Assembly (NCBI RefSeq): GCF_002067135.1
Contig: NZ_CP020105.1
Span: 124,001-188,000 of the forward strand
Source: Spirosoma rigui
GTDB lineage: Bacteria > Bacteroidota > Bacteroidia > Cytophagales > Spirosomataceae
Direction: 5' to 3'
Length of the DNA: 64,000 nucleotides
The notes beneath the pieces were generated by a model that searched no databases, was not told where the DNA came from, and worked only from the letters and a program-made list of their open reading frames with translations. Positions 1-64,000 of the stretch are shown in pieces. Every line of letters starts with the position of its first letter. The stretch's first letter is position 1. A program made the translations under genes and the position numbers.

Positions 1-890
1 AAACTTTTTTATTTATTGGATTTAGTTTCACTGATCCTAATATAGATTACATATTAAGTCGCCTTAATCACTTATTTAATGATGATATGAGACAACACTA
101 TTTCTTCGTTAAAAGACTTGAAATAGGTGACCCAAAGTGTGAAACTGAAGCAGCTTTGGACTACCAAAGGGTAAAACAAGAATTGATGATTAACGATTTG
201 AAGAGATATAGAATTAAAGCAATCACTGTCGACTCATATCCAGAAATTACTGAAATATTAACTGAAATAGAAAAAAGATTCCTAAAAAAGACAGTATTTA
301 TATCTGGAAGTGCGGAAGAATACGGTGTAATTGGGAAAAATAATGCCCAAGGCTTTATACATGTTCTATCTAAGCGTCTCATTGAAAACGAATACAATAT
401 CGTTAACGGGTTTGGATGGGGAGTAGGAAGTGCTGTCATTAATGGTGCTTTAGACGCAATAAAAAGTAACCCCATTAAGCTATCTGAGTCACAATTAATA
501 ATGAAGCCTTTTCCACAATTTGCGACAGGGGGAAAAACATTGCAAGAATCTTGGGAGGACTATAGACAAGATATGCTATCCCTTGCAGGTATAGCAATTT
601 TTATATTTGGAAATAAAGCAGAAAAGGGAAATATTATAAATGCAGGGGGTGTTAAACGAGAGTTTGAAATAGCAAAAGAGAAAGGAATTTTTTTGATACC
701 TATTGGATCGACCCTATACCAATCAAAAGAACTATGGCAAGAGTTATATGAAAACTTTGAAACCTTTTACCCTCAATTCCCAAAGCTAAAAGAATATTTT
801 CAAATATTGGGAGATAGTGACCTTATAGCAAATGACTACAACAAAATAATAGACGCTGTAATAAGCATTATTGCTGAATTTACCAAATAA
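1..890 (+). CDS. thsA: ThsA-like SIR2-SLOG NAD-consuming effector, C-terminal part (type I Thoeris)
   Basis: The frame is open from base 3, so this is the 3' part of a longer gene and the internal ATG at 87 is not the start. The first visible residues contain GFSFTDPNIDYIL, the conserved end of SIR2 domains of defence proteins. The rest is a SLOG domain: VFISGSAEEYG, then a glycine-rich stretch NGFGWGVGSAVINGALD, then IFIFGNK and GGVKREFEIA. In type I Thoeris, ThsA binds the cyclic ADP-ribose isomer made by ThsB through its SLOG domain, and its SIR2 domain then destroys cellular NAD, aborting phage infection. The next gene, 8 bp downstream, encodes the matching ThsB-type TIR protein. The SIR2 catalytic residues lie outside the window, so activity cannot be judged. 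Confidence 0.85.
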   Translation, partial: TFLFIGFSFTDPNIDYILSRLNHLFNDDMRQHYFFVKRLEIGDPKCETEAALDYQRVKQELMINDLKRYRIKAITVDSYPEITEILTEIEKRFLKKTVFISGSAEEYGVIGKNNAQGFIHVLSKRLIENEYNIVNGFGWGVGSAVINGALDAIKSNPIKLSESQLIMKPFPQFATGGKTLQESWEDYRQDMLSLAGIAIFIFGNKAEKGNIINAGGVKREFEIAKEKGIFLIPIGSTLYQSKELWQELYENFETFYPQFPKLKEYFQILGDSDLIANDYNKIIDAVISIIAEFTK

Positions 891-898
891 CAATTCTT

Positions 899-1402
899 AT
901 GGCAAGAAAAACGTTTTTCAGCTTTCATTATGAGAGAGATTCTTGGAGAGCAGCACAAGTTAGAAATAGTGGCTTGTTCAATAGCAACTTAGAAGGTACA
1001 GGATTCATAGATAAAGCTCAATGGGAAACAATTGAGAGCCAAGGCAACCCAGCAATTAAAAGTTGGATTGATAAACAACTCATTGGAACTAGCGTAACAG
1101 TTGTATTGATAGGTGCTGAAACTTCTAGCAGATATTGGGTAAAATACGAGTTAGAAGAAAGCTTTAAAAGAGGTAATGGAATTGTGGGAGTCTATATTAA
1201 TACTATAAAAGACTACACAAGAGACCGTAACGGGACTATAGACCCAAAAGGTGACACACTATTTGGAAGCATTTTTAAAGACAAGTATGGTTACCCAAAA
1301 TACTTTTATGAGCTTTATAAAGTTTACGATTGGGAAACACAGAATGGTCGAGCTAATTTAAGTACATGGATCGAAGAGGCTGCGGCAAAAGCAGGACGCT
1401 AA
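899..1402 (+). CDS. thsB: ThsB-like TIR-domain protein (type I Thoeris)
   Basis: A 167-residue protein consisting of a single ThsB-type TIR-like domain (DUF1863 family). The start FFSFHYERDSWRAAQVRNS is characteristic, and SSRYWVKYELEES carries the glutamate expected in the TIR active site. In Thoeris, ThsB recognises phage infection and converts NAD to a cyclic ADP-ribose isomer that activates ThsA. It starts 8 bp after the thsA-like gene, so the two are almost certainly co-transcribed, and a strong hairpin follows directly. Only one ThsB is visible here; Thoeris loci often carry several, and others could lie upstream of the window. Confidence 0.87.
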   Translation: MARKTFFSFHYERDSWRAAQVRNSGLFNSNLEGTGFIDKAQWETIESQGNPAIKSWIDKQLIGTSVTVVLIGAETSSRYWVKYELEESFKRGNGIVGVYINTIKDYTRDRNGTIDPKGDTLFGSIFKDKYGYPKYFYELYKVYDWETQNGRANLSTWIEEAAAKAGR

Positions 1403-1404
1403 CA

Positions 1405-1448
1405 AATAACAGGCAGCAGGCAAAACATGTTGCCTGCTGCCTGTTATT
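1405..1448. terminator. Bidirectional hairpin terminator after the Thoeris operon
   Basis: A perfect 19-bp inverted repeat (1405-1423 with 1430-1448), loop AACATG. It begins 2 bases after the thsB stop and reaches into the stop codon of the convergent small gene, so it can end transcription from both sides. Confidence 0.8.
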
Positions 1449-1701
1449 ATAGCTCTCGTTTCCTTAACCTCAAATGCGCTTTTTGACACCCTTGACTGCA
1501 AAAAGCCGTATCTACTCTCCTAGCTTCAAATTGCTTTGAGCAGTATAGGCATTCTTTGGTGTAGAACATTCCGTAGAACTCTTCAGACCAGCTACCAAAT
1601 TGCTGGCTATAATGTGGAATACTTTTACCGTTCTTAACCCTTTCAAAGTGGTAATTGCGTAATCCATTTTTACCCTGTACTATCTTGTCTTTGGTTTCCA
1701 T
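1447..1701 (-). CDS. Small zinc-finger-like protein, unknown function
   Basis: An 84-residue basic protein. The C-terminal half holds CLYCSKQFEARR followed by FCSQGCQKAH, a CxxC...CxxxC arrangement resembling a treble-clef or zinc-ribbon finger, ending in a basic tail (LRLRKREL). The N-terminal half has no recognisable domain. It lies downstream of the primase gene on the same strand, separated by about 140 bp of repeat-rich DNA. Small zinc-finger proteins are common accessory genes in Bacteroidota mobile elements; a DNA-binding role is inference only. Confidence 0.6.
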   Translation of the reverse strand: METKDKIVQGKNGLRNYHFERVKNGKSIPHYSQQFGSWSEEFYGMFYTKECLYCSKQFEARRVDTAFCSQGCQKAHLRLRKREL

Positions 1702-1756
1702 AATGTACGCGTTAAACCCTTGTTAAGTTTATGTTTAGCCTTTGCAAAGCGTCTGC

Positions 1757-1828
1757 TAAGCCTTGTTATAATGCTGGTTAAGCCTTTGTTTAAGCCCCTA
1801 AAGCCCTACTAAAAGCCCCCGTTAAGCC
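1757..1828. repeat. Irregular TAAGCC short-repeat cluster
   Basis: The gap 1702-1837 contains no gene. TAAGCC occurs at 1757, 1779, 1791 and 1823, with variants (TTTAGCC, TAAAGCC, AAAAGCC) between them, all in one orientation but with irregular spacing. It lies just downstream of the primase gene. It could be an accessory origin or protein-binding region, or simply a slippage-derived repeat. Confidence 0.45.
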
Positions 1829-1837
1829 CCTATAGGC

Positions 1838-2707
1838 CTATGGGGGCCTATTACTAGTCAGGTATTCGTTGAAGTCTTTACTTCCTTGGTAGTAGTGTGA
1901 GCAGTCTTGAACGATCAGCCCTGCTTCTCTGAGCCGCTCAATTCCTTGTCTACCTGCCTTGTCGTTATCCAAGAAAGCGTTCACAGTAGCATATTTCTGT
2001 ATAACTGGCAAAGCATCTTTCAGGAAGGATACAGAGTTTAAAATGATGGTTGGATTTTTAAGCTTTGTAACTCCTAACCATTCACAACAGGAGAGAAAAT
2101 CAAACACGCCTTCAAAGACATTTACTTCGTTCGTTTCTTGGCCCTGTAGCAACGTAAACCATTTAGGAGAGGTGCAGCCCTTGAAGTACTGACTTCGTAG
2201 CTCATAGCCCCCTTTATTGTTGCCAAAACCAATAGCGTAATAGGATTTGTCTTTTACTTGGTAATGTATCTCTCGCAGATACTCAGTTGCTATACGCTGC
2301 GATATTCTACGACTTCCGACATAAGCCAGTAATGACCGGTTTCGCAACGGTTGAATACTGGTAATCTCAATACCAGCTTTTGTTTCTTGAGAAGGATTAC
2401 CGCTAAAAGAAAAGGATGGTAAAATTTCAGACTTGAAGGCTTCCAGCATATTAACCGCTTGCATAAAGCTACACCCATCGATATACTGAATGAGCCGTAT
2501 GATATCTCCCTGCTCCCCTACCCCACTGTAATCATGAAATACGTTCTTGATCGGGTTAACGAAGAATGAAGGGGTTGCTTCCTCATTCACCGGCGAATAA
2601 TAGATTACTTCAGCGCCAATAGTCTTGACGGGTTTGAAACCTTTCTGATTCAAATACTCCGCTATTGGTATTGATTTTAGTTGCATAATCTGCTCTTTCG
2701 ATTTCAT
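1838..2707 (-). CDS. CHC2/Toprim-type DNA primase of the mobile element
   Basis: A 289-residue primase-like protein. The N-terminal part (about 30-90) matches the DnaG-type fold before the Toprim domain: YYSPVNEEATPSFFVNP, then FHDYSGVGEQGDIIRLIQ. The C-terminal half is a Toprim domain, with the glutamate in NVFEGVFDFLS and the aspartates in NAFLDNDKAGRQGIERL. The usual CHC2 zinc cysteines are not evident near the N-terminus. Such short primases in Bacteroidota integrative elements prime replication of the excised circle. The VapE-like helicase gene lies upstream on the same strand, separated by a 233-bp repeat-rich gap. Confidence 0.85.
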   Translation of the reverse strand: MKSKEQIMQLKSIPIAEYLNQKGFKPVKTIGAEVIYYSPVNEEATPSFFVNPIKNVFHDYSGVGEQGDIIRLIQYIDGCSFMQAVNMLEAFKSEILPSFSFSGNPSQETKAGIEITSIQPLRNRSLLAYVGSRRISQRIATEYLREIHYQVKDKSYYAIGFGNNKGGYELRSQYFKGCTSPKWFTLLQGQETNEVNVFEGVFDFLSCCEWLGVTKLKNPTIILNSVSFLKDALPVIQKYATVNAFLDNDKAGRQGIERLREAGLIVQDCSHYYQGSKDFNEYLTSNRPP

Positions 2708-2734
2708 CTCTTTTCTTTTAGCGGTAAAACCTGC

Positions 2735-2935
2735 TTACTCGCTTACTCAATCCTTACTACTATTAACAATCAATCTCTTACAAGTATATATTCGAGTATT
2801 CAGCATATTCTACTTACTCGAATTTTAAGCTTAAACCGAGTTACAAGATTTTTCGAGTAAGTACTAGTCTACTCGAATTTCATCTCATAACTAACTGATT
2901 ATTAATAAAATTAACAGTTTCGAGTAAGCGAGTAG
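2735..2935. repeat. Inverted heptamer array (TTACTCG / CGAGTAA), candidate origin or operator
   Basis: The non-coding gap 2708-2940 contains about nine copies or close variants of TTACTCG in both orientations: 2735, 2743, 2793 (inverted), 2814, 2837 (inverted variant), 2854 (inverted), 2870, 2921 (inverted) and 2929 (inverted). The outermost pairs are mirror images: CTTACTCGCTTACTC at the left and CGAGTAAGCGAGTAG at the right. Inner copies are flanked by AATTT or AAATT. The array lies between the helicase and primase genes and upstream of the primase start, so it could be a replication origin with iterons, a primase operator, or both. Confidence 0.65.
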
Positions 2936-2940
2936 GTAGA

Positions 2941-4134
2941 TTACTTAATTCTGAGAAAATAACCTCTTTGAGAGTACCCTTTCTGTGGGTTGTAGTTTGT
3001 CTCCTGAGTAAAACCCATTATTTGCATAGCCTTGCCAATTTGGTTTCGGTATAACCGGAGCGTCATTTTTCCCTTCAAATACTCTTCAATGTCTGAAGCT
3101 GTATAAAACATAGCTTCATTATCTTCTTTATCACTAGATACGAAGTATTTACTGATTACTTCCATTTCAGTAGATGTCTTCAAAAAACGTCGGTTCAGTA
3201 AACCCTGTTGATTTATTTCATCAGGCGTCATATTACAGTTAAATTCAGAATTGTTTAACAAGGCCATAGCTTGCGCCCAAACCTTGTCTATGTTTACGGC
3301 AGCAGCGTAGCCATTTGGGCCACCAGCATCATGCTGAATATTCTTGACCACAAACGGAAGCCACCGAACATTACCCGTTTCATCAGTCAGGAATTCGTAC
3401 TGATTCGTACTGGCTACGAAGCTTGCCCGACGTTGGAAAGGGGTTTCAACGTTCTGGAATAATAGACGGAATTTTACCGTACTTTCGGAAATCACTGATT
3501 TAAACTCGTTATTCAATTCTTTTTTCTCGAAAGAAGCGAGTTCATCTAGATTGATAAAAAAGTTTTGAATCAGTGAAAACTTGCCATCTTTTTTAGAGAA
3601 ATCAAAACCCTTTTTAGCATATAGCTTTAACCCATCTGGGACTAAAAAATCTAGGAAAGTAGTCTTACCGTCATTCTGCTTACCTACTAAGGTTAGACAC
3701 TGCTTATTGAAAGGAATCTTACCCACTGCCTGACCAACGGCCCGAACGAGCCACTTCTTAAACATCCACTTCCACCACCGTTGATCATCGGTATGAACGA
3801 AGTCGGCTAACTGGTCAATGTAGTCAGGCTGTGATGCATCCCATGTAGGCAAGCTCTCAAAGTAGGTAGCAAAGGGGTCATATTTAGGAATTAGCTTCGA
3901 TCCAAGCAACGCTTTTAATGGGTCTTTGAAGGCTTTGAAATTGGCTGTAAAGAGATCAAATTCTATGTCAGCCATATTGACCAACTCCCAGTCAGCATTC
4001 GCTTTTTTCTTCCTTTCTAACTGATTAGAAACAATGTTAACCCGGTATTCGTATTTAGAGAATAAGAACTCCTGAATACGTTTGATAATAGGCTGCCCTT
4101 CAGAGCCTTGCTCGTCATTTGTATTAAATTTCAT
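2941..4134 (-). CDS. VapE-family (virulence-associated E) P-loop ATPase/helicase
   Basis: A protein of about 397 residues. The Walker A motif is VGKQNDGKTTFLDFL; the Walker B region is FFINLDELASFEKKE, followed by SESTVKFRLLF and RRASFVASTNQYEFLTDETG with an arginine typical of the VapE/D5-like primase-helicase ATPases. These unwind DNA during replication of phage satellites and integrative elements. An ATG at 4200 overlaps the integrase stop by 4 bp (ATGA), but its first 22 codons would run through a strong hairpin (4167-4190) and read as low-quality sequence. I therefore prefer the start at 4134 (MKFNTNDEQ); the longer 419-residue form cannot be excluded. Confidence 0.85.
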   Translation of the reverse strand: MKFNTNDEQGSEGQPIIKRIQEFLFSKYEYRVNIVSNQLERKKKANADWELVNMADIEFDLFTANFKAFKDPLKALLGSKLIPKYDPFATYFESLPTWDASQPDYIDQLADFVHTDDQRWWKWMFKKWLVRAVGQAVGKIPFNKQCLTLVGKQNDGKTTFLDFLVPDGLKLYAKKGFDFSKKDGKFSLIQNFFINLDELASFEKKELNNEFKSVISESTVKFRLLFQNVETPFQRRASFVASTNQYEFLTDETGNVRWLPFVVKNIQHDAGGPNGYAAAVNIDKVWAQAMALLNNSEFNCNMTPDEINQQGLLNRRFLKTSTEMEVISKYFVSSDKEDNEAMFYTASDIEEYLKGKMTLRLYRNQIGKAMQIMGFTQETNYNPQKGYSQRGYFLRIK

Positions 4135-4166
4135 ATATTTGTTTTCGCTTAAAAAATTGGAAGTAC

Positions 4167-4195
4167 AGCACGCTCCGGCCAGAGCGTGCTTTTTT
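4167..4195 (+). terminator. Hairpin at the integrase/vapE junction
   Basis: A 9-bp perfect GC-rich stem (AGCACGCTC with GAGCGTGCT, loop CGGCCA) followed on the plus strand by a T tract. As an intrinsic terminator it points against the genes. On the minus strand it sits right after the integrase stop and could attenuate read-through into vapE. Confidence 0.6.
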
Positions 4196-4196
4196 G

Positions 4197-5453
4197 TCAT
4201 ACTGCTTCGTTCAGAGCTTCACCGTCTTGATTACGGTCTTGAAACTCCCGCATGTGACGAATTACCGCTTCTTCTGTACGTTGGGTGTAGTACTGTTCTG
4301 TCGTGCTTGTCTTCTTATGGCCTAACATGGTTGCTACGCTGGTTAAGGGTACACCATTAGCGATGTAGAACGAAGCGCAGGTTTTGCGGGCTACATGGGT
4401 AGTCAGACGAACAGGAAGCTTGCAAATGGCTTGTATCTCCTTTAAAATCCGGTTCATTACCTGATTCGCATAGACTGGCAGTAGCCGGTTATTAGCGGTA
4501 CAATCAGGATTATCAGCATACTTGTGAAGGATTTGTAAAGCTTTCGGTACTAGTGGGATTACACATAGATTCCCATTTTTACCCCGCTTGATCTTGATGA
4601 GTTGGCTACCGTTATCGAGTGTTACCAGATGCGAAGCGTTTAGCTGACTTACATCGACATAGGCTAACCCGGTATAACAACAGAACAGGAAAACGTCTTT
4701 TACGTAGTTGTACTCCCGACCGACAAACGAGGTAAGTTCAAGTGTTCGGATATCAGCTTCTTTTAGCGCAATCACTTCTTTACGATCTCGCCTAGGCCGA
4801 AAGAATGCAAACGGATTACGGTCTAACCACTCGTGAGCAATAGCGTAGTTAAGTGTTCGCTTTAAAAACTCAGCATGTAACACAGCGTGATTGTGTCCAT
4901 GTCCGAACGTTCGCTTGCAGAAGTTTACTAGGCTTTGAGCATCAGCCAACTTCAAAGCACTCAATTCTAAGTGAGGGTTATTGTGATGCGTTATTACGTA
5001 CTGCTTTATACGTTGGACGATGTACCGCTTTTTCTCAACCGTCTTCTTTTCAAAGTCGATACCCATTAAAGCTTCAAATTCGTCTTTAAAGAACCGTTCC
5101 AAACACTCTATCAGGGTTGGTATAGCTGGATCAGCACTAGACTTTTGAAGAACAACGGCTTTGATGACTGCAAGATCGGGCGTCCGTTGGGTAAGCAGGA
5201 AGTCCGTAAACGTCCGTTGAAAATCTGCCCGTAGCGATTGTAACAGGTTTGTAGCTGATTCATTACCCTCAATGGTAAGCGACTTCTTATCTAACTGCCT
5301 AGGTCGACAAGACAAGCCAGTTGAAAAGGCAAGGCTTTTACCATTGTAAAAAAGCTTCAGGTACACGTTAGTACCCCGTAAATAAGGTAGAACGGTCATT
5401 CGCTTCATTCGTTTCTCCTTTGTTGGCGGTTCAACAAGTTTTAACTTTGGCAT
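4197..5453 (-). CDS. int: Tyrosine recombinase (integrase) of the mobile element
   Basis: A 418-residue phage/ICE-type integrase. The N-terminal part (about 15-120) resembles the arm-binding domain of Bacteroidota integrases, followed by a SAM-like core-binding domain and the catalytic domain. Visible motifs are CCYTGLAYVDVSQL, IKRGKNGNLCVIPL (beta-hairpin lysine region), THVARKTCASF (HxxR), TMLGHKKTSTTEQYY with the GH motif and the nucleophilic tyrosine. The canonical first arginine (TGLR) is replaced by alanine, as in many CTnDOT-like integrases of this phylum, so this is not evidence of inactivity. It is expected to integrate and excise the element. The gene is flanked by a hairpin on each side. 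Confidence 0.93.
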   Translation of the reverse strand: MPKLKLVEPPTKEKRMKRMTVLPYLRGTNVYLKLFYNGKSLAFSTGLSCRPRQLDKKSLTIEGNESATNLLQSLRADFQRTFTDFLLTQRTPDLAVIKAVVLQKSSADPAIPTLIECLERFFKDEFEALMGIDFEKKTVEKKRYIVQRIKQYVITHHNNPHLELSALKLADAQSLVNFCKRTFGHGHNHAVLHAEFLKRTLNYAIAHEWLDRNPFAFFRPRRDRKEVIALKEADIRTLELTSFVGREYNYVKDVFLFCCYTGLAYVDVSQLNASHLVTLDNGSQLIKIKRGKNGNLCVIPLVPKALQILHKYADNPDCTANNRLLPVYANQVMNRILKEIQAICKLPVRLTTHVARKTCASFYIANGVPLTSVATMLGHKKTSTTEQYYTQRTEEAVIRHMREFQDRNQDGEALNEAV

Positions 5454-5481
5454 AGTAAATCATGTAAGTGATTGAAGAGTT

Positions 5482-5512
5482 GCCCTGTAACGCGGTCCAG
5501 GCGTTACAGGGC
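5482..5512. terminator. Hairpin upstream of the integrase
   Basis: A perfect 12-bp inverted repeat (GCCCTGTAACGC with GCGTTACAGGGC, 7-nt loop) lies between the stop of the small HTH gene (5521) and the integrase start. There is no long T tract on either side, so it may be an attenuator or a structured integrase leader rather than a simple terminator. Confidence 0.55.
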
Positions 5513-5520
5513 TTTCATGT

Positions 5521-5733
5521 TTAGATAAGCTTATTGGGTGAGATGTTAAAATGATGAGCTATAGCAGTTAGCTCATCCCTTTGAGGTTGAATTTCCCCTC
5601 TCAAGATTTTGGAGAAGCGATGCTTATTTATACCTACACTTTGATAAAAGTCTTTTGTAGGCTTAAATTGCATATTCGCCGGTAGAGACTCATGTATGAG
5701 CTCTTTAATGGGTAATAGAGTGTTTGTTTGCAT
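5521..5733 (-). CDS. Small HTH (XRE/Cro-like) regulator
   Basis: A 70-residue protein. Residues 25-70 (FYQSVGINKHRFSKILRGEIQPQRDELTAIAHHFN) form a helix-turn-helix of the Cro/C1 type, where the usual first helix reads KPTKDFYQSVGI. It is transcribed divergently from the larger XRE regulator at 5845, and its own ATG overlaps a GCATATATG element, so it is probably autoregulated. As the first gene of the integrase-directed strand it may act like an excisionase or Cro-type switch protein. That role is inferred from position only. Confidence 0.7.
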   Translation of the reverse strand: MQTNTLLPIKELIHESLPANMQFKPTKDFYQSVGINKHRFSKILRGEIQPQRDELTAIAHHFNISPNKLI

Positions 5734-5799
5734 ATATGAGAGTGTTTATCCAATGCAAACATATACCCAAAACGCATATATACAAATCGCATATATGCG
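5730..5799. promoter_or_regulatory. Divergent operator region with GCATATATG palindromes
   Basis: Between the divergent regulators lie GCATATATG at 5730-5738 (covering the minus-strand start codon), ACGCATATATAC at 5772-5783 and the perfect palindrome CGCATATATGCG at 5788-5799. A related AACATATAC occurs at 5758-5766. This pattern fits binding sites for one or both flanking HTH proteins, controlling a decision between the integrase/replication side and the regulator/cargo side. Confidence 0.7.
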
Positions 5800-5844
5800 T
5801 TTTATGAAATTTTATGTAATATTTAGAATCATTATATATAATAT

Positions 5845-6306
5845 ATGTCTAAAGCACATGAAGCGATAAGGTCCATTCGGACAGCCAAAGGGCTAAAACA
5901 AGAAGAGGTTGCCACTAAGCTAGGTATGGCCCAAAGTAACTATGCGCGTTTGGAAAAAGGGCTGACACAGATCACTGTTGATCGTCTAGAGCAACTAGCA
6001 GAGGTTTTTGAAATGTCAGTTGCTGGAATACTTAGTTACGAGGTAGGACAACAACCAACTACAGATGATATCAACTATTACATAAATTATTGTAAAAAGC
6101 TTGAAAAACAATTAGCAGAATCAAGAAAGAGAGTTTCCGAACTTGAGGAAGAGAGTTACGAGCTGATAGAAGGCAAAAGTGATGCACAGAAAGCTGCAAA
6201 GACGAAAACAAAAGAACTTCTTGAAAAGATAAAAGATAGAGATAGAACTATTCAACTTCTAGAAAAAGCCTTAGACACTATAAGCAAGTCAGCTAACCCC
6301 AGATAA
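5845..6306 (+). CDS. XRE-family regulator with C-terminal coiled coil
   Basis: A 153-residue protein. Residues 5-60 form a canonical XRE HTH (IRTAKGLKQEEVATKLGMAQSNYARLEKGLTQITVDRLEQLAEVF). Residues 75-150 are strongly heptad-like and charged (KKLEKQLAESRKRVSELEEE ...), predicting a coiled coil for dimerisation. It is divergent from the small HTH gene over a shared operator and heads the plus-strand cargo (membrane protein, kinase). It is likely the element's repressor; which direction it represses cannot be read from sequence. Confidence 0.83.
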   Translation: MSKAHEAIRSIRTAKGLKQEEVATKLGMAQSNYARLEKGLTQITVDRLEQLAEVFEMSVAGILSYEVGQQPTTDDINYYINYCKKLEKQLAESRKRVSELEEESYELIEGKSDAQKAAKTKTKELLEKIKDRDRTIQLLEKALDTISKSANPR

Positions 6307-6379
6307 CAACTATTAATATTTATATTACTACATTGATATTTTTCTTAAGTAATATATAAACTTAAAACTCCTCGACATC

Positions 6380-7093
6380 ATGGCGAATACAACTAACTTA
6401 GAAATAAATAGTTATGAATGCAAAATAACAATAAAAGCTTTGGATGACAATTATGACAGAATAGATTTAATTAAAAGAGATATTGTATTAGGACTAAGAT
6501 TTATTAAATTAGATGACAACAGAAACCCGGACCCTAAATTAAATCAATATTTTTCAGAAGTGATAAATGCGTTTATTAGTAATTATATTAAAAATGAGTT
6601 AGACAATAAGGGCATAAATAAAGTGTTGATTGCAGATTACAGAGAAAGTGAGGGGTCACTAACAATAACCTTTATCACACTAATAATAAACTATGGCTCA
6701 ATAAAATCAGCATTTGATACTATAATAAATTCTCTGGCAAAAGAATTAGAAAACAAATCAAATTATGCAAATGGTAATGCAAATTACGTCGCTAACTCTT
6801 CAAGTAATCTGTCATACAAAATTGACAGTAATAGTGATTCAAAGCCAGAAAGTAGCGATAACATTTTTAATAAAATTATAAATATATCAACTCTTATCGC
6901 AGTTATTTTTGCTGTTGTTTATACAGTTTCCCAAAGCGAAAATGAAGCAAACGACAAAAAAGATACAATTATTCTAGAATCAAGAATTTCAAAAGACAGC
7001 TTATTAAATTACATATTAGAAAAAAAGATTGAAAATTACATACTGAAGTCAAATAAAAACAATAAAAATGACACAACAGAGACAGTTGAATAA
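6380..7093 (+). CDS. Unknown protein with one transmembrane helix
   Basis: 237 residues, no family recognised. The N-terminal 130 residues look like a compact alpha/beta domain (KVLIADYRESEGSLTITFITLIINYG). A low-complexity Asn/Ser-rich linker follows (about 131-160), then one predicted transmembrane helix near 165-185 (IINISTLIAVIFAVVYTVS) and a short Lys/Asn/Glu-rich tail. Codon use is very AT-rich, more so than the integrase-primase backbone, indicating separate acquisition. It ends 34 bp before the kinase gene on the same strand, so a functional link is likely; a membrane effector or sensor is a guess. Confidence 0.65.
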   Translation: MANTTNLEINSYECKITIKALDDNYDRIDLIKRDIVLGLRFIKLDDNRNPDPKLNQYFSEVINAFISNYIKNELDNKGINKVLIADYRESEGSLTITFITLIINYGSIKSAFDTIINSLAKELENKSNYANGNANYVANSSSNLSYKIDSNSDSKPESSDNIFNKIINISTLIAVIFAVVYTVSQSENEANDKKDTIILESRISKDSLLNYILEKKIENYILKSNKNNKNDTTETVE

Positions 7094-7127
7094 TAATATA
7101 ATTTAAACAATAAGACTCATTACATAT

Positions 7128-8666
7128 ATGAAGACGAATCAAACAGCTAAACAAAATTTACAAAAAAAGATAAAAGATTTGAATATTTTGAACTGTAATT
7201 TAGGGGAAATTAAATTAGCTAAAAATAATAATTTAGGTGAAGGAGGCAATGGAATTGTGTGCTTCGGCGAATTGCATGGACATGCAGTAGCGGTAAAATT
7301 TCTAGTTGAAACTGGAAATACCAAATTAGAACGTTTCGAAAAAGAATATATAAATATTATATCTTCACTAGGTCGTTCTGAGAACATTGTTCACTACTAC
7401 AATTACGAATTAATTAATATTGAAGGTATAGATAAGCCCATTCCCGCAATTATAATGAAAAAATACTTGTCGACTGCCAAACACAAAGGTTCATTACCTA
7501 CCTATGAAGAATTTATATATTTTTTCAACACTTTAATATCAACACTAAAAGAGATTCACGAAAAAGGAATTATACATAGAGATTTGAAACCTCAAAATAT
7601 ATTAGTTGATCAAAACGGCAGCTACGTATTATCAGACTTTGGCATAGCATCATTTAATCCGGATTTTTTTATACAAAAAGCTTTAACTAAGAAAGGTGAT
7701 AGGTTAGGTAACATATTTTCAGCACCAGAACAAATAAATAGCGACGTACAACCATCGCCATCTATGGATATATATGCCTTAGGTCAATTGTGCCAATGGT
7801 TTGTTACTGGAAAAATACACACCGGGGTAAGTAGAACAAGGTTATCTTCATTATATCTCACGGAACATACTGCATATATGTATGATCAAATCATTGACAG
7901 ATGCTTACAAAGCAGCATAAACAATAGGTATCAATCAATTGATGAAATATTAAACAGCATTGACCTCTTTAACAAATCAAAAAAAATCGATATATGGCAG
8001 TTATTTAGATCATTCGGCAACTCACTTGGGTATAGTTTTCCCAAAGGCCTAAACAAAATTAGCTCAACAATAGAGCCCAAAATAATAGAAAGATTTCTTC
8101 TCAAAATTTCTCAGTATAATTATGAATCTAACTTACGGTGGTTAAGCGAGTCTGGATCTAGTAGTGATTTTTCATTCAGAAAAGATGGCAATTTATGGCT
8201 TATGAGTACTAATAATGGCGCTTCTATCGAAATAGAAATAACTGAGCTATGGATTTTTTTTAGTCTTGACTACTATTGTGACTTTGCCATCATAAAGTCA
8301 GATGCAAGTGTAAAGTTTGAAGTTAATGATATTAGTGAATATACACATTCTAAAACGGATGAAGCATGCCTAATAAATGATGCTTTCTTTATAACTAGAG
8401 CAGAGTATGATAATGGATATGCTGAGCATGAAGGGGAAGTGTTAGAACTATCATCTGTAAAGAAAGAGATAAGAATTAGAAATTTAGAATCAAAATGGTA
8501 CCTCGTTGGTACTCGATTCCATAATTTCTTTCAGAGAGAGAACGTAAAATTCAGCAGATCACTCTTAAAAGAGTTACCAAATCACGTGAATAAGAAAAAC
8601 CTTATTGAAAAATATATTGAGAACATTTTACCAAATATGAGTAGAGAAATCATAAACGATCTATAA
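7128..8666 (+). CDS. Hanks-type serine/threonine protein kinase with unknown C-terminal domain
   Basis: 512 residues. Kinase domain about 25-280: glycine loop GEGGNG, VAVKF lysine, catalytic loop HRDLKPQNILV, DFGIA metal-binding motif, SAPEQ activation-segment end and the DIYALG motif. All key catalytic residues are present. Residues about 285-512 match nothing I recognise and have no transmembrane helix, unlike housekeeping PASTA-type kinases. Very AT-rich. Just upstream is the single-TM protein and just downstream, convergent, a cyclase-like protein. Kinases in mobile elements frequently act in anti-phage defence by phosphorylating host proteins; that role is inference here. Confidence 0.87.
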   Translation: MKTNQTAKQNLQKKIKDLNILNCNLGEIKLAKNNNLGEGGNGIVCFGELHGHAVAVKFLVETGNTKLERFEKEYINIISSLGRSENIVHYYNYELINIEGIDKPIPAIIMKKYLSTAKHKGSLPTYEEFIYFFNTLISTLKEIHEKGIIHRDLKPQNILVDQNGSYVLSDFGIASFNPDFFIQKALTKKGDRLGNIFSAPEQINSDVQPSPSMDIYALGQLCQWFVTGKIHTGVSRTRLSSLYLTEHTAYMYDQIIDRCLQSSINNRYQSIDEILNSIDLFNKSKKIDIWQLFRSFGNSLGYSFPKGLNKISSTIEPKIIERFLLKISQYNYESNLRWLSESGSSSDFSFRKDGNLWLMSTNNGASIEIEITELWIFFSLDYYCDFAIIKSDASVKFEVNDISEYTHSKTDEACLINDAFFITRAEYDNGYAEHEGEVLELSSVKKEIRIRNLESKWYLVGTRFHNFFQRENVKFSRSLLKELPNHVNKKNLIEKYIENILPNMSREIINDL

Positions 8667-8680
8667 AAAAAACCAAGCAA

Positions 8681-9427
8681 TTAAATTGATTTTTTTATAG
8701 TGCCTCTAATTCCTTCATCATAATTAGCATTTTTTACTTTTTGATCCATCCACATGTACTTGATTTTAATTCCTATGTCATTATTAGAAATTCCATTTTC
8801 AATTATACTGTTTAGGGCAGCAAAATAGCCCTGAGTATTTCCGTCTTGTATAAAAAAGTCTACATCATTGAAATAGTCAATATAGTATGTGCCATCAAAA
8901 TCCTCATTGAAAGTAAATAAATAGTCATAGTCGCGAATACAGTATTCCCCTATTTTATTTCCATCTTGGCGAACATAAGTTGTAAGTATAACAGGATCAA
9001 TTACAATTCTTGGATATAAAGCAGACTTTGATTCTAAATCATAAGCTTTTATTAATCCAGGACCAATAATCATGTTTTCTGTATGGATTAATTTATCAAT
9101 AACTATACCACCTCTTAACAGAATATTATACTTTACTAATTGTATTTGCAATTTTTTCAGAACTTCAAATACCGCGAGAAACTCATAGCTTTGTACTTTT
9201 GAAACACTTATAACGATTGAATCCGAAAACATAGTCACAATGCAATCTTCGTGCAATTCATAATTTTCTTTTAATTCATTAAAAAATTTGTTAATAAGTT
9301 TTACGACGCTGTATATCTCGTCTAGTTTTTTTTGTGCCTTCAATGCATCTTCTTTCTGAGTTTCTTTTATTAAATTCCTGAACCCTAAGATGTCAACGAA
9401 CGCTACAATTCTATCTTGATATTCCAT
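8681..9427 (-). CDS. Class III nucleotidyl-cyclase-like protein
   Basis: A 248-residue soluble protein. VAFVDILGFRNLI near the N-terminus resembles the first metal-binding strand of class III cyclases (FxDIxGF), and VTMFSDSIVISVS around residue 70 the second metal aspartate. LLRGGIVIDKLIH is another conserved-looking strand, followed by GPGLIKAYDLES. Related cyclase-like proteins occur in phage-defence signalling (for example Pycsar-type pyrimidine cyclases), but no matching effector with a cyclic-nucleotide-binding domain is visible next to it. It is convergent with the kinase gene, 14 bp away. The fold assignment is moderate, the activity unknown. Confidence 0.55.
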   Translation of the reverse strand: MEYQDRIVAFVDILGFRNLIKETQKEDALKAQKKLDEIYSVVKLINKFFNELKENYELHEDCIVTMFSDSIVISVSKVQSYEFLAVFEVLKKLQIQLVKYNILLRGGIVIDKLIHTENMIIGPGLIKAYDLESKSALYPRIVIDPVILTTYVRQDGNKIGEYCIRDYDYLFTFNEDFDGTYYIDYFNDVDFFIQDGNTQGYFAALNSIIENGISNNDIGIKIKYMWMDQKVKNANYDEGIRGTIKKSI

Positions 9428-9618
9428 TAAATAATTTTGATTTACTTAAGACTAAACACAACCGGCATAAACTATAGGCTTCGTTCAAAATTAAAGTATT
9501 TTTATACTAAATACAATACAAGACAAACTTTGTGGTACAATATAATACATTGATTATCAATAACTTATTTTTAACACATCGTAACTATATTGATAACTTT
9601 TATTTCAATACTTACGAA

Positions 9619-9679
9619 AATACCATTACGTACGGTTAAATTACTTAAAATCAGCAATTTAACCGTACGTAATGGTATT
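9619..9679. repeat. 24-bp perfect inverted repeat at the element/host boundary
   Basis: The arms 9619-9642 and 9656-9679 are perfect reverse complements (AATACCATTACGTACGG..., 13-nt spacer). The preceding stretch 9428-9618 is AT-rich and gene-free; GC-rich host sequence starts right after. The repeat may be a recombination or processing site at the element end, or a terminator. There is no T tract. Confidence 0.7.
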
Positions 9680-9690
9680 CAGCTTCGGGA

Positions 9691-9729
9691 GCAAAAAGCC
9701 TCAGATCGCAAGATTTGAGGCTTTTTTGC
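9691..9729. terminator. Intrinsic terminator at the host side of the boundary
   Basis: GCAAAAAGCCTCA and TGAGGCTTTTTTGC flank a short loop, giving a classic bidirectional hairpin with A and T tracts. No gene ends directly before it in the window. In the uninterrupted chromosome it probably followed a gene or RNA into which the element integrated. The stretch from 9730 to 9970 holds no supportable gene. Confidence 0.75.
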
Positions 9730-9970
9730 TTTCAAAAAGTTATACTATACTCCGCCCTGCCTGTTTTGTGAATTACCCCGATGCTCGTCCATTTAATACG
9801 CTCCTGCCGAGCCGGATTAGAGTAGTCCTGCATACGCATACCGAACCACTTAACCGGATTTCATAAAGCGATTGTGACCGGACAAGGGCGTGTCAGTCTC
9901 ATACTGTACAACCCCACACGCTTAGCGACGCGATTCATATCCCTTCTATCCGTCGTGCTTTCTCAACGTT

Positions 9971-10384
9971 ATGAAGCAACCGTCGACCAAAACCGACATT
10001 TACTTTGCCTATTTTTTCACCATTCTGGGTGCGCTGTTTCTCTACCTGATGTGGGTAGGTACCTACGGCCTGCAGTGGCTCCGCCAGCTGGTTACAGCAG
10101 TTGTGGTTTGTGTTACCGCACGGGCCTGGTACTATGTTCTGACCCAACCCGAAAATCCCGCCTATCAGCAGGCTATCGAGCGTAACGAACAGGACCAGCG
10201 CGATTTTCACGAGTTCGTTCTAGCTATGGATGAAGAGAGCTACTGGGCGCTGTGCGATCAGGTGCTGCCCGAAGATTTCGAGAGTTATCTGTTCGAAATT
10301 TACGAGCGCGAGGCTAAACCCAACGGGGCCAAATATGCGGGTAAGCCCCTACGCGCTGTTCATGACAAAGATACGTTCTCCTAG
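9971..10384 (+). CDS. Unknown small membrane protein
   Basis: 137 residues, no recognised family. Residues 10-32 (IYFAYFFTILGALFLYLMWVG) and about 37-58 (LRQLVTAVVVCVTARAWYYVL) are predicted membrane helices. The remaining 80 residues are acidic and cytoplasmic-looking (DQRDFHEFVLAMDEESYWALCDQVLPEDFESYLFE is the most conserved-looking part). It has host-type composition and is the first host gene after the element. The region 10385-10586 downstream contains nothing supportable. Confidence 0.6.
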   Translation: MKQPSTKTDIYFAYFFTILGALFLYLMWVGTYGLQWLRQLVTAVVVCVTARAWYYVLTQPENPAYQQAIERNEQDQRDFHEFVLAMDEESYWALCDQVLPEDFESYLFEIYEREAKPNGAKYAGKPLRAVHDKDTFS

Positions 10385-10586
10385 TCATCGGCTCAGACCC
10401 GACGTAATCAGTAGCCCGTCCCGGATGCATCGCCCCTTCTGGCTAGTTTCTCCAACCTTCATCCGATATTTAACAAGTAGCCAACGCGGGGTATCCTATC
10501 CATAACTTTTGGTGGCCTGATCGGCTCACCAAATCGTGGCTATGCCGTAAAGACGTTCTTTTGTATGCTATCCATCACTCAACGCC

Positions 10587-10913
10587 GTGATTTCTTCGCT
10601 CCGTATGCTGCTGCTTGCCAGCGTCCTGTGGCTTGGCTCCGCCGGGCAGCCGGTCGATGCTCAGACGCCCTCCTACCGTACACCCTCACCAACCCGTCAT
10701 CGACATATCCCACATCCGGCGCGATCCCGAAACGGTTCTGCCCAGTTCTATAAAAACAGCCTGGGCGAGCGGGTTCAGTCGCCCACTTTCTACGCAGCAC
10801 CACCGGCGGCTGCTACCGCCGAATGCCGGGATGGTACGTATAGTTTCAGCCGATCCCGGCGCGGTACCTGCTCGCATCATGGCGGAGTGAAACGGTGGCT
10901 CCGGAGCAACTGA
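10587..10913 (+). CDS. Secreted DUF3761-type protein
   Basis: 108 residues. A signal peptide (LLLASVLWLGSAGQPVDAQ) is followed by a low-complexity Pro/Arg/His stretch. The C-terminal motif CRDGTYSFSRSRRGTCSHHG is the hallmark of DUF3761 proteins, with two cysteines and an HHGGV turn. The function of this family is unknown. The start is either GTG at 10587 or ATG at 10605 (MLLLASVLWLG), which would give a cleaner signal peptide. Confidence 0.7.
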   Translation: MISSLRMLLLASVLWLGSAGQPVDAQTPSYRTPSPTRHRHIPHPARSRNGSAQFYKNSLGERVQSPTFYAAPPAAATAECRDGTYSFSRSRRGTCSHHGGVKRWLRSN

Positions 10914-11010
10914 GCGTCCCGCATTTGTCACCCGGTGAGGACATCGGAAGGCCCGTTTTTATCGAAACCAACCACTGCATCAACTTTTCTCAATCTTCCT
11001 CAACGGGCGT

Positions 11011-11040
11011 TTGCCCGTTTGGGTAACATTCGTATATTTG
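11011..11040 (+). promoter_or_regulatory. Bacteroidota-type promoter of the SNF2 gene
   Basis: TTG at 11011-11013, a 19-bp spacer and TATATTTG at 11033-11040 match the -33/-7 consensus of this phylum (TTG, TAnnTTTG). The predicted transcript begins near 11046, which rules out a translation start at 11011 and leaves a leader of about 165 nt. Confidence 0.7.
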
Positions 11041-11211
11041 GCGGTGTTGGGCAATCGGTTTTTAGGCCAAATCGTTCGTAATGAGCTCTTTTTGACTACG
11101 TTCCGACGGCCCGGCATTACCCGTAACCCCGGGTTATCCTCACACGAAACGTTCACCTTGCTGGTTGGTTCTGTTGGCCCTTCGTCGACAGACCGGCTCC
11201 TGTGTAGTATC

Positions 11212-14200
11212 ATGAAAGTCGCTCCCTCGCAACCCTTCCAGATCGTTTACTCGCTGCTTAACCACGAGTTTCTGGGTTATCTCATTGAGGCCTTTGTGGT
11301 GCAGCGCAACAGTCGGGGTGAGCTGACCCTGTTGAACCAGACCCTGTCGACGCAAAACGTCGATGAGTTCGCCAAAGAACTGGACGAACGGGACTTCGAA
11401 CTGGTCCGGCTCATCGACAGTATTCAACAGGATACCATCGTCAAGAAGTTTAACACCCGGCGGCTGCCCGCGGTCGACTTTTTCCTGAAAATTTACGATC
11501 CCGTCAAAGGTGACAAGCTCCTTCAGGAAGCCATCTGCGGGTATCTGGAAGCAATGAAAGCGCAGATCATGGCGTTGCTGCCCGGCAAGCCCTTCTACGT
11601 CATGGGCAACGACGGCAACCCGGCCTGGTTGCCCATTCAGTGGATGTCAGAACCGGCGAAGGTTCATTTCCATTTCGTTCGTAACCCCGACTCAACCCAC
11701 TATTTCCCCATCATCCGGTACCCCGTCGGGCGGGAACTGATGGCGTCGGACACGAGCGCCAAAAGCCGCACCCTCGCCGACTCGGCCCGGAACGAGGTGC
11801 CGGGCGGAAGCGCCGAAACGGTACGGGTCGATTTCCAGTTCAAGGACGCGCTGATGATCTGCGACGAGCCGGCCTGGATGATGGTCGACAACCGGCTGTA
11901 TCACTTCAGCAAAAACGTCGACGGAAAAAAGCTGCGGCCTTTCTTCAACAAGAATCATATCGTTATCCCCCGCAACATTGAGCAGCAGTACTATGAACGC
12001 TTTGTGACCCAGCTGATTGCCGCTTACGACGTATACGCAAAAGGATTTGAGATCCGGTCCGAATCCATTGAACCCGTACCGGTTCTGACCGTGTCGGAAC
12101 TGGCAATGGCGGGGCGGGCGGTGCCGGCGGCCGTGTTCTCGGACGATTCGGATGCGGTTGATACCGATGATGACGGCAGCCAGCGGATCGCCTTCGACCT
12201 ATCGTTCCGATACGGGGAATTCACGTTCCGTTTCGACAGTTTTGGCACCTCGGCCAATGTGAGCCTGGAGAAAAAAGGGGATGACTACATCTTCCACAAG
12301 ATTCGTCGCGACCAGCGGATGGAGCGCCACAAACTGGCCTTTCTGCGTGAAACCGGGCTCGACCTGCGCCATGGGCGGCTGGCCATTCCTAAAATGGAAG
12401 CCTTCAACTGGCTCTCCGACCACAGCGCCGATATTCAGAACGCGGGCTTCCTGCTCGAACAACACGCGCAGGATGCCAAACGCTATTTTCTGGGTTACTC
12501 CAGCATCAACGTTTCCATTCAGGAAGGCCGCGACTGGTTCGATATTTATGCTAATGTTCGTTTCGGTGAGTTCGAAATTCCGTTCCTGAAGCTTCGAACG
12601 CTCATTCTGAACAAGAAGCGGGAATTTACCCTCCCCAACGGTGAAGTCGCGGTTATTCCCGAAGCGTGGTTCACGAAATACTCCGAGCTGTTCAGCTTCC
12701 TGGAACACGCCGACGGCATTGACCAGCTGGTGCTGCATAAACACCACCTGGCGCTGGTGCAGGAACTGGAGCGCGATGGACTGGCGGCTGCTATTATGAG
12801 CCGTAAACTCGAACGACTGCGCGACTTCGAGGAGATCGAGTCGTTTCCGCTGCCCGTTGCATTCAACGGTATCCTGCGTCCTTACCAGAAAGCCGGTTAC
12901 GACTGGATGAACTTCCTACGGCAGTACCGCTTTGGTGGCTGTCTGGCCGACGATATGGGCCTTGGCAAAACGGTTATGACGCTGGCTATGCTCCAGGGCC
13001 GCAAAGAAGCCCTCCAGGCGGCAGCCGAGCGGGGCGACGATGCCGACAGCCGTCCCAGCCTGCTCGTGATGCCTACGTCGCTGCTCTACAACTGGGAACT
13101 TGAAGCCAGAAAGTTTACACCTAGCCTGCGGGTCATGGTCTATACCGGCACGTACCGCGACAAGAACACGGCCCAGTTCGATGATTATGACCTGATCCTG
13201 ACTTCCTACGGCATTGTCCGGATCGATATTGGCCTGCTCAGCGACTATCGATTCGACTACGTTATTCTCGACGAGTCGCAGGCGATCAAGAACCCCTCGT
13301 CGCACATCACTAAAGCAGTTATGCAGCTCAACACGGCCAACCGGCTCATCCTGACTGGTACGCCACTGGAAAACAGCACGCTGGACTTGTGGACGCAGAT
13401 GTCATTCATCAACCCGGGACTGCTGGGTAGCCAGTCGTTTTTCCGGAACGAATTTCAGGTACCTATCGAGAAACGCCACGACGAAAGCAAGACGGGACGG
13501 CTCTACGGCCTCATCAAACCGTTCATGCTCCGGCGCAACAAGTCGCAGGTAGCCACAGACCTGCCCGAGAAAGTAGAGAGCGTGCTGTACTGCGAGATGT
13601 CGGCCGATCAGTCGGCGCAGTACGAGGAAGCGAAATCGTATTACCGCAACCTGATCCTCGAACGTATTGAAGAGGAGGGCATGGCGAAATCGCAGATGGT
13701 GGTGCTGCAGGGTCTGACAAAGCTCCGGCAGATTGCTAACCACCCGCGCATGGTCGACGCCGACTACGAAGGCGACTCGGGCAAGCTGGACGACGTACTG
13801 ATGCGGCTTGAAAGCGCCATGACCGAGCACCACAAAGTACTGGTGTTCAGTCAGTTTATCAAGCACCTCAACGTAGTGCGGCAATATCTGAAAGAAAAAA
13901 ACATCAAGTACGCCTACCTCGACGGCTCAACGTCCGACCGGCAGAGTCAGGTCGAACTGTTCCAGACCGACGAGTCGGTGAAGCTGTTCCTGATTTCACT
14001 CAAAGCGGGTGGGCTGGGCCACAACCTGACGGCTGCTGACTACGTCTTTATTCTGGACCCATGGTGGAACCCCGCCATTGAGGCTCAGGCCGTTGACCGG
14101 GCGCACCGTATCGGGCAGCAGAAAACGGTGTTTACGTACAAGTTTATTGCCAAGAACACCGTCGAAGAAAAAATCCTGTCGCTACAGCGCGCCAAGCAGC

Positions 14201-14283
14201 AACTGGCGGGCAGCCTCATCACGACCGAAGAAACGTTCATGAAATCGCTCACCAAAGAGGATATCATGGTCTTGCTAGAATAA
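11212..14283 (+). CDS. SNF2/SWI2-family DNA-dependent ATPase (DEAD/DEAH helicase superfamily II)
   Basis: 1,023 residues from the ATG at 11212 (MKVAPSQPFQIVY). The C-terminal 430 residues form the SNF2 motor: Walker A DDMGLGKTVMTLAML near residue 580, LTSYGIV, the DESQ box (ILDESQAIKNPSSH) near 686, TGTPLENS, and in the C-terminal lobe VFSQF, KAGGLGHNLT and DRAHRIGQ. The N-terminal 570 residues are family-specific and poorly characterised. Bacterial SNF2 proteins (HepA/RapA relatives) remodel nucleoprotein complexes or recycle RNA polymerase; the exact role here is unknown. The upstream in-frame extension to 11011 lies over the promoter and is rejected. Confidence 0.92.
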   Translation: MKVAPSQPFQIVYSLLNHEFLGYLIEAFVVQRNSRGELTLLNQTLSTQNVDEFAKELDERDFELVRLIDSIQQDTIVKKFNTRRLPAVDFFLKIYDPVKGDKLLQEAICGYLEAMKAQIMALLPGKPFYVMGNDGNPAWLPIQWMSEPAKVHFHFVRNPDSTHYFPIIRYPVGRELMASDTSAKSRTLADSARNEVPGGSAETVRVDFQFKDALMICDEPAWMMVDNRLYHFSKNVDGKKLRPFFNKNHIVIPRNIEQQYYERFVTQLIAAYDVYAKGFEIRSESIEPVPVLTVSELAMAGRAVPAAVFSDDSDAVDTDDDGSQRIAFDLSFRYGEFTFRFDSFGTSANVSLEKKGDDYIFHKIRRDQRMERHKLAFLRETGLDLRHGRLAIPKMEAFNWLSDHSADIQNAGFLLEQHAQDAKRYFLGYSSINVSIQEGRDWFDIYANVRFGEFEIPFLKLRTLILNKKREFTLPNGEVAVIPEAWFTKYSELFSFLEHADGIDQLVLHKHHLALVQELERDGLAAAIMSRKLERLRDFEEIESFPLPVAFNGILRPYQKAGYDWMNFLRQYRFGGCLADDMGLGKTVMTLAMLQGRKEALQAAAERGDDADSRPSLLVMPTSLLYNWELEARKFTPSLRVMVYTGTYRDKNTAQFDDYDLILTSYGIVRIDIGLLSDYRFDYVILDESQAIKNPSSHITKAVMQLNTANRLILTGTPLENSTLDLWTQMSFINPGLLGSQSFFRNEFQVPIEKRHDESKTGRLYGLIKPFMLRRNKSQVATDLPEKVESVLYCEMSADQSAQYEEAKSYYRNLILERIEEEGMAKSQMVVLQGLTKLRQIANHPRMVDADYEGDSGKLDDVLMRLESAMTEHHKVLVFSQFIKHLNVVRQYLKEKNIKYAYLDGSTSDRQSQVELFQTDESVKLFLISLKAGGLGHNLTAADYVFILDPWWNPAIEAQAVDRAHRIGQQKTVFTYKFIAKNTVEEKILSLQRAKQQLAGSLITTEETFMKSLTKEDIMVLLE

Positions 14284-14377
14284 CGGTATCGGACCAGTCA
14301 CTGGTTTTTTGGGAAGGTAGGCGTACGCTGTAGTTATTACCCTGATCATTCACCTATCACCTCCTTACGACAACGTT

Positions 14378-14554
14378 ATGAACATAAAAAGTTTGTTTGG
14401 CATCATCCTGACCCTGCTCGGTCTGGGTGGCCTGATTTATGCAGGCATCGATTTTACCAAGGGTGGCGTTGCGCAGGCGTCGTTCGTTTACCTGATCCTG
14501 GGCGGTATCTTCTTTTTCGCCGGCATCAGCCTGATCCGCAGTACAAAAGCATAA
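14378..14554 (+). CDS. Small two-helix membrane protein
   Basis: 58 residues (MNIKSLFGIILTLLGLGGLI...). Two predicted membrane helices, about 5-24 and 36-54, are joined by a short polar loop (DFTKGGVAQ), and a basic C-terminus (IRSTKA) follows. Composition and codon use are host-like, a strong hairpin begins 16 bases after the stop, and the preceding SNF2 gene ends 94 bases upstream. Similar small proteins are frequent in Cytophagales; function unknown. Confidence 0.65.
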   Translation: MNIKSLFGIILTLLGLGGLIYAGIDFTKGGVAQASFVYLILGGIFFFAGISLIRSTKA

Positions 14555-14569
14555 AAGGGCCTAAAAGCA

Positions 14570-14634
14570 AGAGGGGGATGAACGGGTGAAACGGGACGTG
14601 TACGCTATCCCTTTCTTCCCGTTCATCCCCCTCT
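14570..14634. terminator. Long hairpin in a convergent gap, conserved loop
   Basis: A perfect 17-bp stem (14570-14586 with 14618-14634), purine-rich on the left arm. The loop contains GGGACGTGTACGCTAT (14593-14608), which recurs almost unchanged in the hairpin at 18772-18856. It lies between convergent genes. Confidence 0.7.
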
Positions 14635-14650
14635 GCCTTTACGCCTTTCC

Positions 14651-15163
14651 TTACCGCAAATAAACCCCCATGCGGCTTTCGTCGCTGAGGATCACGTCTA
14701 CGTGGTCGGTAAGGGTGGTGCTTAGCTCGTACCCTTTATAGTCGGCAGCAACGGGGTATTTGGGGTAATTCCGGTCAACGAGCACGGCAACCTGTAGTTT
14801 TCGCACCGGTACGCTCAGAAACGGCTGAAGGCTAAAAGCCAGCGTACGGCCCGTATAGAGCACATCGTCGACGACAATAATAACTTTATCGGTATACGCA
14901 GCTACGGGCTGACTCGTTTGAACGGCCGGCTGGGCAATCTGCGTTTTGTCCAGTTCGATCTGAATCAGCTCCACCTCAAAAGGGGCAATCTGCGCCAGCT
15001 CGTTCCGGATGGCCTGGGCCAGCACGTAGCCTTCGCCCGAGACGCCCGCCAGCAACAACGATGACTCCTCAAAATTGATCTCGTAAATCTGAAACGCAAT
15101 TCGCCGGATCTTCTGACGAATTTGTTCGGCGTTGAGGATGAGCGTTGGCAGTTCGGTATTCAT
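14651..15163 (-). CDS. Phosphoribosyltransferase (PyrR-like)
   Basis: 170 residues of type I phosphoribosyltransferase fold. The PRPP-binding loop is VIIVVDDVLYTGRTLAF (about residues 94-110), and LLLAGVSGEGYVLAQAI forms the pyrophosphate loop. Length and layout resemble PyrR (uracil phosphoribosyltransferase / pyrimidine regulator), but no pyr operon is nearby, so a salvage PRTase of uncertain base specificity is the safer call. Convergent with the small membrane protein gene and divergent from the DUF4783 gene. Confidence 0.8.
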   Translation of the reverse strand: MNTELPTLILNAEQIRQKIRRIAFQIYEINFEESSLLLAGVSGEGYVLAQAIRNELAQIAPFEVELIQIELDKTQIAQPAVQTSQPVAAYTDKVIIVVDDVLYTGRTLAFSLQPFLSVPVRKLQVAVLVDRNYPKYPVAADYKGYELSTTLTDHVDVILSDESRMGVYLR

Positions 15164-15330
15164 GCAGCAGAAATGAGTTCGTCCCGCAAAGATGGGAAAA
15201 GTAGGTTAGCCTACGAAACAGTGCTGGTATTAACTGACCGGCGGGGATAGGCAAACGCGGGATGGCCGGCCTTTTGGCACAGTTTTGGCCCGTTACAAAC
15301 CGAATCCTCGCTAGTACCTGTGTACCATCC

Positions 15331-15750
15331 ATGAACCTTGTCTTTGCCTCCCTCCTGAGCGTTATCCTCTGGTGTTCGCCGATCTGGTGTTTACCCGCCA
15401 CCGCAGATGCCGGCGGTGCCCTGTCCGAAACGGTGCGGGTATCACTGTCCAACGGCAACGCGCACCAGTTGTCGGTCTATTTTTCCAAAACGCTGCAGCT
15501 GGTGATCGATCCGGTCAATGTTGAATTTCAATCGGTACAGGCTGCCCAGGCCGAACAGATTCTCCGCTCGTTCTTTAAAAAATACCCGCCCCATCACTTT
15601 GCGTTTGTCTACCGGGGCCAGTCGAACCGACTACGGTATAACACAGGTATTTACGAAACAGACGGGCAGGCCTTTACCGTTTATGTGCTGATGCGGCAGG
15701 GCAGCAATCGCCAGTTTCTGATCAACGCCATCCACTTCCGGAAAGAGTAA
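15331..15750 (+). CDS. Secreted DUF4783 protein
   Basis: 139 residues from the ATG at 15331. A signal peptide (MNLVFASLLSVILWCSPIWC) precedes one DUF4783 domain: VSLSNGNAHQLSVYFSKTLQL, then ILRSFFKKYPPHHFAFVYRG. DUF4783 is a Bacteroidota family with an NTF2-like look and unknown function. It is divergent from the phosphoribosyltransferase gene. The in-frame extension upstream to 15262 is unlikely because it precedes the signal peptide. Confidence 0.78.
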   Translation: MNLVFASLLSVILWCSPIWCLPATADAGGALSETVRVSLSNGNAHQLSVYFSKTLQLVIDPVNVEFQSVQAAQAEQILRSFFKKYPPHHFAFVYRGQSNRLRYNTGIYETDGQAFTVYVLMRQGSNRQFLINAIHFRKE

Positions 15751-15831
15751 CAGCCCGCCAAATGGAAAGCAGGGGCCATACCTTTCCCTACGTCAACCCG
15801 GCTACCTCCTCCGTTCCTCCTAACAATCCAT

Positions 15832-15839
15832 TATCTTTG
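15832..15839 (+). promoter_or_regulatory. -7 promoter element of the YcxB-like gene
   Basis: TATCTTTG, an exact match to TAnnTTTG, 20 bases before the start codon. No clear TTG at -33 is present. Confidence 0.55.
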
Positions 15840-15859
15840 TCTTTTCTCACAAAAGTGCT

Positions 15860-16447
15860 ATGATTGTTAAGACCAAAAAATACGCGTTAGACCAAAAGAC
15901 GTACATCAATATTGCGCTGAGGCAGTGGCTTAAAGACAACTGGAAGTGGGCAATTGTGCCCCTGGGTTTAATTATCCTGAATGCTGTTCTTAACGTAACG
16001 GGCGCTTATCCGAACATCTGGATTTACGTTGTCATTGTATTGCTCACCATTCTGTACGTGCTCTTCTGGGCCGTTCAGATCACGGGTATCGCCCAGATGG
16101 AGCAAAGTAAAGCACTCTTTCAAAAATACATCTATGAGATCGACAGCCGCCAGATTCTGATGCGCATCAGTGCCAAAGAAGGCGGTCTGCTCAAGTGGGA
16201 CCAGATCAGCAGTGTCGTTAAAGACAAGGATGCCTACATCATGTTTCTGGATAACGGCGATGCGCTCAGGAATACCAAAGCCACCTGGATTGCCAAAACC
16301 GTAACGAAAGGACTGGCAAAGGCGCAGTTTCTGTACCTGCCGTTCAGCATTTTCACCAGCGAACACGACCTGAAGTTTACGGAAACCATTCTCCGGCGGA
16401 AAGGGCTGTTGCCCGAAACAGCAGCGCCCGCCGAGGTTACGAAATAA
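15860..16447 (+). CDS. YcxB-like membrane protein
   Basis: 195 residues. Two adjacent membrane helices (about 31-50 WKWAIVPLGLIILNAVLNV and 54-76 WIYVVIVLLTILYVLFWAVQ) are followed by a soluble YcxB-type C-terminal domain: YEIDSRQILMRISAKEGGLLKWDQISSV, then DAYIMFLDNGDA and FLYLPFSIF. The function of YcxB domains is unknown. The gene has its own promoter and a hairpin right after it. Confidence 0.72.
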   Translation: MIVKTKKYALDQKTYINIALRQWLKDNWKWAIVPLGLIILNAVLNVTGAYPNIWIYVVIVLLTILYVLFWAVQITGIAQMEQSKALFQKYIYEIDSRQILMRISAKEGGLLKWDQISSVVKDKDAYIMFLDNGDALRNTKATWIAKTVTKGLAKAQFLYLPFSIFTSEHDLKFTETILRRKGLLPETAAPAEVTK

Positions 16448-16466
16448 GTACCCCTATTTTTTCTAC

Positions 16467-16529
16467 GCGCAGAGGGAGAGCCGGTACAGAAGAGCATGGA
16501 TCTTTTCTGTACCGGCCCTCCCTCTGCGC
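16467..16529 (+). terminator. 25-bp hairpin between YcxB-like and peptidase genes
   Basis: The arms 16467-16491 and 16505-16529 pair at 24 of 25 positions, with a 13-nt loop. It ends 15 bases before the peptidase start codon, so it may also sit in the peptidase leader. Confidence 0.65.
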
Positions 16530-16543
16530 ATTTAACTTCACAT

Positions 16544-18769
16544 ATGAACTATCTTCTGTTTCTGGCAGCGCTTTTCACCAGTGTGCCGGCGCTGGCCCAG
16601 ACCCCAAAAAAAACAGTCAGCCTCGACGATATCTGGGGGCGTAACCAAGGCGTCCTTTCCCAGCGCACCGTAGAAGGTGTCAACTGGCTCAGGACCGGTG
16701 GCTTCTATACAACCCTCGATGCGGGCCGAATCGTCAAATTCGATATCCGGACGGGCGCCCCCGTCGATACGCTCTTTGACAGGCAACGGGTGGCCGGCAG
16801 CAACGAAGCCATCAGCGTGGAAGGCTATCAACTATCGGCCGATGAGCGAAAACTGCTGCTCACGACCCAGGAGGAGCCCATCTATCGCCGGTCCAGCAAA
16901 GCGGCTTTCTTTGTCTACGATTTGACAACCCGGCAGCTTAAGCCGCTGAGCAAAGGTAGCAAGCAGCAATTTGCTCAGTTCTCGCCCGATGGCAAACGGG
17001 TAGCTTTCGTGCGCGACAACAACCTGTTTGTGGTCGATCAGGCCGGAACCGAAACACAAATTACCACCGACGGCAAGCCAAACGCCATTAGTAACGGAGC
17101 GGCCGATTGGGTCTACGAGGAAGAGTTCAGCATGGCACGCGCCTTCGAATGGTCGCCGGACAGCCGGCGTATCGCGTGGATTCGGTTCGATGAGCGCCGT
17201 GTGCCCGAATACGATATGCAGGTGTGGGGCAGCCTGTATCCGGTCGAGTACCGCTTCAAGTACCCCAAAGCAGGCGAGGCCAACTCGCTCGTGACCGTCT
17301 GGATCGCCGATCTAAGCCCGGCAGCCACCCGTTTGCCGAAGCGAGTACAGGCTCAAACGGGTAGCGAAACCGATATATACCTCCCCCGGATCCAGTGGAC
17401 AAAAAATGCCGCTTTGCTCTCGGTACGGCGGCTCAACCGGCTGCAGAATAAACTCGACCTGCTGCACGTCGATGCCGCAACGGGCCAGGCAACGACCCTA
17501 CTGACCGAAACCAGCCCTACCTACGTCGACCTGGAATTTACCGACGATCTGCGGTACCTGTCCGATGGGAAGTCATTCATCTGGAGCAGCGAACGCAGCG
17601 GTTTCAAGCAGTTGTATCTGTACGGCCTGAACGGCCGCCTTATCCGGCCCATCACCGCCCCGGCCGGGTCAGCAGGCAGTACCGCCCCCTTCGAAGTGGG
17701 GAGTGTGTATGGCATCGATGAAAAGAGCAATTCGATCTACTACACCTCTACCGAAGTCTCGCCCCTCGAACGGCACCTCTACCGCATTGGCCTCGACGGA
17801 CGCGGCAAACAGCGGCTTACAACCGAAGCGGGTACGTATACCGCTACCTTCAGCCCCGACTTTTCCTATTACCTGCTCTACCACGAGTCGGCACACGCGC
17901 CTATTTCGGTTACGCTACGTGCTACGGCCAACACGAGCAGTCTGCGGGTGCTTGAATCGAACGAAGAGCTGAAAACCCGGCTGGCGGGTTTCGCGCTGGC
18001 GCCCAAGCAGTTTTTTCGGACGAAAGCCGCCGACGGTACTTCCCTGAATGGCTGGATGATAAAACCGGCTGATTTTGATAGTACGGGGCAGAAAAAGTAC
18101 CCGGTGCTGATGTTCGTCTACGGCGGGCCCGGCTCGCAGACGGTAAAGAATGACTGGGATACGCGGGATTATTTCTGGTATCAGACGCTGGCGCAGAAAG
18201 GGTATATTATTGTTTCGGTCGACGGGCGCGGGACCGGTGCGCGGGGCAATGCCTTCCGCACGGCAACCTACGCCCAGCTGGGCAAGCTCGAAACCGAAGA
18301 CCAGATTGCGGCTGCCATCCAGCTGAAAACCCTCCCCTACGTTGATCCTGCCCGGGTGGGCATCTGGGGCTGGAGCTACGGCGGGTATATGTCGGCCCTG
18401 TGTATGACGCTCGGTGCTGACGTATTCAAGGCGGGCATTTCCGTGTCGCCCGTTACCAACTGGCGGTTTTATGACAGTGTCTATACCGAACGCTACCTGA
18501 AACGTCCGCAGGAAAACGCCAATGGCTACGACAACAACTCACCCGTTACCCACGCGTCCAAATTAAAAGGCCCGTTGCTGCTCATTCACGGCACGGGCGA
18601 TGATAATGTTCATTTTCAGAACTCCATTGCCTTCACCGACGCGCTCATTGCTGCGGGCAAGCAATTCGAATCGTTCTATTACCCCAACCGAAACCACGGC
18701 ATCTACGGCGGTAACACCCGACTGCATCTCTACCAGATGATGACGAATTTTGTGGAGAAGAACTTGTAA
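16544..18769 (+). CDS. Dipeptidyl-peptidase IV-like S9 serine peptidase
   Basis: 741 residues from the ATG at 16544 (signal peptide MNYLLFLAALFTSVPALAQ). The N-terminal half is the DPP-IV beta-propeller, containing the substrate-binding pair DWVYEEEFSM. The C-terminal 230 residues form the alpha/beta-hydrolase domain with nucleophile GWSYGGYMS, aspartate in HGTGDDNVHF and histidine in NRNHGIYGG, so the triad is complete. It removes N-terminal X-Pro dipeptides from peptides, probably in the periplasm. The 16 residues upstream (to 16496) come from hairpin sequence and are not coding. Confidence 0.93.
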   Translation: MNYLLFLAALFTSVPALAQTPKKTVSLDDIWGRNQGVLSQRTVEGVNWLRTGGFYTTLDAGRIVKFDIRTGAPVDTLFDRQRVAGSNEAISVEGYQLSADERKLLLTTQEEPIYRRSSKAAFFVYDLTTRQLKPLSKGSKQQFAQFSPDGKRVAFVRDNNLFVVDQAGTETQITTDGKPNAISNGAADWVYEEEFSMARAFEWSPDSRRIAWIRFDERRVPEYDMQVWGSLYPVEYRFKYPKAGEANSLVTVWIADLSPAATRLPKRVQAQTGSETDIYLPRIQWTKNAALLSVRRLNRLQNKLDLLHVDAATGQATTLLTETSPTYVDLEFTDDLRYLSDGKSFIWSSERSGFKQLYLYGLNGRLIRPITAPAGSAGSTAPFEVGSVYGIDEKSNSIYYTSTEVSPLERHLYRIGLDGRGKQRLTTEAGTYTATFSPDFSYYLLYHESAHAPISVTLRATANTSSLRVLESNEELKTRLAGFALAPKQFFRTKAADGTSLNGWMIKPADFDSTGQKKYPVLMFVYGGPGSQTVKNDWDTRDYFWYQTLAQKGYIIVSVDGRGTGARGNAFRTATYAQLGKLETEDQIAAAIQLKTLPYVDPARVGIWGWSYGGYMSALCMTLGADVFKAGISVSPVTNWRFYDSVYTERYLKRPQENANGYDNNSPVTHASKLKGPLLLIHGTGDDNVHFQNSIAFTDALIAAGKQFESFYYPNRNHGIYGGNTRLHLYQMMTNFVEKNL

Positions 18770-18771
18770 GG

Positions 18772-18856
18772 GAGTACAAGGAGGAGGGGGCGAAGGAGAA
18801 TAAAGGGACGCGTACGTCATCACTTTATTCTCCTTCGCCCCCTCCTCCTTGTACTC
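18772..18856. terminator. 34-bp perfect hairpin filling a convergent gap
   Basis: The arms 18772-18805 and 18823-18856 are perfect reverse complements over 34 bp, with a 17-nt loop that includes part of GGGACGCGTACGTCAT (18805-18820). It starts 2 bases after one stop codon and ends at the base before the other. Confidence 0.8.
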
Positions 18857-19264
18857 TTACTTCGCCTGATCGGTGAAGTCGACGACGGTTACGTCGGCAA
18901 GCCAGGCACCAACGATGCCGCCGAATGCCTTGTGAGCGGGGTGCGGCAGGTAGGCATCACGGTCTTTCTCGCTGTCGAAGGTCAGGATAAAGGCGTGCGT
19001 CAGGCCCTTATTGAGGTTTTCGGGGCTGTTGTTAGTGCCCCACTTGAACCCTTTGATCTCCTTGATTTTAGAGGGCAGTGCTTCAAAAGCGGCCACGATT
19101 TCCTTCACCTTTTCGGGTGTCGTTTCGGGCTTGAACTTAAAGAGAACAATGTGCTGAACGGAGGATGTTTTCATAGTTTTTACGGGCGGATCGCTGGTCA
19201 GCGCGTTCGCATAGGTCATAGCCGACATAATCATCAGGGCTACGAAGACAAAAATAGGTTTCAT
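18857..19264 (-). CDS. Secreted Dabb (stress-responsive A/B barrel) domain protein
   Basis: 135 residues. A signal peptide (MKPIFVFVALMIMSAMTYANA) is followed by one Dabb domain: VQHIVLFKFKPETTPEKVKEI, KGFKWGTNNSPENLNKGLTHAFILTF and YLPHPAHKAFGG, a ferredoxin-like barrel. The family is widespread; exported Bacteroidota members have no known substrate. It is convergent with the DPP-IV gene, sharing one terminator hairpin. Confidence 0.85.
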   Translation of the reverse strand: MKPIFVFVALMIMSAMTYANALTSDPPVKTMKTSSVQHIVLFKFKPETTPEKVKEIVAAFEALPSKIKEIKGFKWGTNNSPENLNKGLTHAFILTFDSEKDRDAYLPHPAHKAFGGIVGAWLADVTVVDFTDQAK

Positions 19265-19345
19265 ATGTCAATCGGGTTTGGCTACTAAAGAAAACAAACG
19301 TGCCACCCTACTGGAGAGTGGCACGTTTACTACTGGCGGGTTAAC

Positions 19346-20572
19346 CTAGGCCAGACCCCGTTTTGCTTTCAGATTGGTATCCAGCGCTTCGAGGAAATCT
19401 TCGGTGTTCAGGTAATGCTCACCAGCGGTCAGTTTGGTGCCCGCAGGATAGGCCGACAGGGCCAGGTCCTTGGTCATCTTGCCGCTTTCTACGGTTTCTA
19501 CGCAAACGGCTTCGAGCGCGTTGGCGAAATCGATCAGTTCCTGGTTACCGTCCAGCTGGCCCCGGAAAGCCAGACCCCGCGTCCAGGCATAGATCGACGC
19601 AATTGGGTTGGTCGACGTTTTGTTGCCTTTCTGGTACTCGCGGTAGTGACGCGTAACGGTACCGTGCGCGGCTTCGGCTTCCATCGTCTTACCGTCGGGC
19701 GTAACGAGCACCGAGGTCATCAGACCCAGCGAACCAAAGCCCTGTGCTACGGTGTCCGACTGAACGTCGCCGTCGTAATTTTTGCAGGCCCAGACAAAGT
19801 TACCTTCCCATTTCAGGGCCGAGGCAACCATGTCGTCGATCAGGCGGTGTTCGTAATGAACGCCTTTTGCTTTGAACTCCGCGTCGTAGATCTCCTGGAA
19901 GATATCCTTGAAACGACCGTCGTATTTTTTCAGGATCGTATTCTTCGTCGACAGGTACAGCGGCCAGTTTTTCTGCAGCGCCATGTTGAAACAGGCCTTC
20001 GCAAAACCACGGATCGACTCATCAAGGTTGTACATCCCCATGGCTACACCAGCGCCGGGGAAATTGAATACTTCGTACTCCTGCACCGTTCCGTCTTCGC
20101 CTTCGAACTTCATCGTCAGCTTGCCTTTGCCCGGTACCAGGAAATCGGTAGCCCGGTACTGATCGCCAAAGGCATGACGACCCACGATGATGGGCGCCGT
20201 CCAGTTGGTAACCAGGCGGGGTACATTGTTCATCACGATTGGCTCGCGGAACACGGTACCATCCAGAATGTTGCGGATCGTGCCGTTGGGCGACTTCCAC
20301 ATTTGTTTCAGGTTGAACTCCTTCACGCGGTCTTCGTCGGGCGTGATAGTAGCACACTTGATACCGACACCGTATTCTTTGATGGCATTGGCTGCGTCGA
20401 TGGTTACCTGGTCGTTGGTTTCGTCGCGATACTCGATGCCGAGGTCGTAATATTTAATATCAACGTCAACGTAAGGCAGAATCAGCTTGTCTTTGATGAA
20501 CTTCCAGATGATGCGTGTCATTTCGTCGCCATCCAGTTCGACAACCGGATTCGCCACTTTGATTTTTTCCAT
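19346..20572 (-). CDS. icd: NADP-dependent isocitrate dehydrogenase (dimeric type)
   Basis: 408 residues, the expected length of the homodimeric, animal/plant-type enzyme. Recognisable blocks: [52 protein letters not shown] (substrate binding), [12 protein letters not shown] with metal aspartates and [16 protein letters not shown] (cofactor). It converts isocitrate to 2-oxoglutarate in the TCA cycle. The gene stands alone, with a TACCTTTG -7 element upstream on its strand. Confidence 0.96.
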
Positions 20573-20619
20573 TGGACTAGGGTATAAACGATTGAAAAAT
20601 ACGATACAAAACCGAGCCG

Positions 20620-20627
20620 CAAAGGTA
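20620..20627 (-). promoter_or_regulatory. -7 promoter element of icd
   Basis: TACCTTTG on the minus strand, matching TAnnTTTG, about 48 bases upstream of the icd start. No convincing -33 TTG at the usual distance. Confidence 0.5.
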
Positions 20628-20773
20628 ACAAAACCAAGGAATACCCACTACCTATCTCTCCCCTTAGCTTACTGACCCGCCCGGTTTTGTTTCCGGATCG
20701 TCGGGCGGGCGACGATCCGGATGCCGATTATCGCCGGCCGGTGTATGCGCATACGACCGGTAACGAGTCGTTT

Positions 20774-21187
20774 CTACCGGCTGGCCTTGATAGTCACCAC
20801 CCCGGCACCCGTTTCCGTCGTGGTGTTTATTGCGATGGCCGATGGGGAAACAGACCCGAGCTTTTCCGCCCCGTCGTACAAAAAAAACGAGGCTCCGCCG
20901 GCTGGCTTCAGCTCGACCAGCTGCGCATCCGACGACTGGCTGACGAGTTCGCTTCCGCTCCGTACCCTGATGGAGAATACCATGCCCAGGTGCGTATAAT
21001 CAGCTTTCGTCAGGGTGATCGACCCGGCAAATCCGGGTTCGGGCATACGGGCTACGTCGCCGTTCCAGTTCATGTAAGTCATGGTATACGTACCGGTGAG
21101 ACCCGTAGTGTAATCGGCTGGGCGGTCGGTCTTCGTGGCGCAGGCGAGCAGGCCCGGCAACAGGATGAGAAAGAGAAACTTATTCAT
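20774..21187 (-). CDS. Lipoprotein of unknown function
   Basis: 137 residues from the ATG at 21187: MNKFLFLILLPGLLACATK is a lipoprotein signal with the lipobox LLAC. The mature part is predicted mostly beta (TGTYTMTYMNWNGDVARMPEPG, then GSITLTKADYTHLGMVF, GVVTIKAS), resembling small lipocalin-like lipoproteins of this phylum, but no family is certain. The in-frame extension upstream adds no plausible signal. Confidence 0.68.
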   Translation of the reverse strand: MNKFLFLILLPGLLACATKTDRPADYTTGLTGTYTMTYMNWNGDVARMPEPGFAGSITLTKADYTHLGMVFSIRVRSGSELVSQSSDAQLVELKPAGGASFFLYDGAEKLGSVSPSAIAINTTTETGAGVVTIKASR

Positions 21188-21549
21188 GGGATGGTGAGGA
21201 AGGTGGTCACTGGCAGGCGTACCCGTTGGCATCGATACCACCGGCTGATTTATACCACAAACCTACGCGGGCGACGCTCTTCAACGAACACTGTTGTTCC
21301 AACGGCGGGAATGAGTTCACGATCGGTACCCTACCCTGCCCTTTTAGCGTAGCAGCTACGTGTTCACGTAACAAGCCCACCACCTGGCAGCATCTTTCCG
21401 GGGCCGGCAACCACGTAGCGTGGAGTCGACAGCGCCGTTGATCCGTCTGCGAACAGCGTGTTTTACAAAAAATAGTACGCCTTACTCCGCATTTTCAGTA
21501 CATTTAACTGCTCATACCTCATTAACCTAAACAAAATTTTGCATTAAGA
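21188..21549. other. Intergenic stretch without supportable gene
   Basis: About 360 bp. The last part (21470-21549) is AT-richer and is presumably the promoter of the M20 gene. An open minus-strand frame (21207-21410) ends in WYKSAGGIDANGYACQ, which could be the tail of a decayed gene, but it lacks a start context and a recognisable domain. Confidence 0.4.
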
Positions 21550-23244
21550 ATGAAAAACTGTACAAAACTTTTAATGGCTATCCTGTTGGCCCCTACCCTG
21601 CTGCTCGGGCAGGCCAAAAAGGCGGCCAAAGGAACCGACAAGATCGACAAACTCAAAGCCGAAGCCGTTGCCGCCGTTGAAGCCAATAAAGTTCAGGCAC
21701 AACAGATCAACGACATGCTGTTCAGCTTCTCGGAGCTGGGCTTTCAGGAAGAAGAGTCGTTCAACTACTTGACAACACTGCTCGAAAAAGAAGGCTTTAC
21801 CGTCAAAAAGGGCATATCGGGCATTCCAACCGCCTGGATCGCTACCTGGGGATCGGGCAAGCCGCTGATCGCCGTAGGCTCCGACATCGACTGTATTCCC
21901 AAAGCCAGCCAGAAGCCGGGCGTAGCTTACAAAGAGCCCATCGTGGAGGGGGCACCGGGCCACGGCGAGGGCCATAACTCCGGACAGGCTCTGAACATCG
22001 TTGCCGTGCTGGCAGTCAAGAAACTCATGGAACGCGACAAAATTCCCGGTACGCTCATGCTCTGGCCGGGGGTAGCCGAAGAGCTGGTCGGGACCAAAGC
22101 GTTCTACGTGCGGGATGGCTACTTCAAGGACGTAGACGCCTGTATTTTCACCCACGTAGGCAACAACCTCGGGGTATCCTGGGGCGACAATGGTTATAAT
22201 GGCGTCATCTCCGTAAAATTCAACTTTGAAGGGCAGGCAGCTCACGCGGCCGGTGCCCCCTGGCGTGGCCGCAGCGCCCTGGATGCCGTTGAACTGATGA
22301 ACGTGGGCTGGAATTACCGGCGCGAACACCTCGAACTGACCCAGCGGTCGCACTACGTGATCTCCGACGGGGGCGACCAACCCAACGTCGTACCTTCCAA
22401 AGCCGCTGTCTGGTATTATTTCCGCGAGCGGACATATCCGAAGATCAAGAAGCTGTTCGAAACCGGCGTAAAAATTGCCGAAGGAGCCGCCATGATGACC
22501 GATACCAAGTTTAGCTACGAGATTCTGGGATCAGCCTGGCCGGTACACACCAACCGCCCCATTGCAGCGGCCATGTATGACAACATTAAAAAGGTGGGCC
22601 TGCCCACCTGGACATCCGACGATCAGCTGCTGGCCCACGCGTCGCAGATCGAGTTGCAGGCTCCCAAGGTTGAAGGGCTGGCTGTAAAGCTGGACTCGAT
22701 GGGTATGCCGGCTTCAACAGCGCCGGTGGTGATGATGGGGGGGCAGGCAATGACACCCATGGGTGGCGGTTCCGACGATATTGCCGATATCTCCTGGTCG
22801 CTGCCGACGGTTGTGCTGCGTTACCCCAGTAACATTCCGGGCCTGCCGGGCCACCACTGGTCCAACGCCATTTCGATGGCAACACCCATTGCTCATAAGG
22901 GCATTGTGGCAGGCGCCAAAGCCGAGGCCATGACGCTGCTGGATATGCTCCTGAAACCGGAAATCATCAAAGAAGCCTGGGCATACTACAAAGATGAACA
23001 GACTAAAGACATCAAATACGAACCGCTGATCTCGCCCAAGGAGCAGCCCGCTATCTACCTGAATCAGAAAATCATGTCTGAATTCAAACCCAAGTTGACG
23101 CCGTTCTACTACAACCCATCCAAATACAAAACCTATCTGGAGCAGTTGGGCATCACCTACCCTACCCTTCGGGACGACCAGCGCGAAGCGGTGAAGAAAG
23201 CGATGGAAAAATCGGCACCGGCAAAGGTTACGTCGTCACGCTAG
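21550..23244 (+). CDS. Exported M20-family amidohydrolase (AbgB-like)
   Basis: 564 residues with signal peptide MKNCTKLLMAILLAPTLLLGQ. The body matches metal-dependent M20D amidohydrolases of the p-aminobenzoyl-glutamate hydrolase B type: AVGSDIDCIPKASQKPG (metal aspartate), GEGHNSGQALNIVAVLA (metal histidine), GVAEELVGTKAF (catalytic glutamates), FTHVGNNLG, and a lid domain with AAHAAGAPWRGRSALDAV. It is likely to cleave an amide bond of an acyl-amino acid or peptide-like compound in the envelope; the substrate is not predictable. It is monocistronic, closed by a strong hairpin. Confidence 0.88.
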   Translation: MKNCTKLLMAILLAPTLLLGQAKKAAKGTDKIDKLKAEAVAAVEANKVQAQQINDMLFSFSELGFQEEESFNYLTTLLEKEGFTVKKGISGIPTAWIATWGSGKPLIAVGSDIDCIPKASQKPGVAYKEPIVEGAPGHGEGHNSGQALNIVAVLAVKKLMERDKIPGTLMLWPGVAEELVGTKAFYVRDGYFKDVDACIFTHVGNNLGVSWGDNGYNGVISVKFNFEGQAAHAAGAPWRGRSALDAVELMNVGWNYRREHLELTQRSHYVISDGGDQPNVVPSKAAVWYYFRERTYPKIKKLFETGVKIAEGAAMMTDTKFSYEILGSAWPVHTNRPIAAAMYDNIKKVGLPTWTSDDQLLAHASQIELQAPKVEGLAVKLDSMGMPASTAPVVMMGGQAMTPMGGGSDDIADISWSLPTVVLRYPSNIPGLPGHHWSNAISMATPIAHKGIVAGAKAEAMTLLDMLLKPEIIKEAWAYYKDEQTKDIKYEPLISPKEQPAIYLNQKIMSEFKPKLTPFYYNPSKYKTYLEQLGITYPTLRDDQREAVKKAMEKSAPAKVTSSR

Positions 23245-23268
23245 TGGTGTGACGTAGCTACACAAACG

Positions 23269-23317
23269 CAAGCGCCGTAGGTGCGACCTGATTCTTAGGT
23301 CGCACCTACGGCGCTTG
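23269..23317. terminator. 21-bp perfect hairpin after the amidohydrolase
   Basis: The arms 23269-23289 and 23297-23317 pair perfectly with a 7-nt loop (GATTCTT). It lies in the convergent gap before the endonuclease/phosphatase gene. Confidence 0.8.
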
Positions 23318-23374
23318 TCATTATTTCATGCGTCAGCACCTACTGACCGGTTACCCCTGGGAGACTATCTCGTA

Positions 23375-24217
23375 CTACTTCAGCACGACCTTCGCCACCA
23401 CCGGCTGATGGTCTGATGGGTAGCGCTGCTCAAACGCGTCGGTCAGAACTCCGTATTTAAGCACGTCGAACTGCTTGCTCACGAAGATATAGTCGATCCG
23501 TTTGTCCATGGGCGCGTCGAACTTAAAGGCGTTAAACGTTCCTTCGGGACCGTAGGGGGCGCTGGCCGATACGCTGCGGGAGTCACTCAACAGCGTACCA
23601 ATGGTTTTGATCTGCTCCGTTTCGGGCGTCGAGTTGAAATCGCCGGCCAGCATGACGGGCGTATTCCCGGCAATTTCCTTGATTTTCTGCACCATCAGCT
23701 TCCCCGACTCGCGCCGGGCCACAACGCCCTGGTGGTCAAAGTGAACGCTGAAAAAGTAGAATTCCTTTTTCGTTTTCTGGTCGCTGAATTTCGCCCAGGA
23801 GCAAATGCGGTTGCAGCAGGTTGCATCCCAGCCCTTGCCGGGTTTGTCGGGGGTTTCGCTTAGCCAGAAGTTGCCGGACTGCAGGACCTTGAACCGGTCT
23901 TTTTTGTAAAAGATAGCCGAGTGCTCCCCCGCTTCCTTCCCATCATCGCGGCCGGCCCCGATAAACGCGAACCCCTTCAGTTCGGCCACGTCGTTGAGCT
24001 GGTTGCGCAGGGCTTCCTGCGTGCCGAACAGGTCGAACTCGTGGTAACGTACCAGTGCTTTTACCTGCTCTTTGCGGTTGGGCCAGGCGTTGATCCCATC
24101 GCCTTTGTTGTCGTAGCGTAGGTTATAACTAGCAACGACGATGGGGGTATCTTTTTGAGCAAAGGTGGGGTTAGCCGTCAATAAACTACCGAGCAGGAGG
24201 ATGATTAATACGCGCAT
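23375..24217 (-). CDS. Exported endonuclease/exonuclease/phosphatase-family protein
   Basis: 280 residues from the ATG at 24217 (signal peptide MRVLIILLLGSLLTANPTFA). EEP-fold motifs: VVASYNLRYDN, DLFGTQEAL (metal glutamate), FFSVHFDHQG, LAGDFNSTPE (catalytic Asp/Asn) and YPSDHQPVVAKV (catalytic Asp/His). The likely activity is a phosphodiesterase or phosphatase on a sugar, lipid or nucleic acid substrate. It follows the SusD gene by about 100 bp on the same strand, so it probably belongs to the SusC/D locus. An ATG-less extension to 24313 is possible but loses the signal peptide at the N-terminus. Confidence 0.88.
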   Translation of the reverse strand: MRVLIILLLGSLLTANPTFAQKDTPIVVASYNLRYDNKGDGINAWPNRKEQVKALVRYHEFDLFGTQEALRNQLNDVAELKGFAFIGAGRDDGKEAGEHSAIFYKKDRFKVLQSGNFWLSETPDKPGKGWDATCCNRICSWAKFSDQKTKKEFYFFSVHFDHQGVVARRESGKLMVQKIKEIAGNTPVMLAGDFNSTPETEQIKTIGTLLSDSRSVSASAPYGPEGTFNAFKFDAPMDKRIDYIFVSKQFDVLKYGVLTDAFEQRYPSDHQPVVAKVVLK

Positions 24218-24316
24218 TTTTGTTGAGTTTAAACAGTTTTGGTTTGTGGTTTGCTGCCGATTTTGTCCGGTCGAAACCGGCACTACCCAGGCAACAAACC
24301 ACAAACCTGCCAATTT

Positions 24317-26104
24317 CTACCAGCCGGGGTTCTGCCCGAGCTTGGGATTCACGAGCCGGTCATTCTCCGGAATGGGATACAGGTAGAACTTGTCGTCCCA
24401 CTTCCGGGTGATATTATTCAGCCAGGTCAGCTCACCGGACGTGTCGTTTTTGAGCCGCTGTGGGTTGGAGTTTCCGTTCACGGTTTCGGCCACGTTGATG
24501 TAGGTAACGCCCGGCAACTGGGTGGCCGGCTTGACCTTGTAAAAGACGACGTCGTTCTTGCCATCTTCGTTCAAATCGAGCGGTTTATCCAGGGCCGGCA
24601 CGTAGAACCCGTTCCAGGTCTGCTCCATCAGCGGCCCCCGGTTCCAGCGAATGATGTCCGAAAAGCGGAACCCTTCCAGCACCAGCTCAATACCCCGTTC
24701 CCGCCGGACTTCCAGCAACGCGGGGTCCGATACGTTCGGAAAGTAGTTGGCTTTCAGGTAGGCGTCGGCTACGGTGGGTTTGGTGGTCAGCCCCGCCGTG
24801 ATCCCGGCCCGCTTACGCAGGGCACCCACCGTTTTGGCCCAGTCGTCGTTGGTGAGCGTTCCTAATTCCGTTTTTGCTTCAGCGTAGTTCAGCAGGATCT
24901 CGGCGTACCGCATGAGCGAGATCGAGTTGATATTCCGCGTACCGCCGTCGTAATACGTGTCATCCAGCGACCACTTGATGGGCATATAACCCGTATAGGT
25001 GTAGGAGAAAACGGGCGGGGCTGCTTCCACGGCACCGCCGTTCGTGCGGGTATAGTTCCCCATCCGGATCGTTTGCTGCAGGCGCTTGTCGCGGCCTTTT
25101 ACCTCGTCCATGAACGTCAGCGTCTGGTAGCCCGGCTTATCGGTAAAGGGCGTCCCGTCGATGTTCAGGTACGTATTCACAAACGTCCGGATCAGACTCA
25201 CCCGCGCCCCGTAGGTCGCGCTGGTCCACCACCAGTTGGCATCGTTGTATACGCTCAGGGTAGGATCGGCAACGGCCGACAGCATGATCTCATTCGTAAC
25301 GGGCGTGTTGCTGATAAACAACTGCCGATACGACCGGTCGTTGCCCCCCGCTTCGTTCAGGCTGAACCCGCCCTCTTTCATCACCTTGTCGGCCGCGTTA
25401 ACGGCTTCGGTCAGCCACTTGTCGGCCGTACTGCCGAGGTTGTAGCTGGTGCGGTATTTCCGGAAGGTACCCTCGAACAAACACACGCGCGACTTGAAAC
25501 CATACGCTACGCTCCTGGTGATCAGGCTGCGGGAGTTATCGGTCGTGGTTTTGATGTTCTGAGTTGCGTAGTCCAGATCGGCCAGCACCGAGTCCATCAC
25601 CACAGCGCGTGGGTCGCGGCCATTGTACAACGCCGGATCATCGATACCCATCGGCTGACCAATCCAGGGCACGTCGCCAAACCGCTTCACCTTGTCGAAG
25701 TAAAACCAGGCTCTGAAAAACCGGGCCAGCCCCAGGTAATGCCGGCGGGTATCGACCGGAATGGCGGGGTCGGTACAGTTGGCAATGAAGAAGTTGATAT
25801 TCCGCAGCGGCCGCCAGTCCCAGCCCGTACTCTGACGGGGTCCGTAGGCGCCATCCCGCAGGAAGTCCGGTACCTGCGTGCGGGCGGCAAAGTCGGCCAT
25901 CTCGTCGCTTCGGATAATATCGTTCCCGTTGGGCAGCACACCGGTATTGGTGCCTTCGTAAAAAGAGTTGACGTATAGGTCCAGGCCGCCGGTATTGCTG
26001 AAAACGGCGCTCCGTGTGGCCGTTGACTGGGGTACCTGCTCCAGTTCGCTGCAACCAGCCAGAAAGAGGCCCAGCAGGAAGAGCACGCTATAGTTCTTGT
26101 TCAT
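24317..26104 (-). CDS. SusD/RagB-family nutrient-binding lipoprotein
   Basis: 595 residues. Lipoprotein signal MNKNYSVLFLLGLFLAGC with lipobox LAGC. SusD features are the N-terminal EQVPQSTAT, tetratricopeptide-like helices (HYLGLARFFRAWFYFDKVKRFGDVPWIG) and the C-terminal family signature LLEVRRERGIELVLEGFRFSDIIRW. It is the outer-surface lid that captures ligand for the partner SusC transporter encoded 18 bp upstream. The substrate cannot be deduced; no glycoside hydrolase is in the cluster. Confidence 0.95.
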   Translation of the reverse strand: MNKNYSVLFLLGLFLAGCSELEQVPQSTATRSAVFSNTGGLDLYVNSFYEGTNTGVLPNGNDIIRSDEMADFAARTQVPDFLRDGAYGPRQSTGWDWRPLRNINFFIANCTDPAIPVDTRRHYLGLARFFRAWFYFDKVKRFGDVPWIGQPMGIDDPALYNGRDPRAVVMDSVLADLDYATQNIKTTTDNSRSLITRSVAYGFKSRVCLFEGTFRKYRTSYNLGSTADKWLTEAVNAADKVMKEGGFSLNEAGGNDRSYRQLFISNTPVTNEIMLSAVADPTLSVYNDANWWWTSATYGARVSLIRTFVNTYLNIDGTPFTDKPGYQTLTFMDEVKGRDKRLQQTIRMGNYTRTNGGAVEAAPPVFSYTYTGYMPIKWSLDDTYYDGGTRNINSISLMRYAEILLNYAEAKTELGTLTNDDWAKTVGALRKRAGITAGLTTKPTVADAYLKANYFPNVSDPALLEVRRERGIELVLEGFRFSDIIRWNRGPLMEQTWNGFYVPALDKPLDLNEDGKNDVVFYKVKPATQLPGVTYINVAETVNGNSNPQRLKNDTSGELTWLNNITRKWDDKFYLYPIPENDRLVNPKLGQNPGW

Positions 26105-26122
26105 GATCGTTCTTTTTGAGGA

Positions 26123-29100
26123 TTAAAACGTGGCCGACAAACCCATGGTGAAGCTCTTCAGGATCGGGTAGTTGTTGCCGTTGCCACTGTTGCTGTCTGT
26201 TAGCACCTGGTCAGACCGGCCGATGTTCTCGATGTCCAGATCGCGGGTGATCTTGTAGAGTGGCGACCAGGTGAGCAAGTTCTCGCCCGACACAAACACG
26301 CGGGCGGTACTCATGCCCACTTTCTGGATCAGCGGCCGGGGCAGGTTATACCCCACCTGGATGTTCTTCATCCGGAGGTAAGCCGCATTCTGGAGGTATT
26401 TGGTCTGGGCCTGCGCCAGCTCGCCCGAACCATTCTGCGCAACGTAACCGCGGTAGCGGGGCAGGTAGGCGTTGGGGTTTGACTCGGACCAGATGTTACC
26501 CAACTGCCACTCGGGCAGCTTGCCATACGGACGGTTATACTGGCCCCAGAAAATACCCGCTTCCGAACCCGGCCACCAATCCTGCTTGCCAACGCCCTGG
26601 AAGAATCCCGAAATGAAGAAGTTATTCCAGTCGGCCCCCAGCATAATACCGTAGGTGTAGCGGGGTGTCGAGTTACCAATGACGCGCCGGTCGCCGGGGT
26701 TACCCACCGTATTGTCGCCATTGTTGATAACGCCATCACCGTTGAGGTCCCGGAACTTGATGTCGCCCGGCAGCAGTTGGCCCGTATTCGAGGCTTTGTA
26801 CAGATTCTGTTTGGGCGAGTTGGCAATATCGTCCAGCGAGGTGAAGTACCCGGCCGTTTCGAAGCCCCAGATTTCGCCCACTTTCTGCCCGGCGTAGTAA
26901 TCCGTCAGGCGCTGGTTGGGGTTATTGAACTTGTCGATGGTGGCCTGGTAATCAGACATGGTCAGGCGCACTTCGTAGTTCAGGGGTTTGCTAGCCACCC
27001 GCAGCTTATCGCGCCAGGTCAGCACGGCTTCCCAGCCCCGCGTGGTCAGGTCGGCGTAGTTACCCTTCGGCACGTCGGTCCCGAATACGGCGGGCAGGGT
27101 CATCCCCGTGGTGAACATCCCGGTAGTTTTCCGGATGTAGGCATCGCCCGTAAAGGTCAGCCGGTTATTGAGCATCCCCAGGTCCAGACCAATATCCGAC
27201 GTAGTCGATGTTTCCCAGGTCAGCCCGTCGGGAATAACCGTTGGCTGGCCGGTCTTTTGTGGCCTCACCCCGTTCAACACCCGCCCGGACTGCGCAATAG
27301 CGAACTGCTCCTGAAATGCGTAGGAGGCAATACTACCATTACCCAGCGAGCCATAAGACGCGCGCAGCTTCAGGTCGGTAATGGCCTTGGGTGACACCTT
27401 CCAGAACGGCTCGCTGGACAGGCGCCAGCCCGCCGACACCGATGGAAAGAACGCGTAGCGCTGGCTGGTCGGGAATTTCGATGAGCCGTCGTAGCGGCCG
27501 TTCAGCTCCAGCAGGTAGCGGTCTTTAAAGGAATAATTCAGCCGGTAGAATCCGCCCAGGATCGCCCACGTCTCCGAACCGCCACTGGTATTGATCGACT
27601 GCCCCAGCGCCAGATTAATGTCCTTCGCATCGGGGTAGATGAGCCCGTTCCTGACCAGTTCCAGCCGTTTGAACGACGAGTGTTCGTAGTTGTAGCCGGC
27701 CAGCGCTTTCACGTAGTGGTTGGCACCAACCCGGGGCTCGTATTCGGCATACAGGTTCGTGGCCGTGTAGAACGTCTCGCGGTACAGATTCTGGAGGTCA
27801 TTGTAGTTCGTACCAACGTATTCGATGACGCCCGGTTTGCGGCTGTACGGCACCGGTACGCGGGTCCGAAATTCGTTGTTGTCGGTCGTCTGGAAGGTAA
27901 AGTTTCCGTTTACCCGAAAGGTGTTGTTGACGAATTTGGTCGAGAAGTCGGCCGTATTCCGAAACACCCGCCGATCCATATCGATGCCGTTCTTACCGTA
28001 CCAGAAATCACCGACGGTATAGGCCGCCGAGTAGGTCAGCGTCCCATCGGGATTGAACATCGGCGCTACGGTATGTCCTTCGTCTGAGATATTGCGCCAG
28101 ATACTACCCCCCTCGCCCACGTTCAGCGGGTTGTGGTATTTCATGGACGAGAAGTCGGCGTTGTTGCCAACCTTCAGCCACGGGTAGATCTGGATGGAGC
28201 CTTTAGCCCGCAGACTCAGGATTTTATAGTCGTCGGAGTTGTACTTGAAAATACCATCCTGGGCGTAGTAGCGGCCAGTTACGTAAAAATCCGCTTTGCC
28301 GCTGCTGCCCGAAAAGGCCAGGTTATGTTCGGTGGCGCTGGTGCTCTTTTTATAAAGTTCGCCGTACCAGTCCATGTTCTCGTAGTAGACATACTCGCCC
28401 GTGGTTGGGTCAACGACTGTTTTGGGCAGCGACGGGTCGTTGTTCCGGCGCTCCAGCTCCGACAGATACGCCGGTGAAAACCGGACCGTTTTATTGATGT
28501 TCTGGGGCGTCTGTGCGTAGTCGTTCCAGGCCGACCAGCCTTCATTAAACATCTTCGCAAACTCGTAGCCGTTCGTCACGTACTTCGGTACCGTCGTAGG
28601 ACTTTTGATGGAGTGATTGACCGAGTAGGTGAAGCTGGTTCGGTCTTTGGTTGGGCTCTTGGTCGTGATCAGCACCACCCCAAACGCCCCCCGGGCTCCG
28701 TAGATAGCCGCCGAAGCCGCATCTTTCAGGACCGACACCGAGGCCACATCGTTCGGGTTCAACCGGCTGGGATCGCCCTCAACACCATCGATCAGCACCA
28801 GTGCGCTGCCCCCCTGGCCAATGGACGTTGTTCCCCGAATGTTGTAGGAGGGCGACTGCGTGGGCTTGCCATCGCCCATCGTTAGGTTGAGGTTCGGAAT
28901 GGTACCCTGCAGGCCCTGACTCAGGTTGGGCAGCGAGCGGTTGTCAAGCACTTCGCTCGTGACCTGGTCAACGGCCCCCGTCAGGTTCACTTTCTTCTGG
29001 GTACCGTAGCCCACGACTACTACTTCGTCCAGTGATTTGGAATCGGCTTTGAGCGTAATGCTGAGCGTAGTCTGGTTACCCACCACCACTTCCTGCGGCA

Positions 29101-29434
29101 GGTAGCCCACAAAAGAGAAAATCAGCGTCGCCGACGCATCAGGCACACTGATGCGGTACTGACCCTGGGCATCGGTGGTCGTGCCGCGCTGCGTACCTTT
29201 GACCACAACGCTCACGCCCGGCAGCACCTCCCCTTTGTCGTCGCTGATGGTTCCGGTCACGGTCTGATCGACCCTTCGGCTGTTGACCAGCGTGGTGATC
29301 GGAGCCCGGTTTCTGAGCACCTGCCCATCGTTGGCAAGGGATACGTGGGAAGACATAACGAGGAGCGCCGACTGCACCGCCACCGGTGTCAACGTACCCA
29401 GTAGCCACTTGTTCAGGTATACGGGTTTCGTCAT
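26123..29434 (-). CDS. SusC/RagA-family TonB-dependent outer-membrane transporter
   Basis: 1,103 residues from the ATG at 29434. After a signal-like N-terminus comes a carboxypeptidase-regulatory-like domain (TVTGTISDDKGEVLPGVSVV), then the TonB box and plug (LDEVVVVGYGTQKKVNLTGAV, with the family motif DVASVSVLKDAASAAIYGARG) and a long beta-barrel ending in LKSFTMGLSATF. It imports oligosaccharides or other large nutrients with SusD, powered by TonB. It is first in an apparent operon with susD and the EEP-family gene. Confidence 0.95.
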   Translation of the reverse strand: MTKPVYLNKWLLGTLTPVAVQSALLVMSSHVSLANDGQVLRNRAPITTLVNSRRVDQTVTGTISDDKGEVLPGVSVVVKGTQRGTTTDAQGQYRISVPDASATLIFSFVGYLPQEVVVGNQTTLSITLKADSKSLDEVVVVGYGTQKKVNLTGAVDQVTSEVLDNRSLPNLSQGLQGTIPNLNLTMGDGKPTQSPSYNIRGTTSIGQGGSALVLIDGVEGDPSRLNPNDVASVSVLKDAASAAIYGARGAFGVVLITTKSPTKDRTSFTYSVNHSIKSPTTVPKYVTNGYEFAKMFNEGWSAWNDYAQTPQNINKTVRFSPAYLSELERRNNDPSLPKTVVDPTTGEYVYYENMDWYGELYKKSTSATEHNLAFSGSSGKADFYVTGRYYAQDGIFKYNSDDYKILSLRAKGSIQIYPWLKVGNNADFSSMKYHNPLNVGEGGSIWRNISDEGHTVAPMFNPDGTLTYSAAYTVGDFWYGKNGIDMDRRVFRNTADFSTKFVNNTFRVNGNFTFQTTDNNEFRTRVPVPYSRKPGVIEYVGTNYNDLQNLYRETFYTATNLYAEYEPRVGANHYVKALAGYNYEHSSFKRLELVRNGLIYPDAKDINLALGQSINTSGGSETWAILGGFYRLNYSFKDRYLLELNGRYDGSSKFPTSQRYAFFPSVSAGWRLSSEPFWKVSPKAITDLKLRASYGSLGNGSIASYAFQEQFAIAQSGRVLNGVRPQKTGQPTVIPDGLTWETSTTSDIGLDLGMLNNRLTFTGDAYIRKTTGMFTTGMTLPAVFGTDVPKGNYADLTTRGWEAVLTWRDKLRVASKPLNYEVRLTMSDYQATIDKFNNPNQRLTDYYAGQKVGEIWGFETAGYFTSLDDIANSPKQNLYKASNTGQLLPGDIKFRDLNGDGVINNGDNTVGNPGDRRVIGNSTPRYTYGIMLGADWNNFFISGFFQGVGKQDWWPGSEAGIFWGQYNRPYGKLPEWQLGNIWSESNPNAYLPRYRGYVAQNGSGELAQAQTKYLQNAAYLRMKNIQVGYNLPRPLIQKVGMSTARVFVSGENLLTWSPLYKITRDLDIENIGRSDQVLTDSNSGNGNNYPILKSFTMGLSATF

Positions 29435-29536
29435 AGTAGTAGAGATTTCATGAGAGGAATTAAAAGAAAAGTAGATTAAATGTTGATCTATCGGATAAAT
29501 CAACTTATGAGCAGCATTTACTCGATTTTGGCGGCA

Positions 29537-29544
29537 CAAAAGTA
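29537..29544 (-). promoter_or_regulatory. -7 promoter element of the SusC operon
   Basis: TACTTTTG on the minus strand matches TAnnTTTG exactly and lies about 100 bases before the susC start, leaving a sizeable leader. Confidence 0.55.
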
Positions 29545-29620
29545 CAGGTGGTCATATTACGGGACCGTTAACGATAGCCGCCCTATGTTAAGCTTTTCGT
29601 ACCCGTCGGGACCCAAAAAA

Positions 29621-29660
29621 GCCAGTGCCCAACGGTCTGGCTCGACCGTTGGGCACTGGC
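29621..29660 (-). terminator. 17-bp perfect hairpin terminator
   Basis: Arms 29621-29637 and 29644-29660, loop TGGCTC, followed on the minus strand by T6. It ends the small secreted-protein gene at 29683-30015 just before the SusC promoter. Confidence 0.85.
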
Positions 29661-29682
29661 AATGAAATGATGTTCGGTACAG

Positions 29683-30015
29683 TTATTTTGCTCTCGTGTG
29701 GGCGTGTCGTATTTCGCGGGCCATGTTCATGAGCCGTTTCCAGCACCGGCTGATGGTTTTTTTCTCAGCGGGGGCTTCCGTTTTTACCGCAGCCGTTGAG
29801 GCTGTCGTGCCCGTTTTGGCACTCGTGTTCCTGACGAGAACAGTCGATTTGGCGGGTTTGTCGGTTTCGGATTTCGTTGGCGAGTAAGTACTGGTCTTCT
29901 CTTTCGGTACGCTCTGGTCCGGCCCGGCTGCGCTTGCCGGACTACCAGCCACACACAACAGGCATGTACCCAGTAGTAGCCACCCTAGTCCGTTCTTCCT
30001 CATCTCAGTTCTCAT
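29683..30015 (-). CDS. Small secreted low-complexity protein
   Basis: 110 residues: a signal peptide (MRKNGLGWLLLGTCLLCVAGSPASA from the second ATG at 30003) followed by a Ser/Thr/Lys/Pro-rich disordered segment and a basic C-terminus (ISRCWKRLMNMAREIRHAHTRAK). No domain is recognised. The good signal peptide and the terminator immediately downstream support a real gene. The start could be at 30015 or 30003. Confidence 0.6.
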   Translation of the reverse strand: MRTEMRKNGLGWLLLGTCLLCVAGSPASAAGPDQSVPKEKTSTYSPTKSETDKPAKSTVLVRNTSAKTGTTASTAAVKTEAPAEKKTISRCWKRLMNMAREIRHAHTRAK

Positions 30016-30277
30016 AGGACAGTGTTATAGAAAGTAGTACAATCGTTACTGGCAATGACTCATGTTCGCACAAATCGTTTTGCCCAAATATAACGCAGAT
30101 TAATACAATTTCTTTATAAACAGGCAGCAAAAACATGAAAAAAGGTGCTTTTGTTTAGCCAAACGCCAATAAAGCATTATTTTTAGTAAGTATTCCCGTC
30201 CCATCACCATCGTTACACAGTGATCTGCGTATGCGCGTCGGAAACTGTTATCTTTACGGCATCGTTTGCCATAGACT

Positions 30278-31597
30278 ATGTTCGACACACTCCAGGATAA
30301 ACTCAATAAGGCCATCAAAACCCTCAAGGGACAGGGCCGTATTACCGAAATCAACGTTGCCACGACCATTAAGGAAGTACGCCGGGCCCTTACCGATGCC
30401 GACGTAAACTACAAGGTCGCCAAGGATATTACCGACCGGATCCGCGATAAAGCACTTGATCGGAAAGTCTTGATCTCGGTAGAACCCGGCCAACTGTTCG
30501 TCAAGATCGTGCAGGAAGAGCTGACCGAGCTGATGGGTGGCGAAGCCGAAGGCATCAACATCAAAGGTGACCCCGCCGTGATCCTCATTGCCGGTCTCCA
30601 GGGGTCGGGTAAAACAACCTTCTCGGGCAAGCTGGCCGCTTACCTTAAAAAGCAGGGTCGTAACGTACTACTCGTAGCCGATGACATCTACCGCCCGGCC
30701 GCTATCGACCAGCTGAAGGTGCTGGGCGAGCAGGTAGGCGTGGAAGTCTACTCCGAACCCGATAACAAGAACGCCGTCAGCATTGCGCAGAACGCCATCA
30801 GCCACGCGCGCAAAACGGGTAAACGAATCGTTATTGTCGATACCGCCGGTCGTCTGGCCGTCGACGAAGCGATGATGAACGAGATCGAAGCCGTTAAACG
30901 CGCCATCTCCCCCACCGAAACGCTGTTCGTTGTTGACTCCATGACGGGTCAGGATGCGGTCAATACGGCCAAAACTTTCAACGACCGGCTCGACTTCGAC
31001 GGGGTGGTCCTCACCAAACTCGACGGCGACGCCCGGGGTGGTGCAGCTCTGTCCATCAAAACCATCGTCAGCAAACCCATCAAGTTCATCAGTACGGGCG
31101 AGAAAATGGAAGCTCTCGACGTATTCTACCCCGACCGGATGGCCAGCCGGATTCTGGGCATGGGCGACGTAATCTCGCTGGTTGAACGGGCGCAGCAGGC
31201 TTTTGACGAAGACGAAGCGAAACGCATCAACGCCAAGATGCGCAAAAACCAGTTTGACTTCGACGACTTCCTGAGCCAGCTGCAGCAGATCAAAAAGATG
31301 GGTAACGTCAAAGATCTGCTCGGTATGATCCCGGGGATGGGCAAGATGGTGAAAGACCTCGACATCGACAACGAGTCATTCAAACCCATTGAAGCCATCA
31401 TTAGCTCCATGACACCCAAGGAGCGCTCCCGTCCCGACATTATCGACGGTAGCCGCAAAAAACGGATTGCGGCCGGTAGCGGTACCGACATCACGCAGGT
31501 GAACAACCTGCTGAAGCAGTTCGACGAGATGCGTAAGATGATGAAGAAAATGAACACCATGCAGGCATCCGGCAAGTTGAACAAGCTGATGAAGTAA
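30278..31597 (+). CDS. ffh: Signal recognition particle protein Ffh
   Basis: 439 residues, full length. N domain about 1-90, G domain with GLQGSGKTTFSGKLA (G1), DTAGRLAVDE (G3), LTKLDGDARGG (G4) and the methionine-rich M domain with GMIPGMGKM, ending in MRKMMKKMNTMQASGKLNKLMK. It binds signal sequences of nascent membrane and secreted proteins and targets ribosomes to FtsY. The upstream TATCTTTA at 30249 is a weak -7 element. Monocistronic, with a long hairpin after the stop. Confidence 0.97.
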   Translation: MFDTLQDKLNKAIKTLKGQGRITEINVATTIKEVRRALTDADVNYKVAKDITDRIRDKALDRKVLISVEPGQLFVKIVQEELTELMGGEAEGINIKGDPAVILIAGLQGSGKTTFSGKLAAYLKKQGRNVLLVADDIYRPAAIDQLKVLGEQVGVEVYSEPDNKNAVSIAQNAISHARKTGKRIVIVDTAGRLAVDEAMMNEIEAVKRAISPTETLFVVDSMTGQDAVNTAKTFNDRLDFDGVVLTKLDGDARGGAALSIKTIVSKPIKFISTGEKMEALDVFYPDRMASRILGMGDVISLVERAQQAFDEDEAKRINAKMRKNQFDFDDFLSQLQQIKKMGNVKDLLGMIPGMGKMVKDLDIDNESFKPIEAIISSMTPKERSRPDIIDGSRKKRIAAGSGTDITQVNNLLKQFDEMRKMMKKMNTMQASGKLNKLMK

Positions 31598-31612
31598 GGG
31601 GCGTCGCCGACA

Positions 31613-31666
31613 ACTAATTCGGGGTCAGGGAACCAGTATGTACGGTCTCCCTGACCCCGAACTAGT
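31613..31666 (+). terminator. Hairpin terminator of ffh
   Basis: Arms 31613-31631 and 31648-31666 pair at 18 of 19 positions; the 16-nt loop contains TGTACGGT. It starts 15 bases after the ffh stop. Confidence 0.75.
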
Positions 31667-31793
31667 TTATAATTGACAACTGCGTTCTGTTATTACAACC
31701 AGGGGCTTTACTCATAGCAAATATGCAACTAACCATTACCAGGGGCGTTGCCCACTGGCAGGGATTGTTCGCCTGGCGTCAGATTTTCATAGA

Positions 31794-33617
31794 CTACTTC
31801 ACGGCTTTCGCGCCCAGCCAGCCCATCCGGAACTGCTGTTGAGCCGGGGTGAGCGTTCCCCCCGCTTTTTCAACAGGTACTACGCCGTAGCTGGGATTCT
31901 CGGCCAGTTTAACACTTACCGTCTGGGGCTCGCCCCGGTGCAGATACGTAACGGTAACCGCATCGCCGGGTTTGTGGGCAGCCAACCGCGCCTGCAGGGC
32001 ATCGGTTTTAGAAACGGCCTGGCCGTCTATGGTCTTGATCACATCATCAACATCCAGCCCGGCCGCATACAAGGGTGTTTCTTTCACAGTATTGCTGCGA
32101 ATAACCAGGCCCTCGGGCGTTTCGCCGTACCGCACTGTTCCCATCCAGGCCTGACCGGGATTCGCTTTCGTTACCGTAAAACCGGCTTTAGCCAGCAGTC
32201 CGGTATAATCAATGGATTCATGGCCGTACACGTACTTCTGGAAGAACGTAGTCGCGAAGCCGGGATTTGTCAGGCGACCCAGTTCTGAGGCCAGTCCTTC
32301 CACGGTATAAGGTACTTCGGTTTTACCGAACCGTTTCCACACCGCCTGCATGTAGTCGTCCAGCGATTTGTTGAATTGCCCGCGCAACTCCAGGTCGAGA
32401 GCAAGGGCAATCGCGGCTCCGTAGGGGTAATAGGAGGTGAACATATTGACGTAGTTGCTGCGGTCAATGGACGTACCGGCATCCACAAAAACAGCATGGC
32501 GACTGGCGTCGATGGGCGAATAGGAGCGGGCTCCGGGCGTCAGCAATTTGGTGTATAAAGCGCCCGCCAGCGTCTCCGTATACGCGTCAATTGGCGTAAA
32601 GCCGGCCCGCACCAGCAACAACTCACCATAGTATTGGGTGAACCCTTCGGCAAACCAGAGTTCGTTGCTCATGTTACTTTTCTCGAAGTTGAAGGGTTCC
32701 AGGGTTTTGGGCCGGATACGCTCCACATTCCAGCAGTGAAAGAACTCATGGGCAAATACGCCCAGCACGTCCTCGGTACCCGTAAACGCCAGAGGAAGGG
32801 TAATCATGGTCGAGTTGCGGTGTTCCATCCCGTCACCTTTTACGTACGGGTTCAGACTGGCCAGAAACGTATAGCTGCCGTAGTCATAGGCAGGCCATTC
32901 GCCATACACCGCTCCTGCCTGATCTACGATGCGGGTCAGTTTACTGGCAAGCCTCTCGGCCGTCGAATCAGCAACGGCGGCTTCCAGGGCCAGTCGGAAC
33001 GTAATGGGTTTGCCATTGGTGTTGGTCCGTTTCCACTCTTTTACGGCCAGCTTACCAATTTTAGTGGGCGAATCCATGAAATACTGCAGGCCCGGTGCCG
33101 TGAACGTATGCGGATCGGCGGAGGGGATCAACTGGGTAGCAATTAACCCGACGTTACCCGCTGGCGGGGTGAAACGAACCGTGATGGGCTGCCTGTCATA
33201 ACCTTTGACCCACATAAAACCAGCCGGCATATTCAGGTGAACGCTTTGAGGATCAATCCCCAGGTAGGTACCATCGGGGTAATCGCCGTAGAGCGTATAC
33301 GTGATTTTTACCGTCCCGGCATGGTTTGCAACTTCATATACGTCACCATCGGTGCGGTTTATCGCCAGCGGCTTGCCGGCGCCATCGGTCGCCCGGACAT
33401 TGTATACGTTCTTGCCAAATTCGTGGGTGGCATAGCGCCCCGGTGACGAGCGGCTCATCCGGAAAACAGCCGTCTGCCTGGGCAATTGAGACACCAGCAG
33501 ACTTACTTCGGCTTCGTGATGGATGGCATTGGGAAAGGATACATCGTAGCGGATTGTCTGGGCGCGGGCGGTGGTGACGATAAAGAGGGCAAATACAAAG
33601 CGGAGTATGTAGTTCAT
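31794..33617 (-). CDS. M61 glycyl-aminopeptidase-family protease with PDZ domain
   Basis: 607 residues from the ATG at 33617 (signal peptide MNYILRFVFALFIVTTARAQ). The N-terminal beta domain is typical of M61 (YDVSFPNAIHHEAEVSL). The zinc site is HEFFHCWNVERIRP with the second glutamate in ELWFAEGFTQYYGEL, so the gluzincin motif is complete. A PDZ domain covers about 500-590 (GLDVDDVIKTIDGQAVSKTDALQ). It is a periplasmic aminopeptidase acting on glycine- or alanine-starting peptides. Confidence 0.92.
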   Translation of the reverse strand: MNYILRFVFALFIVTTARAQTIRYDVSFPNAIHHEAEVSLLVSQLPRQTAVFRMSRSSPGRYATHEFGKNVYNVRATDGAGKPLAINRTDGDVYEVANHAGTVKITYTLYGDYPDGTYLGIDPQSVHLNMPAGFMWVKGYDRQPITVRFTPPAGNVGLIATQLIPSADPHTFTAPGLQYFMDSPTKIGKLAVKEWKRTNTNGKPITFRLALEAAVADSTAERLASKLTRIVDQAGAVYGEWPAYDYGSYTFLASLNPYVKGDGMEHRNSTMITLPLAFTGTEDVLGVFAHEFFHCWNVERIRPKTLEPFNFEKSNMSNELWFAEGFTQYYGELLLVRAGFTPIDAYTETLAGALYTKLLTPGARSYSPIDASRHAVFVDAGTSIDRSNYVNMFTSYYPYGAAIALALDLELRGQFNKSLDDYMQAVWKRFGKTEVPYTVEGLASELGRLTNPGFATTFFQKYVYGHESIDYTGLLAKAGFTVTKANPGQAWMGTVRYGETPEGLVIRSNTVKETPLYAAGLDVDDVIKTIDGQAVSKTDALQARLAAHKPGDAVTVTYLHRGEPQTVSVKLAENPSYGVVPVEKAGGTLTPAQQQFRMGWLGAKAVK

Positions 33618-34015
33618 GCGCCTAAAGTAGTACAGAAAGAGCTGGGATAAAAAATGATTCATGGGCGAAATGCCTACCTGAAAACTACCCCGTTTCCCCG
33701 GCCGACTTTGCCAGTGGCAATACGCAGCAAGCGGCTCGCACCTTCAACGGACGGTTCGGGACCACCTCAATCAGGCACCTGCTGCGGTAACGTCTACACT
33801 GATCGGACCTTTTCCCGACATCCTCACCTATACGATTCCGCTCTTTGCGTACAGGTAACGGCAGGGAAGGTTGCCAGAGCGTACCGATTGGACCATTGAC
33901 TTTACGACGGTAGACAATACCACCGCCCACACGGCAGCGGCCGCACCGGATCCGGTTACGCCCCGCTTTCCTCGTATCGCCAGTTTTTAGCTCAGCCACA
34001 TAGGCGGCTCCGTCG
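33618..34015. other. Gene-free stretch between M61 and AraC genes
   Basis: About 400 bp without a supportable gene. Short in-frame pieces on the plus strand read like protein (for example IGPFPDILTYTIPLFAYR, then after a stop WTIDFTTVDNTTAHTAAAAP in the same frame), but there is no start codon and no recognised domain. They may be remnants of a decayed gene. Confidence 0.4.
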
Positions 34016-34852
34016 TCAGACCCTTTTTCGGAACGTACTGGGTGTGTGCCCCGTGTACTTCCTGAACTGTTTACACAGGTGGCTTTCATCCGTGTAGCCA
34101 AATTCATCCGCAATCTGGGCCAGATTCAACGGGCTATACAGTAAACGGGCTTCGATGAGTTTGATCTTGCACTTGATAATGTACTGCTTCAGCGACTCGC
34201 CCGTCTGCTTCTTGAAAAACAGACTGATATAAGCGGGGGCATAATGAAACACGTCAGCCAGATGGTCAATCGTGAGCTTGTCGGGCTGGTAGATATGCTG
34301 CCGTATATACATCAGGATCGCTTCTACCGAATCGGTCGTCCGGGTACTGGACGTGGGATGACTGAACAGATTTCGGGCCAGAATCATCAGCATACTGCGC
34401 AACAAACTATCCCGGATGATGGCAAAATAAGGCGACTGGTCCCGCTTGTATTCTTCTTCCAGCACAGTCAGCAGGTGGTGCAGCTTCTGCTTCTCCTGTT
34501 TGTCTTCCACGATAGTACCCCGACTCTGGGAAGACGTTGTCAGCAGGGTTTTTATAATCGGCTGCCAGGGGTTGTCCTTGTCCCCCGCCGACTGCGTGTG
34601 GATCGACTCCTGAAAGCGAATGAAGCAGAACTCGGTTAGCGTCTGAATGGTGAAATCATGGTAATCCTCTGGTCCCAGCAGAAACACATCCCCCTCGTTA
34701 TACCCGAACGTATTGCCGTTGATATTATGAATGCCGTGGCCCCTCAGTATAAAAATAATCTCGAAGTAGGTGTGCTTATGGACCGCGTGCACCCAGGTCG
34801 TCGCTTCAAAGTGATAGATGTTGAAAGGGGTATGTAAAATATATCGTTTCAT
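34016..34852 (-). CDS. AraC-family transcriptional regulator
   Basis: 278 residues from the ATG at 34852 (MKRYILHTPFNIYHF). The N-terminal cupin sensor domain includes HAVHKHTYFEIIFILRGHG and NEGDVFLLGPEDYHDF. The C-terminal tandem HTH is LTIDHLADVFHYAPAYISLFFKKQTGESL and LAQIADEFGYTDESHLCKQF, ending HTPSTFRKRV. Sensors of this type usually bind a sugar or similar small molecule. It is divergent from the DUF1080 hydrolase gene with 112 bp between starts, so control of that gene is likely. Confidence 0.9.
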   Translation of the reverse strand: MKRYILHTPFNIYHFEATTWVHAVHKHTYFEIIFILRGHGIHNINGNTFGYNEGDVFLLGPEDYHDFTIQTLTEFCFIRFQESIHTQSAGDKDNPWQPIIKTLLTTSSQSRGTIVEDKQEKQKLHHLLTVLEEEYKRDQSPYFAIIRDSLLRSMLMILARNLFSHPTSSTRTTDSVEAILMYIRQHIYQPDKLTIDHLADVFHYAPAYISLFFKKQTGESLKQYIIKCKIKLIEARLLYSPLNLAQIADEFGYTDESHLCKQFRKYTGHTPSTFRKRV

Positions 34853-34902
34853 AGGCTTTACCGGAGGAATAAATCTACCAACAAAGAATGGATTTTTACA
34901 AT

Positions 34903-34931
34903 TTGTGACCCTTCGGCAGATTGTAGTTTTG
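34903..34931 (+). promoter_or_regulatory. Promoter of the DUF1080 gene
   Basis: TTG at 34903-34905, 18-bp spacer, TAGTTTTG at 34924-34931, matching the TTG / TAnnTTTG consensus; the start codon is 33 bases further on. Confidence 0.65.
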
Positions 34932-34964
34932 CGGCTATACAATTCACTAGCCTATCCATACACG

Positions 34965-35840
34965 ATGCGACTGACCCCCGTAGTCTTAGTAATCATCAGC
35001 CTTTTAGCCACGAGCTTTTCACCACCCGGGCAAAAAGCGAGCGGATGGGTATCCCTGCTGGATAAAGACCTGAGCCAATGGGAAAGCTACCTCAGCTATG
35101 CCCACCGGGCTGACTATAATGGAAAGATACCAACCGATGCATCGGGCGCGCCCCTCAAACCCATTGGGTACAATAAAGATGACACCCACGTCTTTTCGGT
35201 ACTGACCGAACCGGGCGGCCCCGTGTTACGCGTAAGCGGGGAAAAATACGGGTGCCTGTTCACCCGGCAGGAGTATGATAATTACCACCTCACCCTGCAA
35301 GTCAAATGGGGAACCCAAACATACGAACCCCGGAAAACGAAATTACGCGATTCGGGTATCCTCTATCATTCCATCGGCGAAGCCGGGGCCGAATACTGGC
35401 GGTCGTGGATGCTCTCGCAGGAATTTCAGATCATGGAAGGGCACATGGGTGACTTCTGGTGCCAGGCCAACTCCGCCATTGATATCCGTTCGTTTCAGTC
35501 GGAGGGCGTCATGAACCGGGTAGCCGACGAAAAACAACCTTTCGGTGCCTTCGGCAAAGGGAATGACTATTACTGCATGCGGTCGGCCAATTACGAGAGT
35601 CCGGCAGGGCAATGGACAACGCTGGAACTGATTTGTTTCGAAGGCAAGAGCCTCCACATCGTCAACGGCCACGTCGTTATGGTACTTAAAGACTCCCGCT
35701 ACACAAAACCCGATGGGCAGGACGTACCCATGAGACGGGGTAAGATTCAGTTACAGAGTGAAGCCGCCGAAGTATTTTACCGCGATATTCGCATCAAGCC
35801 CCTGGACGCTATGCCTAAAGCCTATGCCGCCCTGTTTTGA
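34965..35840 (+). CDS. Secreted DUF1080 (3-keto-disaccharide hydrolase-like) protein
   Basis: 291 residues from the ATG at 34965 (signal peptide MRLTPVVLVIISLLATSFS). One DUF1080 domain with a concanavalin-like beta-sandwich: GWVSLLDKDLSQWE, FTRQEYDNYHLTLQVKWG, LRDSGILYHSIG, EFQIMEGHMGDFW, GQWTTLELICFEGKSLHIVNG, and RRGKIQLQSEAAEVFYRDIRIKP at the end. The family includes 3-keto-glycoside hydrolases. Probably regulated by the divergent AraC protein. The stretch 35841-36065 downstream holds nothing I can support. Confidence 0.87.
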   Translation: MRLTPVVLVIISLLATSFSPPGQKASGWVSLLDKDLSQWESYLSYAHRADYNGKIPTDASGAPLKPIGYNKDDTHVFSVLTEPGGPVLRVSGEKYGCLFTRQEYDNYHLTLQVKWGTQTYEPRKTKLRDSGILYHSIGEAGAEYWRSWMLSQEFQIMEGHMGDFWCQANSAIDIRSFQSEGVMNRVADEKQPFGAFGKGNDYYCMRSANYESPAGQWTTLELICFEGKSLHIVNGHVVMVLKDSRYTKPDGQDVPMRRGKIQLQSEAAEVFYRDIRIKPLDAMPKAYAALF

Positions 35841-36065
35841 CGGCTGAACCATCACGTGTGCTTCAACCCAGGCCGGTTTGGTAAACCGGCCGACTGCCCC
35901 CCGCACCCGGATACATCTCCAGAAAAGCAGTCCTGACTTTCCGCTCCGCACCAGCCATTTATCCGGTATCGCGCCCGTTTATCCAATCGGCGCAGCACGC
36001 TCGTGTCGACCTGCATCTTTCCTGTGTATTCGAACGGTTCGGGTATCTAAAACAGATGAAGTGTT

Positions 36066-36467
36066 ATGAAAACGGTCAACGGTTGGTTAGCAAAAGCCCT
36101 GGTACTGGGTCTGGTAACATCGACAATGGTTCTGGGACAGGGTGGTCCTTATTACGAAGAGAAAACGTTCGAAACAGCCATGTACCCGGCCCTCCAGCCG
36201 TCGAAAGTGTGGCTCAACATTGAACGGCTCAACCCGGTCGGTCAGCTCCGCGTCGATATGTGCGACGCGAAAGGGGCCGTACTTTTCTCGGAGTGGCTCC
36301 CCAAAAAAGACGCCAAGTTTCACCAATGCTTCGACCTGAGCGCCATTGGCGACGGGGTGTACACGTTCGTTATTACCGATGGCGTTCAGCGGCAGGAACG
36401 TACCTTCAAGCTCAGCACACCCGGTATTGAAGAACAGCTGCCCAAGCGACTGATCACGATGAAATAA
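36066..36467 (+). CDS. Small secreted protein, T9SS-tail-like beta domain
   Basis: 133 residues: a signal peptide (MKTVNGWLAKALVLGLVTSTMVLG) and a domain of about 100 residues, QPSKVWLNIERLNPVGQLRVDMCDAKGAVL ... FDLSAIGDGVYTFVITDGVQRQERTFKL. This pattern (hydrophobic strand, GxY, then F-x-L) resembles the beta-sandwich found in Bacteroidota secretion-tail and DUF3244-like proteins. Function unknown; no type IX sorting partner is visible. Confidence 0.68.
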   Translation: MKTVNGWLAKALVLGLVTSTMVLGQGGPYYEEKTFETAMYPALQPSKVWLNIERLNPVGQLRVDMCDAKGAVLFSEWLPKKDAKFHQCFDLSAIGDGVYTFVITDGVQRQERTFKLSTPGIEEQLPKRLITMK

Positions 36468-36607
36468 GCCAGCCGAAGCTGTAGGACAGCTTCACCCCTT
36501 CCTGAACTCGAACCCCTGACGTTTCCGATCTACCTTACGTGAATGAGCCCAACGGGACTCTTCGCACTGCAACCATCACGATTCAATCAACAAGGCCAGC
36601 GGGCCGC

Positions 36608-36649
36608 AAAAAAGCCGGACAGTCGTTTTGCACACGGTCCGGCTTTTTT
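36608..36649 (+). terminator. Intrinsic terminator
   Basis: AAAAAAGCCGGAC and GTCCGGCTTTTTT form a 13-bp stem with T6, about 140 bases after the small secreted-protein gene and just upstream of the next gene. Confidence 0.85.
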
Positions 36650-36677
36650 GTGCATAGAAAGTTGTTGTTTTGCGCCC

Positions 36678-37130
36678 ATGAAAAGAATCCTTACCGCTTT
36701 ATTCCTAAGCGTAGGCATCACCGCCTTTGGTCAGGCATCCGTTGCTTACTACCCGTTTAACTCGGTCGTGTCGGTGAGCACCAACGCCGATCGTGCTTTG
36801 TGGCTCGATGCCCGTGTCCAGACCAATACCGTATTCGGCTCGCTCAGCACGACTATCTGCCCCATGATCAACGTGGCGCGCCGGGAAAATGTCAATTATT
36901 ATACCGGATTGGGTATCCGCTTTAACGCGCTTAACGGGCTGGACAACCGTGATATCCTGGAGGGCTATTCACTAAACGTAGGCGTCCGGGCCAAGGTACC
37001 TTTCCTGCCTAACCTGCGGGCCGCGTTCGAGCTGTCTCCCTACGCCCGTAAAGACTTTAAAGTGGGGGTCATGCAATCATACCTGGGCCTGGTCTACCAG
37101 TTCAGCAAGCGACCAAAACCGTTGGAATAA
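36678..37130 (+). CDS. Small secreted or outer-membrane protein, unknown
   Basis: 150 residues from the ATG at 36678 (signal peptide MKRILTALFLSVGITAFG). Alternating hydrophobic strands (WLDARVQTNTVFGSLST, YYTGLGIRFNALNG, YSLNVGVRAKVPFL, LRAAFELSPYARKDF) and a C-terminal SYLGLVYQFSKR suggest a small outer-membrane beta-barrel. No family is recognised. The upstream in-frame extension (36543) crosses the terminator and is not real. Confidence 0.68.
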   Translation: MKRILTALFLSVGITAFGQASVAYYPFNSVVSVSTNADRALWLDARVQTNTVFGSLSTTICPMINVARRENVNYYTGLGIRFNALNGLDNRDILEGYSLNVGVRAKVPFLPNLRAAFELSPYARKDFKVGVMQSYLGLVYQFSKRPKPLE

Positions 37131-37131
37131 A

Positions 37132-37195
37132 GGGAAAGGAGGAAAGGGATTGCTTTCGCCAGCCAGCGTCGGCTTCCTTTCCTCCCTCCCTTCCC
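37132..37195. terminator. Imperfect purine-rich hairpin in a convergent gap
   Basis: GGAGGAAAGG (37138-37147) pairs perfectly with CCTTTCCTCC (37176-37185); outer purine/pyrimidine tracts extend it imperfectly. It fills the gap between convergent genes, like the hairpins at 14570 and 18772. Confidence 0.55.
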
Positions 37196-37197
37196 CA

Positions 37198-38943
37198 TTA
37201 CTTTCTCTCCGGCGCGTTGTAGGTGAACGTACCGCTTTCCAGTTTACCGGCGCGGTCGAAGAGCTTCAGCGCTTTTTGATACGTATCGTCCGACTCGCCA
37301 ATCACCTTAAAGAACTCGTTGTTCTGACCGGCTTTGTTCTTCTTCTGGTAAACACTCCGGGCTACCAGCGCTTTGATCTGAGTGCGGATGTAGTTTTTGG
37401 AGCGGTTGTATTCTTTCTCGTTGAACTTCACACCAGCCGCCGTTGCATCCTTCACGAACCGGTTCATCTGCTCGTCGTTCATCGTCACCGTTCGGTCGAA
37501 ATCCTCGAACGACATCTTGTCCAGTTTAGCCCGGTTGTCATTGGCGTACTCCATCGCGAATTCGCGGATGACATTTTTGCCGTATAACTGAATCAGGTAG
37601 GGCGTCTGCCAGCTCGAATCACGCGGAATAAAATAGTCCGGCGTAATACCTCCTCCACCGTATACCACCCGGCCACCGTCGGTCTTGAACTTCAGCTTTG
37701 GATCGTTTTTGATTGAGTCGGCAATGTAGTACTCACCCCGTTTGGAGCGCAGTTCGAGGTCTTTCTCATAGTCGCCCTCCTGCCCCATCACGTAAGGCTT
37801 CTGAATGCTGCGGCCGCTGGGTGTGTAATAACGCGATATGGTTAGCCGTAGCTCCGATCCGTCCGACAGCTGAACCGGCATCTGTACCAGCCCTTTGCCA
37901 AACGACCGCCGACCGGCAATCAACGCCCGGTCGTGATCCTGTAACGCACCGGCCACAATCTCCGATGCCGAAGCACTTCCCTCGTCGACCAGCACCACCA
38001 GCGGTCCTTCTTCAAACTGGCCCGCAATCCGGGCGTGGGTCTGCCGGTCATAGCGGTTGTCTTTCCCGTCGGTATAAACGAGTAGTTTATTCCCGGCAAT
38101 AAACTCGTCGGCAATGCTCGTAGCGCGATCCATGTAACCACCGGGATTATTGCGCAGGTCCATCAGCAGGCGGGTCATCCCCTGGGCTTTCAGCGACGCC
38201 AGCGCCGTTTTAAACTCGTCATACGTCGTTTCCGAGAACCGGTTGACTTTGATATATCCCGTCTTCGGATCAACCATGTACGCGGCATCGACCGAGTAAG
38301 TAGGAATGCGGTCGCGGGTAACGGTGAACACCTTGGGTTCCTTCTCGCCTTTGCGCAGGATGGTCATTTTCACGTCGGTACCGCGTTTGCCGCGCAGGGC
38401 TTTGAACACCATGCTGTTCTCGATCTTCCCACCCACCAGGGGCGTATCGTTGACCTTGATGATGCGGTCGCCACTGAGGATACCCGCCGTTTCGGAAGGC
38501 CCCCCCGAAATGGGCGTCACCACGTAAACGGTGTCCTTGTAGATGTTGAACTCCACGCCAATACCATCAAAACCACCTTCCAGCTGCGACCGGGCGGCAA
38601 TGGCATCCTGCGGATTCATGTAGGCCGTGTGCGGGTCGAGCTTGTGGAGCATCTTCTCGATGGAATAGTCTACCAGTTCATCCGTATTGACCGTATCGAC
38701 GTAGTTGTTCTCGATCAGTTGCAGGATCTCCCGGTATTTGGTATACCCGCGTCCGATATTGTTCAGGCTTTTGGCTCCGCCGAAGAACGTAGCCCCGATC
38801 AGCATACCGCCCGCCAGGGTGATACCCAGCAGCATTGGCATCCGAACGGTGGCTTTATTATTCTGAATCCGGCCGCCGGCGGCTCCATCCGGCGTATGCG
38901 TCCGACCGGCCGGTTCTTTATCAAATTCGTGTTCCTTATCCAT
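37198..38943 (-). CDS. C-terminal processing peptidase (S41 family)
   Basis: 581 residues from the ATG at 38943, preceded by a purine-rich GGGAAGGGTG stretch. One N-terminal membrane helix (MPMLLGITLAGGMLIGATFFGG) anchors it. The PDZ domain is about 140-230 (GIGVEFNIYKDTVYVVTPISGGPSETAG). The protease domain has the catalytic serine in VDEGSASASEIVAGALQD and the lysine in RRSFGKGLVQM. It degrades or trims envelope proteins from their C-termini. The longer reading frame up to 39138 runs through a hairpin and is rejected. Confidence 0.93.
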   Translation of the reverse strand: MDKEHEFDKEPAGRTHTPDGAAGGRIQNNKATVRMPMLLGITLAGGMLIGATFFGGAKSLNNIGRGYTKYREILQLIENNYVDTVNTDELVDYSIEKMLHKLDPHTAYMNPQDAIAARSQLEGGFDGIGVEFNIYKDTVYVVTPISGGPSETAGILSGDRIIKVNDTPLVGGKIENSMVFKALRGKRGTDVKMTILRKGEKEPKVFTVTRDRIPTYSVDAAYMVDPKTGYIKVNRFSETTYDEFKTALASLKAQGMTRLLMDLRNNPGGYMDRATSIADEFIAGNKLLVYTDGKDNRYDRQTHARIAGQFEEGPLVVLVDEGSASASEIVAGALQDHDRALIAGRRSFGKGLVQMPVQLSDGSELRLTISRYYTPSGRSIQKPYVMGQEGDYEKDLELRSKRGEYYIADSIKNDPKLKFKTDGGRVVYGGGGITPDYFIPRDSSWQTPYLIQLYGKNVIREFAMEYANDNRAKLDKMSFEDFDRTVTMNDEQMNRFVKDATAAGVKFNEKEYNRSKNYIRTQIKALVARSVYQKKNKAGQNNEFFKVIGESDDTYQKALKLFDRAGKLESGTFTYNAPERK

Positions 38944-39085
38944 TCTTTTTTCACCCTTCCCGGGGGCATATCGTATACTCCCAATAACGTTTGGAAGGTA
39001 GCTAAATGTTTGCCAGAATAGACGCTGGCATAATAAAAAAACGGTTTGTCCGTCAAGGGCCCTCCGGCATACCAGTACACCAGTC

Positions 39086-39129
39086 CGCCCTGCCGACGCG
39101 CCAGCCCCGCCTGGCGCGTCGGCAGGGCG
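39086..39129. terminator. 19-bp perfect GC-rich hairpin
   Basis: Arms 39086-39104 and 39111-39129 with the 6-nt loop CCCCGC. It lies between the co-directional acetoacetyl-CoA synthetase gene (ends 39164) and the S41 peptidase gene, ending the former. Confidence 0.75.
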
Positions 39130-39163
39130 CAAACGCACCCGGCAACGGGCTCACCGTCAGCCG

Positions 39164-41161
39164 TTACCGTTGAATCACAAAATTGGTAAACTGGTCCAGG
39201 GCGGCCGGATTCCGGAGGGTATCCTTGCTCGTTACCAGCGACGGGTCCACACCCGACAGAATCTTCTTGATGGGCGTCTCGAGCTTCTTGCCGCTGATGG
39301 TATACGGGATTTCGTCGATGGCATAGACAGCATCGGGCACATGGCGGGGACTGAACTGGCTCCGCAGACTCTGTTTGATCCGTGTCGTCAGTTCATCCGT
39401 GAGCGCATACCCGTCGCGCAGAACCACGAACAACGGCATGTGGTAGCCGCCCCCGGGCTGCTCCAGGCCCACGATCAGGCTGTCGGCAATTTCGGGCAGG
39501 CTTTCGACGGCGCTGTAGATCTCGCTGGTCCCAATCCGCACGCCGTCCCGGTTCAGGGTAGCGTCAGAACGGCCGTGGATGATGATCCCATTGCGCTCGG
39601 TAATACGGATATAGTCGCCGTGCCGCCAAACGCCGGGATAATCGGCGAAGTAGCTTTTACGGTATACCTCGTTGCCCGCCGGGCCATTGTCATTCCAGAA
39701 ATAGATGGGCATCGAGGGCATGGGTTCGAGGATTACCATCTCGCCGAGTTCCCCCCGGACGGGCCTGGCGTTTTCATCGAACGCTTCCACTTTACAGCCC
39801 AGCAGCCGGCACTGAATTTCGCCTTCGTAAACGGGTAGCAACGGGTTACCGCCCACGAAACCGCTGCAGACGTCGGTGCCACCACTGAACGAGATGAGCC
39901 AGACATCGGCCTTCACACCTTCGTATATCCAGCGAAAGCCTTCCGGCGGCAGGGGCGACCCCGTGGAGCCAATACTGCGCAGATGAGGCAGCCGGTACGT
40001 AGCCGCCGGTCTGATTCCCGCCCGCATACAGGCAGTATAAAAAGCCGCACCCCCGCCGAAATGAGCAATTTTGGCTTCTTCGGCCAGACTCCAGAGCACA
40101 TCGAGCGATGGGTAGCCGGCGGCTCCGTCGTACAGCACAAGGGTAGCCCCAACGAGCATGGACCCAATGGCGAAGTTCCACATCATCCAGCCGGTGGTTG
40201 AGTACCAGAAATACCGCTCGCCCACCCGTACATCCTGGTGCAGCGCCAGTACTTTCAGGTGTTCGAGCAAACACCCGCCCACGCTATGGGTAATGGCTTT
40301 GGGTTTGCCGGTGGTACCCGACGAATAGAGCACCCAGATGGGATGACTGAACGGAACCGCTTCGAACGTAAGCCCGTCGGGGGCGGGCGTATCCAGCACG
40401 TCGGCCCAGCTTACTACGGTATTGGCGCGCCCCCAGGTGGGTTTGCTGTCGGGCTGGAGGTAGGGCACCCACACCACCCGCTCCAGCGTGGGCAGGCTCT
40501 TGCGCAGGTCGTTCATAGCCTCCGTTTTGTCGATGGGCTTACCGTTATAGGTGTAGCCATCGGCCACGATCAGTAGTTTGGGCTCGATCTGTTTGAATCG
40601 GTCCACTACGCTGGTTGTGCCAAAATCAGGCGAACAACTCGACCAGACGGCCCCTACCGAAGTAGCGGCCAGAAAAGCCACGACCGCTTCGGGGCAGTTG
40701 GGCAGTACCGACACGACCCGGTCACCGACCGTTATACCCTGCTCCCGCAGCCAGCTGGCAACGGCGGCAACCTGCTTTTCCAGCGTTTCCCAGGACACGG
40801 TTGTCAGTTTGCGCTGTTCCGAGGCAAACATAAGCGCGGGACGCTGGGTGTTGGCATGGCGGAAAATATGCTCGGCGTAGTTGAGCGTCGCGCCCGAGAA
40901 CCATTCGGTTCCGATCATGTCGGCGTCGCTGGGGCTGAAAACGATTTGATTGTAAGGCGTGTGGCTCTGCACATCAAAAAACTGCCAGATGCTCTCCCAG
41001 AAATCTTCCAGATCCGTCACCGACCAGTCCCAGAGGTCATCATAGTCCCGGAAATACAGCCCTTTTTTTACAAATAACCAGTTCATGTACTGCTTCATCA
41101 GTGACTGATCGATGGTGCGCCGGGAAGGCGTATAAAGAGGAGTTAGTACGGGGCGGGTCAT
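39164..41161 (-). CDS. Acetoacetate-CoA ligase (acetoacetyl-CoA synthetase)
   Basis: 665 residues, the usual length for the AACS branch of the ANL adenylate-forming family. Motifs: N-terminal FWESIWQFFDV, the P-loop-like YSSGTTGKPKAITHS, ERYFWYSTTGWMMWNF (typical of AACS), WLISFSGGTDVCSGFVGG, WRHGDYIRITERNGI and the acylation lysine in YTISGKKLETPIKKIL. It activates acetoacetate, or a related short-chain acid, to its CoA thioester in the cytosol. Monocistronic. Confidence 0.92.
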   Translation of the reverse strand: MTRPVLTPLYTPSRRTIDQSLMKQYMNWLFVKKGLYFRDYDDLWDWSVTDLEDFWESIWQFFDVQSHTPYNQIVFSPSDADMIGTEWFSGATLNYAEHIFRHANTQRPALMFASEQRKLTTVSWETLEKQVAAVASWLREQGITVGDRVVSVLPNCPEAVVAFLAATSVGAVWSSCSPDFGTTSVVDRFKQIEPKLLIVADGYTYNGKPIDKTEAMNDLRKSLPTLERVVWVPYLQPDSKPTWGRANTVVSWADVLDTPAPDGLTFEAVPFSHPIWVLYSSGTTGKPKAITHSVGGCLLEHLKVLALHQDVRVGERYFWYSTTGWMMWNFAIGSMLVGATLVLYDGAAGYPSLDVLWSLAEEAKIAHFGGGAAFYTACMRAGIRPAATYRLPHLRSIGSTGSPLPPEGFRWIYEGVKADVWLISFSGGTDVCSGFVGGNPLLPVYEGEIQCRLLGCKVEAFDENARPVRGELGEMVILEPMPSMPIYFWNDNGPAGNEVYRKSYFADYPGVWRHGDYIRITERNGIIIHGRSDATLNRDGVRIGTSEIYSAVESLPEIADSLIVGLEQPGGGYHMPLFVVLRDGYALTDELTTRIKQSLRSQFSPRHVPDAVYAIDEIPYTISGKKLETPIKKILSGVDPSLVTSKDTLRNPAALDQFTNFVIQR

Positions 41162-41285
41162 GGATGTAAGAATGAAGTCGTAAAGGGGTAACGATTCAGC
41201 ACGGAGTTCTCGCGCCTATGGATTGTTTTTTTCATAAAATGCGTTGTGGTCCGGATGGGAATAGCAGCGCTTCTCCGAAAAGGCT

Positions 41286-41293
41286 TAACTTTG
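41286..41293 (+). promoter_or_regulatory. -7 promoter element of the pseudouridine synthase gene
   Basis: TAACTTTG, matching TAnnTTTG, about 85 bases before the start codon. Confidence 0.5.
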
Positions 41294-41378
41294 CATCCCT
41301 TTTAGAATACAGATCAGCAATTACGCTGAAAATCAGCACGTCAATTACATAGAGCAGTACTAATTACTGTATTATTCC

Positions 41379-43139
41379 ATGAATAAGGATTCAGACAAGA
41401 ACGAGAATCGCCGGGACGGTGACAACAGTCGTTCCTTCGGTCGTCGGGATGACGGCCGCACCAGCAAACCCGCCGGATCGCGCAGCAACGACGCCGACCG
41501 GCCGCGCTTTAACCGCACCAGTGGGTCGGACGATTCATCGTCCCGCCCGCGTAGCAACAGCCCCCGGCCTTCGTTTGGCCGCAGTGCCGACAAGCCGCGC
41601 TTCGGCCGTACCAATGACGAACGCCCCCGGTTCAGCCGGGATGGTGGTTCAGCCCCCCGTAGCAATGATCGAAACCGCGATGAGCGCCCCGCCGGCCCAC
41701 GTGGCCGTTCGGACGCTGACCGGAATCGGTTCGAGCGTCCCTCGGGACCAACCCGCCCAACCTACGGTCGTGACCGTAATGACGGACCACGTAATGACGG
41801 ACCACGTAACGACGGACCGCGCGATGGAGCAACTCCCCGTTTCCGTTCGGCCGATTCAGATCAGCGCCGGGCTCGACCGGACAATGACCGTAGCAAACCC
41901 CGTTTCGAGCGTCGGGACGATGCACGCACGGACGGCCCACGCAGCAGCGGTCCCGCCCGCCCGTATGATCGGACGGAACGCAACGACCGCCCGTCGGGCG
42001 ATGCGCGCCCCCGCTTTGAGCGTGGTGGCAGCGACCGTAACCGTACCGGTGGCACGGGCCGGCCCGAGGAGCGTTTCAAACGCGTTGGCGGGTTCAGCCG
42101 GGAAGCCGATGAGCGCAACCGCGACAGCTGGACGCCAAAAGATAAAGACAGAGACGAGACCAAGGAAGGTGGCTCACGCAATACCCGCTTCACCCCGGAG
42201 CAGCGTAAGGATTCGGGCGACCGGCGTACGGGCTTTTTTGTAAAAGCTCCCAACTACGAACTCGAACAGCAGCGTATACCCGGTTTCAAACGGAACGGCC
42301 GCGCGGCTGATGCCGGTGCCCGTCCGCGTACCACCTCCGACCGGCAGGCCCCGAAAGGACGACCCGATCTGCGCAAAAGCCAGAACGAGCCTGAGCAGAA
42401 GCCGTCGCCCCGCACCCCAACGGGTGAGCCGGGCACTACGCGCCTGAATCGCTACATTGCCAACTCAGGCGTGTGCTCCCGCCGGGAAGCCGACGAACTC
42501 ATTGCCAGGGGCGACATCTCCGTCAACGGTAAAGTCGTGACCGAAATGGGTTTCCGGGTTAAAGAAGGAGATACGGTCAAGTACGGCACCAAGTCGCTCA
42601 CACCCGAACGCTTCGTTTACGTACTGCTGAACAAACCGAAGGATTATCTGACAACGACGGAAGATCCCGAAGAGCGTAAAACGGTCATGGAACTGGTCGC
42701 CGATGCGGGTAACTTCCGCATGTATCCTGTTGGGCGGCTCGACCGAAAGACCACGGGTCTGCTCCTGATTACGAACGATGGTGAACTGGCCGACAAATTG
42801 ACGCACCCGTCGAACAACGTGCGTAAGATCTACCAGGTTGAGCTGGACAAGCCCATTACAGAAGAACACTTTGACGCCATCAAGAAAGGTATCGATCTGG
42901 AAGACGGCCACATCAAGCCCGACGCCCTGAGCATCGTTACGCCGGATGGGTACGTAGTGGGGATCGAGATTCACTCGGGCCGCAACCGCATCGTGCGCCG
43001 GATCTTCGAAAGCCTTGGCTACGACGTAACCAAGCTTGACCGTACGACCTACGCCGGCCTGACCAAGAAAGAGCTGCCACGCGGTAAATGGCGGTTCCTG
43101 GACCCGAAAGAAGTCGTCAAGCTGAAGTATCTCAGCTAA
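41379..43139 (+). CDS. RluB/RsuA-family rRNA pseudouridine synthase with long disordered N-terminus
   Basis: 586 residues. The first ~345 are almost entirely Arg, Asp, Gly, Ser, Pro and Asn (for example DRNRFERPSGPTRPTYGRD), clearly disordered and RGG-like. Then comes an S4 RNA-binding domain (TRLNRYIANSGVCSRREADELI) and the pseudouridine synthase core with YPVGRLDRKTTGLLLITNDG (catalytic aspartate), DKLTHPSNNVRKIYQVELD and IEIHSGRNRIVRRIFESLGY. It isomerises a uridine in 23S (RluB-like) or 16S rRNA. Such tails occur in other Bacteroidota orthologues and may aid RNA binding or condensation; the tail here is unusually long. Confidence 0.9.
   Translation: MNKDSDKNENRRDGDNSRSFGRRDDGRTSKPAGSRSNDADRPRFNRTSGSDDSSSRPRSNSPRPSFGRSADKPRFGRTNDERPRFSRDGGSAPRSNDRNRDERPAGPRGRSDADRNRFERPSGPTRPTYGRDRNDGPRNDGPRNDGPRDGATPRFRSADSDQRRARPDNDRSKPRFERRDDARTDGPRSSGPARPYDRTERNDRPSGDARPRFERGGSDRNRTGGTGRPEERFKRVGGFSREADERNRDSWTPKDKDRDETKEGGSRNTRFTPEQRKDSGDRRTGFFVKAPNYELEQQRIPGFKRNGRAADAGARPRTTSDRQAPKGRPDLRKSQNEPEQKPSPRTPTGEPGTTRLNRYIANSGVCSRREADELIARGDISVNGKVVTEMGFRVKEGDTVKYGTKSLTPERFVYVLLNKPKDYLTTTEDPEERKTVMELVADAGNFRMYPVGRLDRKTTGLLLITNDGELADKLTHPSNNVRKIYQVELDKPITEEHFDAIKKGIDLEDGHIKPDALSIVTPDGYVVGIEIHSGRNRIVRRIFESLGYDVTKLDRTTYAGLTKKELPRGKWRFLDPKEVVKLKYLS
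41775..41819 (+). repeat. Three tandem 15-bp repeats inside the disordered tail
   Basis: CGTAATGACGGACCA occurs three times in a row (the third copy with two changes), encoding RNDGP three times. In-frame units keep the gene open, so repeat number could vary between strains. Confidence 0.85.
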
Positions 43140-43163
43140 GCAGGCGCGTAAGATTATCATATG

Positions 43164-43199
43164 AACGAGCGACAGACTGGCAGCAGTTTGTCGCTCGTT
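43164..43199 (+). terminator. Terminator of the pseudouridine synthase gene
   Basis: AACGAGCGACA pairs with TGTCGCTCGTT over 11 bp, 14-nt loop, followed by TTTG. Confidence 0.7.
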
Positions 43200-43360
43200 T
43201 GCATGTTAGGGCGACCCAGCCAGTAGCCCCGGACGGAATAGCATGATTCACCTTTCTTTTTTTATGCCATTGCGCTGCTATCCAATTCAATCAATTGAGG
43301 AGAATAGTTGTTACCTTACCAGTCCCGTCTGAAAACGGTATACTCTTTCTCCGGTTTTCT

Positions 43361-43534
43361 ATGAAAGCGCCAATCAGTAAACGGGTTCGACAAATTCTGT
43401 CAGATGCCCGGACGGCCCGCGAACTGGTAAAACAGCTAATCATGAGCCTTCGCACAAACCAGCCGGCCGAAATATGGATTGGTAACGACCGGTATGCATT
43501 GGTCCGCGTAACGGGTCAGCGGTCAATTGTTTAG
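43361..43534 (+). CDS. Small basic protein, unknown
   Basis: 57 residues from the ATG at 43361 (MKAPISKRVRQILSDARTARELVKQLIMSL...). One amphipathic helix is followed by IWIGNDRYALVRVTGQRSI, predicted as two strands. No family is recognised. It lies 35 bp upstream of deoC on the same strand, so co-transcription is possible. Upstream in-frame ATG at 43295 is less likely. Confidence 0.5.
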   Translation: MKAPISKRVRQILSDARTARELVKQLIMSLRTNQPAEIWIGNDRYALVRVTGQRSIV

Positions 43535-43569
43535 TACCCATCGACCCGACAGTGTAGCTCTTTTTTTCC

Positions 43570-44211
43570 GTGAACCACTTATTTCCCTACATCGAACGAA
43601 CGCTGCTGCATCCCGGCGTCACCATCAGTGAGCAATACAGCGCCCTCGACGATGTAACGCAGCTTGGTCTGGCGGGCCTGACCGTCGCGCCGTTCTGGGT
43701 AAAGAAGATCCGGCGCGAACTCGGCGATGACCATCCGGCGGTGCTGTCGGCGGTGGTGGGATATCCCTACGGGTACCAGCGCACGGAGGCCAAGCAACTC
43801 GAAGCCGAACTGGCGTTGAAAGACGGCGCTACCGAAATCGAGGTAGTACTGAATACATCGGCCCTGTTTTCGCCGGCATCGGTCTGGCTTAAAATTGAGT
43901 TCGCCAAGCTGGTTGCGCAGGTTCACGCCCAGGAGAAACTCTTGACGGTGGTACTCGAATCGACCTTGCTGGATCAGGAACAACGCCTGAAAATGATCAA
44001 ACTCGCCACCGACGCGGGCTGCGATTTCCTCAAAAATGAAACAGGTTCGTTCAGCGCACCATTCTCCCTGGATGACGCCCTTCGGTTCCGGGAAGACGTA
44101 CCCAGATCAGTCGGCGTGAAGATCGTGGTCAATGGCGCTGCCGATGACGAAATGGAGCGGCTTGTTGCCGCCGGCGTTGAGCGGCTGGCGCTGGGCCAGC
44201 CGCTGCGATAA
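43570..44211 (+). CDS. deoC: Deoxyribose-phosphate aldolase
   Basis: 213 residues of the DeoC TIM barrel: IERTLLHPGVT near the N-terminus, GLAGLTVAPFWVKKIRREL, VVGYPYGYQRTEAKQLEAELALKDGATEIEVVLN, and the Schiff-base lysine region CDFLKNETGSFSAPF, followed by VGVKIVVNGAADDE (second lysine). It cleaves 2-deoxyribose 5-phosphate to glyceraldehyde 3-phosphate and acetaldehyde in deoxynucleoside catabolism. The usual lysine motif KTSTGF is KNETGSF here, a mild deviation. The start is GTG at 43570. Confidence 0.9.
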   Translation: MNHLFPYIERTLLHPGVTISEQYSALDDVTQLGLAGLTVAPFWVKKIRRELGDDHPAVLSAVVGYPYGYQRTEAKQLEAELALKDGATEIEVVLNTSALFSPASVWLKIEFAKLVAQVHAQEKLLTVVLESTLLDQEQRLKMIKLATDAGCDFLKNETGSFSAPFSLDDALRFREDVPRSVGVKIVVNGAADDEMERLVAAGVERLALGQPLR

Positions 44212-44327
44212 GCTATGCAGCCGTAAAGAACCTATCGGGAAGCAGTATACCGTAATCCCTACAATCAGGGAACGGCCCTGACACCACAACCAGCAACTGA
44301 CGCCACGAGGTCGTTACGCCAATTTCC

Positions 44328-46502
44328 TTACAACGCTTCGGATATTTCGAGTACTACGCTCGTTCGGCGGTCGTTGACGACCGGGTTCAGGCCAATCGTC
44401 ATCAGGAAATCGCCTGAGTACGTGAGGGTGTTGTTGATGGGCGATTTCGCCCCCGGCATCAGGTTCGTTTCCTGAACGGTGTACCGTTTGCCGGGCTGCA
44501 GACCCCGCAGCCGGATGGGCGGCAGTTCGCTGCCGGCTTTGAACCGGCTATTCACCAGGTACGCAAACAACACCGCTTTATCCTGCTTTTCACTCACGTA
44601 CAGAACCGACGCGATGTCGTTTGTGTAGGGCGACTGGAGCCGGAACAGGTCACCCTGGTATATGACTGGTTTAAGCCGTTCGTAGGTTTTCAACGCCTGC
44701 TGACTAAACGCCAGGTCGTTGGCCGACAGGTTGTTCACGACAATGTCGTACCCCAGTTTTCCCATCATTGCTACGTCAGTTCGGAACTTGATGGGGAAGT
44801 TGCCCCAGTCGGTGATGTGGTTGCAGCTGGCAATAGCCGGAAAAAACATCGAATAGTTATACTGGATGAACAGCCGCTCGGCGGGGCTGGTATTGTCGCT
44901 GGGCCAGTATTCGGTAAAGTACTTCAGCGCCCCGTAGTCGACCCGCGCCCCGCCCCCCGAACACAGCATCATGGGCACCGTGGGGTATTTGGCCCGCAAC
45001 CGTTCCAGCACCTGGTACAACCCCCGAACGTAGTCGACGTACAGGTGGCTGGTCGGATTCACCGCCGAGTAAGCGTTGTAAATGACGGCATTACAATCCC
45101 ATTTGATGTAGGCTAATTTTGGATTTTTGGTAAACAGGTTATCAACTACCCCATACACAAACGCCTGCACCTTGGGGTTGGAGAGGTCAAGCACCTGCTG
45201 GTTCCGGAATACAGCGTCGGGTCGGTTGGGCAGTTTAATGACCCAGTCGGGGTGTTTCGTGTAGAGTTCGCTTTTGGGGTTCACCATCTCCGGTTCAATC
45301 CAGATCCCGAACTTAACCCCGGCGGCTTCGGCTTTCTGCACGAGATAGCCCAGGCCGTGGGGTAGTTTGGCTTTGTTTTCCTGCCAGTCGCCCAGACCGG
45401 CATTGTCGCTGTTGCGCGGAAACGTATTACCAAACCAGCCATCGTCCAGCAGGAACAGGTCAACGCCGAGTTTCTTTCCATCGTTGAACAGATCGACCAG
45501 CCGGGATTCGTCGAAATTAAATTGCGTCGCTTCCCAGTTGTTGAGCAGCGTGAGCCGGTCCCCTTTCCCCTGCGGAATCCGGTGGTTGCGGGCCCAGCGG
45601 TGCAGGCTGCGGCTGGCCCCACCCGTGCCCTGGTCCGAATAGGTGTAGATCAGCGCGGGGGTGGTGAAGTCGCGGCCCGGTTCGAGCGTGTACTCCGATG
45701 CATAGGGATTGATGCCCGCCAGCACCCGCAGGTTATGGTACGGGTCCAGCTCGAACTGAAACTGAAAGTTACCCGACCAGGCCAGCGTCCCGGCCAGTAC
45801 GTCGCCCTGCTCTTCCTGCGCGGGCTGGTTGAGCGATAGTACGAACATGGGCGACTGAAGCATCTGGGCACGGGTGCCGAGCTTACTGTCCAGCACTTTC
45901 ATCCCCGCCGTCAGCGCCGTTTCTTCGGGCCGCACTTCGCTGGCCCAGTTGCCGTGGTAGTGCGTCAGGTAGTACTGATGAGCCGATAAATAAAGGTTAG
46001 CCGATGCATATTTCTGCAACCGGATGTCTTTTTTCTCCGAGTGCCGGATCGTCGACCAGCTTTCCACGACATCTTCGTTCTGGTAAGCCCGAAAGTTCAG
46101 TGTCACCTCGAACGGGTACTGCGGGTCTTTCAGCGAAATGGTCGTCAGCGTCACGCCCGCCCCGGCAGGTTTGGTTTCGTGCCGCATATACACCAGATCG
46201 ATCGACGGGTTGCCGTCGGCGTGGGTGGCCTGCACAGCGGGCTCGAGCAGGCTGCGCGATCCGGCGGGTGTATAAGCTGAGTTATAGTACTCCGAATACC
46301 CTTCGTTCAAATGCGTTATTCCCGGCAGGCGCCCATACTCCGCAGCCTGCTGCAGGCGCTTGCCGTGGTGAACCGTCATCAGGTGGCCGTCCGCATCGAC
46401 CCGCAGCACAAGGGCCGTGCGGTTAGTTTCAATAGGAATGTCGATGGGGGCAGCGGCCGCCGAAACCGTGGCAACAACCAGTAAAGCAAGGAGAAAACGC
46501 AT
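44328..46502 (-). CDS. GH36 alpha-galactosidase, secreted
   Basis: 724 residues with signal peptide MRFLLALLVVATVSAAAA. N-terminal beta-sandwich, then the GH36 barrel with NNWEATQFNF, LLDDGWFGNTFPRN, GIWIEPEMVNP, the nucleophile in YIKWDCNAV and the acid/base in YWPSDNTSPAERLFIQ. Both catalytic aspartates are present. It removes terminal alpha-galactose from oligosaccharides such as raffinose or from galactomannan. It lies next to another secreted-protein gene on the same strand, with no transporter adjacent. Confidence 0.94.
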   Translation of the reverse strand: MRFLLALLVVATVSAAAAPIDIPIETNRTALVLRVDADGHLMTVHHGKRLQQAAEYGRLPGITHLNEGYSEYYNSAYTPAGSRSLLEPAVQATHADGNPSIDLVYMRHETKPAGAGVTLTTISLKDPQYPFEVTLNFRAYQNEDVVESWSTIRHSEKKDIRLQKYASANLYLSAHQYYLTHYHGNWASEVRPEETALTAGMKVLDSKLGTRAQMLQSPMFVLSLNQPAQEEQGDVLAGTLAWSGNFQFQFELDPYHNLRVLAGINPYASEYTLEPGRDFTTPALIYTYSDQGTGGASRSLHRWARNHRIPQGKGDRLTLLNNWEATQFNFDESRLVDLFNDGKKLGVDLFLLDDGWFGNTFPRNSDNAGLGDWQENKAKLPHGLGYLVQKAEAAGVKFGIWIEPEMVNPKSELYTKHPDWVIKLPNRPDAVFRNQQVLDLSNPKVQAFVYGVVDNLFTKNPKLAYIKWDCNAVIYNAYSAVNPTSHLYVDYVRGLYQVLERLRAKYPTVPMMLCSGGGARVDYGALKYFTEYWPSDNTSPAERLFIQYNYSMFFPAIASCNHITDWGNFPIKFRTDVAMMGKLGYDIVVNNLSANDLAFSQQALKTYERLKPVIYQGDLFRLQSPYTNDIASVLYVSEKQDKAVLFAYLVNSRFKAGSELPPIRLRGLQPGKRYTVQETNLMPGAKSPINNTLTYSGDFLMTIGLNPVVNDRRTSVVLEISEAL

Positions 46503-46614
46503 AAGAGCTCGTCGGGAATACGGACCAGAATTCAGGAAAAGGGCAAGTTACGGCCGAAAAGCCAACAAGCACGCCATCCCCCCACCCTCGACCATCCGAT
46601 TACGGGTCAGCCGC

Positions 46615-47436
46615 TTATTTTGGCTGAACACCGGCCGTTGCCTTAGGACGCGAGGTATACTCCGTCAGTCGAAACACCTCTTGCCGAACCACGTCGAACG
46701 TGCGCGTGGCCTGCCCCCGGACTTTCGCGCCCTCGGTCGACGCACCCGCCGGATCTGGGCTGGCTACGGCGCTCAGGTTGGCTACGGTTTGCACCATTGC
46801 CATACCGTAGCCTTTCTCGCTCCCGTTCGGCACCACCAGCCGCGACATATCCCAGCCCCCGATGACGTTATCCCTGACGCGGGTAGCCGCCACCCGTTTT
46901 AGCGGGGCAACCAGGCCGGACCAGTCGGCTGCGGGGTCGCGAAGCCGGATGTAATCAAGCACCACGAGCGGGGTCTTGTCGGGGGCGAAGTCCGGATTGA
47001 ATACGGCATCCACCGTTTCCCAGATCTCCATTTTAACGACGGGTGCCGTAGCCCGGTCGCGTTTCTGCAGATCGGCCATCCGGCTTTGCACACTATCGCC
47101 ATAAACCTTGGCCATGCCCGCCGGCGACCCTCCTTTGATGCTCATCGTGGGTGTCACAATCACCGTTACGTAGTCGTACTCGGCGGGGTTGGTGTTCGAA
47201 CTCATCTGCTTGGCCATCATGTACCAGCCAATCAGGTTACCTTCATTGACCGCTACCTGGTTGACGGCCTTCCACTCACGCTCCACGGGCAGCGCATCCT
47301 GGATGGTCAGACCGGGCGACAGTTTGTGGTAGATCAGGTAGGTGTATGTTTTGGTCTGCGCCACAACTGCTGACGAACCCAGAAACAGCACACCAACAAG
47401 CAGGAAAAGAACAGATCGTAAACCGAAGCGGATCAT
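46615..47436 (-). CDS. Secreted protein of unknown function
   Basis: 273 residues with signal peptide MIRFGLRSVLFLLVGVLFLGSSAVVAQ. The mature part has two similar-looking segments, one around IYHKLSPGLTIQDALPVEREWKAVNQ ... GNLIGWYMMAK and one around LDYIRLRDPAADWSGLVAPLKRVAA ... DNVIGGWDMSRL, suggesting two ferredoxin-like (Dabb-like) repeats. Family not recognised. It is 112 bp upstream of the alpha-galactosidase gene on the same strand, so it may be co-transcribed. The stretch 47437-47598 upstream holds no gene. Confidence 0.72.
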   Translation of the reverse strand: MIRFGLRSVLFLLVGVLFLGSSAVVAQTKTYTYLIYHKLSPGLTIQDALPVEREWKAVNQVAVNEGNLIGWYMMAKQMSSNTNPAEYDYVTVIVTPTMSIKGGSPAGMAKVYGDSVQSRMADLQKRDRATAPVVKMEIWETVDAVFNPDFAPDKTPLVVLDYIRLRDPAADWSGLVAPLKRVAATRVRDNVIGGWDMSRLVVPNGSEKGYGMAMVQTVANLSAVASPDPAGASTEGAKVRGQATRTFDVVRQEVFRLTEYTSRPKATAGVQPK

Positions 47437-47598
47437 GGGAAAGAGCGGGTAAGGTAGCGTCGTTGCGATCAGGAAAGCCCGGCCGTTACCGCCTTTACTC
47501 GGCTCGGGCGCTATGCGGTCCGTCTTTCTGTACCGGTCTGCCCCCGAAACGCGGCTTCACCGGGTCGTTGGGTGTTCACCACGAAACAGACGCTGTGA

Positions 47599-47656
47599 TT
47601 CTAAGGAGTTTCTAAGATGCGTTTAAGTGAGCTCTAAGAACTGGATGCGTACTTTG
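47599..47656 (+). promoter_or_regulatory. Trehalose-locus promoter box, copy A (four 11-bp-period direct repeats)
   Basis: TTCTAAG at 47599 and 47610, GTTTAAG at 47621 and CTCTAAG at 47632, exactly 11 bp apart, then 11 bp and TACTTTG at 47650-47656. Copy B upstream of the otsAB-like gene (53253-53310) has identical spacing and long identical stretches. Direct repeats with one-helical-turn period just upstream of the -7 element resemble sites of OmpR/PhoB-type activators. Confidence 0.85.
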
Positions 47657-47693
47657 TTCTGGTTCGCCCCTGAACCCCTTAATCCGGACGCTC

Positions 47694-47822
47694 ATGATCC
47701 CGTCATTACTAGCTGTACTCCTTACGCTTCCGTTCATCGCCGTGGCCCTGCTCGCTTTTAATATCTGGAAGCTTGTCCGGATGATTCAGGAACGGCTTCA
47801 GACCGAAGGCCTTTTGACATAA
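47694..47822 (+). CDS. 42-residue membrane peptide heading the TreZ-like operon
   Basis: MIPSLLAVLLTLPFIAVALLA then FNIWKLVRMIQERLQTEGLLT: one transmembrane helix and a short amphipathic basic tail. It begins 38 bases after the TACTTTG box of copy A, almost the same distance as the otsAB-like start from copy B (37), which supports it as the real first gene. It ends 90 bp before the TreZ-like gene. No family recognised. Confidence 0.55.
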   Translation: MIPSLLAVLLTLPFIAVALLAFNIWKLVRMIQERLQTEGLLT

Positions 47823-47912
47823 CCAGCGTACCGCTGACTAACAACCCGCGGGCGTAAAAACCAACTAAACCGTTGATTACTGGTTTTACCGTAACAACAT
47901 AGTGCGCAGAGG

Positions 47913-49625
47913 ATGGACCAGACAACAGTAAGCAGACGATTAATCGGGGTGACATTCACCGCCGAACAGAAAGCGAATGTCGTGGTGTGGGCTCCGCGTG
48001 CCAACCAGGTAGCCATTACCGTAAATGGCGATACCCATACGCTGCCCCTGACAAGCGACGATACGGGTTACTGGACGGTAACAACGGATCAGCTCAAACC
48101 CGGCGACCTCTATTCATTCGTGATCGATGGCGAGAAAGAATATGCCGATCCGGCTTCGCTCGCCCAGCCCCAGGGCGTATACGGCCCTTCGCAGGCGTTC
48201 GATACCCGGACGTTTTATTGGGAAGAGTCGTGCTGGGTAAATCCGCCCCTCGACGAGTACATCCTGTATGAACTCGACACCTATACCTTTACGCCCGAAG
48301 GCACGTTCAAAGCCGTTGTCAACAAACTCGGCTACCTGAAAAGCCTGGGCATCAACGCCATCGTGATCCGGCCCGTGACACCCTTCCCGGACTCACGCAA
48401 CTGGTCGTCCGACGGGGTGTTTCTCTACGCCGTGCAGGCATCCTACGGCGGACCGGCGCAGCTTCAGCAGCTTATCAACGCCTGCCACGTGAAAGGTATC
48501 GCCGTGATCATGGACCTCGCCTATAACCAGCTCGACGGCCACGGCAATTCGTTCAGTGACTGCCGTACCTATCCCAGCCGCCGGCAAAGTCATCAGCACC
48601 CGAGTAAACCCACGCATGCCAACGAGGCCCAGCAGGAAGCCGGACGACGTTACCTGGTGGAGAATGCGTTGATGTGGTTCCGCGATTTTCATGTCGACGC
48701 GCTACGCCTGAATGCCGCCCATACCCTGCCCGAATCCGAACGGCTCCTGAAAGAAATCAGACAGCAGACGAATACGCTGTCGGCCTCAACGGGTCGCCAC
48801 CATTACCTGCTCATCGAGAACGGGGTAAATTTAACCTCGGCGGTGGAGGCCGACGAACCCGCCAGCCAGCCTATGCAAGTGCTGGGTCACGAGGGCTACA
48901 GCACGTATTGCGTGGAGCATGAACTGAGCCGCCACCTGACCAAAACCTACCGGGAAGACTATATCTACGACGAACCATTTTCGACCGTTCTGCGGGACCT
49001 CTTCGACCGGCAAACCGAACCCGTGTCGGGCAGCCCGTTCGTACTGTTTTCCCAGCCGCACGAACGGATGCCGACAGCCGGCGATTGTTCGGGTCAGCCC
49101 ATCAGCCTCGACCTGCTGAAGCTGATGGCCGGGTCGATCATGGTTAGCCCTTATATTCCCACCCTGTTCATGGGAGAAGAATGGGGCGTAACGAATCCAT
49201 TTGACCTGGCCCAGCCCGAATCGTCGGAAACGGGTACCGATTCGCACCCGGCCTTACCCTGGGACATGCTGGATCAGCAGCCGAACAAAATGCTGTTCGA
49301 CTATTATCAGACGCTCACGGCGCTACGCCGTCAGCAGCCGGCGCTGCACCACCTGAACCCCAGGGAGATTGACGTTATCCAGCACAAAGAGCAGCAAACG
49401 ATGCTGCTGCACCGCTGGCACGGAGCAAGTGACATCATCTGCCTGCTCAACTTCTCGGCCGAACCCCAGTCGATCACCATACCGGTGCTCAACAAAACGT
49501 GGTGCAAACTCCTCGACTCAGCCGATCCGCGGTGGTCCGGCCCCGCAGCTTCGCCCGATGACCTTTCCGATGCCGAAACCCTCACGCTGCAGCCTGAATC
49601 GATCGTGGTGTACAAGGCACAATAG
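47913..49625 (+). CDS. TreZ-like (maltooligosyl-trehalose trehalohydrolase) GH13 protein, probably catalytically inactive
   Basis: 570 residues with TreZ layout: an N-terminal CBM48-like domain (VVVWAPRANQVAITVNG) and a GH13 barrel with the TreZ-like ENALMWFRDFHVDALRLNAAHTL stretch. The conserved GH13 regions are altered. Region I MDLAYNQ has Gln206 instead of His; region II ALRLNAAH has Asn267 where the nucleophile Asp belongs; region IV QPHERMP has Glu384 in place of the transition-state Asp. The region III glutamate (Glu302) is kept. No TreY gene, the usual partner, is visible. It belongs to a trehalose locus with TreS and OtsA-OtsB, so a regulatory or binding role is plausible. A real enzyme with unusual chemistry cannot be excluded. 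Confidence 0.8.
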   Translation: MDQTTVSRRLIGVTFTAEQKANVVVWAPRANQVAITVNGDTHTLPLTSDDTGYWTVTTDQLKPGDLYSFVIDGEKEYADPASLAQPQGVYGPSQAFDTRTFYWEESCWVNPPLDEYILYELDTYTFTPEGTFKAVVNKLGYLKSLGINAIVIRPVTPFPDSRNWSSDGVFLYAVQASYGGPAQLQQLINACHVKGIAVIMDLAYNQLDGHGNSFSDCRTYPSRRQSHQHPSKPTHANEAQQEAGRRYLVENALMWFRDFHVDALRLNAAHTLPESERLLKEIRQQTNTLSASTGRHHYLLIENGVNLTSAVEADEPASQPMQVLGHEGYSTYCVEHELSRHLTKTYREDYIYDEPFSTVLRDLFDRQTEPVSGSPFVLFSQPHERMPTAGDCSGQPISLDLLKLMAGSIMVSPYIPTLFMGEEWGVTNPFDLAQPESSETGTDSHPALPWDMLDQQPNKMLFDYYQTLTALRRQQPALHHLNPREIDVIQHKEQQTMLLHRWHGASDIICLLNFSAEPQSITIPVLNKTWCKLLDSADPRWSGPAASPDDLSDAETLTLQPESIVVYKAQ

Positions 49626-49644
49626 GACCGTAGCAACCGGCAGC

Positions 49645-49687
49645 AAAAAGCGAATGCCGTTACGTCGAGTAACGCCATTCGCTTTTT
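49645..49687. terminator. Bidirectional terminator between TreZ-like and TreS genes
   Basis: AAAAAGCGAATG and CATTCGCTTTTT, with an inner CGTTAC/GTAACG pairing, form a long stem with A and T tracts in the convergent gap. Confidence 0.85.
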
Positions 49688-49703
49688 CGTAAAGGCACCC
49701 TGT

Positions 49704-52700
49704 TTATTTATCCAGAATCGACTTGACGATCTGGAGTGGCACCCGTACCCAGTCGGGACGGTGGCTGAGTTCATCCGCCAGGCTGGCAATGGACATTTCG
49801 AGCAGATACGTCTCGATCATCATCTGCTGCTCATCAGGCTGGGCGGGGACGAACGAGCTACCGCGAACGGTTTCCAGGTATGATTTGAGAAAGAAACCAC
49901 GCATGTAATGTATCCACAGATCTGCGTAGGGCAGCAGCCGCATCGTTTCTTCGGCCGGCACCTGGTTATTGTTCAGGAAGCCCTCATAGGTCACGTAGTA
50001 GAACGACCGGATCATGGACGCCACATCGCGCAGCGGTGACCGTTTCAGCCGCCGTTCGCTGTAACTGCGGGCCGGATCGCCCCCGAAATCCTGAATGGCA
50101 ATATCCCGTCCCGTCACCATGATCTTCTCCAGCTTCAGATCGCCGTGAATCCGAATTTTGGCCGTATCGAGCTTTTTGCTGTAAATCCGCCGAAAGGTAG
50201 TCAGCACCTCTTCTTTGCGCCCCATCAGTTGCTCCACGTCTTTCCGGACGGTGTCGGGCAGTGCTTTTACCGACGCTTTCTGGATCTGGTCACTCTCGCG
50301 AACGAGCGATTGCAGGGCCGAAAAGAGCGACCGCTGGTAGTGGAGAGAGAAGTCTTCGGGCGCAAAATCCTTCTGATCTTTGCCCGAAGCCAGTGCCTGG
50401 TGCATCTGCCCGATCCGGATACCCAGCAACCGGGCCTGCTCGGCCGCCCGCCGTCCCAGCAGTTCCTGGGTTTCGAACGGTAAGTCGTCGAAGGCAACCG
50501 GCTCGATCAACGTGCCGCGGTGGGCGTCGGTGGCGAGGGCCAGCTGTTCGGCGTCACGCGCCAGGATACGCTCGATGAAATTGTTGATCCGTTCCAGTAC
50601 ATACCCCTGGCCGTCACCGTGGTTATCGACCATTTCCTGCATGGTACCCAGCATGATCGGTTTATCGGCGGTGGCGAGTTCGACCGTACCCGCAAACGTA
50701 GGCACGTGCTCGAACTGGGCCGTTTCCGACAGGAAGCGGGTAATTTCGTTGTCCGGATTAACCAGCAGATCGACCTTGCGGTAGAGCTTCAGCAGGTAGC
50801 AGTTGTCGTAGCTGATCGACGCGTAGCCGGGGCCGGTCGGGATCAGCTTCGTCTTGATCTCTTTGTGTTCCTGCGCGTAGGTATCCAGCGCGGGCGTACT
50901 CTGAAACAACAACGTACCCGCCGGGGCCGACGAGCCGCTGCCGACCATAGTCTGCAACAGCGCCTGCTGTACTTCGGTCATGTACAGGCCATCGCAGAGA
51001 ATACCCGTTTCCTCGCCAACGGTCAGACCGGCAATCACCGACTGCGGGCAGCTTTCACTTAATTTATCCGCTACGGCACCCCGCGCCAGCGCCACGATCA
51101 GCTGAAACGTTTCGGGCAGGCCGCGCTCGTAGGATACCTCAAGCAGTAGAGCGTAGGCGTTTCCGTCGGCGAGCGGCAGGGTGGCACTGTTGGTAATGAC
51201 AATACCATGAATCGGATGGCCTTTCCCGGCAAACCAATCGGTTTTGAGCAGATAATCGGGCAGCACATCGGCTTCAAGTTTTTCCCGGTTGCGGCTATTC
51301 AGCAGCTCGTCCCAGTTCCTGACCTGCAGCGAGGGCACGTTGGCCGAATCGGTAAGTTCGACGTTCGTTTTTTCCAGCACAAACCACTGGTAGTCGTGGG
51401 GTGCCAGCGTAAAGAAGTATGTTTCTTTCTCTGATACGGACGGAAACGCATTCTTGCTGAATACCTCTACCGGCACGTATCCTTTAAAGCCGGGGAGTTC
51501 CACTTCGGCGGGCTGGGCGTATTTCGACAGGTTGATAACGATCAGCAGCGTTTCGTCTTCGTAAGTCCGCGTAAAAGCCAGCACCTTGGGGTTTTCGACG
51601 GTCAGGAAAACCAGATCGCCCCGCCCGAAGGCCTTGTGCATTTTGCGCAGGTTGATCATGCGCTTCATGAACCAGAACAGCGAAGACGTATTCCGGCGCT
51701 GGGTTTCCACGTTGACCGATTCGTAGTGGTATTCCGGATCGAGCACCGTGGGCAGATACAGCTTTTGCGGGTTCGTGCTCGAAAAACCGGCGTTGCGGTC
51801 CGGCGACCACTGCATGGGCGTCCGGACTCCGTCGCGGTCGCCCAGGTATACGTTATCGCCCATGCCGATTTCATCCCCGTAGTAGATAACGGGTGTACCG
51901 GGCAGCGAGAAGAGTAGGCTGTTAAGCAGTTCTATCTTCTTGCGATTGTTGCCCATCAGGGGCGACAGCCGGTGCCGGATACCGAGGTTGATCTTGGCTT
52001 TGGGGTCTTTGGCGTACGTCTTGTACATGTAGTCCCGTTCCTCATCGGTCACCATTTCGAGGGTCAGCTCGTCGTGGTTGCGCAGGAAAATGGCCCACTG
52101 GCAGGTGTCGGGGATAGCGGGCGTCTGGTCAAAGATATCCGTGATCGGGTACCGGTCCTCCATCTGTAACGCCATGAACATCCGCGGCATGACGGGGAAG
52201 TGGTAGTTCATGTGGCACTCGTCGCCATCACCAAAATACGAAGCCGAATCTTCGGGCCACATGTTGGCCTCGGCCAGGAATACGACACCCGGAAAATGAT
52301 CGTCAATATGTTTCCGTAGTTTTTTCAGGAAAGCGTGCGTCTCGGGCAGGTTCTCGCCATTGGTTCCTTCGCGCTCGAAGAGATACGGTACGGCATCGAG
52401 CCGGAAACCGTCGACCCCCAGTTCGCACCAGTAATCGATCATCTTGAAGACTTCGCCCTGCACCAGCGGGTTGTCGTAGTTGAGGTCGGGTTGGTGGTGA
52501 AAGAACCGGTGCCAGTAGTACTGCTGGGCTTCCTGATCCCAGGTCCAGTTGGAGGTTTCGAAATCCTGAAAAATAATCCGGACATCCTTGTACTGGGTCG
52601 GGTCGTCGGTCCAGACGTAGTACGCACGTTCGGGCGAGTCTTTGGGAGCCCGCCGGGCGCGCTGAAACCAGGGATGCTGATCGGACGAGTGGTTGATGAC

Positions 52701-53024
52701 CAGCTCGGTGATAACTTTCAGGTTACGCTGGTGCGCTTCCTCCAGAAACCGCTTGAACTGCTCAATGGTGCCGTAAGACGGATTGATGGTGTAGTAATCG
52801 GCAATGTCATACCCATCGTCGCGCAGCGGAGACGGGTAAAAGGGCAGCAGCCAGATGGCCGTAACGCCTAGTTCCTGCAGGTAATCCAGTTTCTCGAGCA
52901 GGCCCTGGAAGTCTCCGATTCCATCGCTATTTCCGTCCCGAAAGGCTTTAATATGCAATTCATAGATGATGGCATCTTTATACCAGTGTAGATTCTCGAA
53001 TAGTTCTGTGTTGCTCTTTACCAT
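49704..53024 (-). CDS. treS: Trehalose synthase (TreS) fused to maltokinase (Pep2-like)
   Basis: 1,106 residues from the ATG at 53024 (MVKSNTELFENLHWYKDAI), the usual TreS start. The GH13 part (about 1-550) has all catalytic regions: DGFRLDAVPYL (nucleophile), FLAEANMWPED (acid/base) and FLRNHDELTLEM. The C-terminal part is maltokinase: IRIHGDLKLEKIMV and IQDFGGDPARSYSERRLKRSPLRDVASM (usual motif DFEGEP). It interconverts maltose and trehalose and phosphorylates maltose to maltose 1-phosphate, feeding glycogen synthesis through GlgE. Longer frames from ATG 53126 or GTG 53156 exist but lack family support. The gene is divergent from the otsAB-like gene. Confidence 0.93.
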   Translation of the reverse strand: MVKSNTELFENLHWYKDAIIYELHIKAFRDGNSDGIGDFQGLLEKLDYLQELGVTAIWLLPFYPSPLRDDGYDIADYYTINPSYGTIEQFKRFLEEAHQRNLKVITELVINHSSDQHPWFQRARRAPKDSPERAYYVWTDDPTQYKDVRIIFQDFETSNWTWDQEAQQYYWHRFFHHQPDLNYDNPLVQGEVFKMIDYWCELGVDGFRLDAVPYLFEREGTNGENLPETHAFLKKLRKHIDDHFPGVVFLAEANMWPEDSASYFGDGDECHMNYHFPVMPRMFMALQMEDRYPITDIFDQTPAIPDTCQWAIFLRNHDELTLEMVTDEERDYMYKTYAKDPKAKINLGIRHRLSPLMGNNRKKIELLNSLLFSLPGTPVIYYGDEIGMGDNVYLGDRDGVRTPMQWSPDRNAGFSSTNPQKLYLPTVLDPEYHYESVNVETQRRNTSSLFWFMKRMINLRKMHKAFGRGDLVFLTVENPKVLAFTRTYEDETLLIVINLSKYAQPAEVELPGFKGYVPVEVFSKNAFPSVSEKETYFFTLAPHDYQWFVLEKTNVELTDSANVPSLQVRNWDELLNSRNREKLEADVLPDYLLKTDWFAGKGHPIHGIVITNSATLPLADGNAYALLLEVSYERGLPETFQLIVALARGAVADKLSESCPQSVIAGLTVGEETGILCDGLYMTEVQQALLQTMVGSGSSAPAGTLLFQSTPALDTYAQEHKEIKTKLIPTGPGYASISYDNCYLLKLYRKVDLLVNPDNEITRFLSETAQFEHVPTFAGTVELATADKPIMLGTMQEMVDNHGDGQGYVLERINNFIERILARDAEQLALATDAHRGTLIEPVAFDDLPFETQELLGRRAAEQARLLGIRIGQMHQALASGKDQKDFAPEDFSLHYQRSLFSALQSLVRESDQIQKASVKALPDTVRKDVEQLMGRKEEVLTTFRRIYSKKLDTAKIRIHGDLKLEKIMVTGRDIAIQDFGGDPARSYSERRLKRSPLRDVASMIRSFYYVTYEGFLNNNQVPAEETMRLLPYADLWIHYMRGFFLKSYLETVRGSSFVPAQPDEQQMMIETYLLEMSIASLADELSHRPDWVRVPLQIVKSILDK

Positions 53025-53180
53025 GTTTGCGTCCGATTTGGGCAGTGGGTTGCCAACCAGTTTGCGGCTGTGTTTCCTTTTAGGTGAAACATTGAGCAAT
53101 ACGGAAGGTTTAGATAAAGTATACATATCAGGTCTAGTAATAGGGATACGCACCACCCGATCCCTTGGTTGAAAAACCGG

Positions 53181-53198
53181 CTTATAACTCCTTTAGGG
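53181..53198 (-). promoter_or_regulatory. Possible diverged box upstream of treS
   Basis: On the minus strand this reads CCCTAAA-GGAG-TTATAAG: two 7-mers separated by 4 bp, like the TTCTAAG boxes (6 of 7 matches in the second, 4 of 7 in the first). TACTTTA follows at 53115-53121, about 60 bases downstream on that strand. Weak compared with copies A and B. Confidence 0.3.
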
Positions 53199-53252
53199 AC
53201 AACGTAGCGTACCAGTTACTTACTAGCCCGCTGCACTGGCCAACCCCGTTCC

Positions 53253-53310
53253 TTCTAAGGAGTTTCTAAGATTACCTTAAGTCGCTTCTAAGCCAGCGCA
53301 ACGTACTTTG
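53253..53310 (+). promoter_or_regulatory. Trehalose-locus promoter box, copy B
   Basis: TTCTAAG at 53253 and 53264, CCTTAAG at 53275, TTCTAAG at 53286 (11-bp period), then TACTTTG at 53304-53310. The first 20 bases and the last 10 are identical to copy A and all spacings match. The otsAB-like start codon is 37 bases further on. Confidence 0.85.
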
Positions 53311-53346
53311 TTTATTATTCTGAGCGCTCAGCAGCGCACAAACTCC

Positions 53347-55563
53347 ATGAAATCATTCGAGTCTTCGTTCAACCGCCTTCTTATCGTTTCCTACCGTTTG
53401 CCGTTCTCATTTCACCAGCGCGAAGACGGTATCGAGTTGGTGCAGAACTCGGGCGGGCTGGTCTCGGCGGTGCTCTCTATGGCGGAGCGAATGGGCCAGC
53501 AGCAGGGCGGTGTAGCCACTAAAATTCACTGGGTAGGACACTGCGATCCGGCCTTCAGGCACATTGAGCCATCGGCGTTCGAGAACGAAACTTTCGTGGC
53601 GCATCCCGTTTTTATGGACGACGCCGTTCACAAGGGCTTTTACGAAGGGTTCAGCAATGATATGATCTGGCCCCTTTTTCATTATTTCACGTCCTACGCT
53701 TCGTTCAACGAAAGTGACTTCGACAACTACCAGCGCGCCAATACCCGTTTTCTGGAGGAGCTCAACACCCTGATCCAGCCCGGCGACCTGGTCTGGATTC
53801 ACGATTTTCAACTCATGCTGCTCCCCGACATGGTCCGGCAGCTTAACCCGACCGCAACGATTGGCTACTTTTTCCATATCCCTTTTCCTACCTACGAAAT
53901 CATCAAATTACTGCCCCGCACCTGGCGGCAGGTATTGATCAAAGGTATTCTCGGTGCCGATGTGGTGGGATTCCATACCCCCGACTACGTGCAGCATTTT
54001 TTGCAGAGCGTTTCCGAAGTGCTGGCCCTGCCCACCATTAGCTCCCGGATCGTACTACCCGACCGCTCCGTCGTGGTTCGGGACTTCCCCATCAGTATCG
54101 ACTTCAACAAGTTCAACAAGAGTGCTCAGGAGGCCGCCGTGGTTGAAACGCGGGAGCGCTACCGCTCGCTGCTACCCGGAAACAAAATCATCTTCTCCGT
54201 CGACCGGCTCGATTACACCAAAGGCATCACCTTCCGGCTCCAGGGCTACGAGCGCTTTCTGACCCAGAATCCCGACTGGCACAATAAGGTAACGTTCGTG
54301 ATTACGGTGGTCCCCTCCCGCGATCAGATCACGCAGTATCAGGAGATCAAGCGGGAAATTGAGGAAACCGTTGGCCGTATCAACGGCCTGTTCGGCTCCA
54401 TCGGCTGGCGTCCGATCGTGTATTCCTACACCTCACTGGCCTTTACCGAACTGATGGCGCTGTATACCGCCTGCGACATCGCCCTGATCACGCCCGTCCG
54501 GGACGGTATGAACCTGGTCTGTAAAGAGTTTGTCGCCAGCCGGCAGGACCGGCAGGGCGTACTGATCCTGAGCGAGCTGGCGGGGGCCGCCCAGGAGTTG
54601 CAGGATGCGCTTATTATCAACCCGACGGATACGCAGGAAGTAGCCGACGCCATTAAACAAGGATTGGCGATGTCGCCACAGGAACAGGAACAACGAATAA
54701 CGACGATGCAGAAACACCTCCAGAACCATAGCATTTTCCGGTGGAGCAACGACTTCCTCACCGCCTTCGACGAGGTCGTGAGCCAGCAGCCCGACCTCGA
54801 AACCGATCTGTCCATTCAGCCGTTTATTACGGCATTCCGCGATGCCCGCCAGCGGCTGTTACTCTTCGACTTCGACGGGACGCTGGCTCCCCTCGTGGAC
54901 AACCCCGCCAACGCCCGGCCCTCCGATGCGCTCAAAGCGGCCCTGCGTACGCTCGCCGAAGGCAGCAACCTGGTGGTTATCAGCGGTCGTAACCGGTCGT
55001 TCCTGGAACGCACCCTTGGGGATATTCCCCTGTACCTGGTGGCCGAGCACGGCGCTTTCCTGAAAAAACCCGATCACGACTGGGAGCGGCTCGACCTGTC
55101 CGACAGCGACTGGGTTGATCCTGTCCGGGAGTTGCTGACCAGCTTCGTAGACCGGTTTCCGGGTTCCTCCATCGAGGAAAAAGAGACGGCTATCGCCTGG
55201 CACTACCGAACTGCCACCGACGATGATATTGAAGGCCACGCCATTGAACTGGCGACCCAGCTGCGGGCGACCCCCTCGCCCATTCCCCTTACGGTGATCC
55301 AGGGCAGTAAGGTGGTTGAAGTTAAACCCGCCCAGCACAGCAAAGGAACGGTAGCCCTCAAAATTGCGGAGCAAACGCCCTATGACTTCATCGTTAGCAT
55401 CGGCGACGACACGACCGACGAAGATATGTTCCGGCAGTTGCCCAACTGGGCTTACACCATCAAAGTGGGACCGGGTGTTTCCTTTGCGCGGTACCGACTG
55501 GCCCGGCAACGGGATGTCGAAGCCCTGCTGCAACGCATGAGCGACGTACTGGTCGATGCCTGA
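53347..55563 (+). CDS. Bifunctional trehalose-6-phosphate synthase/phosphatase (OtsA-OtsB fusion)
   Basis: 738 residues from the ATG at 53347. The GT20 synthase domain (1 to about 470) has [41 protein letters not shown] (donor phosphate binding) and [17 protein letters not shown]. The C-terminal HAD phosphatase (about 495-738) has [13 protein letters not shown] (nucleophile), [17 protein letters not shown] and [12 protein letters not shown]. Together these make trehalose from UDP-glucose (or another NDP-glucose) and glucose 6-phosphate. It has its own copy of the repeat promoter box and a strong terminator. Confidence 0.95.
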
Positions 55564-55586
55564 CCGCTAGCATTCATACCGTAGTC

Positions 55587-55631
55587 CACGAAAGAGGGCC
55601 CGTTCTCACCAGGAACGGGCCCTCTTTCGTG
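55587..55631 (+). terminator. 19-bp perfect hairpin after the OtsA-OtsB gene
   Basis: Arms 55587-55605 and 55613-55631, 7-nt loop TCACCAG; starts 23 bases after the stop. Confidence 0.85.
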
Positions 55632-55805
55632 AGGGGTAATCTGTGGGCAGGCCAACCGGTTGAGTACCCGACAGGACGCAGGCTGATCTTTGTATTAATT
55701 CTCAATTAAAACGTGACACTGCTGTCCGTATTAGCGACAATAAGGTTGCCACGTTTTAGTTATTATCAGCGTATCTACGACTATATCATCTAAGTAGAAC
55801 TCACT

Positions 55806-56333
55806 ATGAACCGCTATGAGTTTTTGAAATCCATGGGCCTCACCGGTGCTGCGCTCATGGCCGCGCTGACATCCTGCGTCCACGACGACGATAGTGTTGT
55901 CAATGCTCTGACAATAAGCCCGGTGCAAAGCGGAACAACCACTACACCAGCAACTTCTACCACGGCCACCACGCCAACAACCAGCACGACTACGGCAACC
56001 GGCAATGGCACCGATCTAAGCGCCATCAAGAACCGGCTTCTGACCGTTGACCTGAGCAGCCAGGCGGCTTCGGAGCTGAAAAAGGTAGGGGGCTACATTG
56101 CCCAAAGCGGTATTGTTGTGGCACAGGTGAGCGCGGGGGTGTACGTAGCCGTTACCCAGACCTGTAGCCACGAACCCAAAAAGCAGGTTATTTTTAATGT
56201 CAGTGAATTTTACTGCACCGCCCACGGTGCCCGCTTCGACCTGACGGGCAAGGGCAAAAACAGCTTTGGCAGCCGGGGTATTGCAGTCTACAAAGTAGCG
56301 ACCGACGGCCTTACCCTGGTCGTCTATTCATAA
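55806..56333 (+). CDS. Rieske [2Fe-2S] lipoprotein
   Basis: 175 residues. The N-terminus MNRYEFLKSMGLTGAALMAALTSC has a lipobox (ALTSC) in a Tat-like signal with one arginine. A Thr/Pro/Ala linker follows (about 45-75), then a Rieske domain with CSHEP and, 16 residues later, YCTAHGARFDLTGKG, giving the two Cys and two His ligands. It is an electron carrier on the periplasmic or outer side. It starts a co-directional redox cluster (thioredoxin-like, ApbE, DUF4266, DUF3570). Confidence 0.88.
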   Translation: MNRYEFLKSMGLTGAALMAALTSCVHDDDSVVNALTISPVQSGTTTTPATSTTATTPTTSTTTATGNGTDLSAIKNRLLTVDLSSQAASELKKVGGYIAQSGIVVAQVSAGVYVAVTQTCSHEPKKQVIFNVSEFYCTAHGARFDLTGKGKNSFGSRGIAVYKVATDGLTLVVYS

Positions 56334-56383
56334 TCACTCCCATCGTCCGGTCCAGTCTTTATCCATCGAAACACAGTATCCTT

Positions 56384-56827
56384 ATGAAAGCCTTACTTCT
56401 GGTTCTGTTCACCAGCTTCTCCCTCGTTACGCCCACCTGGCAGTTCAATTTTGACCGGGCCAAAACCGAAGCGCGTCAGTCGCACAAGCTTATCCTGCTC
56501 AACTTTTCCGGGTCGGACTGGTGCGGGCCGTGTATCAAACTTAAAAAAGACGTCTTCGAGTCCGATGCGTTCGGCGCCTACGCGGCCGACCACCTGATTC
56601 TGGTGCGGGCCGACTTCCCACGCCAGTCGAAAAAACAGCTCGACAAACAGCAGACGGCCCATAACGAAGCCCTGGCCGAAACCTACAACCGGCAGGGTAA
56701 ATTTCCGTTTACGGTGCTGCTCGATGCCGAGGGTCACGTGCTGAAAGAGTGGGACGGCTACCCGAAATCGCTCACGGTATCGTCGTTCGTGTCGGCCCTT
56801 CAATCGGCAACGCCGGCCGCCAAATGA
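56384..56827 (+). CDS. Exported thioredoxin-family protein
   Basis: 147 residues with an N-terminal signal-like helix (MKALLLVLFTSFSLVTPT). A thioredoxin fold with active site GSDWCGPCIKL and cis-proline region FPFTVLLDAEGHVL. It resembles DsbD-like or DUF255-type thioredoxins that reduce envelope disulfides. Its stop overlaps the ApbE start by 4 bp (ATGA), so translation is coupled, pointing to a joint role in maturing a redox protein. Confidence 0.88.
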   Translation: MKALLLVLFTSFSLVTPTWQFNFDRAKTEARQSHKLILLNFSGSDWCGPCIKLKKDVFESDAFGAYAADHLILVRADFPRQSKKQLDKQQTAHNEALAETYNRQGKFPFTVLLDAEGHVLKEWDGYPKSLTVSSFVSALQSATPAAK

Positions 56828-57807
56828 ACCCGGCCCTTCGCCTTCATCAACGGGTAGAGCGGTTGATGGGCAATCGGTTCGAGATCAGTATCGTTGCCGA
56901 TGATGCCGGCCGGGCCAGCGCCCTGCTGGACGAAGCGGTAGCCGAAATCAGCCGGATCGAGCGGTTACTGACTACGTACAGCGACGACAGCCAGACGAAC
57001 CGGATCAATGCCAGCGCGGGTATCCGGCCCGTGCCGGTCGACGCGGAGGTGTACCGCCTGATCGAGCGGTCGCTCCAGCTATCCCGCATTACGCAGGGCG
57101 CTTTCGACATCACCTACGGCTCGATCGATAAACGGCTCTGGAACTTCGACACGACCATGACGGCCCTGCCCGACCCGGTCACGGCCCGGCGCATGGTCCG
57201 GCTCATCAACTACCGCAACGTGCGGCTCAACCCCGCTGACCAGTCTGTTTTTCTGGTCGAGAAAGGGATGCGCATCGGTTTTGGCGGTATTGGGAAGGGG
57301 TACGCGGCCGACCGGGCCAAGCAGCTCCTGCGCGAGCGGGGCGTTACCAGTGGGATCGTCAATGCCGCCGGTGACCTCACCACCTGGGGTAACCAGCCCA
57401 CGGGTGAGCCCTGGACCATTGGCATTGCTGATCCGGGCGCCCATCGGCAAACATCCTTTAACCATGCATTTTCATACCTGACCATCAGCGATATAGCCGT
57501 AGCTACCTCGGGCAACTACGAGAAGTATGCCCTGATTGGCAACAAACGCTATTCGCACACGATCGATCCGAAAACGGGCTTTCCTGTAACGGGCATTAAA
57601 AGCGTAACCATCATTGCCCCCAGCGCCGAACTGGCCGACGCGCTGGCGACCCCCGTCATGGTCATGGGTGTTCAGGTTGGTCTCGATCTGATCAACCAGA
57701 TGCGGGGGGTTGCCGCTATCCTGATCGATGACGCCGACGGGCTTCACACGTCAATGAACATCCGCCTTCGGTCTGCAACGGCCAACTCACCTACAACCAG
57801 TCTATAA
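56824..57807 (+). CDS. apbE: FAD:protein FMN transferase (ApbE), copy 1
   Basis: 327 residues from the ATG at 56824. Characteristic ApbE motifs: LMGNRFEISIVADD near the N-terminus, FDITYGSIDKRLW, GFGGIGKGYAADRAKQLL (lysine and aspartate), GIVNAAGDLTTWG and SHTIDPKTGFPVTG. It covalently attaches FMN from FAD to threonine or serine of target proteins, in the periplasm in other bacteria. No signal peptide is evident in this copy. Its substrate within the cluster is not obvious. Confidence 0.9.
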   Translation: MNPALRLHQRVERLMGNRFEISIVADDAGRASALLDEAVAEISRIERLLTTYSDDSQTNRINASAGIRPVPVDAEVYRLIERSLQLSRITQGAFDITYGSIDKRLWNFDTTMTALPDPVTARRMVRLINYRNVRLNPADQSVFLVEKGMRIGFGGIGKGYAADRAKQLLRERGVTSGIVNAAGDLTTWGNQPTGEPWTIGIADPGAHRQTSFNHAFSYLTISDIAVATSGNYEKYALIGNKRYSHTIDPKTGFPVTGIKSVTIIAPSAELADALATPVMVMGVQVGLDLINQMRGVAAILIDDADGLHTSMNIRLRSATANSPTTSL

Positions 57808-57821
57808 ACGCTCACCAATCG

Positions 57822-58049
57822 ATGAATGCACCTCACAAAACCACTGCCAGCCTGCTGGTTGGGGCTATGCTACTCAGCCTGTCCGGCTGCGTATCGGTCA
57901 AGGAATACCAGAAGAGCCGGATCAACGACGCCGAAATGGAACTGTCGGCCCGCAAGTCGGAGAAGTTCGAGCAGAATTTTTATCTCTACCGCGAAGGCGC
58001 TGCGGGCGCCAACGGGGGTAAAAGCGGGGGGGGCTGCGGCTGCAACTAA
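57822..58049 (+). CDS. DUF4266 lipoprotein
   Basis: 75 residues: lipobox LLSLSGC, then VSVKEYQKSRINDAEMELSARKSEKFEQNFYLYREGAAG, the DUF4266 core, and a glycine- and cysteine-rich end (GGGCGCN). This small family almost always sits between ApbE and DUF3570 genes, as here (14 bp after apbE, 12 bp before the DUF3570 gene). It is probably an assembly or surface part of the same unknown system. Confidence 0.85.
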   Translation: MNAPHKTTASLLVGAMLLSLSGCVSVKEYQKSRINDAEMELSARKSEKFEQNFYLYREGAAGANGGKSGGGCGCN

Positions 58050-58061
58050 GCCCATCGTACC

Positions 58062-59270
58062 ATGAAAAAAGTCTGTTTGACCATCGGGATGCTACTCAGC
58101 CTATGGCGGGCGGGTCATGCCCAGTCGGAAACTACTCCACCGGCCTACACAAAACGAAAACTCACCGTCGAAGAAGTCAATCTCGTATCGAGCTATTACC
58201 AGCAGGACGGCAACAACTCGGCCGTAACGGGCGGGATCGGTACGGAAAAACTCACCGATATTGCCAACGGGATTGACCTGGTCCTGAAAAAGACCGATGT
58301 CCGCAACCGGCAGCATACGCTGGCGTTCGACCTCAACATCGACCACTACACCTCGGCCTCGTCGGATAAGATCGACCCGCTGACGATCTCGTCAGCCTCG
58401 CGCAGCGATACCCACATCTACCCTACCGTAAGCTGGAACGTACACGACGACACCCGGCGCACCACGAAAGGTATTTCCTTCTCGTACTCCACTGAGTACG
58501 ACTACAAATCGTATGGGGTAAACCTGAACTTCGCCAAGGCGTCGGCCGACAATAACCGCGAGATCAGCCTGAAAGCCGGGGCGTTCTTCGATACGTGGTC
58601 CGTTATTTTACCCGCCGAGCTACGCCCCGAAGGTTACGGATCGGGCGCCGAGGGCGATCGTGACCCCATCGATCACAAACCCCGCAACTCCTACAACGTA
58701 GGGCTGTCGCTGTCGCAGGTGATCAATAAACGACTGCAGGTCCTGCTCACCGTCGAACCGGCCTATCAGGAAGGTCTGCTTAGCACACCATTCCACCGTA
58801 TCTATTTCCGCGATGGGTCCGAAACGGTAGAGCGACTGCCGGGTAGCCGGATGAAACTCCCCATTGGCCTCCGGCTGCACTATTTCCTGGGTGACCGGGT
58901 TGTGCTGCGCACCTTCTACCGCTACTACGTCGATGACTGGGGTATGCAGGCCCACACAGTGAACCTGGAGATGCCGCTCAAGCTGACATCGTTTCTGTCC
59001 ATCAGTCCTTTTTACCGCTACAGTCACCAGTCGGCAGTGCGCTATTTTGCCGCCTACGGCCAGCACAGTCTGACGGAAAGATATTTTACCAGTGACTACG
59101 ACATATCGGAATTTACCAGCCAGTTCATGGGCAGCGGCCTCCGCGTGGCCCCGCCGGGCGGTGTGCTGGGGATTGGCCACTGGCAAAGTGCAGAAGTACG
59201 CTTCGGCCACTACGTCCGGTCGACCGGCATGGTTGCCAACAGCATAACCCTGCTGGCAAAGTTGAAGTAA
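58062..59270 (+). CDS. DUF3570 outer-membrane-like protein
   Basis: 402 residues with signal peptide MKKVCLTIGMLLSLWRAGHA. Long stretches of alternating strands (HTLAFDLNIDHYTSASSDKIDPLTI, ISFSYSTEYDYKSYGVNLNFAKAS, LPIGLRLHYFLGDRVVLRTFYRYYVDDWGMQAHTVNLEM) predict a beta-barrel, and it matches DUF3570 in layout. Likely an outer-membrane component of the redox cluster. A long hairpin follows directly, so this is the end of the first transcript segment. Confidence 0.85.
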   Translation: MKKVCLTIGMLLSLWRAGHAQSETTPPAYTKRKLTVEEVNLVSSYYQQDGNNSAVTGGIGTEKLTDIANGIDLVLKKTDVRNRQHTLAFDLNIDHYTSASSDKIDPLTISSASRSDTHIYPTVSWNVHDDTRRTTKGISFSYSTEYDYKSYGVNLNFAKASADNNREISLKAGAFFDTWSVILPAELRPEGYGSGAEGDRDPIDHKPRNSYNVGLSLSQVINKRLQVLLTVEPAYQEGLLSTPFHRIYFRDGSETVERLPGSRMKLPIGLRLHYFLGDRVVLRTFYRYYVDDWGMQAHTVNLEMPLKLTSFLSISPFYRYSHQSAVRYFAAYGQHSLTERYFTSDYDISEFTSQFMGSGLRVAPPGGVLGIGHWQSAEVRFGHYVRSTGMVANSITLLAKLK

Positions 59271-59280
59271 GCACATGACA

Positions 59281-59340
59281 CATACTGTTTGCCACCACGA
59301 CCAGTAGCCACAGGCCCTGACAGCGGTGGCAAACCGTATG
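59281..59340 (+). terminator. Hairpin after the DUF3570 gene
   Basis: CATACTGTTTGCCACC (59281-59296) and GGTGGCAAACCGTATG (59325-59340) pair at 15 of 16 positions with a 28-nt loop. The rest of the gap to 59546 has a second short hairpin (AGGCCAGC/GCTGGCCT) and no gene. Confidence 0.65.
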
Positions 59341-59546
59341 CCTTTCTTCGCCCATCCCGGTCATTCGACCAGCGAAAACGGGGCTCCAGCCGATACTATC
59401 CGGCATTCAAACCGCTTCTTTTTTGGCGGTGAACCACGTAGCAGACCTTTGTACCAGGGAAAAAGGCCAGCCCACCGGCTTTTGGCGGAGCGCTGGCCTG
59501 TGCTACACCATTTCTACTCATTACTCCTTTTTACATACGCCTGACC

Positions 59547-61085
59547 ATGACTAAACTTGCAGCAGGAATTGCGTTAACGCCACTGGCATTTGTACTCGCC
59601 AACGGCACCGCCCAGTCGGCCACCGAGCGCAGTGGTCTGTACATCGACCAACGGGAAAATATTCTCGGCACCTCACTCGACCTGAAAATCGTAGCCCGTT
59701 CGTATGCCGCAGCCCGCCAGGCGGAGTCGGTTATTCTGACCGAAATAGACCGGTTGACCAGCCTGCTCAGCGGCTACGATGCCGCGAGTGAATTCAGCCG
59801 GTGGGCCAGTACTTTTGGCCGGGCGGTACCCGTGTCAACTGACTTGTGGACCGTCCTGCATGCCTTCGATACGTGGTCGGCCCGGACGGGCGGGGCCATC
59901 AACGCGGCCAGCGAAGCGATTGCACAACTCTGGCAGCAGGCCGCCCGGTCGCAGACCATGCCCGACGAGGCCGACAGGTTGCGAGCCGTTGCAGCGGCCC
60001 GACAAACACACTGGCAACTCGATGCAGCCGCGCAAACGGCCACGCGCCTGACCCAAACTCCCCTCCGGCTCAATACATTCACGAAATCGTATGTACTCGA
60101 CCAGGCCGCAACCCGCGCCATGCAGCAACCGGGTGTCGACGGGCTGGTGCTGAACAGCGGGGGCGATCTGGTGATTCGGGGCGACTGGCAGGAACTCGTG
60201 CACGTTGCCAACCCAACGGACTTCGCCGAGAATGCCCAACCCCTTGCCCGTCTGGCCGTTTCCAACCGGGCCGTTGCCACCAGTGGCGATTACAAACGGG
60301 GTGTAACGGTGGGCGGCATCCGCTACTCGCACCTCATTGATCCGCAGACGGGCTGGCCGGCCGGGGCCGTAGCCAGTGCTACGGTTATTCACCCGGACCC
60401 TGTTACGGCGGGAGCACTGGCTACGGCTTTCAACGTGCTCTCGCCCGCCGAGAGCGCGCGGCTGGCGGCCAGTCTGCCCGGCACCGAGTACCTCATCATT
60501 ACCCCAGCCGGCCGGCAGTTCACCAGCCCCGACTGGCAGCAACTGGTGGCTGCGTCTCCGGTCGCTACGGCCGAGCAGCAACCCGACCAGACAGCCAGCT
60601 TACTATCGGTTGGTTCCCGGAAAGACAAACAATGGAACGCCAGCCAGGAGCTGCTCATCAATTTTGAGCTGAATGCGTTCCCCGGACGCTCCCACCGGCC
60701 CTTTGTTGCGGTCTGGGTCGAGGATCAGAAACACGAGCCCGTCCGGAATCTGGCCCTCTGGTACAACAAACCCCGCTGGCTCCCCGAACTGCGCGCGTTC
60801 TACGCCCAGCAGCGCGATGCCAACATAGACGTATCATCCATCACGAGCGCCACACGATCGCCGGGTGCCTACACCATCCAGTGGGATGGGAAAGATAACG
60901 CAGGGCAGTATGTGAAGCAGGGCAGTTACACGATCTGCATCGAAACCGCCCGTGAACACGGCACCTACCAGCTGATCCGGCAGTCGATGGATTTCAACGG
61001 AAAACCTAAACAGCAAACCCTCAACGGCAATGTCGAAGTTACAACCGCAGCCCTGGACTACCGCGAAAAAGCCGGCAGCCGATAA
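59547..61085 (+). CDS. ApbE domain fused to DUF2271 (copy 2)
   Basis: 512 residues with signal-like MTKLAAGIALTPLAFVLANGTAQS. Residues about 30-330 are ApbE-like: ILGTSLDLKIVARSY, LNTFTKSYVLDQAATRAMQQ (Lys and Asp), LVLNSGGDLVIRG and SHLIDPQTGWPAG. Residues about 370-505 match DUF2271: LLINFELNAFPGRSHRPFVAVWVED and GAYTIQWDGKDNAGQYVKQGSYTICIE. A fused flavin transferase and its potential target or partner is notable. It overlaps the next gene by 56 bp. Confidence 0.85.
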   Translation: MTKLAAGIALTPLAFVLANGTAQSATERSGLYIDQRENILGTSLDLKIVARSYAAARQAESVILTEIDRLTSLLSGYDAASEFSRWASTFGRAVPVSTDLWTVLHAFDTWSARTGGAINAASEAIAQLWQQAARSQTMPDEADRLRAVAAARQTHWQLDAAAQTATRLTQTPLRLNTFTKSYVLDQAATRAMQQPGVDGLVLNSGGDLVIRGDWQELVHVANPTDFAENAQPLARLAVSNRAVATSGDYKRGVTVGGIRYSHLIDPQTGWPAGAVASATVIHPDPVTAGALATAFNVLSPAESARLAASLPGTEYLIITPAGRQFTSPDWQQLVAASPVATAEQQPDQTASLLSVGSRKDKQWNASQELLINFELNAFPGRSHRPFVAVWVEDQKHEPVRNLALWYNKPRWLPELRAFYAQQRDANIDVSSITSATRSPGAYTIQWDGKDNAGQYVKQGSYTICIETAREHGTYQLIRQSMDFNGKPKQQTLNGNVEVTTAALDYREKAGSR

Positions 61086-61719
61086 CGACCAGCCAGCGCG
61101 TCGGTTATCGCCCACGGGCAAAGGTGCCGCCGGCAGTTCGAAGTGGCCGGCCCTTGCCCGCTGGCTCCACCTGTATCTGTCGATGGTCAGCTTCGCGCTG
61201 GTACTGTTTTTCGCCGTGACCGGCCTGACACTCAACCACGCCAACTGGTTCGACGATGCGGCCACGACCATCGAATACAAGGGTCAGGTCGACGCCAGAT
61301 GGGTGAACCCGACCGATACCGCCCGCATCGACAAACTGGCTATCGTCGAGTTCCTGCGTACGACACACGGCATTCGGGGTGCCGTCAGCGACTTCCGGAT
61401 CGACGACCGGCAGTGTTCGGTTTCTTTCCGGGGGCCCGGCTACACCGCCGATGCGTTTGTTGACCGACCGGCGGGTACCTACCAGCTCACCGAAACGAAA
61501 CTCGGGCTCATGGCGGTAATGAACGACCTGCACAAAGGACGCGATACGGGCAAAGGATGGGCGTGGGTTATCGACGTAACGGCGGTATTTATGACGCTGG
61601 TATCACTAACGGGACTGGTACTGCTGCTGTTCCTGAAAAAACGCCGGGGCAGCGGATTGCGCTGGGCATTGATTGGGCTGGCCGCCGGGCTGGCGCTGTA
61701 CCTCTGGCTGGTGGACTGA
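61030..61719 (+). CDS. PepSY-associated membrane protein
   Basis: 229 residues. A basic N-terminus precedes a membrane helix (WLHLYLSMVSFALVLFFAVTGLTLNH, the typical PepSY-TM start), then a soluble loop, then DLHKGRDTGKGWAWVIDVTAVFMTLVSLTGLVLLLFLKKRR and a last helix (ALIGLAAGLALYLWLV). Such proteins pass electrons across the membrane or hold partner redox proteins. Its start overlaps the ApbE-DUF2271 gene by 56 bp, so the two are translationally linked. A later start codon would give a shorter overlap. Confidence 0.82.
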   Translation: MSKLQPQPWTTAKKPAADNDQPARRLSPTGKGAAGSSKWPALARWLHLYLSMVSFALVLFFAVTGLTLNHANWFDDAATTIEYKGQVDARWVNPTDTARIDKLAIVEFLRTTHGIRGAVSDFRIDDRQCSVSFRGPGYTADAFVDRPAGTYQLTETKLGLMAVMNDLHKGRDTGKGWAWVIDVTAVFMTLVSLTGLVLLLFLKKRRGSGLRWALIGLAAGLALYLWLVD

Positions 61720-61753
61720 CTCAACCCCTGCAATAGGCATGAATATACCTGAC

Positions 61754-61779
61754 CGGGCGGACAGCATGTCCGCCCGTTT
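61754..61779 (+). terminator. Terminator after the PepSY gene
   Basis: CGGGCGGACA and TGTCCGCCCG, 3-nt loop, followed by TTT. The rest of the 350-bp gap to 62069 has no supportable gene. Confidence 0.75.
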
Positions 61780-62069
61780 GTGTTGGCCCGAAGCGGTGCT
61801 GTCTACCCGGTCAGCTCCTCGCAGCAGCATCGATACGAACCGGGTAACCCGTCCAGACTACTACGGATTATGCCCGGCAATAGTAAAACCGTTATGCCCC
61901 CCATCTTTGTGGGATACGGCCCGCATTCGGGCGGGGCGGCAGTCCTGACCGGGCTTGTATCGATCCGATCCTGACCGACAGAAACTTAACCAACAGCGCA
62001 GCCCTTACAAATTTCCGTTTTCGACCGATAAGACCGATTCCTGCTTTACAACCCTCCTTTTCGACTATC

Positions 62070-63665
62070 ATGCTTTCAGAAACAGACGCGCAACGTCAGG
62101 CTGCCACAAAAACGAGTTCGCTGATCAGCGTCATTGGCGCATCGTCGGTCGGGACGCTCATCGAGTGGTATGATTTCTACATTTTCGGCTCGCTGGCAAC
62201 GGTGCTGGCCACCAAATTTTTCCCGGAGGGCAACCCCACAGCCGCGTTCCTGTCAACCCTGGCGACGTTCGCAGCTGGCTTCGTAGTCCGCCCGTTCGGC
62301 GCGTTATTTTTCGGGCGGTTGGGCGACCTCATTGGCCGGAAGTACACGTTCATGGTGACGCTGATGCTGATGGGCGGGGCTACCTTCGCCATTGGACTGA
62401 TTCCGAGCTACGAAACGATCGGGTTTATGGCCCCGCTGCTCGTACTCATCCTGCGGCTCCTGCAGGGACTGGCCCTCGGCGGTGAATATGGCGGAGCGGC
62501 CACCTACGTTGCCGAACACTCGCCCGCCAGCAAACGGGGTTTCTGGACATCCTGGATTCAGACTACCGCCACCGTGGGCCTGTTCATTTCCCTGCTGGTC
62601 ATTCTGGTGACGCGCAAGTCGATCTCCAAAGAAGAGTTCGACGAATGGGGCTGGCGCATCCCGTTCCTGGTTTCCATTTTTATGGTCCTCATCTCCTACG
62701 TGATCCGGAAGAACATGAGCGAGTCGCCCCTGTTCGCCAAGGCGAAGGCCGAAGGAAAGACCTCGACGAACCCGCTGAAAGAGAGCTTCGGCAACAAGCT
62801 GAACTTCAAGTTTGTGCTGCTGGCGCTGTTTGGCGCTACCATGGGACAGGGTGTGGTATGGTATACGGGGCAGTTCTACGCGATGAACTTCATCAAGACC
62901 GTTTGTAACGTCGACGCCATCCAGTCCGACGAGCTGATGACAGTGGCGCTGCTGATGGGAACGCCTTTCTTCGTGCTGTTTGGCTGGCTGTCGGACAAGA
63001 TTGGCCGGAAGGGCATTATGATGGCGGGGATGCTGGTAGCCATTCTGACCTACCGCCCCATTTACGAAAAAATGTACCAGACGACGAACCTGACCAACAA
63101 ACAGGAAGTCGAGGCCAGCCGCCTTATCAGCTCCACCCTGGCCGCCGACCCTAAAGTGACCGGGGCCAAAATCAAAACAACGACCGTAAAGCGGGTTTAT
63201 ACCGACGGCACCCAGCTGACCGAAGTGACGAAACTGAAAATAGCGGCCGATGCCACCGCCGAACCTGCCAAACCCGAGCTCAAAAAAACCGTCCTTGTCA
63301 CCGATACCGACCGGTGGACGCTGATCTGGCTGGTATTTATCCAGGTGATCTACGTAACGCTGGTGTACGGCCCCATTGCCGCGTTCCTGGTGGAGATGTT
63401 CCCAACCAAAATTCGCTATACCTCCATGTCGCTGCCGTACCACATTGGCAATGGCGTTTTCGGCGGGTTGCTGCCCGCCGTAGCCACCTACCTGGCTACC
63501 GGCGCGAACGAAGCGAACGTAGCCGCTGAAAAAGCTGGCTCGGCCGCGCCCTATGCCGCGCCGTACCTGGAGGGACTCTGGTATCCAATCCTGGTCGCAG
63601 CCGTCAGCCTGGTCATTGGCCTGGTCTACATCAAAAATCGGCCTCAAGTCGCCGAAGGGGCCTAG
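62070..63665 (+). CDS. MFS transporter of the metabolite:H+ symporter family
   Basis: 531 residues, 12 predicted helices. Family motifs: TLIEWYDFYIFGSLATVLATKFFP in TM1, GRLGDLIGRKYTFMVTL (motif A), LRLLQGLALGGEYGGAATYVAEH and the second half FGWLSDKIGRKGIMMAGM. A hydrophilic insertion of about 85 residues (from PIYEKMYQ to VTDTDRWTLI) separates the helices of the C-terminal half. These transporters take up dicarboxylates, osmolytes or related metabolites with protons. A small membrane-protein gene follows 37 bp later. Confidence 0.88.
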   Translation: MLSETDAQRQAATKTSSLISVIGASSVGTLIEWYDFYIFGSLATVLATKFFPEGNPTAAFLSTLATFAAGFVVRPFGALFFGRLGDLIGRKYTFMVTLMLMGGATFAIGLIPSYETIGFMAPLLVLILRLLQGLALGGEYGGAATYVAEHSPASKRGFWTSWIQTTATVGLFISLLVILVTRKSISKEEFDEWGWRIPFLVSIFMVLISYVIRKNMSESPLFAKAKAEGKTSTNPLKESFGNKLNFKFVLLALFGATMGQGVVWYTGQFYAMNFIKTVCNVDAIQSDELMTVALLMGTPFFVLFGWLSDKIGRKGIMMAGMLVAILTYRPIYEKMYQTTNLTNKQEVEASRLISSTLAADPKVTGAKIKTTTVKRVYTDGTQLTEVTKLKIAADATAEPAKPELKKTVLVTDTDRWTLIWLVFIQVIYVTLVYGPIAAFLVEMFPTKIRYTSMSLPYHIGNGVFGGLLPAVATYLATGANEANVAAEKAGSAAPYAAPYLEGLWYPILVAAVSLVIGLVYIKNRPQVAEGA

Positions 63666-63702
63666 TATCGCTATCCAACTCACCCCAAGACATTCGAAAA
63701 AA

Positions 63703-63921
63703 ATGAACACCCTCAAACGATACCTTGGCATTCTCTGGCTTGCGCTGGCGGCCCTCTGCGCTTATTTCACCATCACTTCGCTGGGTATTCCCAAGCTGAC
63801 ATCGGGCAAGACCGATGACCTGGTTTTCGGCCTTATCATCGTCTTCGTCCTCATGCCGATCATTGTGGGGGGGCTGGTTCGGTTCGGTCTGTACGCACTC
63901 CAGGGCGAATATGACGATTAA
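63703..63921 (+). CDS. Small two-helix membrane protein
   Basis: 72 residues from the ATG at 63703: MNTLKRYLGILWLALAALCAYF (helix 1), TSLGIPKLTSGKTDD (loop), LVFGLIIVFVLMPIIVGGLV (helix 2), then RFGLYALQGEYDD. It directly follows the MFS gene and is probably co-transcribed with it, perhaps as an accessory subunit. Family not certain. Confidence 0.72.
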   Translation: MNTLKRYLGILWLALAALCAYFTITSLGIPKLTSGKTDDLVFGLIIVFVLMPIIVGGLVRFGLYALQGEYDD

Positions 63922-63968
63922 CGCGCCGGCGCGGCTGCCGGCTGCCGGCTCTGACCCATACCTATCCT

Positions 63969-64000
63969 ATGCCTTACGCCGATACCTACCCCTACAGCCT
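63969..64000 (+). CDS. Possible start of a further gene (cut by window end)
   Basis: An ATG at 63969 opens MPYADTYPYS and stays open to the window end. It has host-like codons and lies 47 bases after the small membrane-protein gene. Too short to identify. Confidence 0.35.
   Translation, partial: MPYADTYPYS

Follow-up and report, generated by a model that had tools for sequence, protein, structure and literature searches.

Two arrays of direct half-sites, each standing before one unit of the trehalose locus in the window (the 64,000 nucleotides of Spirosoma rigui DNA analysed here), are very probably docking sites of one two-component regulator. Judging from sequence comparison across relatives, the best explanation, which is held with reasonable confidence, is that an OmpR-type response regulator encoded outside the window (genome positions 4517262-4517933, minus strand) activates both trehalose units within an envelope and osmotic-stress regulon. 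The set of arrays appears to mark a regulon wider than trehalose and not found described in the open-access literature: judged by titles among the matches listed, no description of the motif or regulon was found, and a search with TTCTAAG as a word likewise gave no title on this motif among the matches listed. The features of the locus are collected in Table 1.

Table 1. Features of the trehalose locus (positions in the window)
Feature	Position	Strand	Remarks
Operator array 1 (putative)	47599..47638	+	half-sites TTCTAAG, TTCTAAG, GTTTAAG, CTCTAAG, 11-bp spacing
Putative -7-type element TACTTTG (array 1)	47650..47656	+	11 bp past array; compared with the Bacteroidota -7 box in PMC9723704
Small ORF, 42 aa, membrane-like by eye	47694..47822	+	first ORF past array 1
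treZ-like gene	47913..49625	+	CBM48, GH13 alpha-amylase, DUF3459
treS-maltokinase fusion (treS-mak)	49704..53156	-	true start probably downstream of 53156
Operator array 2 (putative)	53253..53292	+	half-sites TTCTAAG, TTCTAAG, CCTTAAG, TTCTAAG, 11-bp spacing
Putative -7-type element TACTTTG (array 2)	53304..53310	+	11 bp past array
otsA-otsB fusion (trehalose-6-phosphate synthase + phosphatase)	53347..55563	+	first ATG past array 2

The module pointed out in the earlier note, a two-copy array with TACTTTG 11 bp further on, was confirmed by direct reading, gapless alignment and matrix scores. The half-sites start at 47599, 47610, 47621 and 47632 in array 1 and at 53253, 53264, 53275 and 53286 in array 2. 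When scored with a matrix built from 50 sites of other genomes and without own-genome sites, the two arrays reached 51.4 and 59.5 bits, respectively, and the runner-up place in the window -3.3 bits. However, the word 'duplicated', used in the note, finds no support, since the window copies share 43 of 59 bases with each other and 40-44 of 59 with the copies of the nearest species. The two-unit pattern TTCTAAG-N4-TTCTAAG occurs twice in the window with zero mismatches and nine times with at most three, against a shuffle mean of 3.4, nine matches being reached in 2 of 100 shuffles. Across the genome, this pattern was not enriched at up to three mismatches (71+80 matches versus 114+116 for the reversed pattern), where close matches alone stand out above background, and the full array was therefore used for genome-wide work.

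The start codons had been said to follow at near-equal distance, which holds for the ATGs at 47694 and 53347, located 37 and 36 bases past TACTTTG; however, the former opens the 42-aa ORF, and the treZ-like gene starts only at 47913. In genome G029, a small ORF likewise sits between array and treZ. No array is directed at treS-mak in the own genome, and one is present in 4 of the 20 mapped genomes. As regards the otsAB leader, a stem of at least 5 pairs can be formed in 21 of 25 leaders, but also in 0.42 of shuffled leaders, for which reason a leader hairpin is not claimed; by reading of the leader alignment, the stem pairs are out of register.

A set of 119 non-redundant sites, drawn from 20 genomes within the genus, defines the architecture of the array: four head-to-tail direct half-sites with an 11-bp period and the consensus YTCTAAK-N4-TTCTAAK-N4-nnTTAAG-N4-nTCTAAn. 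Unit 3 reads nnTTAAG, and units 1, 2 and 4 are mostly TCTAAG or TCTTAG. Conservation is 86-100% in the TAA cores of units 1-3 and 97-99% at T37 and A39 of unit 4; the TT at columns 55-56 of the -7 element, 11 bp past unit 4, also reaches 97-99%, in sites chosen by a matrix that includes the -7 columns. In most of the own-genome sites whose initial detection relied on units 1 and 2 only, the -7 element already lay in phase. The proposed divergence of spacers under constant half-sites is borne out by the 119-site alignment, and the direct half-sites at an 11-bp period, kept at a fixed distance to the -7 element, agree with the suggested OmpR/PhoB-type geometry.

Arrays were found in 32 of the 36 genomes of the genus, with about 11-13 places in the own genome; the per-genome counts are complete, and the individual places given are the best ones. 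Model R1 and the 20-genome mapping matrix were trained on own-genome sites, and genus sites served for model R2 and its matrix; scores on training sites are therefore true by construction. The window scan with the other-genome matrix and 15 loci outside the genus are exempt from this. As the search for the motif in genome and relatives proposed in the note bears out, an array precedes otsAB in 26 of the 30 loci examined, second copies at 42-48% identity and one fragment being left out, and the treZ-like gene in 7 of 20 mapped genomes. The regulator had been imagined as dedicated to trehalose, but arrays also precede genes for TPR, coiled-coil, RND-efflux and small membrane proteins. Several relatives have many of these genes gathered in a single island that surrounds the genes of an OmpR-type response regulator and its kinase.

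A co-occurring regulator of this type was indeed found. The product of the candidate gene, read from the ORF at 4517259, carries a receiver domain (PF00072) and a winged-helix Trans_reg_C domain (PF00486), and next to it lies a histidine kinase gene (4515758-4517137; HisKA and HATPase_c), which adjoins the regulator in most mapped loci of relatives. With respect to possible autoregulation, the arrays there occur at several positions: alongside the regulator-kinase genes, between them or behind them. The regulator gene stands inside an island of array-bearing genes in genomes G008, G001 and G015. In the own genome, the array nearest to the candidate is directed at an ORF of 52 aa that follows the kinase. 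All 32 loci at 79% identity or above have an array no more than 3 kb from the regulator, including 15 loci in genera outside the matrix training set, versus 16 of 48 loci below 79%. The recognition helix VVEVYINYLRKKI is shared by the candidate regulator and 8 of the 10 orthologues printed. A single-sequence structure model of the protein had a mean pLDDT of 40.7 and was not used.

Presence of the orthologue and number of arrays go together. The orthologue cut is sharp, with at least 393.7 bits in 29 of the 36 genus genomes and 311.0 bits next; model R1 finds 2-15 arrays in these 29 genomes, and 0, 0, 0, 0, 1, 1 and 1 in the seven without orthologue. On a tree that took in 34 of the 36 genomes (G026 and G028 were left out), five losses of the orthologue are each accompanied by loss of arrays, in 5 of 5 independent pairs, for which the best possible p is 0.0625; since arrays often neighbour the regulator, this co-loss may partly be the loss of one island. 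Family-wide, of the 52 genomes that have the orthologue, 44 contain at least three arrays; of the 170 that lack it, 8 do. The comparison of genomes that kept the target and lost the regulator has G023 as its sole informative genome among the seven. It retains otsAB and treS, lacks the array before otsAB, and yet has one array by R1 and two by R2, the one examined scoring 48 bits. The other six gave no otsAB match and no treS match at E 1e-100, and five of them have a TPR gene relative at 36-40% at most. In genomes G009 and G020, the regulator is present and the array before otsAB is absent.

Paralogous regulators, some of which also adjoin arrays, may share the sites. It is conceivable, albeit unlikely, that a paralogous OmpR-type regulator, or several with a common operator code, reads the arrays and that trehalose answers more than one signal. 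In the own genome, paralogue 4470569 has a recognition helix identical to that of the candidate and an array beside efflux genes, an array separates paralogue 3426712 (61% identical) from its kinase, and paralogue 1245892 lies near four arrays. Elsewhere, the treZ array of G033 is near a 55% relative, paralogous regulator-kinase pairs in G010 and G027 have an array behind the kinase, and arrays without the orthologue occur in G023 and, at 3-4 per genome, in the 8 family genomes mentioned above. However, array number tracks the orthologue, since G003, G004 and G017 keep 62% paralogues and have zero arrays by R1 or R2, and of the 17 loci of the 58-60% paralogue found in Spirosoma and near genera, just 3 have a site nearby, at 27-33 bits. 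Paralogue 1245892, the first suspect, is 56% identical to the island regulator and differs in its helix, and the target genes in question stand in the other regulator's island in G008, G001 and G015; it was set aside rather than excluded, because the TPR array of G014 also adjoins a regulator-kinase pair of another kind.

Under the preferred reading, in which the candidate pair acts on the arrays, each module would combine a promoter with an operator array to which two dimers of a phosphorylated OmpR-family response regulator would bind, head to tail and on one DNA face, filling the four half-sites. As 11 bp separate the end of half-site 4 from the -7 element, the array overlies the would-be -33 region, and the bound regulator would recruit RNA polymerase by class II activation, the mode used by PhoB. 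In this way, the kinase and the regulator would control trehalose synthesis, RND efflux, envelope proteins and small membrane proteins; the trigger is probably osmotic or envelope stress. Gene content is all that points to osmotic or desiccation conditions as the signal, and the osmotic role is a guess, since genes of the envelope and of unknown function are among the targets as well. A protein bound so close to the -7 element could also block the polymerase, but repression of these promoters is improbable, considering that no separate -33 element was seen within the 59 columns examined and that the array takes its place at a fixed -7 distance, as in the CiaR-activated promoters described in PMC3091779. 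The fixed -7 distance and the occurrence before many operons would also suit a sequence recognised by an alternative sigma factor rather than an activator operator. Against this very improbable reading stands the closely linked OmpR-type regulator, and we know of no sigma-factor promoter with four tandem copies at an 11-bp period over 40 bp. Finally, a recent duplication or mobile repeat without special function, to which the identity of the first 20 bases of the two window copies might point, is the least credible reading and was rejected, since the array is kept at 26 of 30 otsAB loci, the window copies resemble each other no more than they resemble the orthologous copies of the nearest species, and spacers vary while half-sites stay.

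Several known systems share parts of this design. The half-site sequence of the E. coli pho box differs from the array half-sites, and phosphate genes are absent among the typed array targets. PhoB and its pho box nevertheless resemble the arrays in direct repeats, a phosphorylated regulator and strict core-promoter spacing, as presented in PMC10294691. Another likeness is offered by CiaR of the streptococcal CiaRH system, which, according to PMC3091779, binds NTTAAG-N5-TTTAAG, with a -10 box placed 10 bases on in the promoter search, has the recognition helix VVEVYVSKVRKKL and includes small RNAs in its regulon. The CiaR operator and the arrays have in common direct repeats with an 11-bp period, from which the -10/-7 box is about 10 bases away, and VVEVYINYLRKKI and the CiaR helix, compared by the printed helix alone, are identical at 8 of 13 positions. 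The arrays differ in that they have four half-sites instead of two, mostly TCTAAG in units 1, 2 and 4, that a -7 element of the Bacteroidota type stands where CiaR promoters have TATAAT, and that the targets are others (trehalose, RND efflux). By full-length sequence, the nearest solved relatives are PhoP of Mycobacterium tuberculosis and 1kgs, 'DNA binding response regulator D' (E 2e-49 and 9e-53). PhoP also binds direct repeats, DR1 and DR2, but these are 9-bp repeats with a DR1-DR2 gap of 1-5 bp and a third repeat at variable distance (PMC3413638). Within Bacteroidota, RprY of Porphyromonas gingivalis and Bacteroides fragilis is an OmpR-family stress regulator tied to sodium, and the text of PMC3646045 does not contain the words consensus, motif or binding site.

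A broader reading, proposed tentatively and with rather less than even confidence, is that the arrays make up the core regulon for envelope and osmotic stress in the Spirosoma group, in which one kinase-regulator pair would tie trehalose synthesis to RND efflux as well as to small membrane proteins and drive at least one small RNA, a candidate being an RNA of about 120 nt behind the array at 4514041. As part of this joint reading, and held just as tentatively, two grammars coupling unit 4 to the -7 element would be used, one with CTAA in unit 4 and a TTTG -7 box, the other with CTTA and TTG one base nearer. To our knowledge, an operator has been defined for few OmpR-type regulators of Bacteroidota. 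With a strictly phased array of 40 bp, a candidate for the regulator and a list of targets across species, this regulon is directly testable, and the array promoter may serve as a ready-made inducible promoter. These findings provide a lead on how Bacteroidota of this group may turn on trehalose synthesis and envelope defence.

The two promoter modules of the trehalose locus contain the only 2 occurrences of the exact TTCTAAG-N4-TTCTAAG in the window, and with a scoring matrix built from 50 sites, all from other genomes, they reached 59.5 and 51.4 bits, the next best place in the 64 kb scoring -3.3. Genome-wide, a loose two-unit pattern showed no enrichment over the reversed control, so that single pairs have little meaning. 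With at most one mismatch, the two-unit pattern gave 13 genome matches, 10 of them inside nine arrays; in most such matches, units 3 and 4 were recognisable and a TTTG- or TTGC-like element stood in the expected phase, features that had played no part in finding them. The remaining three (4456791, 4462195 and 4463592) did not continue into full arrays.

Main features of the array system (window positions unless marked as genome positions)
Feature	Position	Strand	Description
Module 1	47599-47656	+	58 bp: four half-sites, exact 11-bp period, TACTTTG 11 bases on
42-aa membrane-like ORF	starts 47694	+	first ORF behind module 1
treZ-like gene	47913-49625	+	domains CBM48, GH13, DUF3459; behind module 1 and the 42-aa ORF
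treS-maltokinase gene	49704-53156	minus	between the two modules
Module 2	53253-53310	+	58 bp: four half-sites, exact 11-bp period, TACTTTG 11 bases on
otsA-otsB fusion	53347-55563	+	behind module 2
OmpR-type response regulator	4517262-4517933 (genome)	minus	S. rigui copy of the island regulator
Regulator's kinase	4515758-4517137 (genome)	minus	S. rigui copy

The genome and related Spirosoma were scanned, as the earlier note had advised. The first profile model (R1), made from 11 S. rigui sites, scored these at 31.9 bits or more and everything else in the genome at 18.4 or less; since later scans of chosen stretches gained 3425326 at 39.4 bits and possibly 1867605 at 22.3, and 2970397 dropped to 13.9 bits, the genome has about 11-13 arrays. 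The decayed array at 2970397 (plus strand, L033:8398-8456) lies beside a CLC gene with no gene behind it and, because a gene of target family C2 occupies the matching spot in G008 and G001, may be the relic of a broken-up island. R1 arrays were present in 32 of the 36 genomes of the genus. In a mapped set of 33 regions from 20 genomes (833 kb, picked for pattern matches, arrays or otsAB), 167 places reached 14 bits and 145 reached 20, shifted hits within an array being counted; the same 833 kb shuffled base by base gave nothing above 12.3 bits.

The nearest same-strand gene behind the array, tallied per genome (n=20), was most often that of a coiled-coil-like protein (17 genomes), followed by a small membrane-like protein (C7), a TPR protein and otsAB (16 each), an RND membrane-fusion protein (MFP; 12), a 187-aa protein (C13; 8), the treZ-like protein (7), another small protein (6), and treS and a fatty-acid-hydroxylase family protein (4 each); thus, the downstream genes, whose listing had also been suggested, extend beyond trehalose synthesis. 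No array is directed at treS-maltokinase in S. rigui itself. Many array-bearing genes are gathered in G008, G001 and G015 into a single island that also contains DUF389, Na+/H+ exchanger and CLC genes, and the island's genes are dispersed over at least four places in S. rigui. Absence of the array before the trehalose genes of relatives, which the earlier note would have taken as refutation, was not the case: it precedes otsAB at 26 of 30 loci examined in 29 genomes (32.7-64.2 bits), the exceptions being G009, G020 (two copies) and G023. At the array-bearing loci, the predicted otsAB ATG, taken as the first beyond 25 bases, lies 26-39 bases past the -7 element. A short hairpin (e.g., GCGTT-CAGT-AACGC) at 53311-53349, ahead of the ATG, is frequent in otsAB leaders, with stem letters changed in other species, and was not clearly above shuffled leaders.

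The co-occurring regulator that the earlier note had proposed to look for was found in the island as an OmpR-type response regulator encoded together with its kinase, and a single regulator, that at 4517262-4517933 in S. rigui, probably reads the arrays. Its orthologue is sharply bounded (at least 393.7 bits in 29 of 36 genus genomes, next best 311.0); R1 found 2-15 arrays in these 29 genomes and 0, 0, 0, 0, 1, 1 and 1 in the seven lacking it. On a genus tree built from another regulator-kinase pair (34 genomes), five of the losses of the orthologue fell at five separate tips, with, for instance, 0 versus 4 arrays in the neighbours G004 and G005 and 0 versus 12 in G003 and G008; all five independent loss pairs agreed (p = 0.0625), a test weakened because arrays and regulator are physically linked. 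With R2, the model from genus sites, arrays were found in 115 of 222 family genomes, at least three occurring in 44 of 52 with the orthologue versus 8 of 170 without. In named genomes of Spirosoma, Larkinella, Fibrisoma, Fibrella, Fibrivirga, Rudanella and Arsenicibacter, plus one filed as Flavobacterium, an array lay within 3 kb of the regulator at 32 of 32 loci of at least 79% identity, and at 16 of 48 loci below 79%, including 3 of 17 for the paralogue with 58-60% identity that Spirosoma and neighbouring genera carry. At five mapped loci of genera g8, g3 and g6, the array stands between regulator and kinase or directly behind the kinase. The recognition helix VVEVYINYLRKKI occurs in the S. 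rigui regulator and in 8 of 10 orthologues compared.

The main rival, rather unlikely in our estimate, is cross-regulation, in which paralogous regulators share the arrays, since the paralogues share parts of the code. The paralogue at 4470569 shares the regulator's recognition helix and has an array next to efflux genes, an array separates 3426712 from its kinase gene, and 1245892 lies near four arrays; G023 keeps two arrays by R2 without the orthologue. Other regulator-kinase pairs adjoin arrays in G014, G033, G010 and G027, which slightly lowers confidence in a single regulator and raises that in its paralogues. In G023 (L246), one strong array lies ahead of a set of lipoprotein-like, fatty-acid-hydroxylase and MscS genes.

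Next to the kinase, small ORFs stand directly behind an array at L036:9474-9632 (minus; 52 aa, MFRLLNRPEQ...) and in L254 behind 10322 (minus); the former was likened by eye to the C7 small proteins, and such an ORF is possibly a feedback or accessory protein. Among the strongest arrays of the genome is one in the stretch 4513861-4514041 (minus; L036:7862-8042); no ORF follows it, and a strong hairpin with a T-run lies no more than about 180 bases from where the array starts. The predicted RNA of about 120 nt folds better than shuffles (z -3.0), array and hairpin are kept in the nearest species (G034, L254; z -3.4), and the hairpin is absent from the terminator-scan results; it is a candidate small RNA, or only the shared terminator of convergent genes.

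Across the order, R2 at E 1e-5 found arrays in 24 of 291 genomes, 7 of them outside the family; in one of these seven, G273, three arrays occur close to a relative of the regulator with 55% identity. At L356 position 1657 and L342 position 5093, near 56-60% regulator relatives in distant Bacteroidota, TTTTAAT-like units are arrayed with an unchanged period of 11 bp and are followed by CTTTGC. This array type may be phylum-wide.

According to PMC3091779, the streptococcal CiaR (recognition helix VVEVYVSKVRKKL) binds NTTAAG-N5-TTTAAG with the -10 box 10 bases further on, and small RNAs are among its targets; period and promoter distance are of the same kind here, and the half-site appears to be as well, with the arrays doubled. 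As the Bacteroidota -7 box is placed at -12 to -5 in PMC9723704, the arrays would span about -62 to -23, over the place of the -33 element, a layout expected of a class II activator. Upon a signal, the phosphorylated regulator would activate the array promoters.

In the logo of 119 non-redundant sites, the half-sites are graded, units 1 and 2 being strongest, and T55 and T56 of the -7 element are 97-99% conserved. A unit 4 CTAA is paired with a TTTG -7 box at otsAB, treZ, C2 and C7 sites, and CTTA with TTG one base nearer at TPR, MFP, C17 and treS sites (Fisher 1.6e-14 over 119 sites, orthologous and hence non-independent ones among them), C13 being the exception. Its four units and two coupled sub-grammars make the array the unusual part of what appears to be an OmpR/PhoB-type regulon with CiaR-like operators; among the open-access matches listed, no such regulon was found by title for this group. 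Efflux genes and genes of unknown function among the targets leave room for other signals, and trehalose synthesis and the island's transporters suggest that the system would respond to osmotic or envelope stress.
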